Below, one piece after another: positions 1-64,000 of a stretch of 64,000 bases of DNA. The stretch spans positions 21,756,828 to 21,820,827 of the forward strand of contig NC_087076.1 in NCBI RefSeq assembly GCF_026151205.1, in the 5' to 3' direction. Below the pieces are notes generated by a model. It worked only from the letters and a program-made list of their open reading frames with translations, was not told the origin of the DNA and did not search any database. The DNA comes from Bolinopsis microptera. Lineage: Eukaryota > Ctenophora > Tentaculata > Lobata > Bolinopsidae. Numbering within the stretch: the first letter of the stretch is position 1; every line of letters starts with the position of its first letter. The position numbers were made by a program, and so were the translations under genes.

Positions 1-1194
1 AGCTCGTTTGGGCAGATAGAGTCGTACATTTTATCCCGAATTTTACTTCCCTTCACCTGTCCAGTTACAGAATGTAAAAATTTAGGTTTTATATTTGAGT
101 CAACAAACTCAATATTCCTTGAGTTAATAGTGGGGCAGTTATATCTCCGTATCCCCATGATAATGTTACAGTACTCAGTTTTGGAAATAGTATTTGGAGA
201 CAACTCCCACTTGTTAATGAACATATCGTAGTTAAGGATTGTACTTTGGTCTATAGAAAGAAAATCTGAGATGTAAAATATTCCCTTATCAATCAGATGA
301 TTGTTCCAAAGTTTGGCCCCGATGTCGGTTATTGCTTGGTTGTACCACACGCAGTGATCAATAGAACCCAAGGCTGCATTTACCGAACTTATCTTCCACT
401 CAGTGTAACAATTAAGGACGTCTTGAGTAAAATGGCAGTTGGTTTTAGCGAGACCGTTTTCTACGGAGATGGTGATATGGTCAGGAAATTTCAGCTGCAT
501 AATCATAATATCTTTCCAAGTGTGGTGAAAGGAATTATTTAGTAGCTTGGATATGAGGCTGGTTTTAAGACCTATAATAAAATCAGATAAATAAAAAAGT
601 CCCAGGCCTCCATGTTCCTTATTTCGGGTAATAATCTCACGTTTTACTTTATCGCGTTTGCAACCCCAAAGAAAATGGAAAATAGCCGTGTCAAAGATTT
701 TGATAAAGGAAGCATCCGGTCGAGGGAGAGGAGAAACAAGATATGTTATTTGGGAAAAGAGAAGGGTTTTAATGACTGTGCATTTACCCATCAGCGTCAG
801 ATCCCTCTTGCTCCATCGGTTTATCCAAGACTGAACCTTAATCAATTTATCATTATAATTACTGTTGACAATATCCATCAGTGAGCCATCGTTCATATAA
901 ACTATACCCAAAGCGGTGAAGTTATTTGTTATAAAATCATTGCCGTATAAACTTTGAAGGGATTCTAGTAGAGTTGTATTAAGACGAGCTCGACCTAAAG
1001 GAATACATCTAGTTTTGTCGATGTTAGCTTTACACCCCGAGCACTGAGCAAAAGTTCTGAGTTCTGTCATAACCGCCTCTACACTTTCAATTGAAGCTTT
1101 CAGAAACAGATCAGTGTCGTCTGCAAAGAGACTCTGTAAGATTTCCACACCTGATATGTTAAGACCCCTGATATTAGGATTAATCTGAATTTTA
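1..1194 (-). pseudogene. L1 ORF2 C-terminal portion (RT palm end and C-terminal domain)
   Basis: The minus strand stays in one frame from about 1194 to the window edge. It begins just before the catalytic FADD motif (codons at about 1127-1116, in the context SLFADDTDLF). Further on it reads the typical L1 post-RT region, including RWSKRDLTLMGK and EHGGLGLFYL, and it ends at the edge with MYDSICPNE. I spot-checked three positions (1127, 638, 59) and all lie in the same frame. It has no start of its own; it continues the ORF2 that begins at 6132 but in a different frame from the 1100-2077 segment, so the original gene has suffered an indel near 1200. Confidence 0.75.
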
Positions 1195-1980
1195 TTCGAG
1201 AAAGTTTAATAATGTATTCGCTGAAGCCCAATTTTTCAAGAGTACTGAAGACAAAGTTATGTTCTACCGAATCAAAACACTTTTCAAAATCAATCTGTAA
1301 AAGGAGGCCCTCTTGTTCCGTGTCGTTGTTAAATGATTCCAGAACCATTGACATGAGAATAAGATTATCTGCTGTACTCCTGCCCGCTTGAAAGCCTGAC
1401 TGGGTTTTGCTGATTATGCTAGGGATAGCCTTCATAATCCTATTTTTAGCTATATGTGTGAAGATTTTATAGTCAATGTTTAGCAGAGTAATAGGTCTCC
1501 AATTCTTTATGTAATTAAGTTCCACTGGGCTTTTTGGCTTGGGAATAAGAGTAAGAATACCTATTCTCTGCGAGGGCGACAAGCATCCCCTGTTAATAGA
1601 TTCTAAATAGGAGTTATACATGATCTGCCTGATATCCATCCAAAAAGTTTTGTAAAATTCAGCAGAAAGCCCGTCCCAACCTGGAGATTTATTGTTGGTT
1701 AACTTATTTACAATAGCATCCATTTCTTGCAACGTGATAGGCCCCTCCAGAGTTTCCGTAATTTCTTGTGGGATTTGCTTTAAATCGCTACTGGTTACAT
1801 AATTATCTATCTCAGTGGGAGATGGGTTAGTTGAGTTATACAGGTTCTGATAAAAGTTAACCACGTGACTGGAGATGTTTTCCTGGTCCGTGAGGTCATT
1901 GCCTTCGATGTCTATCAGTTTACTAATACTTTTTTTCTTGCCGTTTGATTTTTCCAGTCCAAAAAAGTATTTAGTCGAGC
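1100..1980 (-). pseudogene. L1 ORF2 reverse transcriptase fragment downstream of the insertion
   Basis: This is the middle part of ORF2. From the insertion boundary it reads KYFFGLEKSNGKKK, then the RT fingers and palm: NKSPGWDGLSAEFYKTFW, LIPKPKSP, NWRPITLLNIDYKIF, QSGFQAGRSTADN and QIDFEKCFDSVEH (motif A aspartate present). After GFSEYIIKLSRIKF the L1 frame is lost and the ORF ends at 1100 in out-of-frame sequence. Compared with other L1 RTs, the stretch that normally carries the PLSPYLF-type motif is missing, so several tens of codons were deleted before FADD. The first residues of the nominal ORF (from 2077) belong to the inserted element, not to the LINE. Confidence 0.85.
1973..1980. repeat. 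Target-site duplication of composite A, left copy
   Basis: AGTCGAGC, identical to 4933-4940. On the minus strand it encodes part of the L1 ORF2 motif that is interrupted, which shows that it is target sequence. Confidence 0.9.
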
Positions 1981-2104
1981 GGGGGGGTACCAATGGCATA
2001 GAATGGAGACAAATGGCATAAAATTCATCAAATGGCATAGAAATTTCATGGCATAAATGGAAATTTTGTTTGGCCAATTCTCCATTTATGCCAATTTATG
2101 CCAT
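1981..2104. repeat. Snap-back terminal repeat of composite A, left
   Basis: Contains four ATGGCATA words and ends in the inverted words TTATGCC..TTATGCCAT, so the unit folds on itself. It keeps the G7 terminus on its outer side but lacks a matching C-run on its inner side. It aligns in direct orientation with 4811-4932. Confidence 0.85.
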
Positions 2105-2300
2105 GAATTTAGGTCTTCATATTTGACCTTTAGGATGACTTTAAATTCGCAAATATTATTAGTACTTGAATAAGAGACATGTTCCATGCTTTATAACGCT
2201 TGGAATGATCTTTAAAGATTCATATGACAAATAAAGAAAATAGAAATGTATTATATCAAACATATACCAAACATTTGACTATTCAAGAAAAGAAAATTCG

Positions 2301-2518
2301 AAAGTAGGACCCTAGAGCGGAGTCAAATCGCCAGGGTAGGACTCTAGAGCGGAACCCCCTAACCGGACCCATACTACATACTATGAGGACCCTAGAGCGG
2401 AGTCAAATCGCCAAGGCCCAAGGTAGGATTCTAGAGCGGAACTCCCTTACCGGACCCATACTATGAAGACTCTAGAGCGGTACCCACATGCAAATTTTAG
2501 AGCGGTTAGAAATTTGAG
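2301..2518. repeat. Inner inverted repeat, left arm (inside composite A)
   Basis: About 218 bp built from repeated blocks (GACCCTAGAGCGGAGTC, CGGACCCATACTA, TTAGAGCGGTTAG). It is the approximate reverse complement of 3857-4053. Long, internally repetitive TIRs of this kind are known for MULE-type elements. The arm starts at AAAGTAGGACCC; I see no clear target duplication next to it. Confidence 0.8.
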
Positions 2519-2637
2519 AGTAAAGTCAGTTTTGAAGATTGAGCTATGTTTTTTAATCAATGATTAATAATAGTCGTCACATAATGATGATAGAATTGAT
2601 ACAACTTATTATACATTAATACTGCGAATCAAATATC

Positions 2638-3132
2638 TTATAATAGTTCACTCAGTTCCTCGACCATCACGTTCCTCAACATGTCAAGGTGGGAGAGTGA
2701 GACAATGTCATGATCGTCGTAGACTTTTACTAAATGTGCCAGTCGGCTGTCCTTGGTACGCTGACGGGCTCGTTTTGCAGGAGGAGCATCCCCGTAACAC
2801 TCCTTGAGCATCATCTCATCTGTAGTGGACTGTTCTATGTAGACGGCTTGAAGAAAGGTCCAGATATTTGGGTAAGAGTGTCCCAACATTGCTGCAAACT
2901 TTCTGTTAAAGGCCTCTGCGTAGTTGAAGTTGCAGGTAGTCCGGTCGACGAGGTTCCAGGATTGCGGAGGAAAGCGGGCAGGTTTGGTGCTACGAGCGGT
3001 GGAAACTCCCTGTACCCAATTCGTCATGAAGTAGTTAAGGAAGTCGTCGAGGCCAAGGTGGGAGGGTATAAGATCTAGGAGCTCCATGAAAGAAGGGAGA
3101 ACATCGTCCACTGGGAGAAAGGCAAGCTGCAT
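2638..3132 (-). pseudogene. MULE-type transposase, C-terminal fragment
   Basis: A 164-residue frame resembling the region downstream of the DDE core in animal MULE-domain transposases: LAFLPVDDVLPSFMELLDLI, then YFMTNWVQG, ARFPPQSWNLVDRTTCN, and a segment like the usual 'N..E.FN..F...LG..HP.IW.F' block (AEAFNRKFAAMLGHSYPNIW). No DDE catalytic core is present and a full MULE transposase is several times longer, so this cannot be an active enzyme. The PPAKRARQRTKD stretch looks like a nuclear targeting signal. It lies inside the inner inverted repeats, which supports assignment to a MULE. Recognition is by eye. Confidence 0.65.
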
Positions 3133-3856
3133 AGTGCATAAGTCTACGTATTCACACTCGAACAGGACCTGAAGTCCAGGAATTGGTAAGGGGGTCGTTA
3201 ATTCCTTCGTCGTAGTCCTTCTTCAGTCCGTTCTCCCGTACCCATCTCAGCTGTTCGTCCCCGGATGAAGACGGCCTTCTCAGGAAGAATTAAGTATTAA
3301 CTGTTACTCAGCATATTGTAGATAGTTGTAAAGAGGAGTAGGAATCGAATGTGATATACTAAACTAAATTCTCTGTGACATTTATACTGCACTATCGAAA
3401 TCACTAACAAGAACCGCTATGCGATGGGATCTGATCTGGAACATACCCTGTCACTAGACTGAACATGAGATACCCTTAGTAGGTGCTAAAGTGTCACGCG
3501 ATGAGATCCTCATTCCTAAATGATCTGCTTGAGTGCACGTACTTGGTCGGTATTTCGCTTAGCGAAATCACATCGACCAGTTCATAATTATACCTCTTTA
3601 TCAAAGAATCTTTTTGCATTTTAGAGTAGCATCAGGATATTTCAGTCAAATGGAAGAAGTTTATACCGAACAATTTTCTAACCACTAACGTATCTAAAAA
3701 TTACAATATGATATGATGTATAATATAAATAATCTAGGACAATTTTCTGCTTCAACAACTCCATGAATTATTCTAATCTCACTATTATAATAATCAATCA
3801 CGAGTTGTATCTAATCTGATTTCAATCTTCCGACCAAGTCCACTCTACAGTCCGAT
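3133..3856. other. Non-coding interior of the MULE-like element
   Basis: Between the ORF and the right inner arm. It contains short direct and inverted words such as GCGATGGGATC / GCGATGAGATCC (near 3421 and 3498). I find no ORF or known motif here. Confidence 0.4.
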
Positions 3857-4053
3857 CTCAAATTTCTAACCGCTCCAAAATTTACATGTGGGTACCGGCA
3901 CCGCTCTAGAGTCCTCACAGTATGGTTTCGGTAAGGGAGTTCCATCCTGGCGATTTGACTCCACTCTAGGGTCCTTATAGTATGGTTCCGGTAAGGGGGT
4001 TCCGCTTTAGATTCCTACCCTGGCGATTTGACTCCGCTCTAGGGTCCTACTTT
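3857..4053. repeat. Inner inverted repeat, right arm (inside composite A)
   Basis: Reverse-complement partner of 2301-2518, reading TCTAACCGCTC to GGGTCCTACTTT, with small indels between the arms. The MULE-like ORF lies between the two arms, so this pair may mark an older element captured inside the composite. Confidence 0.8.
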
Positions 4054-4810
4054 TGACCAAGTACGCCATACATGACAGTCCCCCGCTCTACAGTCCTACA
4101 GTCCAAATTGTGAGATGTTCAAAATCCTACAATGATTATACTAGATTAACGTTAATATAGAAAACTAATTAAGGAGTGCTATGTTGCCATGCAGCAGTGA
4201 ATATGAAGATATTTAAGCAATATATTATGTCATCATAATTTTTTATAATAGGAAGCAAGTATTTCAGGTCATTTGGTGAACTGTTATGTAATACTAATAT
4301 ACAGGTTCATCGAGATATCAATGAATATTATTTTTAAGAGGCTACCCATTCGAAACACAGATCATTATCAATCTTGTGAAAATGTTTAAATTTCAAAACA
4401 TTCTACATGAACACGGTCCCGACACGATACATCTGTACACATCATTAACAAATAATATTTTAATCGAGTTGGTAATGTTACAGTTTTCCATTGTTAATTT
4501 GGATATCCGATTGACTGGGAGCATTCAGTCGACTGTCCTCTCTGTTATACGGTGTGTAGCGTGTACTATGCCATACTGCCCGGTCACTTGTCCACAATCA
4601 ACCAAATCATCATATCATATTCATATTGATATACATTGAACGTAATTATAATCAATAATGCCCATTGCTAAGGATATTTTGAGGAATTTAATGGGTGAAA
4701 ATAGATGTTGTAGTACAATAAATAGAGATAAAGGTGGACAGTACTAGTGGGGTGCAGACAATTCGTTAAATTAAATTCTCAGTTCAAAGTTTTAAAATTT
4801 CATATTTCGA
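4054..4810. other. Composite A cargo with no recognised gene
   Basis: AT-rich sequence between the inner element and the right terminal repeat. An 87-codon plus-strand ORF at 4376-4639 shows no motif or coding bias that I recognise. Nothing else is supported. Confidence 0.4.
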
Positions 4811-4932
4811 ATGGCATAGAATGGAGACAAATGGCATAAAATTCATCAAATGGCATAGAAATTTCATGGCATAAATGGAAATTTTGTTTGGCCAATTCTC
4901 CATTATGCCATTTATGCCATTGGTACCCCCCC
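4811..4932. repeat. Snap-back terminal repeat of composite A, right
   Basis: A direct copy of 1993-2104, but it ends with CCATTGGTACCCCCCC on its outer side and has no G-run on its inner side. It is therefore the complementary half-intact copy to the left repeat. Confidence 0.85.
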
Positions 4933-4940
4933 AGTCGAGC
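4933..4940. repeat. Target-site duplication of composite A, right copy
   Basis: AGTCGAGC, matching 1973-1980. Deleting one copy plus the 2952-bp element restores the ORF2 frame. Confidence 0.9.
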
Positions 4941-6132
4941 GCTCCCCCTCCTCTGTCCACTGCACACGTGATCTAGTAATTGCACCTCTCACCTCCTGAT
5001 CTATAATATGATTTAAATCTAATTCTGCTTCAAATAATTTCTTCTGTAGTATCGTACAGTTTGTTAGGTTCGAATCTTTTTTACAATCTTCAATATCTTT
5101 TTTTAACTTTTCTTTTTTTACTATGATTTCTTTTTTTTTCTTTTTACCAAACGTCATTGCGAACTGTTTTATTTTGATTTTTATAACGTCCCAAAGACCC
5201 CCGTAAGAATCGAAGCTATCCTCTTTAGTATTGTCAATGATTTTCTTTATTTCGTTAATAAAATTTTGATCCAGGAGATGAGAGTTGTTAATTTTCCAAT
5301 ATCCTTTTCCGTGTGCAATAGTAGAGCCCTGGAGGGATAGCGAGATGTAGCTGTGATCAGATTTATAGCCATGACTTATTTCTGTATCACATACAGGTAG
5401 ATTGACTAGGCTATCTTGGATCAAGAAAAAATCTAATCTAGACTGAGTTTTGTACTTTTTGTTAAAATGAGTAAAAACCCGTGCCTCAGCACCTCTGTTA
5501 AGACGGAAAATATCACTAAACCCATAATCGGTAATGCAATCATTAATGAATTTCTGGCAGCGACTATTTGCATGGGTGGCGGACCCCCCCTGCTTATCCA
5601 ACATGTTGTTCAGAACTGTATTCCAGTCTCCAACAAAAATTATTTGATCATCTCGTGAACGACTGAGAGTTTCTAAAAATATGTTTTCAAGAAAAGACAC
5701 ATCGTCATTATTTGGGCAGTATACATTCACCAAACACAATTTGAGAGAGTCGTACTCTATTTCTACGAGGGTCGCGCGACCTTGGCTGATGCTACGATGG
5801 TTAATAATAGTGAGATTCGAAGCATCAGGTTTAACAAGTAGGGCGATACCGGTTGAGTTTGAAGTACCATGGTTAAAGATTATCTCCCCGTCCCAAGAAT
5901 TTTTCCACTCTCTCTCAACTTGAGGAGTTGAGTGTGTTTCTTGAAGACAAATAATTTTCTCAGGTTTATTTTTTAACCAGTTTAAGACAAGATTACGTTT
6001 AATCGGGTTTCCCATACCATTGCAGTTGAAAGAACCGATTTTTGGGCATGCCAACCCACTATTGCTGTTATTTTGCGGAGTCATTGTTAATCTGAAAAAT
6101 GCCCCATCCTTCCTTGGTGTAGTTCTTAACAC
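4941..6132 (-). pseudogene. L1 ORF2 N-terminal part: APE endonuclease
   Basis: The 5' part of ORF2, with an apurinic-endonuclease-like domain: GSFNCNGMGNPIKRN, ICLQETHSTP, GIALLVKP, FVGDWNTVLN, LDFFLIQD and the terminal YKSDHSYISL (catalytic SDH). The start may be at 6132, or more likely at the ATG near 6084, closer to the first APE strand. A Lys-rich linker follows (KKKKKEIIVKKEK). The frame ends in EEGERST, the first half of an L1 motif whose second half sits across the inserted element at 1980. Removing 2960 bp (element plus one target duplication) brings the two halves into one frame. Confidence 0.9.
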
Positions 6133-7218
6133 CCCCTAAATTAAACCCCAGAAGTGAAGGTGATGCTGTTGTGAAAACGTGAGAATATACAATGACAATA
6201 ACACAAAAAACATGCACACACAACATAGAAACACGGAAAACGATCGTAGAGAAATAGACTCTACAGTGATACGGTATGTTTGTACTACAACCTACACTAG
6301 CCCCGCCCTTATTATAACAGTTATTATCGGAATAATAGTAATACCAATTATTGAGGTGACGAGGTAGCAAGGTGAAAAACACACTGTACCTAGGAAACAT
6401 GAGTGAACGCGTCGCAAGGAGAAGTTGTGACAGTGTACCCGAAAATGTAACAGGTAGAAGATCAGAAAATCTAGAACAAAATAAAAATGGCCTCAATATA
6501 GTGTGGAGAGGTTAAAGCTTTACACCGAACAGAATTTTTTTGTGGTTTTTAGTTGGCATAGCCTGTATATAATTTTTTTAAACTTTTATTTAATGAATAA
6601 CTTTACTGTACTAAAAATCAGGACGAGCCCAAAGGACCCTGGTAATAGTACATATAACCATATTTAACAAGGTAAAGGTGGTATAAAGATGTGACTCACG
6701 TGGAGAAGGATCTGCAGCAATAAATTAATATTGGATCAGACATCCATACAGTAACCAGAATTTAGAACTGGTTCTCTCGAAGTCGGTAATATACAGGTGT
6801 AATAATGAGAGGGGATTAAATTATGAATAAAAAATTCCCTAAACTAGACACGCGACTGAAAGGAGCAAATATTGCATTAAAAAGGTCAATGGTATCGAGC
6901 TGACGGATACAATAACATAAAGCTGGCGGTCACAATAATATAATGAGATACGCACGCTTGATAGCGAACGATAAAGTGATAATAAGCCCTAAATAGTTCC
7001 TACACCACGGAATCAATGAACCACCACCTGAAGAATAGGCACACGCTGTACAATTACTAAGCAGTAAAGCCGATGTTCAAAGTTTTAAAAATGAAGGGGT
7101 CCCTCGAACTTCGTAAGCTATAACTTGATAATTACAGAGAAAACGCCCTATAAATAAAAAATACCAATTTAAACGATTAGTAAATATTAACTGGGTGATA
7201 TAAGAGTTACAACCGGTT
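6133..7218. other. Inter-ORF region of the L1-like element
   Basis: About 1.1 kb between ORF1 and ORF2. A 142-codon minus-strand ORF (6068-6496) overlaps the start of ORF2, but its composition is erratic and it shows no recognisable motif, so I do not call it a gene. Nothing else is identified here. Confidence 0.5.
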
Positions 7219-8286
7219 TTAAGAGGTTGTCGGAGAATTACTTGACCTACGTTGGACCCGTTTGATATTTGGGAGGCCATGTCTGGCCCTTAGGGCAAAT
7301 TTTAACCGGCTAAAATAAACCTTCAAACCGGCTTCGTTTAGATGAAAAGAGTCCGAGTTTCCGACTGAAAATTTCGGTAGCAGCTTGCCGTTGTTGCTTT
7401 GGAATGTTTTCATATCTACGTATGATGCATTCGGCAAATTTTGGCACATATCGTTCAAATAAAAGTTATATTTTGTGATTCTGGTGTTGATTGTGGGGGA
7501 GGTAGATGGGAGAACCCCGGGACAAAAGACATGACATGAAGGAAGTGCTTTCCTGACTTTCTTTATGTAGGAGAAAGTAGATTTAGCCAAATCTTCCGGG
7601 ACACAAGAATCTAACTTTAAGTTGTTAGTGCCTACTGCTAAAATAAGATCAGATATACCATTATATGTTTCTGGCTCTGGTAAATTCTCGACCGTAGCTA
7701 CAAAGGTATCAGATCCCGGTAAGGCGGCCCCTAGAGTTCCCTTTCCCTGTCCGAATTTAATTTCCCCCCCCGAATTAGAATCACCAAGTAAGGCAATTTT
7801 GGTCTCAGGAGAACCTACTGGCTCCCATCCTGACTCTATGTTTAATGAGTTTGACCCTGAGAGTGTATCTAGTTTCGCATCAAGCTCAATATTTAGGTTT
7901 TCCAAGGAAATGACACGGTCTGATAAATCTGTGAGTTCGAGCTGTTGTGACCCCGCTCTCTCCTCAATACTAGACATTCGGGAATCATACGTATCGAGTT
8001 TTGACGAGATAATATCTAATCTAGAATCGAAACTTTCTAATTTAACGGAGATGGCATCAAGTCTGGAAACAGTCGAATTAGAAAAGTTATTAAACAGGGT
8101 TTCTATTAGCTTAACTATGGACTGCTCTTCGGTCTTGATAGGAGAGCCTGAGATGTTTAAGTTCGGACGTTTTGGAGTATCCTTGTCGGAGGGCGAACTA
8201 CTAGCACTTACATCAGATTAAGTCCTTTTATTATCCGAATCTTGCAGTGGCGGAGAACCAGAAAAGTACCCTAAGATACTCGACAT
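7219..8286 (-). pseudogene. LINE ORF1 with coiled coil and SGNH esterase-like domain
   Basis: The likely start is the ATG at 8286-8284 (MSSILGYFSGS). A TAA at codon 23 (8220-8218) interrupts it, and the same frame then stays open to 7219, about 355 codons in all. Residues about 60-145 form a heptad-rich coiled coil (RLDAISVKLESFDSRLD, LSDRVISLENLNIELDAKL), as expected for trimerising LINE ORF1 proteins. The remainder looks like an SGNH hydrolase: GDSNSGG at about 168 (nucleophile Ser), VGTNN at about 218 (Asn of block III) and DSFHLNEAG at about 312 (Asp-His). Esterase-bearing ORF1 proteins are known in CR1-like and some L1-like LINEs; here it sits upstream of an L1/Tx1-type ORF2. An alternative is that translation starts at the downstream ATG at 7977, which would lose part of the coiled coil. 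Confidence 0.8.
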
Positions 8287-9150
8287 AACCGATAAATATG
8301 GGCACAGCTAAAGTGTAGCCGGTAAAAACTTATCACGTGGTAAATAAAATGTACGTGTTAAACTATGAATAGCATAGACGTTAGGAAGGTTCTAGAAAAA
8401 CGGGTAAAAGGTCACAACTTTAACGGATAAAAATTATCTTAGATAAGCATTATAGTACATGATTGAAAAAACCGTTATAAAAACTTGAAATAAGGGTGTA
8501 ATCTAAAAAAGATAAGAGAGCTTAAGAAAAGGTGGCGAAATGAAAGTTTAAAATGAGAAGTGAATTTAAAATGAGAAGTGTTTAAAATGAGAAGTATTAA
8601 ATAATTTAGATGACTGTGTCTGATCTAAAATTGCACGAGAAATAGAGAAAATTAGGTCTCAGACAGAACTCGACCGGGATATAACCGGCGCAGCCGGAAT
8701 ACCGGCTGGTATTTGGCGATTTTGTACCGGTACCGGCCGGGATTTTGGTTTTAGCCGGGATTTTTCAAAATAAATTCAGTTTTTCTCAACGTTAATTTGA
8801 GTCCAAAATTAACAAATCTGTGAACATTTTCCTAAAACATTTTGACGAAGTCATTGAACAATGGAGACTGGAGTCAATCTATATTTAACATAATCATGGG
8901 TGTACGAATTATGGACTTCTTTCTGACTTATGACTTAATTATTGTGACTAAGTGTCACGGCTCACGGTCTTGTGTTACCGAGGGACAAGTAAAACAGAGT
9001 TCTCCGGGTAAAGAAAGCATTAATAAATGCTATTCAGTATTCATCCTATTCAATTATTCAGGTAAGGTGATGTAAACTGTAAAGTGATAAGCTCCAACGT
9101 CAAACACCATGTTCAATTAAATAAGTTTAAGTAACCAATACCAGATCACA
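8287..9150. other. 5' flank of the LINE; non-genic
   Basis: Contains the three-copy repeat at 8547-8596 and a GC-rich patch at about 8669-8760 made of recurring CCGG words (ACCGGC, GTACCGGTACCGGCC). The latter stands out against the AT-rich surroundings and could be the end of an unidentified transposon. No gene is seen. Confidence 0.4.
8547..8596 (+). repeat. Short tandem repeat, ~16-bp unit, three copies
   Basis: Three consecutive copies of TTTAAAATGAGAAGT with 1-2 bp spacer differences. Confidence 0.85.
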
Positions 9151-9159
9151 GGATTGTTA

Positions 9160-9775
9160 TAGTTACGGAGACTGTTGGAAACGATGCAAACCAGGATCGG
9201 ACTCCTATCAGAAATAGTCGACCACCGGTCCAGCCTCCCTCAAACTCAAATGCCCTACCACTACCCCAGACCACATCCACCTCTTCAGCCAGGAACAGCG
9301 CTCCCACTATACCACTACCAGCAGTTCCTACCGCCTCAGAGGATACACTGCACGTGCCCGTTATTCCTCATGCCTCGTCTTAAATGTCCAGTCCATGAAT
9401 CCTAGTGCATCAAGTGCGAGTATATGGGAAGTGCCAAAAATCTCAGCTCTTATTCAGGAGAAATCCAAAAACCACTCGTTACCGTTTATTGCACTTACGG
9501 AAACGTGGCTCAAGTCCTACATGTCAGACAAATACAAAATGTGCATCACCTCTTTCTCCTGCTGAGCAGAACCTCCCCCTTAAAAGTAAACAAATCTGCA
9601 TCGCCTCCCAACGACAATCTAGATATATTAAGCAGCAGAGACAATCATTTAAGGAGACTTCGATATCTATCAGGATCATGATTATACTGCCTGAGAACTC
9701 AGCACTTCAGGATGAAACATATAATATTTGGTTTTCTCGATTTCATTCATATTTAGACAGAAGTCCGTGTAGATA
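9160..9775 (+). pseudogene. CR1/RTE-like LINE remnant (ORF1 end and start of APE)
   Basis: The plus strand first reads a proline/serine-rich tail (RPPVQPPSNSNALPLPQ, then PVIPHASS and a stop near 9390). An overlapping frame follows, starting at about 9396 with MNPSASSASIWEVPKISALI and reaching PFIALTETWLKSYMSDK. The FIALTETWL block is the first conserved motif of APE endonucleases in CR1/RTE-like LINEs. The overlap of an ORF1 stop with the ORF2 ATG is typical of such elements. The frame breaks at about 9563, the remaining sequence to 9775 has no clear homology, and there is no RT. It is therefore a truncated relic. Confidence 0.65.
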
Positions 9776-10205
9776 ATTGGTTATAGAATAATTGGATATA
9801 ATTTTATGCGAAGTTGTGTCTGCGAAAATATACGTGTGAACTGGTCATCCCGCAAATGCTGAAAAAGTAGATGTTACCTATCAGAAAATAACCGCTCGCA
9901 CCGTACAGTGTACACGACAGAGTTGTGACTGCGTTTACAAATTCTTTATCATATTGATGTGTTGCCATGGCAACCGAAACTCCATCGGAAGATCGGCCTG
10001 TAAGGCATAATCATGATAATACACAGTATCAAAACATTGCCATTGATATCATAGCAACATTCCAGAGATTAGATTATGTGTGTGTAAGAAAATGTATGCT
10101 ATAGTATTATACAGTCTGCTAGAACATTCCGTTTACGCATGGTGGCCGATAACAACTTGTTTAATTTATCTCCGAATTACACACAAATTTCTGAAAGTTT
10201 CGTAG
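9776..10205. other. Intergenic, nothing recognised
   Basis: AT-rich sequence with no ORF or repeat that I can support. Confidence 0.4.
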
Positions 10206-10440
10206 ACTTAAATCAATTACAGAGGGTGTGGCTATTGGCCAGCCCCTCTATTTCACTATTATGGTTGAAACTATAAGAATACAGATTATATTGATACAGT
10301 GATTTTACAAAAGTCGAAACAGTAAACACCAATTTGTAGGATACTTTAAATCACACCAAAATTGGTCCCAGAATGCAATGAAATCTGATGGCGTCTTTTC
10401 AGTGAAAAAGAGGCCACACTCTCTGTAATTGATTAAAGTT
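10206..10440. mobile_element. ~235-bp MITE-like element
   Basis: The left end (AATCAATTACAGAGGGTGTG, after ACTT) is the reverse complement of the right end near 10402-10440 (GCCACACTCTCTGTAATTGATT), with about two mismatches over about 27 bp. The CAGAG..GTGGC core resembles hAT-type ends. I see no unambiguous 8-bp direct duplication, since the flanking bases continue the inverted repeat. The interior is non-coding. Confidence 0.6.
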
Positions 10441-10481
10441 TAAGAGACCTTTAGAAAATGAGTTATATAACTTGCAACTTA

Positions 10482-10523
10482 AACTAAGATAAATTGAGTA
10501 TTTATACTCAATTTATCTTAGTT
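10482..10523. repeat. Perfect palindrome, 20-bp arms, 2-nt centre
   Basis: The left arm AACTAAGATAAATTGAGTAT is followed by TT and its exact reverse complement. It lies 14 bp outside the left TIR of the neighbouring 2-kb element, so it may belong to that insertion or mark its target. Confidence 0.9.
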
Positions 10524-11270
10524 GCATGAGTAATATATATATGGACACGTTCATTTGAGTTTGAGGATATTGGTAAACAAAAATAATAGCGTTTTTGACG
10601 ATAGTGGCTTAATTTTGACATCTATTAACCTAGCACGTTCAGAAGTTCTGAACATTAGCCACGTAACCCATACTCCCATATGCACTGCTCAGAAAGAAAA
10701 TCTGTTGTTGTTAGGCACTATAATGTTTCAAATGTCACATTCTGTGTGACTTAGTTAACTGCAGTTTTCTAATTATCATTCCTTGGTCTGAAACATAGTA
10801 GATTAGGTCAATCTAACAATTATGATACAACATTGGTTAAAGGGCACGGATCGAACGGTTACGAGGCAATATTTAGGTAACTTTGTCACACTCAGAATAC
10901 CATACCTCTATTCTACTGTGAGGTGTCCTCAAAACCCTTTTTACTCATTATTTGATGGTTGATCTACCAAGTACGGAGTACCAATCATAGCCCTAAAATA
11001 TGTTGCTTTGAATAGTTAGCTAATACAGGCACTTGGTTATTGGTAAATGAGGTTAATTCTGTCACAATATATGGAATTTAAAATTTTGGGCGAATTATTT
11101 ATATCTGATTTTGGTTTGAAAGGCGGGAAAACTTTACATGATGACAATGTAGTTGATGCAAGTTAAGATCAGTTGATGTTTACATTGTCACAAAAAATTA
11201 TACGAAATCGTAAATAGGTTAAATACAATGAATAAATAAAAAACAATGATTATAGAATGAAATAGTCTCT

Positions 11271-11401
11271 TGTGACAAAGTAAACATGTCTTGCCCCTAT
11301 TTTGAAGATCTATATATTCTATAACTCTATTAGAATTCAACATTCTTTCAGAAAAAATTGGTAGAATATTTTCCAGAACATCAGAGCTCAAGTTTAACAA
11401 T
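11271..11401 (+). repeat. Direct repeat copy 1 within the TIR element
   Basis: Begins TGTGACAAAGTAAACATGTC and ends CAGAGCTCAAGTTTAACAA. It matches 11583-11704 with a few substitutions and one ~10-bp indel (TATATTC). Confidence 0.85.
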
Positions 11402-11582
11402 TTTAGGTTAAATTTGTCAAAGTCACTAAAAATGTGACAAAATTAACTTTTCCTGCCCCAAAAATTTCAAGATAGTGTGTAAAAATTAGCATAGGCTGCC
11501 TTATTACGTAAATTAATCAATCCAAACTACAAAAAAATATATGTTAATGTGATGACGATTACCTAACTGTAATAATAACTGA

Positions 11583-11704
11583 TGTGACAAAGTAAACATG
11601 TCTTGCCCCTATTTTGAAGATCTATAACTGTATTAGAATTCAACATTCTTTCAGAATCGATTGGTAGAATATTGACCAGAACATCAGAGCTCAAGTTTAA
11701 CAAT
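11583..11704 (+). repeat. Direct repeat copy 2 within the TIR element
   Basis: Second copy of 11271-11401. The two are separated by about 180 bp of unrelated sequence. Confidence 0.85.
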
Positions 11705-12519
11705 TATTTTATCATCAAAAAAATTTCGATAAACTAGTTATTTTGCCAGCAAGGAGATAACAGAGTTATAATAATTTTTTGTGACAAAATTACCCTATTT
11801 TTGACCATGTTGCGGTAGTTTAATTGTGACACTGTTAACATATTACCACCCGATAATAATTTATGTGACTGGTGCATGGTACTAGCAGTGTTGTTTGATC
11901 CATAGTACGTAATATAAGGGGTTTAAGCTGGTATATCATTATTTGTTCAATTTCACACATGTTCAGATATCATCAAGATTATGTGACAAAGTAAACTTGT
12001 TTGTGCCTTCTGTGTTTTAATTCCTTACGACTATATGATATAATAACAATTCCTAGCACTTCCAGGCCATTAAATAAACCTACACTACTCAGCATTGCTT
12101 ATCAGGGTTCCCTAAACATTGTTCACATATTTTCTTAAATGTGTGACAGAGTAAACCTGAGTGCACCATCTAACGAAAAAAGTCGTAAAATATGTAGGAA
12201 ATGGTCATATGTACCCATCCAATCAACTGGACACTCAAAATTTTGGTCAAAAACGGCAGCAAGGGGTCCATATTTACTCTGTCACATGTTTATAGTGTGA
12301 CAATGTAACCATTTCCGTGCCGGCCGTATTTAAGCGATATCTTATCACCTGATTAAGATATCGTTATGTGACTAAGTTAGCCTAGAGGATGAGACGATTA
12401 TCCTAACCATCAAGGGTTTGTGTAATTTCATAGTGTGACAAAGTCACTACACTGTGCCATTTTATTAGGGTCACTTATATTTACCAATATCCTCAAACTC
12501 AAATGAACGTGTCCATATA

Positions 12520-15227
12520 CTCTCATTTTTTTAGAGCAAACGTAATTTAAATGGCTAAACACAATTCAATAAAATTTGGCTCGATCCGATTATCCAAACT
12601 ATCAAATAAATGCGAAAATGAACCTTCTTTTGAAAACAATGAACACAAATATGTTTCGATTTGACAAATTTCTCGAACCAGTGGTGGTAGTAAGTAATAC
12701 CAGAACCAATTATTTCAATTGGGCACTCAGTGACTGAGCTATTAATGCCAACGTTTGCACGCTGACTTTTGGCCCACCCTGTATATTTATAATATACGGC
12801 TGGAAAAAATGTAACTGGATATCTGCCACAATGCTGCTATTATTAAGGTTAAAGTAACATTTAGCACATAAAGAAGTCTGGTTTGCTAGGTTTTAATTGG
12901 TCGTATAATAACAAATAAAAATGAGTTAAGACTACAAAAACGGTCGATAGAACCTAATTATAATACCTGTATCGAGAACTCGACTTCAATGCACTGATAG
13001 CGTTGGTACTAACATTCTATCAAATTATGTCATATCTTGAGACTTGATAGCTGCCTGAAACAGTTTTGAGTCAACATTATCGTGATATTCTAGAAATTGA
13101 AACCAATTCTCAACTTTAAAAAAGCAGGTTTCAATAAATGCCATAGAATTAAATTCTACCTTTTTAAATTTTAAGAATTTGTTGATTTATTAAAATTCTG
13201 TCTCAATTAATATATAAGGGTACATGCAATGTATTTCGACACGCACTGTAGACTCACTTATTGGATTCGTGCTAGATGCTGTGTACGTCACCCTCTTAAC
13301 CACCTCTATGGCGAAGATGAGGATGGTAAGTGCAAGTACAGTAATGTGAGGAGAGGATGGGTATCATTTAGCACATTTTTGCTGTAGGTTTAAAGTAGCT
13401 CTTAGTCAAGGAGTATATAAATGACGGCACGACAAGGTTCTGCAACAGATCTCTGAACATGTTATCTTGTGAGCGCCGAGTGAACACTTATAAGAACAAG
13501 GCCAGCGATGTAAGACAGTATCATTGACTTAGTCCATGCTGGGAGGAAAAAAGCAAGTACAGACGACCGAAAGGAGTCGTGGTTTGGGATCCTGAGTGGG
13601 TCTCGATATTGGATAGTGCTTTTATATATCGGACCTTATGATATTCTCAAGGTCACCAAGACGGCACAGTCTTATGGCGGGAGGTAACGGTACCATCTAA
13701 AGAGCAGATTGCTGAATCATACAAGTAAAAACTCTACCGGTACAGCAGTCTTACAGCAGACTGAGATTCAAGCGAAAGAATTGTGCTGTTATAATTATGC
13801 GGTTAAAGTTCTAGCACCGGGAGTAGTTGTTCACGGTTTGGAGAGAGCTGAGTAGGCTAGTACGGGATAGAAGTGAAGAAGCAGCTCACTGTTCCAGATG
13901 GATCTACTTCTTATCAAGGAAGAAGGAGTGGTAGGTATAGTAAGGAAGATTGGAGCCTAAGAGTTAACTTAACATCTAGAGGTACCACAAACTTTATCTC
14001 GTCGCCAATTGCGAGCTTTAACGGGTTTCCTCAAGTGACTCGATGGTTTAATTGTGACAAATCATGATACGAACTTTGATGAACCCATAATAGTATAGTG
14101 CAATAATACTATGATAGTATTCTCATAAGTTCTACCCTTGCAACTGAGTACAATGTACATACTAAGTGATATCAAGCTGCAATCTAAAATTTATTAATTG
14201 AATCTCAAAATAACTTCAAATTTTACCTAATAATTGCGACATCGTTGGAAGTGAGAAATAAAATACATTAAATTTTAATCCAATTCTGCGAGAGAAGATT
14301 TGCCCAGACAGCTGACAAGAATGTATTACCATACTTCCTGTAAATGTGGTAGTTATTAGGTCATATCAAACTTGAAAATTATGTCAAAGTTTTTCTCAGT
14401 CTCTGGTGTCAATCACCAGTAGAGTGCCCAGCCGCACCAAAACAACCTGCGATTTTTACGTGGGAAACATCGTATAATACACATGCTATACACTCTAGTT
14501 TTATAGCAGCTACTGATATCATGCGGCAGTATTAATAAGCATACAAATTCAGCGCAAAAAATTGTAAAGACGACACAAATTCATGCGGGATGTTAATAAA
14601 TGTGTCCATGTTGAACTCAAACTCCGACAGAATAATATTTCAAATCGGATATATTATAATTAATCAAATGGTATCTGCTCATGTTCCGTCTATATAAACT
14701 ACAAAACTTAATAAATTAGTGAAGTTCTGAAACAAAGATCACGACTAGGTTTTATCAAAATTGAAAAGAAAACCGATCGAAGTGCACTAGAGATATAGTT
14801 TAAGTTTAAAGGGTCATCATTACTAAAATCTCTTCCTAGCTCCTAGCAATCAAGTTGTTAATCCTAGTTCTACACCTAAACAAGTACAAAATTACAGCCT
14901 TACATTTTGAAATTTTTCGATATCCAGCTCAACATAAGACTTCGATACCAATAATGCATAATGGGTACATACCGATGATCGGTGTTCGTAAATATTTGAT
15001 TATTTATAGTATTGAAGTTTAAAATCTTCCTAATTATGTAAGAATAACAAAAGGAATCACGTACTAGTGTGCTGTTACGAAAAACAACTATTTAATAAAA
15101 ATAAATTAACAGTATTCGAGTACAAAATTAAAAATACAAACTCCAACATAATCGACAGACAAACTCAATAAATGAAGATTTCGTCGTGAAACGAGCTATA
15201 TATACAGCTATAACGTAGCGCTCGACT
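12520..15227. other. Intergenic, no gene recognised
   Basis: About 2.7 kb. The segment 13250-14060 is less AT-rich and has short open stretches, including a 64-codon plus-strand ORF at 13873-14067 (MKKQLTVPDGSTSYQG) and a phrase resembling a donor site (GATGAGGATGGTAAGT near 13317). I cannot link them to any family. The rest is AT-rich without recognisable structure. Confidence 0.35.
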
Positions 15228-15420
15228 CCAGTCTGAACCAAAATTAAGTCGCGTTCGTAGGAAATTGACCACCAGCTGCTGGTGGTTCGAATGTTGGTTT
15301 GCACACTACTGTGGTTGCGAGAAGCATTATTTGATGCGCGCGCGACCCAGTAGTGCATCGCGCTACAAAAGCATATCCAACCATTACTAATGGTTGGATA
15401 TGCTTTAAATTTTTCGGACA
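15228..15420. repeat. Cluster of short palindromes
   Basis: Contains CCACCAGCTGCTGGTGG (15269-15285), the perfect 39-bp palindrome at 15368-15406 and a GCGCGCGC run. The pieces are nested in an otherwise AT-rich region and are unlikely to be coding; the 97-codon minus ORF over them has no familiar motif. Confidence 0.6.
15368..15406. repeat. Perfect palindrome, 19-bp arms, 1-nt centre
   Basis: The arm AAAGCATATCCAACCATTA is followed by C and its exact reverse complement. TTTTTCGGAC follows directly and recurs at about 15490. Confidence 0.9.
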
Positions 15421-15646
15421 TTATGTTACAGCTAAAAGCAGCGTATTTTGCCCCATTTTGATCACTATATCAACTCCGATATCCAACAAATTTTTCGGAC
15501 AGTTGTGAAAGCCCTATTGGAAGGTCGTCGCCAATTTCCAGAATGATCTCATTTAAGGAACTGAAGATAAATCCGAATAATACGACAAAAATGGTCGAAT
15601 TTGGTCAAATTACGCAACTTTTACAGTTACTTTTGCTTCAAAAGCC

Positions 15647-15722
15647 TTGACGGATGTTACTCGTCTAAATTTCTTCGAAGTAGCGCGCGCCGCTTTCTTC
15701 TCGAAAGGCAAGAGCTACGAAG
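15647..15722 (+). repeat. Dispersed ~75-bp block, copy 1
   Basis: Starts TTGACGGATGTTACTCGTCT and includes GAAGTAGCGCGCGCCGC. It is nearly identical to 16262-16336. Confidence 0.8.
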
Positions 15723-16089
15723 TAGCGCGCGCTGGGTCAGATCATTAAGTTTAACAATGGTCAACAAAAGCCGCGCACCATCAAATATGGCACCTATGCG
15801 AAACTCACTGATCTTTCCAAAAAGGTATGACAAATTTGGTATTGTGAAAATTCTCACAGTCTCTAGAGAACATGCATGAACAGTTGTTGGTTGTACAAAA
15901 ATTTTTAAAATCCGAGTAAGTTTATTTTTATTGTACACCCCCTAAATGCTAAAGCCCAAAGTCACTGCTGCTATGGGCGCGCGCGCGACAGCAGCAGTTA
16001 GCACATAGCAGCAGTGAGCAGCAGTTTCTTTGCACTATAGTCCTCCTGTGTTGTGTGTAGTGCCAATGGATCTACCAAAATAGGATCCA

Positions 16090-17255
16090 TTTTTTTGTCC
16101 CATTTTCAGTTTTTGAAGATGAAATTTCCAGGATCGAAATTTTACAGTCTTGACCGAATTTTTCTCTCCTGCGATCAATTACTCAGTCAGCTCTAAATGG
16201 AAAATGACACGATTGAGGTACTACTACTGGAAGTTTGATTTCGGTCGGAGGAAGCTCACAGTTGACGGATGTTACTCGTCTAAATTTCTTCGAAGTAGCG
16301 CGCGCCGCTTTCTTCTCGAAGGCAAGTGCTACGAAGTAAAATATGTATTTTCCAAATTCTGTCCCATTTTCAAATATGAAAATTTCTGAACACAAATTGA
16401 CAGATTGGATGAATTTTTTGCCCACAAACCAATAAGTCAGTTAATTAATGATGATATGAAACCAAATTGAGGTACTGGAAGTCAAAATCTCGAAGAAAAT
16501 TGCAAAATCGTGTTGTCCCAAATTCTGTCTCATTTTCAGTTTTTGAAAATGAAATTTCCAGGACCGAAATTTTATAGTTTTGACCGAATTTCTCTCCTGC
16601 AACCAATTAGTCAGTCAACAATAGATGGCAAATGACACGATTGAGGTGCTGGAAATTTGATTTCGGTTGGACTATAGGAAGCTCACAGCAGAAAGTTTAA
16701 GTTTAACAAAACGAAAATGTGTATTTTCCAAATTCTGTCCTATTTTCAAACATTGAAATTTTTGAACACAAATTCGACAGATTGGATGAATTTTGTTGCC
16801 CACAAACCGATTAGTCAGTTAATTGATGATGGTATGAAACAAAATTGAGGTACTGGAAGTCAAAATTCTGTCCCATTTTCAGTTTTTGAAGATGAAATTT
16901 CCAGGACCAACATTTTACAGTTTTTACCGAATTTCTCTCCTGCAACCAATAAGTCAGTCAACTATAGATGGCATATGACACGATTGAGGTGCTGGAAGTT
17001 TGATTTCGGTCGGAGGAAGCTCACAGCAGAAAGTTTAACAAAACGAAAATGTGTATTTTCCAAATTCTGTCCCATTTTCAAATATGGAAATTTCTGAACA
17101 CAAATTTCAAAGATTGGATGAATTTTTTGCCCACAAACCAATTAGTCATTTAATTGATGATGGTATGAAACCAAATTGAGGTACTGGAAGTCAAAATCTC
17201 GAAGAAAATTGCAAAATCGTTTTGTCCCGAATTCTGTCCCATTTTCAGTTTTAAT
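16090..17255 (+). repeat. Tandem satellite with dimeric ~350-bp units
   Basis: The phrase CCCATTTTCAGTTTTTGA starts near 16101, 16531 and 16877, and a truncated copy starts near 17240. Each period has two related half-units. One runs through GAAATTTCCAGGA, CTCTCCTGC and ATGACACGATTGAGGT. The other runs through AAATTTCTGAACACAAATT, GCCCACAAACC and TGGTATGAAAC..ATTGAGGTACTGG. Both share the frame 'TCTGTCCCATTTTCA ... TTAGTCAGT ... ATTGAGGT.CTGGAA', indicating an old monomer duplicated into a dimer and then amplified. Confidence 0.8.
16262..16336 (+). repeat. Dispersed ~75-bp block, copy 2
   Basis: Repeats 15647-15722 with a one-base deletion. Here it interrupts the satellite unit that surrounds it. 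Confidence 0.8.
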
Positions 17256-17563
17256 TATACATATGTAACATTAAGACAAATAAATTCAAAACGAAATGAA
17301 ACCGTTCCAACGCATAATATATTAAAAACGTAAAATACGTACAACTGATAATAATTGATCGTTGTCGGTCGGTCCTATAATAACTAATACTATGTACTAT
17401 GTATATTGTATAACTATATGAGTTTATAAATCAGTTGAATAAGCAGCACGTTAATCAAAATTTAATCAAAATAAAGAAACCTACAACTTCTAGTCCTATT
17501 CACAAAATTGTTAATTGTTTAAGTTTAACACAGAAATATAATGTTTTTAATAAAATCTAAAAA
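17256..17563. other. 3' flank of the SLC6 gene
   Basis: AT-rich region between the satellite and the stop codon. The minus strand has an ATTAAA-type polyadenylation candidate about 20 bp past the stop; no other feature is seen. Confidence 0.4.
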
Positions 17564-17830
17564 CTAAGCTGCACATTCTCCCTCAGAGTTCGTATCAGTG
17601 CCCTTACTAGAAAAATATTTCGTTACAAAATGCCAAGTAGCCAAGATAGGCATAGGAAGAACAGGGCCCATAACCATCACGGCCCCAATTATCTGGGCCC
17701 ACCAGGGGAAAGGAACATCCCTGGTCCATTCTTTGGCTCCCACAGGGTCAAGGGGATCGCAACCTGTGTATATTGTGTACTCTGCTGGTTTCATACACTG
17801 CTTTACTAGACTCGCTATCAGGATTACTGT
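17564..17830 (-). CDS. SLC6 neurotransmitter-type transporter, last exon
   Basis: C-terminal exon of a sodium/chloride-coupled SLC6 transporter. It reads TVILIASLVKQCMKPAEY (completing TM11), an extracellular loop, then VPFPWWAQIIGAVMVMGPVL (TM12, after the family's YPWWA-like motif), and a short tail ending SEGECAA with stop at 17564-17566. The acceptor is CCGTTTCAG just before 17830, giving phase 0, which joins in frame to the preceding exon's ISPIVV. The family moves small amines or amino acids across the plasma membrane with Na+; the substrate cannot be told from this part. The tail is short for the family. Confidence 0.85.
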   Translation of the reverse strand, partial: TVILIASLVKQCMKPAEYTIYTGCDPLDPVGAKEWTRDVPFPWWAQIIGAVMVMGPVLPMPILATWHFVTKYFSSKGTDTNSEGECAA

Positions 17831-18141
17831 CTGAAACGGACCCCAAATTAGATTTACAGAATCTTTTGGTATCAATGACAATATCAATTTTGTCAGTAAA
17901 TCTTAAGACCAAAGCGTCCGATCTTATTTAATGTCTCATAATCAGAATTGAAATGCAGTGAATCGTTTGTAGACAATCAGATATCCGATTGAGTTATCTT
18001 ACAATTAATGTAGGTGTTGAATGTTGATATTATTTGTGATGACATTTCAAGATTTATTCGAACTTCAAACACATGCCAGGACACAGAAGAATGCCCAATT
18101 TACTCAAGTAAATTTTCCAAATTTCCACTTCAAACACTCAC

Positions 18142-18275
18142 AACAACGATAGGTGATATGAACTTCCAGCAGAGTTTCCAGTAGATGTGAGGTTGAGATC
18201 CGGTCATGTACTCGATATCCTCGCAGAACTTGTCCAGGTCGTAGAACCACGCCACCACCACACACTCTGCAACAC
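18142..18275 (-). CDS. SLC6 transporter, penultimate exon (TM10-TM11)
   Basis: Reads AECVVVAWFYDLDKFCED, then IEYMTGSQPHIYWKLCWKF and ISPIVV, a clear match to the SLC6 TM10/TM11 signature (usual form EC..I.WFYG..RFC.D...M.G..P..YW..CW.F.SP). It ends at a GTGAGT donor (18141-18136). The acceptor is either GTGCAG just above 18275 or GTTGCAG just above 18266. Its reading phase (needs one base from upstream) does not fit directly to the 21381-21458 exon, so a small exon is missing between them. Confidence 0.85.
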
Positions 18276-18414
18276 CTGCACGTGTGAATTAGTAATTAGT
18301 AAATAGTAATTAGTAAATTAGTAAAGACTTTTTCGTATTTGGAGGGGAAATAGTGTGCTTGGTGAAATGCTCCTGTTTGAGATGTTACCATATTCGGCAG
18401 TATCGAGATAGCCC

Positions 18415-18498
18415 GACCACTGTCCGCGGACCACTGTCTGCGGACCACTGTCTGCGGACCACTGTCCGCGGACAGTTGTCCGCAGACACCTGTCTACC
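18415..18498 (+). repeat. 14-bp tandem array, six units
   Basis: Six exact-length 14-bp units, GACCACTGTCCGCG and variants. The last two diverge (GACAGTTGTCCGCA, GACACCTGTCTACC). Confidence 0.9.
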
Positions 18499-18967
18499 AG
18501 ATCATATTACTGTATAATAACACTACTATATAACAAATAATTTGAGCATGAATAAGATTTAAGAAGTTGTTACTTTGAAACGTCGTTTATCCTAACAGTG
18601 CAATATCATTTGTCGCAAATCAGAATAATCAGAAACTATTTGGAAAACCCAAAAACTGACTATTGTATAATAACAGTATCCCCTGAATCAAGCAACAGGT
18701 GTTTGTGAATAGTTCATTGGTTACCAGATCATATGAATGGTATGTATGGTATCTTGGATGCAATTAGTTACGATTTGCATAATTAATTGTATCGTAGTAA
18801 ATTACTGGATCAAACTATTGATTACGATTCAAATGTGGTCTCTTGGATATAATTAGTTACGAATAATATTTATTGCTCAATGAAATAAATGATTACGGTT
18901 AAAATGTGGTATATAAGTCGTTCGTTTTTGGTGAAGTATTATCAGTTGCCATCATCAACAACAACAA

Positions 18968-19384
18968 CTATTCCAATTTGTCTCCATCTATCGTGTCTTG
19001 AGGAGTTGGTGGAATGGAGTCCGGGAGTTGATGCTCAGGACAAAGCTTTGTTATCTTTTTTGTAGTAGAATGTAGGATCCCATCGAGGACTGAAGATTCT
19101 CGGTGGACATTCATAACAACGCAGTTGTTACATTTGGAGCGGACACGAGGAGCATGAGCAGAGGAGTTAGCAAGACCTCCGGCATCAGAAGATGCTACAG
19201 GGTCATGAGCAGCGCATGATATACCAGCATGCCTCTTGTTGCAGGAAACGCAGAAGCTTGGGTTGGCTCTGGAGACGATGAGGGTTTTACCAGCTTGAGT
19301 CCACTTGTCGAGAGGTGAGATAGGTTTGCAGATAGGGTCGCAGGGTAGGGCTGAGTTCATCCGTTTCGTTTTCTCTGAGACCAT
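18968..19384 (-). CDS. Small Cys-rich ORF of unknown function in the TIR element
   Basis: 138 codons, ATG at 19384 (MVSEKTKRMNSAL) to a stop at 18968. It has a Cys/His cluster that could bind zinc (CVSCNKRHAGISC, then CNNC and a later CPEH), a basic N-terminus, and no transmembrane segment. I do not recognise a family, and it is far too short for a known transposase. That the frame is intact in copy 1 while copy 2 is broken shows only that copy 2 decays (or is badly sequenced). It could be an accessory DNA-binding protein of the element or a chance ORF; the former is preferred weakly because of the CxxC spacing. Confidence 0.4.
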   Translation of the reverse strand: MVSEKTKRMNSALPCDPICKPISPLDKWTQAGKTLIVSRANPSFCVSCNKRHAGISCAAHDPVASSDAGGLANSSAHAPRVRSKCNNCVVMNVHRESSVLDGILHSTTKKITKLCPEHQLPDSIPPTPQDTIDGDKLE

Positions 19385-19667
19385 AGTTGTAGTTGTTCAA
19401 GAAGGAGTTGATGATAGAAATGATTTATGCAGTCTGATAATAGTTATTTCTTTATATATTGCATGATGTGAACTGATCTCGTAAGGTTGCTTAATCGTTT
19501 AATAAGCCTTGACACCACCGCTGATTGGAATTCGCGTGCGATGATGTGAACCCTTTCTTTAATCAGGGGTGATGTGTTGAAACCTGCTTGATTTCATGGA
19601 TGAGAGTGAACCCTGCTTGATTCAGGGGATTACTGTTAAGTATACAGTAAATTTGATCAGGTAGACA

Positions 19668-19747
19668 GTTTCCGCGGACAGTGGTCCGCAGACAGTGGTC
19701 CGCAGGACAGTGGTCCCGACAGTGTCCGGCAGACAACCCTGTCTACC
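19668..19747 (-). repeat. 14-bp array, middle cluster, inverted orientation
   Basis: Complementary-strand copies (GACAGTGGTCCGCA) of the left array with single-base indels. It marks the junction of the two tandem units. Confidence 0.8.
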
Positions 19748-20235
19748 AGATCATAATACTGTATAATAACACTACTATATAACAAATAATTTGACGCATG
19801 AATAAGATTTAAGAAGTTGTTACTTTGAAACGTCGTCTATCCTAACAGTGCAATATCATTTGTCGCAATCAGAATAATCATAAACTATTTGGCAAAACCC
19901 AAAAACTAACTATTGTATAATAACAGTATCCCCTGTATCAAGCAACAGGTGTTATGTTGAATAGTTTCATTGGTTACCAGCTCATATGAATGGTATGTAT
20001 GGTATCTTGGATGCAATTAGTTACATTTGCATCATTAATTGTAATCGTATAATTACTGGATAACTATTGATTACGATTCAAATTTGGTCTCTTGATATAA
20101 TTAGTTACGAATAATAATTTATGGCTCATTAAATAAATGATTACGTTAAAATGTGGTAATAAAAGTCGTTCGTGTTGGTGAAGTATTATCATTTGCCATC
20201 ATCAACAACAACAACTTTTCCAATTTGACTCCATC

Positions 20236-20653
20236 CTATCGTGTCTTGAGGAGTTGGTGGAATGGATTCCGGGAGTTGATGCTCAGAACAAAAGCATAGT
20301 TATCTTTTTTGTAGTAGAATGTAGGATCCCCTCGAGGACTGAAGATTCTCGGTGGAACATTCCATAACAACGCAGTTGTTACCTTTGGAGCGACACTAGG
20401 AGCATTAGCAAGGATAGCAAGACCGTCCGCATCAAAGAGTGCTACAGTGGTCCATTGAGCGAGCGCATGATATACCAGCATGCCTCTTGTTGCAGAAACG
20501 CAAGAATCTTTGGTTTGGCTCTGAGACGATGAGGGTTTTACCAGCTTGATCCACTTGTCGAGAGGTGAGATAGGTTTTGCAGATAGGGTCGCCCAGGTAG
20601 GCGAGTTCCATCCGATTTCGTTTTATCTCTGAGACCATAGTTGAGTTGTTCAA
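20236..20653 (-). pseudogene. Broken second copy of the Cys-rich ORF
   Basis: Homologous to 18968-19384, but split by frameshifts into two overlapping frames (20653-20432 and 20481-20236). CNKRHAGISC is retained in the first. Many differences are single-base indels in short runs, which suggests either decay or poor base calling in this copy. Confidence 0.6.
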
Positions 20654-20900
20654 GAAGGAGTTGAAGATCGAAATGATTTATGCATCTGATAATAGTTATC
20701 TTATATTTGCATGATGTAACTGAATCTCGTAAGGTTGCTTAATCGTTTAATAGACATGGACACCACCGCTGATTGGAATTCGCGTGCGATGAAGTGAACC
20801 CTGCTTGACACAGGGGATGATGTGACCCTGCTTGATTCAGGGGATTATGTGATCCTGCATATTCAGGGGATACTGTATTATACAGTAATATGATCTGGTA

Positions 20901-20972
20901 GACAAGGTGTCCGCGGAACAGTGGTCCGCAAAGACAGTGGTCCGCCAGACAGTGGTCGCGACAGTGGTCGGC
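20901..20972 (-). repeat. 14-bp array, right cluster, inverted orientation
   Basis: Several GACAGTGGTCCGC-like units with indels, forming the right subterminal array opposite 18415-18498. Confidence 0.8.
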
Positions 20973-21380
20973 TATCTCCGATACAGCCCCATAAATCAAT
21001 TAACTGATTCAGTTCAACGATTTAAGTTACCGAGAACCTTACATTAGTAATAAATAAATAATTATAGTGATGATCAGAGCAGTCCAACGTTTAATTATTT
21101 TGTAGTTATAATAGACAAAAACGTTAGACGGAGCGGAAACCATGGTCTGGACTGATAGCTTGATAAAAATTCCACGAGCCATGTGTACCAAGCAAGAGTA
21201 ATAACTGTACTACTGATAAATTCTAGCAGAATTGCAATGCAACACATACCATATGACCTGAAATATTGCGATAATATGGCGATAATAACCATGATTAGTG
21301 CAAAAAGTATCTAAATTAGAATTAAGAAAATACCTATAGAAGCGAAGCTGATATAGCCTACAGAAAGGTATCCACAACAC

Positions 21381-21458
21381 AAAGACATAGAGTCCAGACT
21401 GAGTACACATGGGTAGTCCGAGTAGACAGAGAAGTACACACAAGATAAGACACAGAAC
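21381..21458 (-). CDS. SLC6 transporter exon (TM9 region)
   Basis: After the acceptor CCTCAG it reads VLCLILCVLLCLLGLPMCTQ and SGLYVF. This is the SLC6 TM9 end with the T/P-x-TQ-GG-Y-F signature (LLGLP..TQGG.YVFQL in relatives). The 5' boundary at 21458 is phase 0 and follows the upstream exon. The 3' end is provisional: the family sequence stops matching after YVF, and a weak donor GTGTTG begins there. The expected continuation (about 20 residues, QLLDYY..G-like) is not found nearby. Confidence 0.7.
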
Positions 21459-21671
21459 CTGAGGAGTGAGGAATGAGGATAGAGAGATTATAAAGTACAG
21501 TAATAAATTGAGATTAAAACTAACTTTTACTCTAAGAATTAGAGCAGGACTATCAAACTAAACCCGATCGAGAACTACTGTCTAAGCTGACTACATTATC
21601 TATGCTGATAAATAAATAACTTTGCTAAAATCTAAATAATTCTAAAATAACTCGCTGCTGACAATGTGTAC

Positions 21672-21884
21672 CTCTTTTCTAATCTTCTGAAAGAAAGGGT
21701 AATCCTGTAACGGTCCCACACAAGCCTCAATAGTCCCAAACTCCGAGTCTATAGCAAGGAGAACCATCATGAAAAAGAAAGCAGCTGCCCACAACTGGGG
21801 TAGGGGCATCTGTGCTACTGCTGTAGGGTAAGCTATGAAGGCGAGACCCCGGAACCGCCTGACATGTCCGATAGTATTTCCTAC
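21672..21884 (-). CDS. SLC6 transporter exon (EL4-TM8)
   Basis: Reads RGLAFIAYPTAVAQMPLPQ, WAAAFFFMMVLLAIDSEFG, then TIEACVGPLQDYPF. It matches the strongly conserved GPGLAFIAYPEA..MP and FF.ML..LG.DS.F...E segment of SLC6 proteins, including the Asp-Ser of the sodium site region. The usual GPG before LAF is replaced by RFRG, which is unusual. Acceptor TATAG above 21884 and donor GTACAC below 21672 give 71 complete codons in phase 0. Exons 5' of this one are not found in the window; they may lie beyond the LINE at 23.3 kb or be lost. Confidence 0.8.
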
Positions 21885-23320
21885 CTATACCTGTGGAAAC
21901 ACAACTCTAACAACTAATTAACTTGTAGTTGTAGCAGGAAACGCCAGAATCTAGCTGGGAAACCTTTTTGAAATCGAATTATGTCAGAGAAGGCAAACTA
22001 TAAAGATATGCGATGCCGATAGTTCGTCGCGCTGCTGCTGTCTTGAAGCCTATAGTTAACAGCAGTGTTAGTGCGTTTACATAAGTTGTTAACTGCTCTA
22101 CCAATTAATTTAAGTTGAACTGAAGAGAGTTGCTGTCGTGTTTTTTATGCAGAATAGTTACAACGAAAACGACACCAAAGATACTATCCAGCTATAAATG
22201 ACACTTATAACAATATTAATATCTGGATCTTACAGTTTATACCCATATATCTACGCGTTTATTAGGTTACAAGAGTGATGGCCACAATAGTTAGTCAGCC
22301 CTTAGTCTCGCCATTAACGTTGTGTAAAACTTTTAAACACATCTTCTAGTGTAAATACCCAAAATTATTACGTATTTCATCCCAAGCAGAACAGCAGTCT
22401 CTAAATTGAATTAAAAAACTTAAACTTGAATAATTAATTTACAAACGAAAATCTTGGTCCTTGTAACTCTATTGCTTATATCTAATTCTGCAGATCTGAT
22501 CAGTATTATCCCGCAAAGACACACAACAACATTCAACACCAGCGCACAAATAAAATATAGGAATTCGAAGGAAGTAGAAGCAAGATCCGGTCCCTGTGCT
22601 ATTTCGGATATCGGCTGATATGTGAACTCTTTACAGAGGAATTCATGACTTGGCGACATCTTAGGATTCAGGAATGCAGGTTCTCGAATCTCGATCCATT
22701 GTCCACCAATTTACAGTAGAAGCCAAAGTGAAACATTCCACTTTGAGCCAGGTATCACAACATGACACATACCCCGAATCTGGCGAATGTTAATTATCAT
22801 TATCACCAAAGTCAGGATGGTAACGGAAGGTATGGGCATGATTTGGAAAGAATGTTGTATGATTTGGAAAGAATGTTGTATGATAGAAGGACGGGATATA
22901 ATATCATCCCAGGCTGGGATGGATATCATCAGTCTTGGAACTGTCAGGTATCGTGAAGCGTTAAAAGAGTCTCGTAGATGGAACATCAAAACACTGGTCC
23001 TGGTGTTCGACTGGTACAATAAAAATGAACGTAGCGGGTTATTTCAAAATGATCCTTGGTGCTTAGTTAACCAGGTTGGTTTTTCGACTCCCACCATATT
23101 TGTAGTGTGATATTTAACAAAGGGTTTGAGATTTTAGATAGATCTGGAAATGGGATTCACATTACTCAGCTGCCCAAGAGTGAGATAGCTAACTGTCTGG
23201 TGACCGGTGTTCAAAAACTCTCTATGCGAAGCGAGAAAGTTCGAAAGCACTGGCCATTAAGGCGGGAGTTTGTCTCGCTCTTGCCTGGTAACTAACGGTT
23301 AAATACAAACTCACAAAGCC
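21885..23320. other. Upstream intron/intergenic region of SLC6
   Basis: No further SLC6 exon can be demonstrated. A minus frame at 22659-22420 contains QPISEIAQGPDLA, which resembles the family's loop before TM8, but there is no matching donor. A 21-bp tandem duplication lies at 22840-22881. Confidence 0.4.
22840..22881 (+). repeat. Perfect 21-bp tandem duplication
   Basis: Two adjacent copies of a 21-bp word beginning GATTTGGAAAGAATGTTGTA. Confidence 0.9.
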
Positions 23321-23818
23321 GTACCCCAGCCTACTACTTATACTTGCCGCGCCAAAATTTTCACAAAATTTTTACAAAATCTTTAAGGGATTATAGCTTA
23401 CATCTTATGGTTATAATGAAAACCCTCGCATGAAAATATATAGTCATGCCCGTGCTCTTATCAGCTTATCGTAAGTTACTAGAATTCTTGCCCGAGTTTT
23501 TTAAACACTTTAGAATAGTTCTGAAATCAGTACTGCTATCGTAATATTGTAATATTGTAGACTACGTTACGATTCTATCTACACACAGAGCTGTATAGTT
23601 CTTGATAGGTAGGTCTAACAAGTTTTCTTTTTCATCTTTACGCTTTCTCAGCACACAGTTTATTCCTCATTCATTCACACGCACACACATTAGCTTTTTA
23701 TACATATTCTTAGACTGTACAAGCTATTCTATACACCATACTATACACTCTTATCTATTTAATATTTTACTTAATTATTCACAGATATCTGGTATTTACA
23801 CATCTTGATTCTTGAACA

Positions 23819-26248
23819 ATGGTTGAACCTAGTTTCAAATCACAATGCTCAAGTTGCTTCGGGTGGTCTTATGCTCCTAGAAATGTTTTCATTTGTCCTG
23901 TATGTGACAAACCAGTTCATAAAAAATGCCTCAAAGATTATCTTGGTTGTATTACATGCTGTCTAAACCTAATACCTGGTTATAGAGTAACTTCCTACGA
24001 ACTTAATGATAATTACAATACAATAACCCCCACTTTTAACCCCTATATTCGTTCTCACGTACTGAATCAAATAGGCGAACTTACTGATGAAATAGATTCC
24101 AGCGAAATCGATCTCAACAATTGTATATCGGAGATATTGGTTAGCTGTAAGTACCAACACCCTGATAATATCAAGACCCCTAGCAATCGCGAATTTAAGA
24201 TACTTTCGTTAAACGTTAGATCACTCGTGAAGAATATCTCAAATTTTAGTGAAGAAATAGAAACATTCTCCAAATTTGACCTCATCTGCCTCAATGAAAC
24301 CAACTGTAAAATTTCTAATCTTCCTAATGGTCTGAACGACATTGAAATCGAACAGTTTTACGAGCCCTTTATCAAAGAACCTGCACGTAAATCTGGAAAA
24401 GGAGGTGGTCTTGCGCTCTATGTTAACAAACGCGTTTGTGATTACGATAAAATACAGGAACTCGAACTCAATCTGAGTCCAGAAGAAGTTACTTGCGGAG
24501 AATTTCAATTGCTTAAAATCAACAATTTTAAAAACGGAAATAAGACAAAAATCATCGTAAATTTCTACCGCTCGCCATCCACAAGCCCTAAAAAATTCCT
24601 TGAAAAGTTTGAAAACGTGCTCAGGGGTCTTGATAGACACTCCAGAAAGCAGATAGTCTTCCTGGGTGATGCAAATATTGATCTTATAAAATACGATACC
24701 GACGCTTACAGCCAGGATCTTATAAGCTTACTAGAAAAATATGGGTTTGCCCAGACTGTCTCCAAGCCTACCAGGGTAACTGACCACAGTGCAACGCTTA
24801 TTGATCACGTGTATACTAATCACGTGACAAACGTTATTAGTTGTAATGTCGTGACGTTGGATATGTCAGATCATCTCGCGGTTAGCACGACCATTAGTTT
24901 AGGAGCCACACCTAGTTTGAACGAGCGATTCCGTAGTCAACGTGTAAAGAACAACAACACTAGCTTGAAATTAGAGGCCCGTGTATTTAACGAAGCTAAT
25001 CATGCTAAATTCAAAGAGCTTATTGTAAGTGAGACCTGGGATGATGCTACCTCCTCAACGTGCGCTGATGAACAATACAATTCCATCTATCAAACGTACA
25101 TGAAACACTACAATACTGCATACCCCCTGAAGCGCGACAGTTCGAGAAGAAAATTCGAAAGAGCTGACCCAAAGCCTTGGATCTTACCCTGGCTTGAGGC
25201 GGCATGCAACCGCAAGAAGTTACTTTTTTTTGAAAAAACTATAAATCCATCACAAAAAAACTGCGACGCGTATGATAAAATGAAAAAGTTTTGTCACAAA
25301 CATGTGAATCTAGCCAAAGAAAAGTACTATAAAAAAATGTTTGACAAATACCAAAACTGCTCTAAAAGTCAATGGAAAATTATCAATGGCCTCCTGAACC
25401 GTAACAGAAAAAAGTTCGGACACACCCGTCTGAAGGACGACGATGGCACGATTATAAGCTCCGATCTGGCAGTCGCTGAGAAATTTAACGGCTACTTCTC
25501 CGGTATTGCAGCCAGTATCAAGAGGCAAATCGCTGCCCGTCGAACCTTTGACCCAGGTGGTTTCAAGCATTTTCTTAAGGCTTCGTGTAGTAACTCGATG
25601 TTTCTTAAGCCTACATCACACGGTGAAGTCCAAAAGATAATATCAGGGCTTAAGAACAAGTCCACACTCGATTGTAAAATTGAGCCATTGAAAATTGCAA
25701 ACAGCTGCGAAAACTTTACCAGGGCACTAGCTAATGTCATTAACTGTTCGTTCTCCAGTGGTACCTTCCCAAATGCTCTAAAAACTGCGAAAGTCGTTCC
25801 TATCCACAAAGGTGGTTCAAAATTGGAAGTAGCTAATTATAGGCCGATCTCTCTTTTGGGATCATTCTCGAAAATTTATGAGAAACTTATGCATGCTCGT
25901 GTTTTAGAATTTTTAGATAAGAACGATTCTCTTTTCGAAAATCAATACGGATTTCGGCCAGGAAGATCGTGCGAACATGCACTGCTCAATGCCCAAAATT
26001 CCATACTACACTCTCTGAATAAGAAACAAATTTCCCTACTGCTCCTGCTCGATTACAGTAAAGCCTTTGACGTGCTTGATCATGAGACCTTGCTTAAGAA
26101 GCTTGACCATTATGGGATCAGGGGAGTCGCGCACGAATGGTTTAGATCTTACCTTTGTAATCGATCTCAATACGTAACTTTAAACGGAACTTGCTCTTCT
26201 AGCATGCCCATAGTTTACGGCGTACCGTACCTCAGGGTAGCATTTTAG
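23819..26248 (+). pseudogene. LINE polyprotein, first frame: zinc finger, APE, RT start
   Basis: 809 codons from ATG 23819. Residues about 10-47 form a PHD/RING-like cluster (CSSCFGWSY, FICPVCDKPVHKKC, GCITC). APE endonuclease spans about 125-355: FKILSLNVRSLV, ICLNETNCK, GGGLALYVNK, VFLGDANIDLI and DMSDHLAVS (catalytic SDH). The RT begins near 655: AKVVPIHKGG, NYRPISLLGSFSKIYEK, QYGFRPGRSCEHAL and LLLLLDYSKAFDVLDHE (motif A). The frame is lost at GVP, where CGTAC is duplicated (26221-26230); the RT continues in another frame. The zinc finger at the start of the same ORF suggests that ORF1 and ORF2 functions may be fused, or that ORF1 is missing. Confidence 0.9.
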
Positions 26249-27306
26249 GACCTCTCTTATTTGTAATTTATATAAACGACCTACCTGGAATTAGTGATTT
26301 TGCAAAGTTCATCCTTTATGCCGACGACGCAAACATATTAATTAGTGGAACCACCCTAGAAGAAATACAATTAAAAGCTAATCAGCTAATTTCACGTCTT
26401 GTAGATTGGGTAGGTGTTAATGGGCTATCTTTAAATGTAAAAAAGACGTGTTACATGATTTTCACTAGAAAAAGAATCGACTTCAGCGGCTTTAATTTGT
26501 CCATTGACAACACTGTAATCGAACGTAAGACTGAAGCAAGATTTTTAGGAGTGATCCTAGACGAAAAGCTCACTTGGCAAAAACACATTACGGCCGTTAG
26601 AATAAAGATGGGTCGCTACCTCGGAGTTATGTATAAGCTAAAGCACCTTCTACCTATCAAAGCCCGCCTAAACATTTTCCAAAGCCTTATCCAATCCCAT
26701 CTAAATTTCTGTTCTTTAGTGTGGGGATTTGCCTCAAAATGTCACATTGAATCTCTGTTCACCAAGCAAAAGCAGGGAATTAGAGCTGTTATGTCAGGAT
26801 ATGTAAATTATAGATATAAAGACGGCAATCCCCCGGAGCACACAAAAAGTGCGTTTAGATTGCATAATATCCTAACAGTCCATAGCGTCATTGTAAAAAA
26901 CGCTCTTATTCTACTACACAAAGTAAGGAACATGCCAAGCCTTCTCCCTAAATCCATCAAAGAACTTTTCCCTCACGATATTCCCACCTATAATTCCACA
27001 TTCGAACATAACCTTTCTTGGTTCACAACTTACAACGGCCCAACATTTAGAAATACTCTTTTCTTCAAAGGACCCATGCTCTCTATTACAAAACAAAGTA
27101 AGGATATAACTATTCCAAGTTCTACCTTTTCAATTGAAATCTTTAAAAATTCAGCTAAGCGCGAACTCCTCAAGCTGCAAAGCTCAGGAGACGATGAAAA
27201 TTGGCCAAATTTCTTACTTTATAGTATACCTGGGCTAAGAAAGTCTCAAAGAGAAGGGCGCTCGCAAATAGACTACAGCACCGAGTTAGTAAGCGACAAC
27301 GCGTAA
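26231..27306 (+). pseudogene. LINE polyprotein, second frame: RT catalytic core and C-terminus
   Basis: Continues the RT immediately after the frameshift. QGSILGPLLFVIYINDLP is followed by the catalytic YADD (26317-26328), then LSLNVKKTCYMIF, RFLGVILDEKLTW and the C-terminal region typical of CR1/jockey RTs (LNIFQSLIQSHLNFCSLVWG). It stays open to the stop at 27304-27306. Apart from the single 5-bp duplication the catalytic motifs are intact, so the copy was probably active not long ago. Confidence 0.9.
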
Positions 27307-27645
27307 AGAAAGATCACTCGCGTCAAATGACTATGATCTGTTATCAACAACATATCATTTTAATTTCACTGCCATTATGCAATGCCGAATTTACATCTGC
27401 CGCGCAAAACTTTTTATCTATTACTATTAAATAGTAATTAGCATGTTTACAAATTGCGACTTCAACCAGTTTTGCAGACCGTTAGTTATATAGTACTTTT
27501 AGTAGGGCATTTATTTTAATATATTTATTTTACATTATTATATTTTAGTGTGACTTCTATAATTTCATTTATGTAATAACCATTGATCAATAAATTGCGG
27601 CACACGCCAACCTCCACCGTGGGGTTTCAAAACAAAACAAAACAG

Positions 27646-30600
27646 ACAATCCGCATAATTAGAGTTATATCCGCATAATTAGAGTTATTCGTTCTATAAA
27701 AATGTGAAAACTTGTCATTTGTAGTGTCAAATGTTACTGAAGTTTTCAAAGCTAAGAGTATGAATGTCTGTTAAAGGACAAAAATGGTATCGGGACATTT
27801 TATTATTCGATATAAAAAGATTAATCTCTAAGTTTTGGGTCTGGGCCAGGGCTTTCATTGGTGTGGGCTTTAAGGTCGGGGAGGTTGCAGGTGTAGGGTA
27901 ACATTTAACGCTCCAAAATGGAGTATAAAAAATGAAAATCACGTACAATAAACCAATTAAGGGAGACGAGAACCACGTACTGCCTAGACGGAGAATTATT
28001 GATATCAAAGTGAGGTTATTATGCACAGGACAAAGTATGATATAATTACTCATTAGTTACAACAATTGTTAAAACAATTGTAACAACAAATGTTACAACA
28101 AATGTTACAACAAATGCTACAACAAATGTTACAACAAATTTCAAAACAAAGTATGCACCTGTGCTCACTATACCCTGTGTCTACGATATCCACACTATAC
28201 TTTTCTGGATCGTAATAGATGTGTTGCCACTGACGACAAGAGCGCTCAATTTCATGGTATGTGACAGCAGCTCTAATAAAATGCCAAGAGATGACAAGGA
28301 ATGTGTAAAATAGTATCTTTGTTGTAATGGCTTAATGGGGCTAACTCTATTTTTGTTGATGTGTCGCGACCCATTGATTTATATGTTGTGTGCACACATA
28401 GTATGGTAAAGTCAGTTAGCTTGTGAGAAATCATATAGAAAGCATATTGGCCGATAACAAAGTTAATAATCAATTCGCTGTTAGGGCAGTAATAAAAGCT
28501 TTTAACAATTCTCTTTGAAACTAATGTTTTGCTTCTTGAAACACAATCCGTTAGACTGATGGTGATTACTGTGTCTTGTTAGTTAATTGACATCAAGCCT
28601 CATAAACATTTGCCGAATAGCGGATCTTTTTTCTTCTTATTAAGTACACATGCAAGGCGCAAGCTGAATTTTTCTAGTTGATAATCTCCAAAAATTTGAC
28701 GAATGATTTCTATTTGTACCAGGTACACAAAGATCCAATTTTAAGATCCGGTCAGTCAGGACTCAGGACTCATACACCAGCATTCTTTCGTCATCGTGAA
28801 ACAATAAACCACGACAACATTAAAAATGGCAATGTTCTGCATACATTTGATTGGTTTAACGGTTATTCATTGCCAAAAATGAACTTTGTAAACGACATTT
28901 AATATTAGGAGGATCTCGATATTTTTCTGGTACTACTTCTTAAGCCCTGTGAAGTGTGAACTCTTCTTGGCTGCGGGCCAGCCAGGGATATATAACTTAA
29001 TAAATACAAAGAGTACTCGAATGGCTTAATTCATAAAGTGGAACGTAATATAAGACGCGGAGCTAAATAATGTAAATATAGAAAAAAAAACTTGGAAGTG
29101 TAATGTTTGATGTGATAGAAAATTATAACAATACCGTTTTATACTAATAACATTAGCTGTTAAACTGTTAAACTGTTAGATGTCATGTATAATTATTAAC
29201 AGTCCCGATAAATACGCCTCATGTATTAGTATATTAGTAATCGTAAGGATTAAATTATTGACCGAGTTGATGACTTTATGACATACTTTGAATGCTCACC
29301 CTTGACTACATTGGCCTACTTGTTATAGCTCCATGAAACTTGCTCTTTTGACAGAAATCAATTGCACTTATTCAGTAAATCCGAAAAATTAACGGACACA
29401 TCAATACTATACTTATTAGGTAATAATTCTTATTAGTATTACGTTGGGGACACTTGATATGGAAATGACACCTATTTATTTATTGTGGGGCGGGGCACAA
29501 ATTACATGTACTGAAGTAGCGACTAGGACGATAACTTATAACGGCTCTAAAAGAAAATATTTCATTGCAAGAACACAAAAAATAACAATAAAACAGGTCA
29601 TCGTTGAAGAGGTATTATATTTTTTATGTTCATGGAAATGCAAATGCAGAATGAGATAGAATAATCCGAGTTTTACAGTTAACATCTTTTACACAGACAA
29701 TTAAACGTCTCGAGAGAACTCAAAAAAGATTATAAACCTTAAAGCTATACAACATTTATGTATCATTAATATATCTATGATAAATGGCACATAATTACAT
29801 AACTAATCGATTCAATAAAGATTGTAACAATTCAATGTAGTGCTCTAAAATGACTTGACCGTAATTACGACTTTTTGCCCGTAGCTTTTACAGTTACTGT
29901 GAAATTTTCAAAACAAAAGCCAGATGATAAACGTACCTAAAGTCCAGTACCCAGCAAGATTTACCTGCTCGAACTAGAGGAGTAGAACGGACGCAAGAAG
30001 CTAAAGAAAACAAATTTGATATGACATCAGACACCGAAACGCACAGGAAAAGTGCACTATACAATATGTAGTGTAAATAATAATATGAATTAAGCGTACG
30101 GTACTACACACAATATATTTTTAATCACATACACTCACACACAACACACTACACAGCAGGGGATCTCAAAAGCGGGTGAAACAGGCAGCACACTAAGAGG
30201 AATCAGGTGAAGCGTAAAGCTACCCGCCACCCTCGCCACGTCTGCTATCAATTGTATTATGTGTGCATATTGCACGTAAATCTAATCATGTTTCAAACAG
30301 TGGGAGAGCAAATGAAGTGCATCCAAGTGTATCGCTGGGAGAATCGCTGCTAAAAGCTCCATTGTTATATACAAAGATCCATAATCCTATTAAGTGACTG
30401 GTCTCGATCTTTAGGGATTTTTAAAAGGAATGATTTTAGTCTTGGAGGAAAGTTCCTAATCCTTCACCGATTTTGGGAAGAAATGATTGGGTTTTACAGA
30501 ATCAAGAAATCAATGCCCATGTAATTGTTTAACATAGCGGTACAGCTATATCTGATTTAAGTTAAAAAACCGGAAGTACCCTATCCAGAAGACTAATCTT

Positions 30601-31746
30601 GCAAATGAATCCGAAACTGTAAAATTGTCGTCATCTGATGACCTTTAAGGTTTGAGTTTAACTTTAAGGGAAACGTAACTTTAGACTATGAAAAGGAGCG
30701 ATAAAGGAAGATTGGAAAATAAAACCGATATGAAAGTTTGACAAACGATCATCAAGCACCCAATCAGGCTGCTTAGCAAGCTGCTTTGCTAGGAAGCTGT
30801 GTCCGGACACAATTAAGGTGATTGAAGACTATCAAGGTGTTAAATGACTCAATTAGGTTTGAATACAACTCGCTGATGAGACGGAAATTGTCATACATGT
30901 AACCAAATATGGAATATGAACACTTGACAGCTATTAATAATATTCTCACAGACTTCAGCAGTGTCGAACTTAATCGTCTAAATCATCGCTAAACTTCCAC
31001 TCTCGATTCTCGAACACGTTGTGATTTCGATAAAATATAAATTAAAAATTAAAATACTAGCATGCCCATAATGATAAGCGAATAATCATTATTCTAATTA
31101 GTTGATCTTGATAGATCTGCAAAAAGTCTCTGTCAATAACGAGTAACAACAGAGTAGGAAATTGTGGATTGTAGATTGCTAAACTTAAGTCGATTGCTTA
31201 TCAAAAGAAAAATCGGAGTCTCTAAAAATCCAGACCACCCACTTGCACTAGATACTGAGATTGGTTAGCATTTCTAAATTCACATCCAAGCACGTCGAGA
31301 ATCTTATAATGCTTGTGTTGTGTGGCGACATAACCTCTCTTGTTGGGATTCCATTCTCTAACAACACAAAAGTCTGCGGCTAACTTACATAACTCATTGA
31401 AAGCACTATGCGTAGTTGAGGTAATGTTGATCAGCCATGCATATTTTAGATTTATGCTAACTCAAAAACAGCCTCTCTCTTAAAATGTTGGAAATGTCGA
31501 AAATGCAAAATTTCCGGGATAAATTAGAATTGATGATGATACCCTAACAGTGTAGACAAACTAATTAGCAACTAAGAGTAAGGCTACATGCTGACTAAAC
31601 TAATCCAACTTAAGCAATCTGAAAGTTGAGTCAAGTAATACAGTAATAGCGTCAGAAGAATAAGACATATATATATATATATATATACAACTGGTTTTCT
31701 TCTCTTAAAGAAAAAGGGCTCTACTAGCTGTAGCTAGGAGCATGAA
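27646..31746. other. Intergenic, mostly unassigned
   Basis: About 4 kb of AT-rich DNA. Supported items: a ~20-bp tandem duplication (CCGCATAATTAGAGTTAT at 27651 and 27671), a 12-bp repeat array at 28053-28140, and an (AT)n run near 31666-31688. On the minus strand, 28265-28180 reads an exon-like peptide (AAVTYHEIERSC, QHIYYDPEKYSVDIVDTGY) bounded by a TTATTAG acceptor and an AGGTGC donor. The neighbouring frames at 28473-28273 and 28053-27727 contain hydrophobic segments. These could be exons of an unidentified membrane protein, but I cannot show it. Confidence 0.35.
28053..28140 (+). repeat. Tandem 12-bp repeat (GTTACAACAAAT)n
   Basis: About six to seven copies of a 12-bp unit with minor variants (GCTACAACAAAT, GTAACAACAAAT), preceded by ACAATTGTTAAAACAATTGT. 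Confidence 0.85.
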
Positions 31747-31953
31747 ATATCGGTACAAAGCAAACTATGCAATTGTCAAACTATAAGTTTCATGTTTGAA
31801 AAGCAATCTTCAGTGACATAATTAACATAAAAATGGCAAACATAATACAACACAGTGCTCCTTTATCAAATTTTATAATTAACAATTAACAATTACTCAA
31901 TACTACTAAACCTATATAAATAACTACAAATCCTAATAACTAATAAATACTAA

Positions 31954-32256
31954 CTAAATATGTCTAACTAAGAATTTCCTAGAGTGCCTACATTTAGAAA
32001 TAATTTCTGATCTTTTATTAATAATGCCTGGGGTTTTAAGTATGTATAGTTTCTCGTCTAAGCAGAGGCCACAATGCCCCGCTCCAGCCTTATATTTTTT
32101 CGATTTAGTAATAATCTTCCAGTCTATGCTATATTCAATCATCTTCTCCTTGAGGTCCCATATCAATTTTGATAACTCGGTACTCAGTCTGTGCTTAGAA
32201 TTCTTAAAACTTTGTCGATGATTGTACCACCGTGTCTTAAAACTGTTTTCAGTCAA
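31954..32256 (-). pseudogene. Penelope-like element, GIY-YIG endonuclease C-terminus (left arm)
   Basis: 100 codons. Just upstream the frame reads TAYIGLTENSFKTRWYNH, which is the YIG half of a GIY-YIG domain as found at the C-terminus of Penelope-like retroelements. It is followed by STELSKLIWDLKEK (catalytic Glu region), IDWKIITKSKKY, the CGLCLDEKLYIL motif and INKRSEIISKCRHSRKF, the usual end of the protein. The reverse transcriptase and the GIY half are absent, so this is a 5'-truncated copy. Confidence 0.85.
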
Positions 32257-32318
32257 TCCAATATAGGCCGTTTCCTTGTTAGGACAAGGAAACGGCCAAG
32301 GAAACGGCCTATATTGGA

Positions 32319-32621
32319 TTGACTGAAAACAGTTTTAAGACACGGTGGTACAATCATCGACAAAGTTTTAAGAATTCTAAGCACAGACTGAGTACCGAGT
32401 TATCAAAATTGATATGGGACCTCAAGGAGAAGATGATTGAATATAGCATAGACTGGAAGATTATTACTAAATCGAAAAAATATAAGGCTGGAGCGGGGCA
32501 TTGTGGCCTCTGCTTAGACGAGAAACTATACATACTTAAAACCCCAGGCATTATTAATAAAAGATCAGAAATTATTTCTAAATGTAGGCACTCTAGGAAA
32601 TTCTTAGTTAGACATATTTAG
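32319..32621 (+). pseudogene. Penelope-like element, GIY-YIG endonuclease C-terminus (right arm)
   Basis: Identical in sequence to the peptide at 31954-32256 but on the plus strand. The conserved frame upstream (AYIGLTEN) begins at the palindrome centre, so both copies are truncated at the same position and face each other head to head. Confidence 0.85.
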
Positions 32622-32828
32622 TTAGTATTTATTAGTTATTAGGATTTGTAGTTATTTATATAGGTTTAGTAGTATTGAGTAATTGTTAATTGTTAATTAT
32701 AAAATTTGATAAAGGAGCACTGTGTTGTATTATGTTTGCCATTTTTATGTTAATTATGTCACTGAAGATTGCTTTTCAAACATGAAACTTATAGTTTGAC
32801 AATTGCATAGTTTGCTTTGTACCGATAT

Positions 32829-35567
32829 ATATATATATAATGTATATATCGGTAAGTATATATTATAAACAAAAACTGAAGTTGTTTTGGTAAACCAATA
32901 GCGATCGAATGCTTTCGTTTTTAGCACCGCGATTTGAACACTATCAGCTCAAATCATCACCACAATATATCAGTGACTTTACCTGATTAATTTAGTTATA
33001 ACCATTTACCTGGTGAAGCTGGTAAGCATTAAGAGCATTTGTTTGTACCGTGTCATCCTTTTTCTGGCTCCATTTAAACTTTGCGTCGATTCCCATCTTT
33101 CTTCACGCGCTACCAATATACGGATAAATATCAACTTGGCACTACAAATTCACGATTGAAATTTCTTCACTTTTCATCAAGAGTCAATTTCAAGACGATA
33201 ACAAAAATAGAACCAATATATTTCCACAGAGGTAAAAATGCAACGAAGAATACGGTAACTTAACATCAATGCATGGTGAATATTGAATAACAGTAAAGAA
33301 CGAAACATAATATTAATAAAGCCACTTTCGAGTGTTAAATATTGGACTTAAATACTGTGACACGATCGCAGAGGTAGTTCCGCTTCGCTACTCCGAACTA
33401 CTAGTTCTAACTTCTACTATCTTTACCGCGGTTCATTGCCGGTAAATGATGGAATAAGGCTCTGATCTTGCTCCACCCGACGATTTCAATACTATTTTAT
33501 AGAATTAGAAGGATCGGGTATATTCTCTTTTGTATCATCAGAAGAGACGACCTGGTGATCTATTTTATACAGTGTATCGTTTCAGAGGAAAATTAGGAAT
33601 ACGCCGCAGATAAGAGACAGCAATAGATGATAGAAGCTATTCTTGCAATATTTCAAATAAATAATCAACACTACAAGCTATCAAGCTAAGTTCAAGAATC
33701 TACCTCCAATAACTGGTATTGAAAGAGACAGGTCGAAAGTGAGACGAAATCATTGCAAACACGCGAACCCACCAAAATCTAAATGTAAAAATTAGCGCTG
33801 ACGTTAGGAGGCTTACTTAGAATGATTAAGAAATCGGATGGTACCTTTAGGACAAATCTAAAGAGTTATGTTAGGAAATTTATAGGATTCCCCTCTGCAA
33901 CTTCGGCAATTCTTCTAAGCAGCTTAGAGAGTCAAGGGAGAAATCAAGCTTTATGCTTATGACAGCTTTATATATAAAATGTTATAAAATTTAGTATAAA
34001 ATCTAGTAAGCACATATAAATAAGGTCCGATTAACCCCTTACGGCCTAATACTCCCTAAAACATCTCAGGACCTAGCAGATATGTGTTAAAAATCTCAAA
34101 ATAACGGGAGGCCATAATGATAATGATAAAACGAACTAGCGACTCCACAATAAATACATCGGTTATTATCCAAAATAGTTAACACTAAACATAAATATTA
34201 CCTGATGAGGGTCATCAGAGTTAAGCACGTTAACTCTAATAACATCTAGGTTTGTATCTCTTGAAATTGCTTCGTCCTGGTCACGCATTCTCCCTCATTT
34301 CCTCCAACCCAAGTTCTGAACAAGTTCTCAAGTGATCAGGTCTTATCGGAAGATAACAAAAACAACTTCAAAATAATGGTCTCACTTCATTAAAACAAAA
34401 AAAACTTCAAAGCACTGGTTTTACTTCACAACCAGCCGAGCTAATGACCGACCGAAAATGTAATGTGAACTCAAGAATTCCATCACAGATTTAATTTCCC
34501 TGTCGACACGAGGGTAATGACACGACGAGGAGGTGCCTCCTCGGTCCTTAGTTCCAGCTAGCAAACAAAACTTTTATTTCATCAGAATGTGAAAAGGTCT
34601 ATCAAACAATATAGACAAATAATTGCAGCATTGGTCATCATACAACTTTATGTTTGGATGTCTTAATACAATTCAATTAATGAATTTAATAAAACGGTAA
34701 AAAGTTTAGAAATCTGAGTAGAATTTATAAAAACCTTTGTAACAAGTGTAGCCCGATGACAATTCAATTTAATTTCATACGAATCGAGTTATTTGATTCG
34801 TGCTGGAATTTTAGCTATATAGACCTATTTTATTACACGAACGATTATCGTACAGCAGTCAGCACCAGTACCACTGATTGGAAACGTGCCAAATATCCTA
34901 GAAATATCGCGTAATTATCACCGATGGCTTAGAGCTAATGACCCGTCACAATTTTAGAATATCAAACCTGAAATATGGAACTCGCATACAGAAAATACAG
35001 TTTTTAAAGGCAGACTGTCGGCTAGCTAAACTAATTACCAGCATGTGAGCATGGGTCTTCACTTAATTTCAAGTCTGATGTCTCTAGCCAGATGGACGTA
35101 CGTGGCCTGGGTACAGGGTAAGTGTTCACCTTTAGAAACAGAACTAAGACGGCAGATCCGCAAAAGTTATCCTTTTTTAAATCATGTGCTTCGCTAGACT
35201 TTTCATCCAGCATCATCTATTGCTTTCAAGACTCATGGTAGACAGATCTCTCAAAATTAAAAACATTTAACTGAAAGATTTATGGAAACTTTCTAACGAA
35301 TTTTCTACCAGCAGCTTTCTACAGATAAGCTCACATCTGGATCTTAAGGAAGGCTAGACATTTTCGGTGATGAAATAGATAACTAAATATTTACATATCC
35401 TCATTTGTAGTATGGTATGGATTATTACTTTTATTTATTTTTTGTGTTCTGACGTGATTGAATTGACTTCAGTGCTATTTACTCGATATAAAGATAAAAG
35501 AGAACATATAAAATGGTTGATTGAAGTTATTAAATCACAGCTGTATATCCAGATCCAGACCTGGCGA
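32829..35567. other. Intergenic, nothing recognised
   Basis: About 2.7 kb of AT-rich sequence. It contains an AT run with TATATCGGTAAGTATAT near 32840 and a short perfect hairpin CGAGGAGGTGCCTCCTCG (34526-34543). A plausible polyadenylation signal for the tubulin gene (TTTATT on this strand, at about 35430) lies about 135 bp past its stop codon. Confidence 0.4.
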
Positions 35568-35688
35568 CTAAAACTCTACTTCCTGATCCTCTTCTACATC
35601 GAAGGCACTTCGATAATCTTCTTCCAGTGCTTCCAGATTTTCTCTAGCCTCGGAAAACTCGCCCTCTTCCATGCAGTCGTTCACATAC
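35568..35688 (-). CDS. Alpha-tubulin, last exon
   Basis: Encodes the C-terminal tail after the intron in the Trp codon of the AFVHW motif: [17 protein letters not shown], then LEALEEDYRSAF and DVEEDQEVEF, stop at 35570-35568. It matches the alpha-tubulin end ([28 protein letters not shown]), but VGEG is VNDC and the tail ends in Phe rather than the tyrosine that is cycled off in canonical alpha-tubulins. The acceptor CTGCAG precedes 35688; the phase fits the 39430 donor. Confidence 0.9.
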
Positions 35689-35810
35689 CTGCAGGGTCAA
35701 ACAAGGTTTAGTTTGTGATCCGAGCTAACATTAAAAGCGTAAAATTGGACCAACGTATTCAAATACGGTTGTATAAGTTGAAGAATGTAGAGTTTCGACT
35801 GGAAGCAAAT

Positions 35811-35818
35811 TATTTTGG
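35811..35818. repeat. Target-site duplication of composite B, left
   Basis: TATTTTGG, identical to 39353-39360. Confidence 0.8.
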
Positions 35819-35916
35819 GGGGGGTGTAACCCAAAAAAACCCAAAAATACCCAATCCCAGTATTACCTTTTTCAGGGTAGGAGTTGGGTTTTTTTGGGTT
35901 TTTTACAAATTTTTCA
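35819..35916. repeat. Snap-back terminal repeat of composite B, left
   Basis: Runs from the G run through AACCCAAAAAAACCC and the central CAATCCCAGTATTACC to TTGGGTTTTTTTGGGTT. It folds on itself. The inner end lacks the ACACACCC terminus. Confidence 0.85.
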
Positions 35917-36359
35917 TTTGAAGGAAATAAAATCATGTAGGCACCTAGCAAAACAATTATCAGTACAACATCACTGTTGTGGTTCATCACTACAACATCA
36001 CAGTAGATATAATCGCTCAGAAGAAGTTGGCCATCCAGATATGATATCAGCCGTATGTAATTGCTCACTTCGATGGCCATGGCAAATTGAGTTAGTAGGG
36101 ACGCAACTCACTGATGACCCGCAACCGGTACGAGAGGAATAAAGCCTTTCTTCTCATCTTCACGATCTCTGTTTCCGTTTTCCTGATCATCCGCTGAACG
36201 AGAAACCATGCTCTATCTCCAACTGAAAGAATCTTGTAGTTACCATCAGCTGCATGATCACATGTGATATTAAGTGATATCTTCGCCTGTTTATGGCCCT
36301 GGAGTCGCTAAAATCTTGACTGGGATGGCATTCGATCTCGCCCTCCATTGAGGCAAACC
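35917..36359. other. Composite B cargo, unassigned
   Basis: On the minus strand the 36190-36110 part reads a charged phrase (SADDQENGNRDREDEKKGF), possibly the remnant of a coding exon captured by the element. No family is recognised. Confidence 0.35.
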
Positions 36360-36872
36360 TCAATCATGATGCAGAGCATCACCATACACAGTTACTATTT
36401 TCGCCCATTCCTCTGATGAGTCAATATCCTCCACTTCCTCTTCGTTATCATCTGTTTCCGCTTCGTCACTCTCTGCTCCGTCAGAAGATGGTTGGAAAGC
36501 CTCTCCTTCAAAGTTACAGTGTTCTTGAGTGAGTTCTCTACCCCTTGAGACTCCCTTCTTCATAGCTTGGAACAATCTTGGGATTGAAGTATCTTTACTT
36601 CAAAATAGTTTCTCTGCTTTCGGATGCGGTATAACAAGCTTGTTGCGAGAGTGGGCAACTGTTACAGGGATCAAACTTTTGCCGAGTGCATCAAGCTCGA
36701 GGGAACGGTTTGATTTGCCCATGCCAACCAACATATCCTTAGAACACAGATTAGTTCTAATGCCTGCATGGAGGCCTATGCGCAGGAAGGCATAAAGTTT
36801 GCTCGCAGGCATCGGATGTAAACAGCCAGGGCATAAAGTGTTGATAACTGTTGTCAGCTGTTATACTGAGAA
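36360..36872 (-). pseudogene. ORF of unknown family in composite B, one internal stop
   Basis: A minus-strand frame from about 36872 to a stop at 36360 is interrupted only by TGA at 36602-36600. It reads CPGCLHPMPASKLYAFLRIG, NLCSKDMLVGMGKSNRSLEL and SRNKLVIPHPKAEKLF, then after the stop SIPRLFQAMKKGVSRGRE and a strongly acidic tail (ESDEAETDDNEEEVEDID). The acidic end and the CPGC motif suggest a nuclear protein. It could be the C-terminal part of the element's own lost gene or a captured host fragment. I do not recognise it, and no start codon or upstream exon is evident. Confidence 0.4.
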
Positions 36873-37099
36873 TGCACAGCATCAGACCATCGACTGTAAT
36901 AATCGCATCATCAACATTTTTACAGACGTAGGCAGGTGGTCTTTCAATGGCTGTGTGAAGCTTAGGTGGCCCAAGGCGTCACCGCTGGATAGAACCTGGG
37001 TGGAAGCCCTGGTCTGATGTGAGGCTCCCGAACTTTGAAAAGGGGTATCCTGCTGGTGCCCTCTTCCAGACACTCATCGGACAGCATTATAAAAGCCAC

Positions 37100-38970
37100 T
37101 ACCTCCGCGTGGTGAAGACTGGATACTGGACAGGGGGTCCAGGCTAAAGGCAGGACGGTCGACGGGAGACATTGAGCCCTGGAAGTTCAATAATTTGATC
37201 TATTGACTCCTTAACTCTTGGTCTACAAGAGGCTTTGAGACTCGTAAATCTTTACTGTGGATTTCACAGTAACTAAAGAGGTGTTGGCTGTTACCCTGTT
37301 CAACCTAGTCTACTATGACCCAGCTAGACTGGACCACACTCTGGTAGTCAGGATACGGCTCCCTATGCCCGGGGTACCGGGTAACGAGGTAGTCAGGGGA
37401 AGGGTTAGTCCCCGCTAAAGTGTAGCTCTGCTCTCACTCTAACCTCCTTACGCTTTGGGATAAAATCGGAAAGTCCCACACTGGAGCAGGTGACGATTGG
37501 GTAAGGATTACAACTGATGCTGTTGGGTAGAAAAAGGAAGTGTCACATTTGTCTTGTATAGCATATATGTTCGTGCAATTACATGCTCAAGATACCCAAG
37601 ATATTATGGTGAGAGTTAAATATGGCTATTGTTCAAGCGGATGCCCTTAACCTTTTAGTGGCGCAAGAGTTAAGAATACAATCCACTGCCAATGTGCAGG
37701 GGACTGCACAGAATTGTGAGCCAACTGAAAAGTCAAGATGAAGTTTATCAACAGCTTAAGGGTTAAAGCCCCTTATTTTTCTAGTGGAAGTGGTTTCCGG
37801 GGTAATTACACTGCTATTACAGAAGCTGATGACTCGGTCTCCACAACACGACAACCTATTTCTACAGAAAGTCAAACAAGAAAACATCAAAAAAATATGA
37901 ACATCAATTGCATTGTATCATGTAAAAGGGCTGCTCAGGTTGGCACGTTTAACATAAGAACAGCCAGAGAACAGCACAAACGCATCGAACTTGAAGAACT
38001 ATTTTCTCGAAGCAAGCTGCACATCCTTGCCCTGCAAGATTCGAACATCGGGTAGTGCATGCTGATTGCTGAGAATACCAGAATAGAAAAGATGAACAAA
38101 GGGATTCATCCAGTGATCTCATCTGCGTGGAGAAACGCAGCTGGCGCTTCTAATGGGAGAGTAGGAATCATCTTGACGAGGACAGCATATGAGGCTATAA
38201 GTCTTATAAAGTTATAAAATCTTACAGCGCAAGGATCCTCACCATGTCTCTTAATGGAAAGCCCAGGCTCACTGTCATCACATGCTACAGTCCTACAGAA
38301 GCCTCATCTGATGAGGAGGCAGGAAATCTCTTTTGTCTAAAACCAAGGATCTTACAGTTAATTTAGTAGGAGAGGAGCCACACACAATAATTTCTAAGGA
38401 CGGACATGCCTTAGAAGAAGTTGAGGATTTTAGTACAACGGAGCACGACTTTAGGTTACGCAAGGCCAAGGCATGGGCTGCCTACCACAAAATGTAGGCT
38501 ATATGGAGGTCCAATTTGCGCCGAGATTTAAAGATCCGTCTGTTCAAGCTACGGTTGAATCAATCTTCCTGTATGGAACGAAAACGTGGACAATAACAGA
38601 ATCTTTGAAGAAAAGAATAGACGGATGTTACAGTAGAATGCTTCGGATGGCCCTAAACGTGGACTGGAGGGGACATCGCACCAACAAGGAGGTCTTTGGA
38701 TCACTCCCAAGAGTTATTTCGAAGATACAGGCCAGAAGAATGAGGTTGGCTGGGCACATCCAGCGACATGATGACCTGGCAGCACACCAACTTCTCCTTT
38801 GGGAACCTAGGGAGGGGTAGACCACCGCTCACCTTCGCCGATAACCTAATAAGTGACTCTGGACTCAAGAACACTGGGGAGATTAAGGAGCTTATGGCGG
38901 ACAGAAAGCTTTGGAGACACATCATCGAGAGTCGGACTCTGAAGCCGACTGAAGTAATTTAAGTCATGTG
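37100..38970 (+). pseudogene. RTE-like LINE copy with internal deletion
   Basis: A plus-strand LINE remnant with a GC-richer 5' leader (about 37100-37740). It includes an APE start (QVGTFNIRTAREQHKRIELE, then SAWRNAAGASNGRVGI and RLTVITCYSPTEASSDE, spread over several frames). After a deletion of the RT core, the 3' part reads AYHKM, then RLFKATVESIFLYGTKTWTI, LKKRIDGCYSRMLRMALNVD, RRMRLAGHIQRHDDLA and, after one more frameshift, RGRPPLTFADNLI..ELMADRKLW. These are typical of RTE-type 'endonuclease-reverse transcriptase' proteins. No YxDD motif remains, so the copy is inactive. It lies in antisense to the tubulin gene. Confidence 0.75.
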
Positions 38971-39248
38971 CTTTGACTTGCCTTGACCTTCGTCATAGCC
39001 TCCTTCCATGACAGGAGAACACATTTGCCGCATTTCGCACATTTCCACTTTGTGCATTCATATGGATTATATCTCGATGAACGAGACATCCTGTTTGCTA
39101 TCGTGATAACATACTATCAATATAAACACACTTATATACTATGTAAACTATCTATTAAGTTAAGACATGAGAACAACACGTAGGTAAGACTCAGTGGGAA
39201 ATAATTCACATTCAATACAATTAATGAAATGGCTAGAATTTTGTTGTT

Positions 39249-39352
39249 TAAAAAACCCAAAAAAACCCAAAAAAACCCAATCCCAGTATTACCTTTTCTT
39301 GGGTAGGAGTTGGGTTTTTTTGGGTTACACACCCCCCCCCCCCCCCCCCCCC
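39249..39352. repeat. Snap-back terminal repeat of composite B, right
   Basis: A direct-orientation copy of the left repeat (same CAATCCCAGTATTACC centre), but it keeps the outer GGGTTACACACCC terminus and lacks the G-run end on its inner side. Confidence 0.85.
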
Positions 39353-39360
39353 TATTTTGG
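39353..39360. repeat. Target-site duplication of composite B, right
   Basis: TATTTTGG directly after the C21 run. Confidence 0.8.
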
Positions 39361-39429
39361 ATAATATACCCTATTATATACCCTATATCTATTATATACC
39401 CTATATCTTTATACCCTGTATCAACTTAC

Positions 39430-39797
39430 CAGTGGACAAATGCCCGTTTTCTGAACAACAGATCGAACTTCCTATTCAAGACCTGCCAGACGTCTCCAAT
39501 ACAGGTATTATTAGACAGAACGCTCACAGATCTATTAGTGATAGCGAGATCGCTGTCGGCAGGGAACACGGGTAACCTATGGTTGATCCCAACTTTGAAT
39601 CCAGTTGGACACCACGAAACAAACTGAACAGCTCTTTTCTGTTTGATGTTGGCGATAGCCGTGTTGACGTCTTTTGGGATCACGTCCCCGCGGTAAAGGA
39701 GTCCACATGCCATGTAAGAGCCGTGAGTAGGATCACATGTTAAAAATAGGTTTTCTTTTGAGAACGCCTGCTCTGTTATCTGTCCAACTGAGGTGTT
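39430..39797 (-). CDS. Alpha-tubulin exon 6 (of those seen, fifth)
   Basis: Reads NTSVGQITEQAFSKEN, then YMACGLLYRGDVIPKDVN, VQFVSWCPTGFKVGIN and HKFD-equivalent NRKFDLLFRKRAFVHW. These match the alpha-tubulin C-terminal domain (YMACCLLYRGDVVPKDVN, FVDWCPTGFKVGIN, KRAFVHW). Acceptor TTTCAG above 39797, donor GGTAAGT below 39430; the exon starts in phase 0 and splits the final Trp codon. The following intron is 3.7 kb because composite B sits in it. Confidence 0.95.
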
Positions 39798-39977
39798 CTG
39801 AAATGAGAGCTTGTTAGCATGATATTGTGATCACAAAAATACATTTTTTATCAGGTAATATGGCCAGCACAACAGAACGAACAATGAAAAGCAAATAATT
39901 TAATTCCTCTACAATTGACAATGCATGAGTAATGAGTATTGAGTATCTCAAGCAGTAGTGACTTAAATTTAATGCAC

Positions 39978-40143
39978 CTCATGATAGGCCTGTTCAGGGC
40001 TTCTAATAGGACCTAGAGCAGTGACAGGGAAATGGATCCTAGGGTACGGGACCAGGTTGGTCTGAAACTCGCTTAGGTCCACATTTAGGGAGCCGCTAAA
40101 TCGTAGGGAACACGTGATTGCGCTGGCAACTTGGGATACCAAT
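39978..40143 (-). CDS. Alpha-tubulin exon (T7 loop region)
   Basis: Reads [40 protein letters not shown] and [15 protein letters not shown]. The Glu of VDLSEF corresponds to the alpha-specific Glu that catalyses GTP hydrolysis on the neighbouring beta subunit, so the protein can probably polymerise. Acceptor CTACAG completes an Arg codon with the previous exon; donor GAGGTGCAT. Confidence 0.95.
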
Positions 40144-40426
40144 CTGTAGGATTTGGGGATTGTTTATAATATAATATTGAAAATGAGAACTGATAGTAAT
40201 ACTAATAGACACAGACTGAAGCAAGTACATTTAAACGTACCGGGTGGCTCCAAATAAACATTACAGCACAACTGAAACTGTGAAGTAGCAGTAAGTGCAC
40301 CACAAAATATTATCACATTATTTTATGGTGTGTACCAAACGTTATTGATAAACCAGAATATAATTTATAATCAAGAATCTAATAGCATGTAGATTGTAGA
40401 TGATTTAAAATCGATAATATAATGAC

Positions 40427-40584
40427 CTGTTAATGTTTGAGTAATAGGGTCGTTCGATATTTAGCCTGGATCGACACAGATTGTACATCGCTTGATTGTC
40501 CATGAGGAAGACGACGTCCATGTTTTCCATGCTTGTGTGAGTTAGAAGGACAGCATTATACGGTTCCACTATTGCTGTGGAGAT
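40427..40584 (-). CDS. Alpha-tubulin exon (nucleotide-binding domain end)
   Basis: Reads ISTAIVEPYNAVLLTHTSME, VVFLMDNQAMYNLCRSRLNI and ERPYYSNINR, corresponding to [20 protein letters not shown]...[25 protein letters not shown]. Acceptor CATCAG, donor AACAGGTCATT. The exon begins in phase 0 and ends two bases into the Arg codon. Confidence 0.95.
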
Positions 40585-40713
40585 CTGATGGAATTGGAAA
40601 TGATAACATAATATTATTCCAACATGAACAATCTTATTACTTCTTTTGCATAGTTGATACGTTTCAAAACTCAACATTTCCTGGTGTTTGTTTAATATTA
40701 GCACTGTACGTAC

Positions 40714-41015
40714 CGTTGGAGAAGGATAAATTGCACAAGCCAGCCTTGTTTTTGAGGTAAACTCTTCAGCAATGTTATCACATAGGAGTGAAGTAAACCC
40801 AGATCCCGTTCCTCCACCAAATGAGTGAAATACAAAGAAAGACTGGACTGTTTCACAAGCCTCTACTTGTCTCCGCACATTTTCCATTGTCTCTTCCAGG
40901 AGCTCTCTACCCAACGTGTAAAATCCTCTGGCGTAACAGTTTGAAGCATCCTCCTTACCGCTAACTATTTGACTTGGGTGGAAGAGGGAGCGATAAGGGC
41001 CATTTCTTATCTCAT
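40714..41015 (-). CDS. Alpha-tubulin exon (GTP-binding signature)
   Basis: Reads DEIRNGPYRSLFHPSQIVSG, KEDASNCYARGFYTLGREL, then the tubulin signature inside FHSFGGGTGSGFTSLLCDN, and LACAIYPSPT. The acceptor is CACCAG just above 41015, which supplies the Asp codon with the previous exon's G; the donor is GTACGT. The open frame that extends further upstream (KISP) is intronic. Confidence 0.95.
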
Positions 41016-41138
41016 CTGGTGATATTTTAGGCAAATTTACAAATTGTAGCTCTATAGCCTAGTTTGTATACATAAAACATCCAAAAATTCGAGGACAATG
41101 ATTATTGATTATCTGGACTAAATTGTCTATTTATTTAC

Positions 41139-41373
41139 CAGTAACAGTTGGCTCGAGGTCCACGATCACGGTCCTGGGAACAAGTTGTCCACTTTCCGTT
41201 TCATTAAAGATCGTATCGTACGCATTTTCATATGTTCGTTGGTTAGCCTTTTTTATGGACGGAGATAGAACTCCGTCATTTCCGATACCGTGTTCCAGTA
41301 AGTACAATTCCCAAAGCTGGTTCCCCATCTGGCAACCAGCTTGCCCAATTTGAAGTGAGATGCACTCCCGACC
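41139..41373 (-). CDS. Alpha-tubulin exon 2 (N-terminal)
   Basis: Reads GRECISLQIGQAGCQMGNQL, WELYLLEHGI, then PRTVIVDLEPTVT. It matches [30 protein letters not shown] and VFVDLEPTV. Acceptor TTCTTCAG above 41373, donor ACTGGTAAAT. As in most animal alpha-tubulin genes, the initiator Met is on a separate short exon, which I cannot locate. The loop between GI and PR is divergent and lacks the usual acetylatable-Lys context (SDKTIGG). The six exons total exactly 1350 bp (449 residues plus stop), the normal alpha-tubulin length. Confidence 0.9.
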
Positions 41374-42822
41374 CTGAAGAAACATGAGATTCATTAGATT
41401 CATACGAAGGAAGACAGCGAACGAGAACAACACGTGAAGTTACATAAGCTGCCAGACAACAAATAATTTTTTGAAATCATTCCACTGTGCCGTCATATTC
41501 ATAACCAGTCAAATCATACAGTCAAATAGTAGTCACAATGTCGAACCATCTTCAAAGAAATGGAAATCTGGGTGTTGAGATGTTTCCGAAGTCTACCCGA
41601 ATAATAATAATTCGATGTTTGTTAGGACAGCTAAGGAGCAATGTCCACATCCCAGAGAAAGACTCTTAAACTAATATGCCAAGAAGTGACATGGGTCTCG
41701 AACAGTGCTAAAATCACAAAATAAAATTTCTTGAGACAAAGAATGAAGTCAGGTAGAAGTCTCAAATGTGTGGTGTAATGTCAAATTGCACGTGCAATAG
41801 CCAGTTGTCATGACATTTAACATTTTCTATCGTGAATTACGCTGCCAGGGAAAAATGTATACTTCAAATTTCCAATCGAATTTTAGTAGGAAAGTATGAT
41901 GTAATTAGTCGAAGTCAACAATCGTTTATGAGGACAGAAATAATGTTTTTCAAATTACGATATTATGTCCGATTGCAGAATAGTGCGGCCGGGCCAGCCG
42001 GGTCGAATAGATCAACAACACAACGCGCGCACAATAATTAAATTACGCGTGCTAAAATTTTGAAATATCGTACTTTTAATATTAAATACGTCTCTGCGTG
42101 TTCCTTTCACAGCGCTAAGTAGACCGTTTCACCTCATTGGCAGTAGATGTTTTCGTCTCAGAATTGCAAGCGAATGTTGCCCCAGTTCAGATACAAAATG
42201 GCGCAAAGTTAGGTCCATGCGCAAATGTTACAATTTCGCAAGAACACCTCTCATCTGCAATCAAATGTTGAACAGATAAACTTTCACAGTCCAGGCAAGC
42301 AATTTACCGACATGGATCATGTTTGAGTAATTAGATTTCTGCAATACATTGTTACAGTTCGGATGAAAAATAGTGCTCGAGACCTAATTCGAACTCGGAC
42401 CTTCTGCACGCGAGGCGACATTTGCTTACAATTCTGGGAAATAAACCGGGGCGACATTCTTACAATTTTGCTAGAACATGTCCTCCTCATTGGAGACTGG
42501 AGTTAACGACACAAATTTTATCGTTTGTTGCAAAATAAAATAAAATATCCTTGTAATACATAGACAATTTTATAAATCAAATACGATAATCATTTCAATT
42601 ATTATTAAGCATATAAGTTATAAGATAGATTGTGTGTTCAAATTAATAATCACGTTAAGAAAATTCAAATTCAAGGACAAAAGTCTTGGACGGAAAAACA
42701 ACTTTAACTTTGGACCTAACAATACTGGTTCATTTCTAAGCAACAATATTAGAGTCACACAAAGCTTGTGAAGCATAATTAAGCAAATAGCACGACAAGA
42801 CTATAGACATTAGACATGCTCA
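41374..42822. other. Tubulin 5' flank; intergenic
   Basis: It should contain the missing first tubulin exon (possibly only the ATG codon) and the promoter, but no unambiguous candidate is visible. The minus-strand ATGs at 41433-41382 that are in frame with exon 2 would give MNLMFLQGREC and read through the splice acceptor, so they are less likely. The 42000-42480 part is slightly GC-richer. Confidence 0.35.
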
Positions 42823-44304
42823 TTAGACATGAGGGCAAAAGTCTAAGTCTACAAACTTTTCTCTTTTAGCTCGTGATTTAGGTACTGGTTTAAGAGAAAC
42901 TTGCTGCTGAACAGTCCGTTGAGTTGGCTTCACTTGGACTCCTTTGTTAACGAATACTGCTGGAGGGGCTATTTTCCTGATATCCTTCATTCGCGGTCCA
43001 GTCTTGGGAGCGGGTATTACAGGTGCTGCAATGTGCTGAATTGCTCCTAGGTTGGGCGCAGCCCGGCGCAGCGGAGGACGTCCGTAGCGCTGTTGGTGTT
43101 GGGGACTGAGATGGGGAGTGTAATACCGTGGGTTATATCCAGGCGGAGTGGGTCGCTTGGTACGTGGTATGAACTGAGCCGGCGGGGTAGGATGAGGATA
43201 TGGCACGGTTTGCCGTATCATTGGCACATGGTGAGATCTACCGGGCACCTCTACTGGCGGTATGATTGTCTGAACTGGAGGTACTAGCAATGCTCGGGGA
43301 GGACTCGCCTGCTCAATTCGCTCTGTTTTTATGTGTACTACTTCAGGTTCCTTAGGTTTCCTGATCTCGAGTATCATTTTGGACAATGTTTCAAAATTCA
43401 ACGGTTTCCCACTGGGATTCTTCTGAAGTTCGTTTATCATTTCAATTACTTTTAACGGGTCGTTTAGAATAAAGTTCCTGACCTTCTCGTTTATAGGGGA
43501 GTCATCGGGAACTAGACTCGACAAAGTTTTATTGATATCTAATTTTTCAACAGGTACTTCAACAGTTGAATTTCCTGGAACAGTTTCGACAGCAGCTACC
43601 TCCGGCTGCTGCCCGGATAAGGAGAGTCCAGTAAGGTCTGTTAGATTTGAAATGTCCTGGAGATTGAGATCTTGCCGTAATATCTCAACTACAGCCGCCT
43701 CAAATTCCGACGGTACAGCGTTTGAGTTTACTACCGCCAAAATAAATGTACACAAATCTGAACTTTTCAAGTACTTGATTAACAGTTTACGTAATCCCTC
43801 ATCTATTCTTGGATTACTGGTAATCAAATTCGTGAGTTTATCGCATATATTCTTCATTTCATCGTCCATATTCTTCGGCTGACAGTTTGATTCGGCAACA
43901 TTTTTCGGATGATCAGGTAAATAATGATATAGCTCAATAAATTCCAGGAACTGATAAAAGTCGCAATCAACTGAAATATCTCTGACATGAGACCCGTAAA
44001 CTCTAACATACTGTGAAACTTTCTTCGTTTGAACCTTGACTTTCTCGACCACGTTAAACTGAAATTGAACGTCGTTCAGAGTCACTGTGAACTGAAATGT
44101 GAAGTTGTAAAAGTTCGTCAAAAGACTCGGCCACTGTACCGGCGGAGGTGGGATCGTGGTCGCATTCCTGACATTCTTGTCGAAGTGGTGAATAGTTTGC
44201 GAGTGGAAAAGGTCGTCTATCCAGAGCAAAGGACAGCAGTGAGTTTTGTCTGCTATCTTTACTGATAACTCTAAACTAGCCGGGAGATTAAAGTCTTGCG
44301 GTAC
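42823..44304 (-). CDS. Unknown nuclear-type protein, exon 2
   Basis: 494 codons after an acceptor (TTTTACAG above 44304), phase 0, continuing from exon 1. The first ~125 codons are compact and possibly globular (LPASLELSVKIADK, CCPLLWIDDLF, FTFQFTVTLNDVQFQFNVVE, FLEFIELYHYLPD). An alpha-helical stretch follows (LRKLLIKYLKSSDLCTFILA, AAVVEILRQDLNLQDI, VRNFILNDPLKVIEMINEL), then a long Pro/Arg-rich tail (VPYPHPTPPAQFIPRTKRP, RPPLRRAAPNLG) and a basic end (KPVPKSRAKREKFVDL). I recognise no family. The tail composition suggests a transcription, chromatin or RNA-associated scaffold, which is inference only. Confidence 0.75.
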   Translation of the reverse strand, partial: VPQDFNLPASLELSVKIADKTHCCPLLWIDDLFHSQTIHHFDKNVRNATTIPPPPVQWPSLLTNFYNFTFQFTVTLNDVQFQFNVVEKVKVQTKKVSQYVRVYGSHVRDISVDCDFYQFLEFIELYHYLPDHPKNVAESNCQPKNMDDEMKNICDKLTNLITSNPRIDEGLRKLLIKYLKSSDLCTFILAVVNSNAVPSEFEAAVVEILRQDLNLQDISNLTDLTGLSLSGQQPEVAAVETVPGNSTVEVPVEKLDINKTLSSLVPDDSPINEKVRNFILNDPLKVIEMINELQKNPSGKPLNFETLSKMILEIRKPKEPEVVHIKTERIEQASPPRALLVPPVQTIIPPVEVPGRSHHVPMIRQTVPYPHPTPPAQFIPRTKRPTPPGYNPRYYTPHLSPQHQQRYGRPPLRRAAPNLGAIQHIAAPVIPAPKTGPRMKDIRKIAPPAVFVNKGVQVKPTQRTVQQQVSLKPVPKSRAKREKFVDLDFCPHV

Positions 44305-44440
44305 CTGTAAAAGGATCGGTAAAATCGCATAAAAATTCGAGACAAAACGGGGACTCGGTTTAAATGAATAAAATATTATGCACATAAATATCATATTAGA
44401 CAGTCTGATTCATAGCATGCGGGTTGATAAGAGAACTAAC

Positions 44441-44677
44441 CAGAGATAAGTTAATGTATTTCTGAAGGCCAGTTGCAGTGCAAGGAATTTGAGCCTGTCT
44501 GGCTGGCAACTCAGGTTGTCTCGTCTCCAGGCTGGGTGTCTGCAAACTCTCCACAGAATGGAACATTCTGGGCCTTTTGTTGGAGGAACTTGGAGGCGTC
44601 TCCCGTAGTCGTTTCCCCTTAACTGAAATCTTTACTTTTATACTCTGAAAGGAAGAATGTTCGTTATTCTTAGTCAT
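44441..44677 (-). CDS. Unknown nuclear-type protein, exon 1 (or first visible exon)
   Basis: 79 codons from ATG 44677 to the donor CTGGTTAGT (44441). It carries a bipartite-like nuclear signal (KRLRETPPSSSNKRPRM) and ends TGLQKYINLSL, which joins in phase 0 to VPQDFNL of exon 2. The first codons read through a sequence that looks like a splice acceptor (CATTCTTCCTTTCAG before AGTATAAAAG), so the true start may be in an exon further upstream; a basic minus-strand frame at 44961-44770 is one candidate. Together the two exons give about 572 residues. Confidence 0.6.
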
Positions 44678-46873
44678 TCGCTATTTATAAAGTTATAAAG
44701 GGGTAAATTGAATATTGAGCTTGTGTTCACAACACAAGTTGTGTTGTGAATCTGATTATTTGACATGAGTTATGTGATGAAAGACAAAACATGTTTTAAA
44801 ACCCTGATTGGATTCCTTTTTACAGATTGGCTGATTTTTGTTACCTTTTTGTGAATTGTGATACGTTTATAAGCAATGAAAGTCGGCGTGAGCGTTTCCT
44901 TTTTACTGACACTCGAGTTTGTTGAGAGTGAAATGTTCTCCGATCTTGATTTATTAATCACACGTTTTTACATCTTTGTGATTTGCGTGACGGCGAGTGT
45001 TTGCTTGGTGTGTGTGGTGTAGAGTCAGATGGTTGGAAACTACTGATAAAGTTAGGTGGTAGGGTTGGTATTACTTTCGTGATATTGTGGCAATGTGATC
45101 CAGTCTGAAAGATATTCAGTTGGGGATATTATCTTCTTTATACGATTTGAATTTATAATGAGTTGTGTATATCGATAATAAATTTGAACAATTTGACGAG
45201 GGAAACATAAAGTAACCAACAAGAATACCTTAATTATGCCTATCTTTGAAACAAGCCTATCCGCTGAAATAGCAAAAAAATGTGACGTGACGATGATTCA
45301 AATCAACAACAAACCACAGCACAACCACATATACAACACACACTAAGGCAGAGCTGGTGCCGGCAGGAAAACTAAAAGTTCCAAAATTAATTAAATTAAA
45401 CCGCTACACACTGCCATATTACATCGATCACGTGATGAGGTCACCTGACTCGAATGAATTTCAAGCCTCCTTCCTTGAGCTTAATTTAATTACCTGACCA
45501 CCCTACTAAGGTTGGTTTATCAAATGAGACGAAATTGGCTGATTTCTAATAACACGAATGAAAAATTCATTAAATCATACCAAGTGTTACCAATAGTTTT
45601 AACCACATAATTCATCGTAAAAAAAGCACGGCTATCCGTAATCCGTAGCTCAAAATTATTTCAATAGCATAACTTTAAACACCAATTAATTTGATAATGC
45701 ACAAATTAAATTATGCAATCAAATCTGAGGTTCTGAGAAAGGTCTACGTCTCTACCTGGTGTGTGCAGGATGTATGTCATATCTAATTAAAGCTGCCGAG
45801 ATACATGTAATACACGGCTACAGAACGGGAGTTGCCAGACAGGCACACTGTGAGTGGACAGTGAGTAAATAATACACACCCTCCTCTCCCCTCATAGTGG
45901 GCCAATATTATGTGTACGTCTTTAATCTTCACGCATGCAATATTTATTTATACTAGAGATATCGAAACGTTGAAAGAGAGGATGCCATGTATATTGTATA
46001 TAATGTATAACTATATTATACTGTACATAGTGTATATTGTATAAATGAGTGTAATGCGATGATTCTACACTACGTTTCTGGTATTCTGCAGGTAAAGTGG
46101 TTATGCGGCTAAAAGAGTCGGTAAATCTTACATTTTGAGTACAGGGAGTACTGAGGTACAGATTGTGTATACTTCATGTACAGTACACTGTAAACAGTAG
46201 AATCCCTATTTAGTGTTTACCGCACCCCCACATACCCTGGTTTTACTATACAGTGCAGTACCGGTGTCTACTTAATAGTTTACACCGTATATTGTGCGTA
46301 CTCTGACTCCTGTAAACTATGTAGTAGCAGTCACATAATGACTTTAGTGAGCGCCCACTAATGGTCATGTCACCAAACCAACTTAATCGAGAGTAATTAA
46401 GTATTGCTGTTCATAATGTTGAAGAGTTAGGAGAGGTAGAGACTACAGGACCAATCAGCTTGTGTTTACATTCGTAACAAAGTTTGCCCAGTTTGCAGTG
46501 AAGAACCGATAACAAAAAATTTCATCAAGAATCTCATCAAAAAATCTGATGAACAAATATTTGAGATCTCGTTGCCTCGACGAGCAGCAGATAAATATAG
46601 CAGTATGATTTACGTTGGATGTAGTCGATTCTTGAATCGAGCATGGACAAAATCATTAACTATAAATAAAAGCGCATCTCAGTACCCTCGCTATCCAATC
46701 TTATCAACAGAAGATTTCTACTTTTAACACCACGTTAACAAAAGATTGAGGGTGATAGTCAGATGTAATGATACTGCGCAGCATTGTGTATAAATAGTAC
46801 CCGCTACTGCTCACTACTTAGTGATCAGACTTGCAGCAAATTCTAGCAAGATATCGTGTTTTATTTGGTACTA
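44678..46873. other. Intergenic, nothing firmly recognised
   Basis: AT-rich sequence with a small palindrome (TTCACAACACA / TGTGTTGTGAA, about 44729-44753) and no supported gene, apart from a possible upstream exon of the neighbouring gene at 44961-44770. Confidence 0.4.
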
Positions 46874-47557
46874 TATAGAAAACCGAGTTCTAGGTATTTA
46901 GTGTATGCTAGTCAAGCTCTAGTCACGAAGCACGAACGGCAGGGCGTACCGTAAGGTAGAAATGAAACGAGTATATTAAAATGGATAATTAATTAAATGG
47001 AAAAGTAATACAAAGTGAACGTCAACAGATAAAAACTTCCAAGTGTTCGCTCCAAGCGATTGCCGTGAATATAGATCACACTACGTGTCTAGTCACAGAG
47101 AATAGTACTCAGTTAAACCGGCTATTGACAATCGAATCCCTTAAAATGATTAAGGGGCAACTAAGAAGTGAGCTCTCCACTTCCGGCTCTTCGGGTATAC
47201 TCTCAAAACACGTCACGCCACACTGCGTGACGGCACAACGCATCTGCTTGCACCACGTGACTTGCAGTCTCGCCAATGAGCACTCCACTAGCAGTCACCC
47301 TGTGTCCGCGAGGACCAACCACAGGTCTGGCTGTTAGTCAGGTGCAAAGTGAGCGGACGGCTCGTTACAGACAGTTAGTCTGACAGTAGTTCTGCCAGCC
47401 AACCGACTTACACTCAAAATGTGTAACTCCCAAATACGAACATATAAAAACATTGGTTAATATATACCCGGAAACACATACTAAATTCTACGTCCCGTAA
47501 ACGTTATACTAAAACTAAGATATCCTAAAAGATATCTCTAAATACCATATTACAACA
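46874..47557 (-). repeat. LTR, 3' copy relative to the element
   Basis: 684 bp. The only difference I noticed from the other LTR is one extra T (AATTAAATGG against AATTAAAGG). A 90-codon ORF inside it (47065-47337, plus strand) is present identically in both LTRs and is probably not a gene. Confidence 0.95.
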
Positions 47558-47566
47558 TCTCTACCC
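47558..47566 (-). promoter_or_regulatory. Candidate polypurine tract
   Basis: On the coding strand GGGTAGAGA directly precedes the 3' LTR, as expected for plus-strand DNA priming. Confidence 0.6.
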
Positions 47567-48131
47567 AAAAATTTTTTTCGAATATTTTAAAACAATAAAA
47601 TAATCGCCCTTTTCAAAATTTAAATTTCAATGCTCCCACGCATCAAAAGTCCAAAACTTAAAAATAAGTCAAGTCTCAAAATATAATACACGGCCCTAAC
47701 CCTGTGCATTAAATTTAAATCATCAAAATCCTTAAGTTAAAACTGAAATTGACCTTCACAAATCTTTCAAAACCTTCAAATACTTCCCTCTTGCACCAAG
47801 CTGTAGAGTCTTTGGTGTTGAGTCTTCATCCTTAGATAGAGATGTATCGAATCTCTAATTCGTCCTTGACAAGCAAACAAAGAAGTCAAAATAAATTCGA
47901 AAGTTTCTACGTTTCCGCCACTAAAGCAGCCCTGAGCGAGTCGTGTTGCGAGTAAAGATCCTAATAACCCTATCAGTACTGTTCTGAAAGATACACGTGT
48001 TATACCTAAGTAAGGTACTAAATCACTGCTAAGTACTAAATGGAAAGTTCTAGCTAAGTGCGTAAGATATTACTGTACTGAGACTAGATTCCAAAGTAAG
48101 TGTACTCCCTGTCAGGGCTTCTTCTCGTCTT

Positions 48132-49220
48132 CTACTGGTTCAAATACCTCAAGAGATCCTTGACCACACTAACTTTCTCGTACCCTAAACGGTCAGGTTG
48201 TCTCCGTTCCTCAGGTCTCCTAGTGTTATATCTGCGCTCCTCCCTCGGAGGGCTCTGTCTCCCTAGATTTACAGGAGAAAGCGATCCTGTTGTGTCAATG
48301 TCGTGCTCCTCAGCATCATGTGACATAAAACTGTTAGCACCTATCGTTCCTTCACTAACAACCGGACTCGATGATCTTCTAGCGGCCGATCTCTCTCTAG
48401 CTGGAGTGAAGAACTCTGCAGAATTATCAACTGTTTCTACACTATCGCCTGAGGGAATGTTATGTGTGAGAGGTGTTACAGTACTAAAACTAGGATTAGT
48501 AGAATTCATATCTAGTTGTGCAGGACTATTAACAACCCTAGGAGTAGAACTTAAACTAGGTTGTTTATAATTGCTAGCTGCACCATCCTTCTCCAGACGA
48601 AACTTCTTCGGATGAACCTCTTTTCTCCTTGCTACAACTGGTGCTCTTCTCAGTTGAAAATCTGTCTCCTCTTCACTATCACTATCGGAATAGACTACAT
48701 CTCGCCTTGATGAGTCCGTCTTTAACTCGGCTTCACTGCTAACAATTTTAGGCAATGTAAAGCTAGTCTCTAGTTTCTCAGAAAACTTGTTCCTGACATA
48801 TCTCTTTAACTTTCCAATGTTAAACACCTTCTTCTCTCCATCAGGCAAATCTAAACAGTACAAGTGATCGTTTATCTTCTTAGAGATCTTATACGGGCCA
48901 ACCCAACGAGGACCGAACTTGTGCTTTGGACAATTTATCAAAACAAAAGCTTCCTCACCTTCCTCAAAGAATGGTCCCTTCACGTGCTTATCGTGATATC
49001 TCTGTGCATAGCAAAAATCACGCTCAGCTTGGACCCTCACCTTCCTGGTGATAAACTTGAGATTCTTGTACAGCTCGTATGCTTCAACATCAAACTCATT
49101 CTCCTTCATAGGCTCTAGCTCGAAATCCTTACGATTCTCAGCTAGCAGGCTTAACGGTGTGTTTAACTCACGACCAAACACCAATCTGTTGCTAGAATAA
49201 CCTGTGTGCCGATTCCGCAA
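48132..49220 (-). CDS. Gypsy integrase C-terminus (third frame)
   Basis: 362 codons. It begins RNRHTGYSSNRLVFGRELNT, the usual post-core integrase sequence (TG.SP..L.FGRE..TPLSLL), then a GPY/F module (GPRWVGPYKISKKINDHLYC, FNIGKLKRYV). A long Ser/Arg-rich tail follows (SDSDSEEETDFQLRRAP, RREERRYNTRRPEERR to ending LLRYLNQ). The tail may target integration or bind nucleic acid. Conserved sequence probably starts slightly upstream of the first ATG, in the frame shifted from the preceding ORF. Confidence 0.88.
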   Translation of the reverse strand: MRNRHTGYSSNRLVFGRELNTPLSLLAENRKDFELEPMKENEFDVEAYELYKNLKFITRKVRVQAERDFCYAQRYHDKHVKGPFFEEGEEAFVLINCPKHKFGPRWVGPYKISKKINDHLYCLDLPDGEKKVFNIGKLKRYVRNKFSEKLETSFTLPKIVSSEAELKTDSSRRDVVYSDSDSEEETDFQLRRAPVVARRKEVHPKKFRLEKDGAASNYKQPSLSSTPRVVNSPAQLDMNSTNPSFSTVTPLTHNIPSGDSVETVDNSAEFFTPARERSAARRSSSPVVSEGTIGANSFMSHDAEEHDIDTTGSLSPVNLGRQSPPREERRYNTRRPEERRQPDRLGYEKVSVVKDLLRYLNQ

Positions 49221-49224
49221 TGAG

Positions 49225-51054
49225 TTAAGTACAAAGACTACTCTTGATAACCAAAGATCCCAGTCCTGGTACCGTCCCTGGTGGTAAGCTGGTTCTCAGG
49301 GCAGTATTCAACCGACGGTTCGCTCTTTCAACTCTTCCAGTACTTCGAGAAACGTACGGTTGGCCATGAATGTATTTGCAATCTAGGGCTTGAGCTATGG
49401 TCTCGAAATAATTAGCTCTAAAACCCGGATGATTATCAGCCATCATGAATCTAGGCTGGCCAAAACGATCAATCCAAAACCTACGAATCAAAGACACGCT
49501 CTCCTTAGCTGTCTGGGTCTTAGTAGGAATAGCTACCACATAATTTGACCAACAATCGGTTATAGTCAAAATATACTTGTAACCTCTAGGTGTAGCACCA
49601 ACCTTCTCAGGAACTATATGATCGAAACAAATTGCTGAGTTAAAGGAGTGGAACAATATGTGCTTGAGGGGTGCCTTATTGTACGCCTGAGGTGGCTTAC
49701 TTGCTGCACACCTGCAACATGCTGCGATCCATAACTTGAAACATTCACCCATTTTCGGCCAGTAGAAATGTCGTTTACAGACTTCAAGACAATTTTCTAC
49801 TCCAGCATGTGCAGTCTCCTGGTTATGCACCATGTCCAGGACAGATTCATGCAAGGATTCGGGGACTATGATCAACTCTCTACTCCCCTCCGGATCTCTC
49901 ACTTCAGTCCAACGTCTCCTAAGTATCCCGTCCTTGATACTTATAAGATCAAACTGTTTCCAATAACTTAACAGTTCCTGTGGCATTCTACCCGCCTGAA
50001 TTACCACCGGTTTCTCCTTCTTGATCACCCAACTATAGACCTGGTTTAAGATATCATCCTCCTTCTGAGCCTGTTTAATCTGCTCATGGGTCGGATTAAG
50101 AAATTTTACTCCTCTCTCTAGTGAGCTTACATCACTAGTAACCGCTGAAACATTTTCCACTACATCAACTGCTCCCGCAACTACTGATGCTTCCTCTGTA
50201 GTATCAGCCTGAGTAAGATTACAATTGCAATGTCGGCTATCAACTTCAGGCGTAATCTGAACAATGTTTACAACACTAGGGTCTTCACTATTCTCATCAA
50301 ACAAGAACCCCGGAATCATACTGTCCTCAACACTCACCTCATTGCAAGATTCCTCAACCAGATTACTGCAATCATCATCAACCACAGTCTCGCTGCTAAC
50401 CGGTACCTGCATCCTCTTAAACAGTATCGGGTGTTTACATCTATAATGTTCACGTCTCACCCGGTTTACTCCCTCTAACGCAGCATCAAGACTAAAAGTG
50501 GAACTATGACCAATGCTCGCAACATTTTCTCGAGATTTACCATAAACCTGATACTTATAACGACTAAGTCCATCACACATCTGGTTACTCTTCCCCGAGA
50601 TATGCTTCATGGTAAAAGTATAGTTAGCAAGCTCCTGAAGCTTCCTGATAACAGAAGATGACATCTTTGAAAATATTGTCGTAATATTCAAGAGTGGCAG
50701 ACAATCTGTGATAACAGTGAAGTTTTTAACGCCACGTAAGTAAACCGAGAAATGTTTCAGAGTCTGATATAAAGTCTCAAATTCAATCTGAGTTTGCGGC
50801 CATATCCGCTTGTGGTCCGGAACCTTACGAGAAAAGTATGCAATTACCCTCCTCTTTCCTTTGATCCACTGAGTCAAAGTGCCACCAAATGCGTGTTTAG
50901 AACCATCAAGAGTCACCTCATAACTATTTTCCGGGTCGCTAACCTCCGGAAAAGCTAGGACAGGACTTGATATCAACATGTCACGTAACCTCTGAAATGC
51001 ACTCTGGCAATCGTCAGTCCACTCGAAACACCTTGTTCTTCCGAAGTAAAGCAT
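49225..51054 (-). CDS. Gypsy RNase H and integrase (second frame)
   Basis: Its conserved sequence begins at FEWTDDCQSAFQRLRDML, which follows the previous frame's KNKVF after a one-base shift. RNase H: VTLDGSKHAFGGTLTQW, FETLYQTLKHFSVYLRG and TDCLPLL. The integrase HHCC zinc domain is HESVLDMVHNQETAHAGVEN through CCRCAASKP, and the catalytic triad is TITDCWSNYVVAIP, MADNHPGFRANYF and GRVERANRRLN. The spacer between RNase H and integrase is unusually long (about 200 codons, acidic). The frame is lost right after LPPGT near 49270; the integrase continues in the next frame. Confidence 0.92.
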   Translation of the reverse strand: MLYFGRTRCFEWTDDCQSAFQRLRDMLISSPVLAFPEVSDPENSYEVTLDGSKHAFGGTLTQWIKGKRRVIAYFSRKVPDHKRIWPQTQIEFETLYQTLKHFSVYLRGVKNFTVITDCLPLLNITTIFSKMSSSVIRKLQELANYTFTMKHISGKSNQMCDGLSRYKYQVYGKSRENVASIGHSSTFSLDAALEGVNRVRREHYRCKHPILFKRMQVPVSSETVVDDDCSNLVEESCNEVSVEDSMIPGFLFDENSEDPSVVNIVQITPEVDSRHCNCNLTQADTTEEASVVAGAVDVVENVSAVTSDVSSLERGVKFLNPTHEQIKQAQKEDDILNQVYSWVIKKEKPVVIQAGRMPQELLSYWKQFDLISIKDGILRRRWTEVRDPEGSRELIIVPESLHESVLDMVHNQETAHAGVENCLEVCKRHFYWPKMGECFKLWIAACCRCAASKPPQAYNKAPLKHILFHSFNSAICFDHIVPEKVGATPRGYKYILTITDCWSNYVVAIPTKTQTAKESVSLIRRFWIDRFGQPRFMMADNHPGFRANYFETIAQALDCKYIHGQPYVSRSTGRVERANRRLNTALRTSLPPGTVPGLGSLVIKSSLCT

Positions 51055-54000
51055 AAAGGGGACGTGCTATCTCGGAGTATCCCTTGCAGAACTTCTTGGA
51101 ATAGTTTAACATGCCCAAAACTGATTGCAATTCAGCTCTATTACTGGGAGGTTCTAGACTCTTAATATGCTCTATACGAGAGTCGTTCATCCTGACTCCT
51201 TCCTTAGTTAGGGTAATACCGACATACTCGACCTCTTCGCGTAAAAATCTGCACTTACGAGGTGTTAGTTTCAGATTACCCAACTTAAGACGAGCAAAAA
51301 GTACCGACAGTATCTGAATGTGAGACTTAACATCACGTGTGAATATCAGTAAATCATCTATGAAGAATGCTAACGCATCTGATATACCCAGACCGTTTAT
51401 CAGCCGCATGACCATTCTAGTAAACGTAGCTGAACTAGATTTCAGGCCCATGACCATTCTAGCAAACTGATACCGTTTCTGATTGTGCATGAACGCCGTG
51501 ACATGCCTGGATTCCTTAGTATACGGAACCTGGTGAAAAGATTTACTCAAATCCACTGTTGAATACAGATTTTTATCGCCCACTTTGTCTAAAATGTGGT
51601 TCAAATTCGGCAGCTCCATTAAATCATCCTGAAGCTCTAAATTTACCATTCTTAGATCCGCAACCAATCTAGAGCGATCTCCTGATGGCACCAGGAAAAG
51701 GGGAGAATTAAAATTAGAGTGGTCAGGGCATTCCTCAACCACACCAGATCTAAGTAAACCTCTAATCTGTCTATCCATTTCCGGCTGCTGCTTGAACGGA
51801 ATCCTTCTCGATGGAACCCACCTAGGTTTATAGTTATCCTTGAGCTGGAGATGTGCCTCAAAGAAATTACAACAACCTAAATCATGCTCTCCACTCGAAA
51901 AAACGGTTCTATACTCCCACACAGTCTCTCGAAGATCATTCTTGTCTTCTTCGCTAATCTTCAACTCGTCTAACTTCAACTGTTTGAAAAGACTCTCTCT
52001 ATCCCATTCCTTAACAAGCGGCTCCTCATCAGCTAGCTTGCTCACCTCTGGCATTGAACAATCAGATGACACCGCATTAACCGTTTCACAGGTCACTCTC
52101 ATCACTCGCTCACCAAACTCTACTGGCTTCATCTTGCCCAGCCAGGTTCTCTTATTTATCTTCACAGGCTTATCTGTAGGATTCATGACTCTAACAGGGA
52201 CCATGTTGTCCTCAGACCGTATGAGAGAGTGCGCTGTGAATATGCCAGTACCTACAACCGTGTTAATATGAGGTTCTAACTGGCCATAAACGTCATCACG
52301 TTGACTTTTAGGTCGCAACAATTTGCCTTGTATGTGAGTGCCCGAGAGAGGTGGTATAATTACTGTTTCATTGCATACTACCTTCATGCAGCGCTTAGTG
52401 GGTTTAGGTGGTGTTCTAAAACACGATGAACCCTTGTTAGTATACAGCAATCTATCCCTGGCATTAATATTGATCCCCTGATCAAACATTAAATCCATGC
52501 CTATCAGAACCTCTGCCTCATGAAATTCGGAAACAACAAACGTGTGCTCAAAAGATTTTCCGGCAATTATCACTGGAAGCTTAATCTGACCGAAAGTCTT
52601 TATGCTATTTCCCGAAAAGGACTTGAGCTTGAGATTACACGACACAACCTTCTCAAACTTATCTATAAATCTGACAAATGATTCAGCAATTATAGAAATA
52701 GATGATCCCGTATCCACAAAGAAATTTGCTGATCTACCAGCACAATTTCCTCCAACCAAAATGCAGTTTCCCTTACTGCCACCAATCTCGTTACAATCCT
52801 CATAGAAGTTTAAAGGCGCCTGGTTGTTAGGTCTATACGCTCTGTTCCCACTCTGTTGGCCATAACCACTTTGATATAACGACCCTCTGTCTTGATATCC
52901 ACTTCTATTACCAGCAAATCTGCTCGGACAGTTTCTCTGAAAATGCCCTCTATTACCACACTCCCAACAACCTTCTAACTGAGAGCGAACGTTACGTGAT
53001 CCCCGATTATTAGAATTAACCACGTTGCGAGCTGGCTGATAACGTGATTGAACAGGCGTGTTTCTACGATCATCATTTCTCATACCACCCCTAAAACTAT
53101 TGCTAACCATATTAGGAGTCCATGATCGGCCTGTGCGCTGGTTAACTTCCGAATGGGAAGGAGGACATTCAGGACTATAACTCTCCTGTCTAGTGCCCGT
53201 CATAAAGTGGTCACGTGTTTGTCTAGGTGCTGCAAACCTAGCTCTCTGGCCATCTAATTTAGGATTACTAATGGCGAAAATCGTATCCTGGGCCTGAGTG
53301 AAACTCCCTGGTTCACCACCAACAGCTAACGTGATACGCTCAGTGTGGATTGCTAGTTTTACTGCCTCTCTATAGGAATGTAACTGGGACTCATAAAGCT
53401 TAGTCCTTACAGCTACGTCACGAGCTCCTACAACAAGAACATGCAAGCAACTCTCGTCCCTCTTCGACTCGCAGTCGTATCCGGCTTTAAAAGCAAGCTC
53501 ATCTATACGTGAAATAAACTGCTGTAGGTTCTCATTAGCACACTGACGCAATGACATGAGCTCAGTTCTATAGGCCCAAGATTGAGTAGCTGGAAATATC
53601 TCCTCTGAGTATCGCTTAATAAGAAGATCAATATTACATCTCTCGTCCGGTCTAAGAGAGATTTTCTGCAGTATTTCCCAGGTGGATTCACAACGAATGT
53701 ACGACAACATATACGTGCTAATATCAGAACCACCGCTATGTCCACACAGAATCAAATGCTCCTTGAACCGCCTGGCAAATCTGATGAAATTAGATCCAGT
53801 TTCAAAGTAAGGAGGCTTGGGAGGCCTGGCACCCGTCAGATGCGGACTAGATACTGAGCTATTCAACGGAGTTATCACACTGCTATCAAAATCATCCCCG
53901 ATGTTCACGTTTCTAAACTTAGTAACTGTGCTAAGTGGTTCTGGCCGTACATTATCAATCTTATTCTGCAGGCATTCTAAAGCTGAATTCAACTCCTTCT

Positions 54001-54121
54001 CTAAATCGGAAATGTCATGGCTATCTGTATCTAAACCATCTATCTCCTCCATAGTCTTATTTATGCTTGACTCGATAATCGACGTCGCCCACTCCAGTTC
54101 AGCTGCATAACTATCACACAT
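51014..54121 (-). CDS. Gypsy Gag-protease-RT polyprotein (first frame)
   Basis: 1035 codons from ATG 54121, after a ~495-bp leader. Residues 1-380 are Gag; a CCHC zinc knuckle (CWECGNRGHFQRNC) is at about 382. The aspartic protease active site FFVDTGSSISII is at about 470. The RT runs from about 770: GLLRSGVVEECPDHSNFNSP, LVADLRMVNLELQDD, LYSTVDLSKSFHQVP and the catalytic FIDDLL at about 919, followed by the thumb (YVGITLTKEGVRM). The frame ends just inside the RNase H connection, where the next frame overlaps it by about 40 bp. Gag and Pol are fused without a stop, unlike many Gypsy elements. Confidence 0.93.
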   Translation of the reverse strand: MCDSYAAELEWATSIIESSINKTMEEIDGLDTDSHDISDLEKELNSALECLQNKIDNVRPEPLSTVTKFRNVNIGDDFDSSVITPLNSSVSSPHLTGARPPKPPYFETGSNFIRFARRFKEHLILCGHSGGSDISTYMLSYIRCESTWEILQKISLRPDERCNIDLLIKRYSEEIFPATQSWAYRTELMSLRQCANENLQQFISRIDELAFKAGYDCESKRDESCLHVLVVGARDVAVRTKLYESQLHSYREAVKLAIHTERITLAVGGEPGSFTQAQDTIFAISNPKLDGQRARFAAPRQTRDHFMTGTRQESYSPECPPSHSEVNQRTGRSWTPNMVSNSFRGGMRNDDRRNTPVQSRYQPARNVVNSNNRGSRNVRSQLEGCWECGNRGHFQRNCPSRFAGNRSGYQDRGSLYQSGYGQQSGNRAYRPNNQAPLNFYEDCNEIGGSKGNCILVGGNCAGRSANFFVDTGSSISIIAESFVRFIDKFEKVVSCNLKLKSFSGNSIKTFGQIKLPVIIAGKSFEHTFVVSEFHEAEVLIGMDLMFDQGININARDRLLYTNKGSSCFRTPPKPTKRCMKVVCNETVIIPPLSGTHIQGKLLRPKSQRDDVYGQLEPHINTVVGTGIFTAHSLIRSEDNMVPVRVMNPTDKPVKINKRTWLGKMKPVEFGERVMRVTCETVNAVSSDCSMPEVSKLADEEPLVKEWDRESLFKQLKLDELKISEEDKNDLRETVWEYRTVFSSGEHDLGCCNFFEAHLQLKDNYKPRWVPSRRIPFKQQPEMDRQIRGLLRSGVVEECPDHSNFNSPLFLVPSGDRSRLVADLRMVNLELQDDLMELPNLNHILDKVGDKNLYSTVDLSKSFHQVPYTKESRHVTAFMHNQKRYQFARMVMGLKSSSATFTRMVMRLINGLGISDALAFFIDDLLIFTRDVKSHIQILSVLFARLKLGNLKLTPRKCRFLREEVEYVGITLTKEGVRMNDSRIEHIKSLEPPSNRAELQSVLGMLNYSKKFCKGYSEIARPLYALLRKNKVFRVD

Positions 54122-54596
54122 GCTAAAACGTGATCTAAATGTAAAAGGTACACTTACAAATAGAGTAGATAAGTACTGGAACAGGCGTACTCTTCACGTT
54201 GCTGGAGAAGATCTTCTAGTCAGATACTCTACTTTGCTTTACTGGAACTGTAACTTCTACGTCTATCACTCCTGAGTAGATGTACGAAAAGTAAGGTTGC
54301 TAAAACTTACGCAAATCTCACTAACAATCTAGGTAATAACGTACTGAAGTCTACAAGCTGCTGTAAAGCTCGTCAAAACGATCGCACTCAACAGGAATAT
54401 ACAGGTACCACAAAATGGGTAGCAACACTTACCAAATCTAGTAGGAAGTACTGAAAGATCTCGAACAATCTCCACGTAATTCTTCTGCACTGCGACGTAC
54501 ACCGAACTTAGCTTATCAAATGAGAAACGTTAGGATCTTAAACGAAACTATACTGAATATAGGTGATACTAGAAGGATCACGAGCAAAAATAGCAA

Positions 54597-54614
54597 CACT
54601 AAAAGTGGCCTCCA
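54597..54614 (-). promoter_or_regulatory. Candidate primer-binding site
   Basis: On the coding strand TGGAGGCCACTTTTAGTG starts two bases after the 5' LTR. TGG would pair with the CCA end of a tRNA; I cannot name the tRNA. Confidence 0.5.
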
Positions 54615-54616
54615 GA

Positions 54617-55299
54617 TATAGAAAACCGAGTTCTAGGTATTTAGTGTATGCTAGTCAAGCTCTAGTCACGAAGCACGAACGGCAGGGCGTACCGTAAGGT
54701 AGAAATGAAACGAGTATATTAAAATGGATAATTAATTAAAGGAAAAGTAATACAAAGTGAACGTCAACAGATAAAAACTTCCAAGTGTTCGCTCCAAGCG
54801 ATTGCCGTGAATATAGATCACACTACGTGTCTAGTCACAGAGAATAGTACTCAGTTAAACCGGCTATTGACAATCGAATCCCTTAAAATGATTAAGGGGC
54901 AACTAAGAAGTGAGCTCTCCACTTCCGGCTCTTCGGGTATACTCTCAAAACACGTCACGCCACACTGCGTGACGGCACAACGCATCTGCTTGCACCACGT
55001 GACTTGCAGTCTCGCCAATGAGCACTCCACTAGCAGTCACCCTGTGTCCGCGAGGACCAACCACAGGTCTGGCTGTTAGTCAGGTGCAAAGTGAGCGGAC
55101 GGCTCGTTACAGACAGTTAGTCTGACAGTAGTTCTGCCAGCCAACCGACTTACACTCAAAATGTGTAACTCCCAAATACGAACATATAAAAACATTGGTT
55201 AATATATACCCGGAAACACATACTAAATTCTACGTCCCGTAAACGTTATACTAAAACTAAGATATCCTAAAAGATATCTCTAAATACCATATTACAACA
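54617..55299 (-). repeat. LTR, 5' copy relative to the element
   Basis: 683 bp. It should carry the element's promoter. It ends 736 bp before the start codon of the downstream receptor gene on the opposite strand. Confidence 0.95.
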
Positions 55300-55303
55300 A
55301 CTA

Positions 55304-56034
55304 CAGTGTTAGGTGCACTGTGTTGATTTGATAATATATAAACTTGACTGATATTTTATGAGATATGTTTTATATTTCGGTTTGATTTTATAAGATGGTC
55401 ATATCTTAATATTATTATAATCCCTAGGGAGGGATGGCTTACGACGTTTATGATATGTCACTGCTAAAGAGTTTTCTCACGACTAAAGACTCTCTAAAGG
55501 AATAAGAACGACTTAGAAGGGACTTGATACAAATATGAGACAATTGTGATATGAATGTGTATTATGAACAATTTGATAACCATTTCATTCAATAAGTGTA
55601 TTTCAATTAGATCCAAGAATGAGACTCAATTAAACTCTATATAACACACTGTTGTTTTTTTGTTCTTTCTAAGTTGCTGATATCTTCCGTTGTACTGGAT
55701 TACAAGGATTTTCTCATCCTCTTTCATCAGGTATTGATACGTTTTAAATTAAGACTTACATAATATATAATATTCTAGATTCATCTCAACGATCAGCCGG
55801 TTATCATCAATTGCAATGATTGTTGATTATTAGTTAGTTATTATTTAAATTCCAGTATTGGTGTTAGCAAACCCTGAAGCGAGATGAAAATTATCTGCAA
55901 AATTTGTGGTCTTACGCTCCATGTATTTATCATCTATATTCTTGATGCCTAATTCCATCATCCCTATTTTACCTTCCCACTATTCGTAAGCTTCATCTAA
56001 TTTACAGAACGTCTACTAGAGCCTGACGAGTAAG
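55304..56034 (+). promoter_or_regulatory. Upstream region of the receptor gene
   Basis: AT-rich, with no ORF. It should contain the promoter and 5' UTR of the gene starting at 56035; no definite TATA/initiator pair could be assigned. Confidence 0.3.
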
Positions 56035-56143
56035 ATGATAATGTACGCTGGTGTGTTGCTGTTAACGCTCTTCTCCTCACCTGTCAGCGATGTGACGTCA
56101 TCAAAGCAAATCCGACTCCCAAGACATCACAAACATAACAAAG
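56035..56143 (+). CDS. Modular GPCR, exon 1 (signal peptide)
   Basis: ATG 56035 opens MIMYAGVLLLTLFSSPVS, a typical secretory signal with likely cleavage after VS or DVTS. A basic stretch follows (KQIRLPRHHKHNK). The donor is AAAGGTTGGT; it ends in phase 1. Using this start, the seven exons add up to exactly 4464 bp (1487 residues plus stop) with all phases consistent. Confidence 0.8.
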
Positions 56144-56543
56144 GTTGGTTTGATTAACCTTTAGTTTGGGTAAATTGTGTATGATAATAATATGTTATAT
56201 ATGTACGTTTGAGCGGTGAAACGTAGGTGATATCATAGGATTGGTTAGGACTTTAGGATTGGGGATGTGACTCAGTACTGGAGTTTTACAGGTAATTCAC
56301 CCATCATTAACAATGTTGGACATTAAATGGGTACTCCTGTACCTTTTAGAGGACTGGCTGATTGAAGTATGGTCCCACTCCCCAGCATAGTATACAGGAG
56401 CATAATATGTAAAATATTAATTATTAATTGCTATGCGAGGGAAATGCGAGGGAAATTCTCTCTACGTCCGCCGTTTATAGGGCATCAGTGGCGGGATAAC
56501 TTTATGATTTTATACGATCTCACTATTTCGTCACATGCGCAAG

Positions 56544-56816
56544 GTGATTACACTAACTCGGGTAACAAGGTAAAGTTAAACAAAACTACCAAACTTTGTG
56601 CAGATGGTGATATGTGGAGAGGGGACGGGAAATGTGGTATTTCTTACCCGGCACCAAACGGCTACTACGCTTCCGAGTGTGACCCTGACAGTGAGCGACC
56701 TTGTTGCAGTCCAGCGGGCCTCCCTCAAACAGGAGGGAAATGCGGGGACACAGCGCCCTACTGCTCCTGTGACGGCTGTGTAGACTTCAGAAACGTCTCC
56801 AAGTGGAGAGGAGAAG
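56544..56816 (+). CDS. Modular GPCR, exon 2 (Cys-rich module 1)
   Basis: Encodes a ~70-residue module with eight Cys: CADGDMWRGDGKCGISYPAP, SECDPDSERPCCS, GGKCGDTAPYCSCDGCVDFR. The CCS..G.CG....YC.C..C core resembles hevein-type chitin-recognition domains; the family identity is tentative. Phase 1 at both ends, the shuffling-competent class. Acceptor GCGCAAG, donor GAAGGTAAGA. Confidence 0.75.
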
Positions 56817-57214
56817 GTAAGAAATAGTGGCTAGGAAGCTCGGATAGTGGATTGCTTCTCAGTTTTCATGAAGTTTTTAAACTGTTTGCAACTAAACTCA
56901 CTTTAACCCACATTTCTGGGATTTAAGGCAATTTAGGTTCTAAACCAAAATCCCATAGCATAGAGGCCGATTTCTGTTACTTGTTTTTCAGCCGTGGTTT
57001 ATCGAACTAGTCCAATTACACTGCACGACACCGGACACTGCATATATCTTTACAAATCTTCCGTGCGTTGAACAGGGGTACCCGGTAGATTGTACACCCC
57101 AAGCTACAACAAGAAACTATGAATATCACCGTGATTAAAACGCAACAGCACACCATTATTTGTTACATCTGTGAGAGATTACAGATAATCGAGATCACAA
57201 TAAATTGCTTGCAG

Positions 57215-57412
57215 GAGGAAAAAGTTGGAGAGATGACAGGAAATGTGGTTTGTATTACCCTCTCCCTGATGGTAACGCTACAGAGTGTAACCCAAGCGGA
57301 GCAGCACCTTGCTGTAATAACGAAAATAAGGGGCTTTGTGGTAACTCGACTGATCATTGCATCTGCGAGGGATGCATCGACTACAGAAATGTGGCTAAGT
57401 GGAGAGTGGAAG
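57215..57412 (+). CDS. Modular GPCR, exon 3 (Cys-rich module 2)
   Basis: Second copy of the module: SWRDDRKCGLYYPLPDGNAT, ECNPSGAAPCCN, GLCGNSTDHCICEGCIDYR. Phase 1-1 exon with acceptor CTTGCAG and donor GAAGGTAAGA, nearly the same junctions as exon 2, so these exons arose by tandem duplication. Confidence 0.8.
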
Positions 57413-57574
57413 GTAAGAAAGACTAAAGAGTACTGGGTTACATATCGTTATAATAAGATATAATTGTCGGTATCAAAACAACACTTATAATTAAAAAAGT
57501 ACCCTGTAACATTTATAGATGATAACCAAATGTTGCGTGATAGAATAGAAAACTAACTGATGAATCGCCTGCAG

Positions 57575-57760
57575 CCAAGAAGTTGTGGAGGGAAGACGGT
57601 ATGTGTGGTATTCAATACCCCCTGCAAAACAGGAACGCTGCGGAATGTGATCCCGAAAAGCAGCGTCCTTGCTGTAGTAGTTGGGGGCAATGCGGTATCA
57701 CAGCAGATCATTGCACATGCGAAGGCTGTGTTGACTACAGAAATGTGGAACCTCAAGGAG
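57575..57760 (+). CDS. Modular GPCR, exon 4 (Cys-rich module 3)
   Basis: Third copy: KLWREDGMCGIQYPLQNRNA, ECDPEKQRPCCSSWGQCG, DHCTCEGCVDYRNV. It is closest to module 2. Acceptor CCTGCAG, donor GGAGGTAAGAG, phase 1-1. Confidence 0.8.
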
Positions 57761-58042
57761 GTAAGAGAAAGTGTGATATTAATTTCTAGGCCTGAATATG
57801 AAGATATGACCTGCACCCAGGTTATCAACCTCATCAGACGACAGACATCAATATACTTTTCCGGTTCCAGTGTTTATACACGTTGGAAATATATTACTTT
57901 GATTTATAGATCAGATCGACATGCTTGGTGACACAAAAACAGTGTCAGCGAATAAAAGCATAGCAATTGATGATCTAGCCTAAAGCGATTGTTCACATCT
58001 GATCTTACTGCAGAAATTTGTATAACACATGACATTTTACAG

Positions 58043-58131
58043 CCAAGCTGAGATTTCGATTGATGAGCACAGCTGACTTGCCAGCAAAATCTACCTCAGG
58101 AATTTTAGAGGCTTCCTATGCTGGCATTTGG
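58043..58131 (+). CDS. Modular GPCR, exon 5 (start of SRCR domain)
   Basis: Reads AKLRFRLMSTADLPAKSTSG and ILEASYAGIW, the first strands of a scavenger-receptor Cys-rich domain (usual form VRL..G....G.VEV...G.WG). Acceptor TTTTACAG, donor TTGGGTATG; it starts in phase 1 and ends in phase 0. Confidence 0.7.
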
Positions 58132-58329
58132 GTATGTTGCTTTCATTTTCCAGTGACTCACAAGGTGCTTATATTTACTGTGATCTTAATCGCGAGAATG
58201 GAATGGGTATTGTAAAAGGGGACTGTTTTTTTATGAATTACATAATATTGTCTAATTCTACAATTATGTACTGGATGTAGATTGTACATAGAACAAATAA
58301 TTTGTCATTTTGAACTTAAATAATTACAG

Positions 58330-58615
58330 ACTGGATTGATTGTTGCGGACAAGTTCTCAGATAAGGCAGCTGATATGATATGTGAAGAATTAGGACTAGA
58401 ACATTCTGTAGACTGGATAGATTACGTGGATAGGACAATACTCTTCAACCGACCGTTCGCGGACAGGCCTGATTCAAGGAGAAACTATTTTGTGTTAACA
58501 GACCTTGACTGTGGAAAGGATGCGTATACGTTTGATGATTGTAAATACAACATTAAAAGTCAATCCAGCGTGGACGCACTACCTCACATTATACTGTCGT
58601 GCAATCCGAAACCAG
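58330..58615 (+). CDS. Modular GPCR, exon 6 (rest of SRCR domain)
   Basis: Reads TGLIVADKFSDKAADMICEE, LG, and later FVLTDLDCGKDAYTFDDCKY and LPHIILSCNP. It matches the SRCR pattern (W.TVC...F....A...C..LG ... L.D..C.G.E.....C ... V.C). Four Cys are visible. Acceptor ATTACAG, donor CCAGGTAAC, phase 0 to 1. Confidence 0.8.
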
Positions 58616-58922
58616 GTAACATTTTACAAATTCAGGTTATATTTTTCTGGAATGTCATCGGATTAAGAAATCGTGAAAATAGATGTTTTTAAATTTCCCA
58701 TTAATAATTTTTGGACAAAACATTGTTATTGACGACAACTATTTCCGAATGCTTGTTTTTAAATAGCTTCTTTTGGAAAATTCAAGAATTTAAAAAATTT
58801 ATTTTCTTTAAACCCAATTGAAAGGTCCTCCCGATGCAATGGTTATACGTTTTATTTCATTCGCTCAGTTTTACCAAACACGATAGTGCTACTTACTACC
58901 ATTAAAATCTATCAAATCACAG

Positions 58923-61900
58923 GACAGTGCTGGAATACAATTTCGTACCCCCTCGTCAGCCGTTTCTGCGTTTTTGAGTTAACTTTTATTGTACTCCCGT
59001 GTGTGAATTCAGACCATTATTACACGATGATACATTCCAACAAAGGTAATCAATCAATCGATACGACTAAAACTATGAAATTTTCTGTCTCAAAATTGTG
59101 TCCGAATGAGACTGCTCTCAATTATCAGCTATGTTGGATATTATTTGGTCGACCCGATATAAAAACATCATTCCTCGACAGCAATGGTAGTTCTTGTCCC
59201 GGGATTTTTTGTACTACTCTTCAAACTCGTTTATTAGGGAAGAAGTGGAAAGACATTTTGGATCCCAATTGGATTTGTGACAACTACAAGGCCAAGGTTA
59301 TAAATGAAACAGAATCCGCAATTTCTTGTGACGTGAACTTAGAGGAATATTGTACTTCCACTGCTATTAAAATCAAAGCTGAAATTCCATGCGACGGTAT
59401 TTGCGACTCTGCAAATTGTTTTGATGAAGCATATTGCAACGGTTATATGTATGGAATCATGTGTAGGAAAGAAAAGACAAGTGCTTATGTGAAACCTACC
59501 AAAATATGTGATACAGTCGAAGATTGTGATGGCGCAGAAGACGAGTTGATGTGCCCTAGTAATAATATTATAAAATTCAAATCTGGTACCCAGCAATGCT
59601 ATCCTTACACTGTTGTAAGTTCATGCCCTGGATATACATTGATTCCTATCCACAATTTTACAAGATGTGCAGCTTTACAGCAACAACCTTTCTGTTCGAC
59701 GTATAAACTTGACGAAGTTTTAAAAACTTCTAATTACTACGTTCCGATGTGCAATAATTTTTTAGACCAAACAAATTGCACAGACGAAAATCGGGGAGTT
59801 TTAACGTGCCCAGTGAACGGATTCACTACTTCTTTATCTGGTGCAATTGTTTGTAGCAGCAATTTGAAAGATCGTCTTCTTTTTCCTATGTGTGATAATG
59901 GTTTTGATTTACAGTGCAAAGATTCCTCAGTAACATGTAGAGTTCATAAGCATCAACTTTGTAATGAACAGTTTGAATGTTTAGATCAGAGTGATGAAAA
60001 TGCTGTGGAATGTAGTGAAATGACAGAAAATACCTGCATTCGTAGCTCATATAACAGAGATGGAAAGCCCACACGTCTACCAATAACATGGCTCAATGAC
60101 GGTCTGGACGATTGTAAAAATGGAGAAGATGAAAAAGATTTATGGCCAGGGCCGACTTGTATAGTTGGCAGCTCTTTCAGGTACCTACCTTACGGTAGTG
60201 TCTGTGAGAACATCTTTTTGTGTGGTGTTGGCTCGACTGAATTTGTTAAAATTGAGAATCTGTGCATCGGACTGAACACTTGTGCAGCGGAAAAGTCAGT
60301 CTGTGAAACCACCCGACCATTCAAAGTAGTGATAAGCGAGGCCTACGAACATCAGAGAACCATTTTTAACATTATTACTGGGCCTCTAAAGAAATTTGTC
60401 TCTTATTGTTTACCTGGCGTCTCTAGAAGTATTGGGAACCAGATTTCCAAATGCTCGCATGAAATTTTTGAATTTCCAGAGGACGGTATCATCGGAACCA
60501 CAGAACCGATGTTCATCATGTTACCTGGGAGCAGACATGTATGCAGCAGCTTTTATGGCGAACAATACGTTCTAATGGCATGTGAAAACAGATGCTTGGA
60601 CTCATCCTGCCCCTTAAAAATTCTGAAGCCCAATGCATGTGCAGGGGACTACAGAGATACTAGAATATTCTCGATAACAAGAAGCGGCTCAAGTTTAACC
60701 TTTTTGATTCCTCAGAAAAACACCAAACAGAAAAACACCAAACAGAAAAACACCAAATACCTAACAGGCGAAGAAGTGATGCAGAATAAATTATACCAGT
60801 GCACGAATGACCACTGTGTAACTTACGATAAGGTTTGTAATCTGGTGAACGATTGCGGGGATAGTTCTGATGAGCACAACTGTACCAGTGTATTTTCCTG
60901 TGAATCTTCTAACGAGTTTATTCCGAGTTCAGAGAAGTGTAACGGTAAGGTACAATGCGGTGACTATTCTGATGAGTGCAGTGAGGACTGTGGGAAGGAA
61001 ATCGTTTCTGGGATGGCTCTCAAGGTATTTAGTTGGGTCATTGGAATGACCGCGGTGATCCTTAACATTACCAAATTCATCGGTAACATGAAATTATTAG
61101 TCAGGGACAGAACATTCAACACAATCATTAACACATCATTTGGACTTCTTATCAACGTGGGAGACTTTCTTACTGGGTCATACTTGCTATCCATCGCAAT
61201 AGTGGATACCATGGTGTATGGGAGAGGGTACTGCAAGCAACAATACATATGGTTATCCAGTGGTTTGTGTTCTTTTCTCGGTGTCATCAGCACATTTGGA
61301 ACACAGATATCACTGTTCTCTATGACAGTTTTAAGCATTTATCGGTTGTCTGAAGTTTTGGATTTAAAGGTTGACAATTTAAGACACTTATCTATAAAAA
61401 TCGGTGCGATAATCACGACAAACATTGTTTTAAGTCTCACGATGGCTATTAGACCAATCATTTCATCTTACGAGGACTTGTTTGTAAATGGAATGACGTA
61501 CAACCCTAAAATAAAATTATTTCTTCCTTATGTCGATAAAGAAACTCATCTGGGCATCATCAAAAGTTATTACGGTAGGATAAAAATGGACCGGCAGTTA
61601 AAATGGAAACGCGTTAATTCTCTTGTCGATGAGATGTTCACCAAAGACTATGATATTGGAACACTTGACCGGAGAAAAATACATTTTTACGGCAATGACG
61701 GCGTTTGCCTCTTCAAATATTTCGTGGACAAAAAAGATCCACAAAACGGATTTGTTTGGTCCTGCCTGGGAGTTAACTTGTTCTGCTTCTTTATAATCAC
61801 CTTCTGCTATGGGATAATAAATGCAAAATCTAAAAGTTCGACTCAAAATGTAGAACAAGTTAATCAGGCAAAAGAAAGAATATCAAACACTAAGAAGAAA

Positions 61901-62245
61901 AATCAACTTCAAAGAAATATAGCAGTGATCATATTAACAGATTTTCTGTGCTGGGTCCCATTCATTTTCATCTGCGGGCTGCATTCACTGGAGTTGATCA
62001 ATGCGGCATCAACATTCCCCATATTTTCTCTTCTAATACTCCCTATCAACTCAGTTATAAACCCACTCCTATACGGTGACTTTTTGGAGAAACATATTAT
62101 CGAAAGAATAAAAAGAATCAAATTAAGACTCCAGAATGCTGTAGGTATAAATACTGCACCAAAAGAAGCCCCAATTGAGGAGATGGAACTATCAGTTATT
62201 CAAAACAGGAGGATCCCTCAAGAATCAGCAATTAATTACAGTTAA
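58923..62245 (+). CDS. Modular GPCR, exon 7 (LDLa repeats and seven-transmembrane domain)
   Basis: 1107 codons starting in phase 1 after ATCACAG. Residues about 381-1070 form a Cys-rich ectodomain with several LDLa-like units: ICDTVEDCDGAEDELMC and LCNEQFECLDQSDEN, then two complete ones at about 1005-1066 (CNLVNDCGDSSDEHNC, CNGKVQCGDYSDEC). A KQKNT micro-repeat lies just before them. The 7TM domain starts near 1076 (ALKVFSWVIGMTAVILNIT); TM3 ends SIYRLSEV, so the E/DRY Arg is kept but the acid is not, and TM7 has INSVINPLLYGDF (NPxxY). It resembles LDLa-bearing leucine-rich/relaxin-type class A receptors but has no leucine-rich repeats. The ligand is unknown. The long TM4-TM5 region (about 100 residues) is unusual. 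Confidence 0.9.
60714..60758 (+). repeat. In-frame 15-bp tandem repeat in the receptor ectodomain
   Basis: Three copies of a 15-bp unit (AAAAACACCAAACAG) encoding repeated KQKNT. A likely length-variable site. Confidence 0.9.
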
Positions 62246-64000
62246 TTATATTGTACGAATTGGTATTAGTGCTAACAGAAGTTTGATCGGATCTAGAAAT
62301 GTTGTGAAAATTTATTGATATGTTATTGCAAAGAGTCGAGTAGCCGTATAATATATTAGTATTATTATATATATATTAGTATACATGTTATATATATATT
62401 CGCATTTAAAACTGATTCCTAATCTTGTAAATACGGTGATGATATGAAGACATTTCAATGATGTGATTAATTTTAAGTTAGCCTTGAAAATCAGATAGAT
62501 GAGCATAAATCACGGTATTAAAATATACTGAGATTTTATTCCATGTGCCACCTTTTTTTTAACGTGTCCCCATGGCCTTTAATACCGCACTTTGATAAAG
62601 TGTACTGTGGGTTGTGGTTAAGGTTAGGGTTAGGGTGGAGGAAGCCGGGATTATTCTAGGTCAGTCTTTGTAAATTGCAGAATTAGGGTATTTAATCATG
62701 GGTAACAATGAGGTATAAAAGGTGAAAATGAATTAAATAAAGCAAATTTCAGTCAAAGACGCCAAAAATTACCCTCCCGCTAACCGAAAACGGGGCGAGA
62801 AATAATTATTTTGGGCTTTTTTGACCCTAAACCAAGTTATTTTTTCATTTTGGAGGTCCCTTTACCTAAAAAACAGGGCCGCTTAAAAATTTGGAAAATT
62901 TGCATTTTCATGCCCACCCCTATTCATCTGTGTTTTAGGGTGCCCGGTATTTTAGGGTTATGATCTTGTTTAAAGTATGATAGTGACAACAGTCAATATG
63001 ATGATGCTTGAATGATGTGATTAATTGGAATTAATTAATTACATCAATTAATTAATTAATTGTATTAATTAATTGTATAAATGTTACTGAAAGGTAAATA
63101 GAGAAGCACACTGTCACTATAGATATGATTATATTCTATATAATATAATATAATTAATACCGCATTGATAATTGATATGTATACATTTTCGACTTCTAAT
63201 GTGATTCTTTCCATTATGATGAAATATCGTGTTTGATTAAAAGATTCAATTTTTTCCTTTTCACCCTTTTGAAAAAAGGCAATAGTGAAAGGTTACGAAT
63301 GGAGGTTTTTGCAGAAAAACGTGGATTTTGGGGATTGCAGTAGATGGGTCAAATATATGTCGTGTTCCTTGCTTACTTACTTACTTACTTCCGTTCGTTA
63401 CCATGTCAACTTGCCGCGCGCACGCGCGCGAGGATTGCTTGCGGAGATGTGGTGTATAGCTAGTCTGTGGTCAATGAATGCGCGGCACGAGCGTATTTCA
63501 ATGTATACTAGTAATGTATAGTATTTTGTAATTAGCCCAACTTGAACGTGGCACGCGTAGTGTACTGATGTTTCAATATTATTATTATAAGGTGAGCTGA
63601 TTAGAGCTTATATTAATAGTTATAGTGAAATGGAAATCTAGCGTCCGCCAAAACGAAACAACGGGCGCAATTCTTGTTCAACCAAATAATATGATCCACG
63701 AAAATTAAATCTCGAAAAAAGACAGTTTCACAAAATATCTCGTTCTGCATCCAAATTAAAAGTAAAATGTATCAGAAATCGACGCATATTTCGAAATCAT
63801 AACTCACTAGGTAACCTACCTATGTGACCTATGTTGAGTTTCGTCAAGACTTGACGGGGCCATCACATCTTCTGACCACCCCATAGCGAAGTAGAGTCTC
63901 GCTCGTTGCGCCAGCACAGCAGAGAGTTCGTATTTGGAGGAGTATATCCCCTGATCGGCGGCTTATCAGGGAGAGACAACATGAACTTTGTGAGCTTATC
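62246..64000. other. 3' flank of the receptor gene, AT-rich
   Basis: Contains a candidate polyadenylation signal (AATAAA near 62737), a TTAGGGTTAGGG-like phrase (about 62622-62635), an ATTAATTA palindromic cluster (about 63026-63077), a (TTAC)n run (63374-63390) and GCGCGCACGCGCGCG (about 63416-63430). The final 170 bp are GC-richer and may begin another element. No gene is supported. Confidence 0.4.

Follow-up and report, generated by a model that had tools for sequence, protein, structure and literature searches.

Within a 64,000-nucleotide stretch of the Bolinopsis microptera genome (contig NC_087076.1, positions 21,756,828 to 21,820,827; hereafter the window), one element, termed B, starts with a run of G, ends with a run of C and carries near-identical fold-back repeats in the same orientation beside both of its ends. 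This raises the question of whether B is a composite in which two hairpin MITEs move the DNA between them, as an earlier note on this DNA had suggested, or a single transposon with unusual ends. The comparisons presented here indicate that B very probably belongs to a lineage of DDE-type (cut-and-paste) DNA transposons, as a transposase-deficient copy.

Ends and boundaries of element B

The runs that bound the element were read directly in the window as G8 (35817-35824) and C21 (39332-39352), in agreement with the earlier note. The sequence TATTTTGG, which had been taken as an 8-bp duplication, was indeed found on both sides (35811-35818 and 39353-39360); it consists of TATTTT and two Gs, however, and these Gs can be part of the G-run. 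Counted strictly, the duplication in the window is 6 bp (TATTTT at 35811-35816, followed by two Gs that have a counterpart on the right side as well, and at 39353-39358). With its start corrected to 35817, element B spans 35817-39352 on the plus strand (3536 bp) and is 96-98% identical to copy L012 along its length. It sits in an intron of a minus-strand tubulin gene, the Tubulin domain of Pfam being recognised in two upstream exons; translations of the last two coding pieces flanking B resemble, and presumably represent, an alpha-tubulin C-terminus.

The outer ends of B form a 28-nt inverted repeat with 96% complementarity, the kind of terminus that characterizes class II DDE transposons. The left terminal inverted repeat (35817-35844, plus strand) starts with the G8 and pairs with 39310-39337, which lies within the right terminal inverted repeat (39310-39352, plus strand) that ends in the C21. 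Beside each end, repeat search and folding identified a self-folding repeat of 73 nt, located at 35828-35900 and 39254-39326, both on the plus strand, with 10-bp repeat units in the left one. These hairpins are 95% identical, lie in direct orientation and each lack an inner G/C terminus, as had been described previously for the two snap-back repeats. None of 200 shuffles folded as well as either hairpin (z = -4.27 and -3.72), and AACCCAAAAAAACCCAA has 6 matches in the window versus 0.05 expected, a number that was reached in 0 of 100 shuffles. The ends of B are not plain inverted repeats, as the direct match between them exceeds the inverted one, which is unusual for a terminal-inverted-repeat element and speaks against the reading of B as a DDE transposon.

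Inside B, two plus-strand segments presumably represent LINE-like debris: an endonuclease-start fragment (37738-38055; without Pfam support in the window copy) and a fragment following the reverse transcriptase core (38473-38820; without Pfam match). The LINE-like ORF of another copy, L015, matched Exo_endo_phos at E = 0.026, below the cut-off.

Copies of element B across the genome

Genome searches with the left 120 bp of B returned at least 42 matching places (best 40 of 156 candidates), the right end likewise had matches among the best 40 of 160 candidates, and a 24-base terminus gave 146 genome-wide matches with 0 for its control. Target-site duplications were measured strictly, that is with both G/C runs excluded, in 24 copies, yielding 6 bp in 15 copies, 5 bp in five, 7 bp in two, and 4 bp and 3 bp in one copy each; L021 and L028 are the two of these 24 without a convincing duplication. 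A near-fixed duplication length, as produced by class II DDE transposons, is thus seen in B (5-7 bp in 22/24). By comparison, duplications of at least 5 bp occurred in 10 of 552 mismatched left/right flank pairs. The empty site of one copy (L010) was also recovered: L015 harbours a nested repeat, the two parts of which correspond to the L010 flanks, with an overlap of 7 bp.

The same evidence weighs on the possibility that B is an artefact of assembly, formed where homopolymers were joined. Long runs of G or C are difficult to read, and a dimer of B described below could be an assembly product, but with 22 of 24 copies, spread over several contigs, showing duplications that match between their flanks, and with the empty site, such an artefact is extremely improbable. 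Run lengths varied between copies (G-run 8-25, commonest 8; C-run 6-34, commonest 9), and we infer that slippage was a later cause of the long runs. Over their first ~390 bp, the copies showed a median pairwise divergence of 1.5% (range 0-7.8%; 24 copies, 276 pairs).

The loop is in forward orientation at both ends in 24/24 copies, with direct hairpins lacking inner termini as the constant layout. Among the matches listed (100 of the 146 terminus matches and the best 40 candidates for each end, with 72 left and 62 right ends), 57 pairs no more than 15 kb apart were formed, with a spacing of 1.9-8.8 kb (median 3341 bp) and no MITE-sized pair below 1.9 kb; solo hairpin MITEs were sought solely via this terminus spacing, among the same matches. 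Fifteen left and six right ends among them were unpaired; ten of these left ends were fetched, and every one was followed by B interior. The right 0.88 kb of the element, including the LINE-like ORF, matched in 19/19 other copies compared with L018, so the cargo belongs to the B family. These observations bear on the composite explanation, in which foreign DNA is moved by a hairpin MITE on either side of it. In a single copy, such a composite would offer what is seen in B, a pair of near-identical direct hairpins that have only outer termini, but a layout that is constant in all 24 copies and the absence of shorter terminus pairs among the matches listed both argue against it.

Three sources of an autonomous element were considered and rejected. 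The extra length of the longest B copies (L015, L018, L019, L020 and L028-L031) resembled nested insertions or rearrangement, the unpaired left ends fetched all continued into B interior, and a search for termini with another continuation gave five matches for the pattern and also five for the control.

Individual copies carry inserts of their own. An insert in L018 (3284-3589) contains a zinc finger of the FLYWCH type (E = 5.1e-10 in Pfam), one in L029 (1927-5693) contains a long gag/pol-like frame and is, by its look, presumably an LTR-retrotransposon, and one in L015 (3616-4872, minus strand) contains a 418-aa frame of reverse-transcriptase-like look without a Pfam match.

Transposase-like relatives and a shared end design

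A minus-strand frame from the left half of the element (L031:4554-5066) matches B copies and, at ~30-45% identity, long open frames elsewhere in the genome. Five of the loci matched (L062-L066) belong to a further family, C, which has G/C runs and, at either end, the same hairpin. Searches with the family C protein led to families D (L067-L069, L072 and L073) and E (L070), and searches with the family E protein to family G (L071) and to locus L074. The latter has B's own termini, transposase-like ORFs of 306 and 201 aa, and a 6-bp duplication that is weaker as evidence because L074 is placed in a tandem repeat.

Using tblastn, the L074 ORFs matched the window at 36924-36799 (74%), 36800-36540 (79%), 36563-36363 (87%) and 36364-36020 (68%), and the family C protein likewise matched this minus-strand fragment. 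The cargo of B had been described as a broken LINE plus an unknown ORF; the LINE-like debris stands, while the ORF is by homology a decayed, frame-broken C-terminal part of a transposase-like gene (36020-36924, minus strand) joined to it. L074 is 92-93% identical to the left and right parts of B; ~1 kb of its middle is missing from B, where ~2 kb of other sequence is found instead. B therefore resembles such a transposon in which the middle of the gene was lost and LINE-like debris gained. L074 carries more of the transposase-like gene than B does, scattered over several frames. The search for an autonomous partner that had been envisaged led to relatives with a transposase-like gene, including L074, but an intact transposase was not found in any element with B's own termini, the L074 gene being split.

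Family C elements (L062-L066) contain a long degenerate CTCCTCC-rich tandem repeat directly upstream of the gene, which makes nucleotide comparison useless in that region. Second open frames lie beside the transposase-like gene in L071 (399-1169; no Pfam match) and L070 (1095-1766, minus strand).

The homology between these genes and B also speaks to the idea of a retroelement that was inserted by its own LINE machinery, with the G/C runs added as non-templated sequence. LINE-like fragments inside B and the variable run lengths would suit this idea, but the duplications are short and near-constant, inverted G/C termini are present at both ends, and the gene of families C, D and E is homologous to the non-LINE part of B, leaving a retroelement origin with almost no likelihood.

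Judged by sequence comparison, families C, D and E share both protein and end design with B, and family G probably does so too. Direct hairpins without inner termini were seen in the single copy viewed of each of these four families, which share B's layout though their end sequences are unrelated. Duplications were 6 and 7 bp in family C, 8, 8, 8 and 7 bp (strict) in D and 6 bp in E; in family G, the left end of which is just GG, no duplication was found. With one copy analyzed per family, the best autocorrelation lag (range 5-20) was 10 at 10/10 ends of B, C, D, E and G. Ten base pairs correspond to one helical turn, and phased binding units would be the natural reading of this lag. When the two ends were compared with each other, the score was higher in direct than in inverted orientation in all six families A-E and G (one copy each), although the two scores were close in family C (50 vs 46). 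Because the hairpin layout is fixed in B, C, D, E and G, the hairpins are to be regarded as transposon ends and not as captured MITEs. This, along with a cargo part of which is a transposase-like gene with homologues in other families, renders the composite explanation very improbable. Overall, a mobile class as proposed in the earlier note exists, with families C, D and E similar to B in end design, whereas its suggestion that hairpin MITEs move the intervening DNA is not borne out.

Element A (1981-4932, plus strand; G7...C7, direct hairpins and the 8-bp duplication AGTCGAGC) had been grouped with B as one design. Ten copies of A were fetched, with both ends seen in three besides the window copy; the duplication was 8 bp in the window copy and in two of these three, and 7 bp (strict) in the third. 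The anatomy of the two elements is indeed similar, but A resembles B in its G-run and direct-hairpin look only. With strict duplications of 6 bp in B versus 8 bp in A, a shared 8-bp duplication is no common trait, the best autocorrelation lags at the two ends of A are 20 and 9, the 164-aa frame of A had no Pfam match, and none of the transposase-like homologue proteins used matched A. Minus-strand LINE frames flank A (1100-2077, RVT_1, E = 4.6e-19; 4912-6132, Exo_endo_phos, E = 2.8e-12), and it seems to have inserted into that LINE, between the reverse transcriptase and endonuclease frames. Elsewhere in the window, an inverted repeat at 31747-32828 has 532-nt arms with 100% complementarity and an 18-nt spacer, and is either a palindrome of recent origin or an assembly artefact.

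An open frame of 762 aa was found in L071 of family G (L071:1657-3945), encoding a protein with an N-terminal Cys-rich stretch. Its candidate catalytic set comprises D297, D433/434, D482xxH485 and E659, residues picked by eye from an alignment with 25% mean identity; elements of the same design carry a homologous gene, the candidate D, D and E residues of which may be those of a DDE transposase. At the DxxH place, homologues in the alignment read, by eye, QDPLH, SDALH, QDVPH and QDICH, consistent with the C/DxxH motif of Kolobok. No Pfam model matched above cut-off in any scanned homologue, sub-cut-off matches being weak and mutually unrelated; this includes the MULE (MuDR) model, which very diverged members could escape. 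The three homologue proteins scanned against NCBIfam had no relevant match, no sequence relative was found in the PDB, where a profile search gave just unrelated chains (E of 0.31 or worse), and searching the genome with PF21787, a P-type model, gave no match, but neither did the controls. There is about an even chance that one of the known DxxH superfamilies (P, MuDR, hAT, Kolobok or Dada) includes this lineage as a diverged branch. The DxxH-type motifs of the homologues support this placement, as do duplications of 6-8 bp, which fall within the 4-10 bp range quoted for the DxxH group in PMC3706591. Conversely, the profile and structure databases returned no relative, and TTAA duplications are described for Kolobok and, for Dada, insertion in small RNA genes without terminal inverted repeats (PMC9587614, PMC3706591).

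Possible mode of movement and comparison with known systems

As a transposase-deficient DNA transposon, B would depend on a transposase supplied from elsewhere in the genome, which would bind the helically phased 10-bp units of the B ends, cut at the ends of the G/C runs and attach these ends to a target opened with a 6-bp stagger between its strands, from which the 6-bp duplication would arise. The transposase gene of B would have lost its middle, ~2 kb including the LINE-like debris would have come in, and the resulting chimera would then have spread.

On C8 (6259510-6266031; L080), two B copies of 3262 and 3260 bp are arranged head to tail. Aligned with each other, they show 0 mismatches and 4 gap columns; the closest of the other copies compared has 98.6% identity. 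Their joint is C8G5 without target bases, and a single outer duplication, AAAACT (6 bp), encloses the pair, which by terminus positions is the single abutted case among the 100 terminus matches listed. Since unequal crossover is expected to leave target bases between copies, the simplest biological interpretation is an intermediate with joined ends, at which the dimer, unless produced by the assembly, hints.

Tentatively, these elements may represent an undescribed lineage, perhaps a superfamily, of DxxH-type DDE transposons that can move via an end-joined (circular or concatemeric) intermediate and that is marked jointly by G-run/C-run termini, direct hairpins of 10-bp units and 6-8-bp duplications. 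No description of the G-run/C-run end design was found in the open-access literature searched, and it may be listed in Repbase or Dfam. An oddity in one window would then lead to a lineage of animal-type DNA transposons unrecognised by the libraries searched, with a layout, inverted outer ends that enclose the same hairpin twice in one orientation, not foreseen by ordinary terminal-inverted-repeat models. Whether joined ends are used by a eukaryotic DDE element becomes directly testable through the abutted dimer, and caution is warranted as such elements mimic composite MITE pairs if a single copy is read.

The hAT duplication is 8 bp, whereas B has 6 bp in 15/24 copies and only family D has 8 bp, in 3/4. 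Duplications of 6-7 bp, a DxxH motif and zinc fingers are shared with Dada (PMC3706591), the duplication length being found by strict count in B, C and E, while D has 8 bp in 3/4 and 7 bp in 1/4. However, Dada elements are described as having no terminal inverted repeats and as inserting into snRNA/tRNA genes, whereas B-type elements have inverted G/C termini and dispersed targets (PMC3706591). Insertion into small RNA genes was not seen for the window copy, which lies in a tubulin intron, or for L010, which lies in a dispersed repeat, and Dada was rejected on its termini, as terminal inverted repeats are present in B and its relatives. IS3EU/GingerRoot elements share 6-bp duplications but have TA..TA (or TG..CA) termini (PMC10045372), as opposed to the G-run..C-run termini and DxxH protein of B-type elements; IS3EU was rejected because TA..TA termini are not present.

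Foldback-type elements and Galileo resemble B in having ends built of repeated fold-back units, and Galileo repeats hold several transposase binding sites. Galileo ends are, however, inverted repeats of 0.5-1.2 kb combined with a P-type transposase, whereas those of B-type elements are short, with a G-run at their start and hairpins in direct orientation (PMC3688188). KolobokP, as described in PMC9587614, shares with B-type elements the appearance of a composite, in which direct repeats at the two ends enclose a gene for a DDD/E transposase, membership of the DxxH clade and the occurrence of multimers. Its terminal direct repeats are ~450 or 660 bp long and have terminal inverted repeats of their own, solo copies are common, and its duplications are TTAA or 3-5 bp (PMC9587614). 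In contrast, B-type copies do not show the TTAA duplication of Kolobok, and in place of long terminal direct repeats with their own inverted repeats they carry hairpins of ~75-100 bp without inner termini, flanked by duplications of 6-8 bp.
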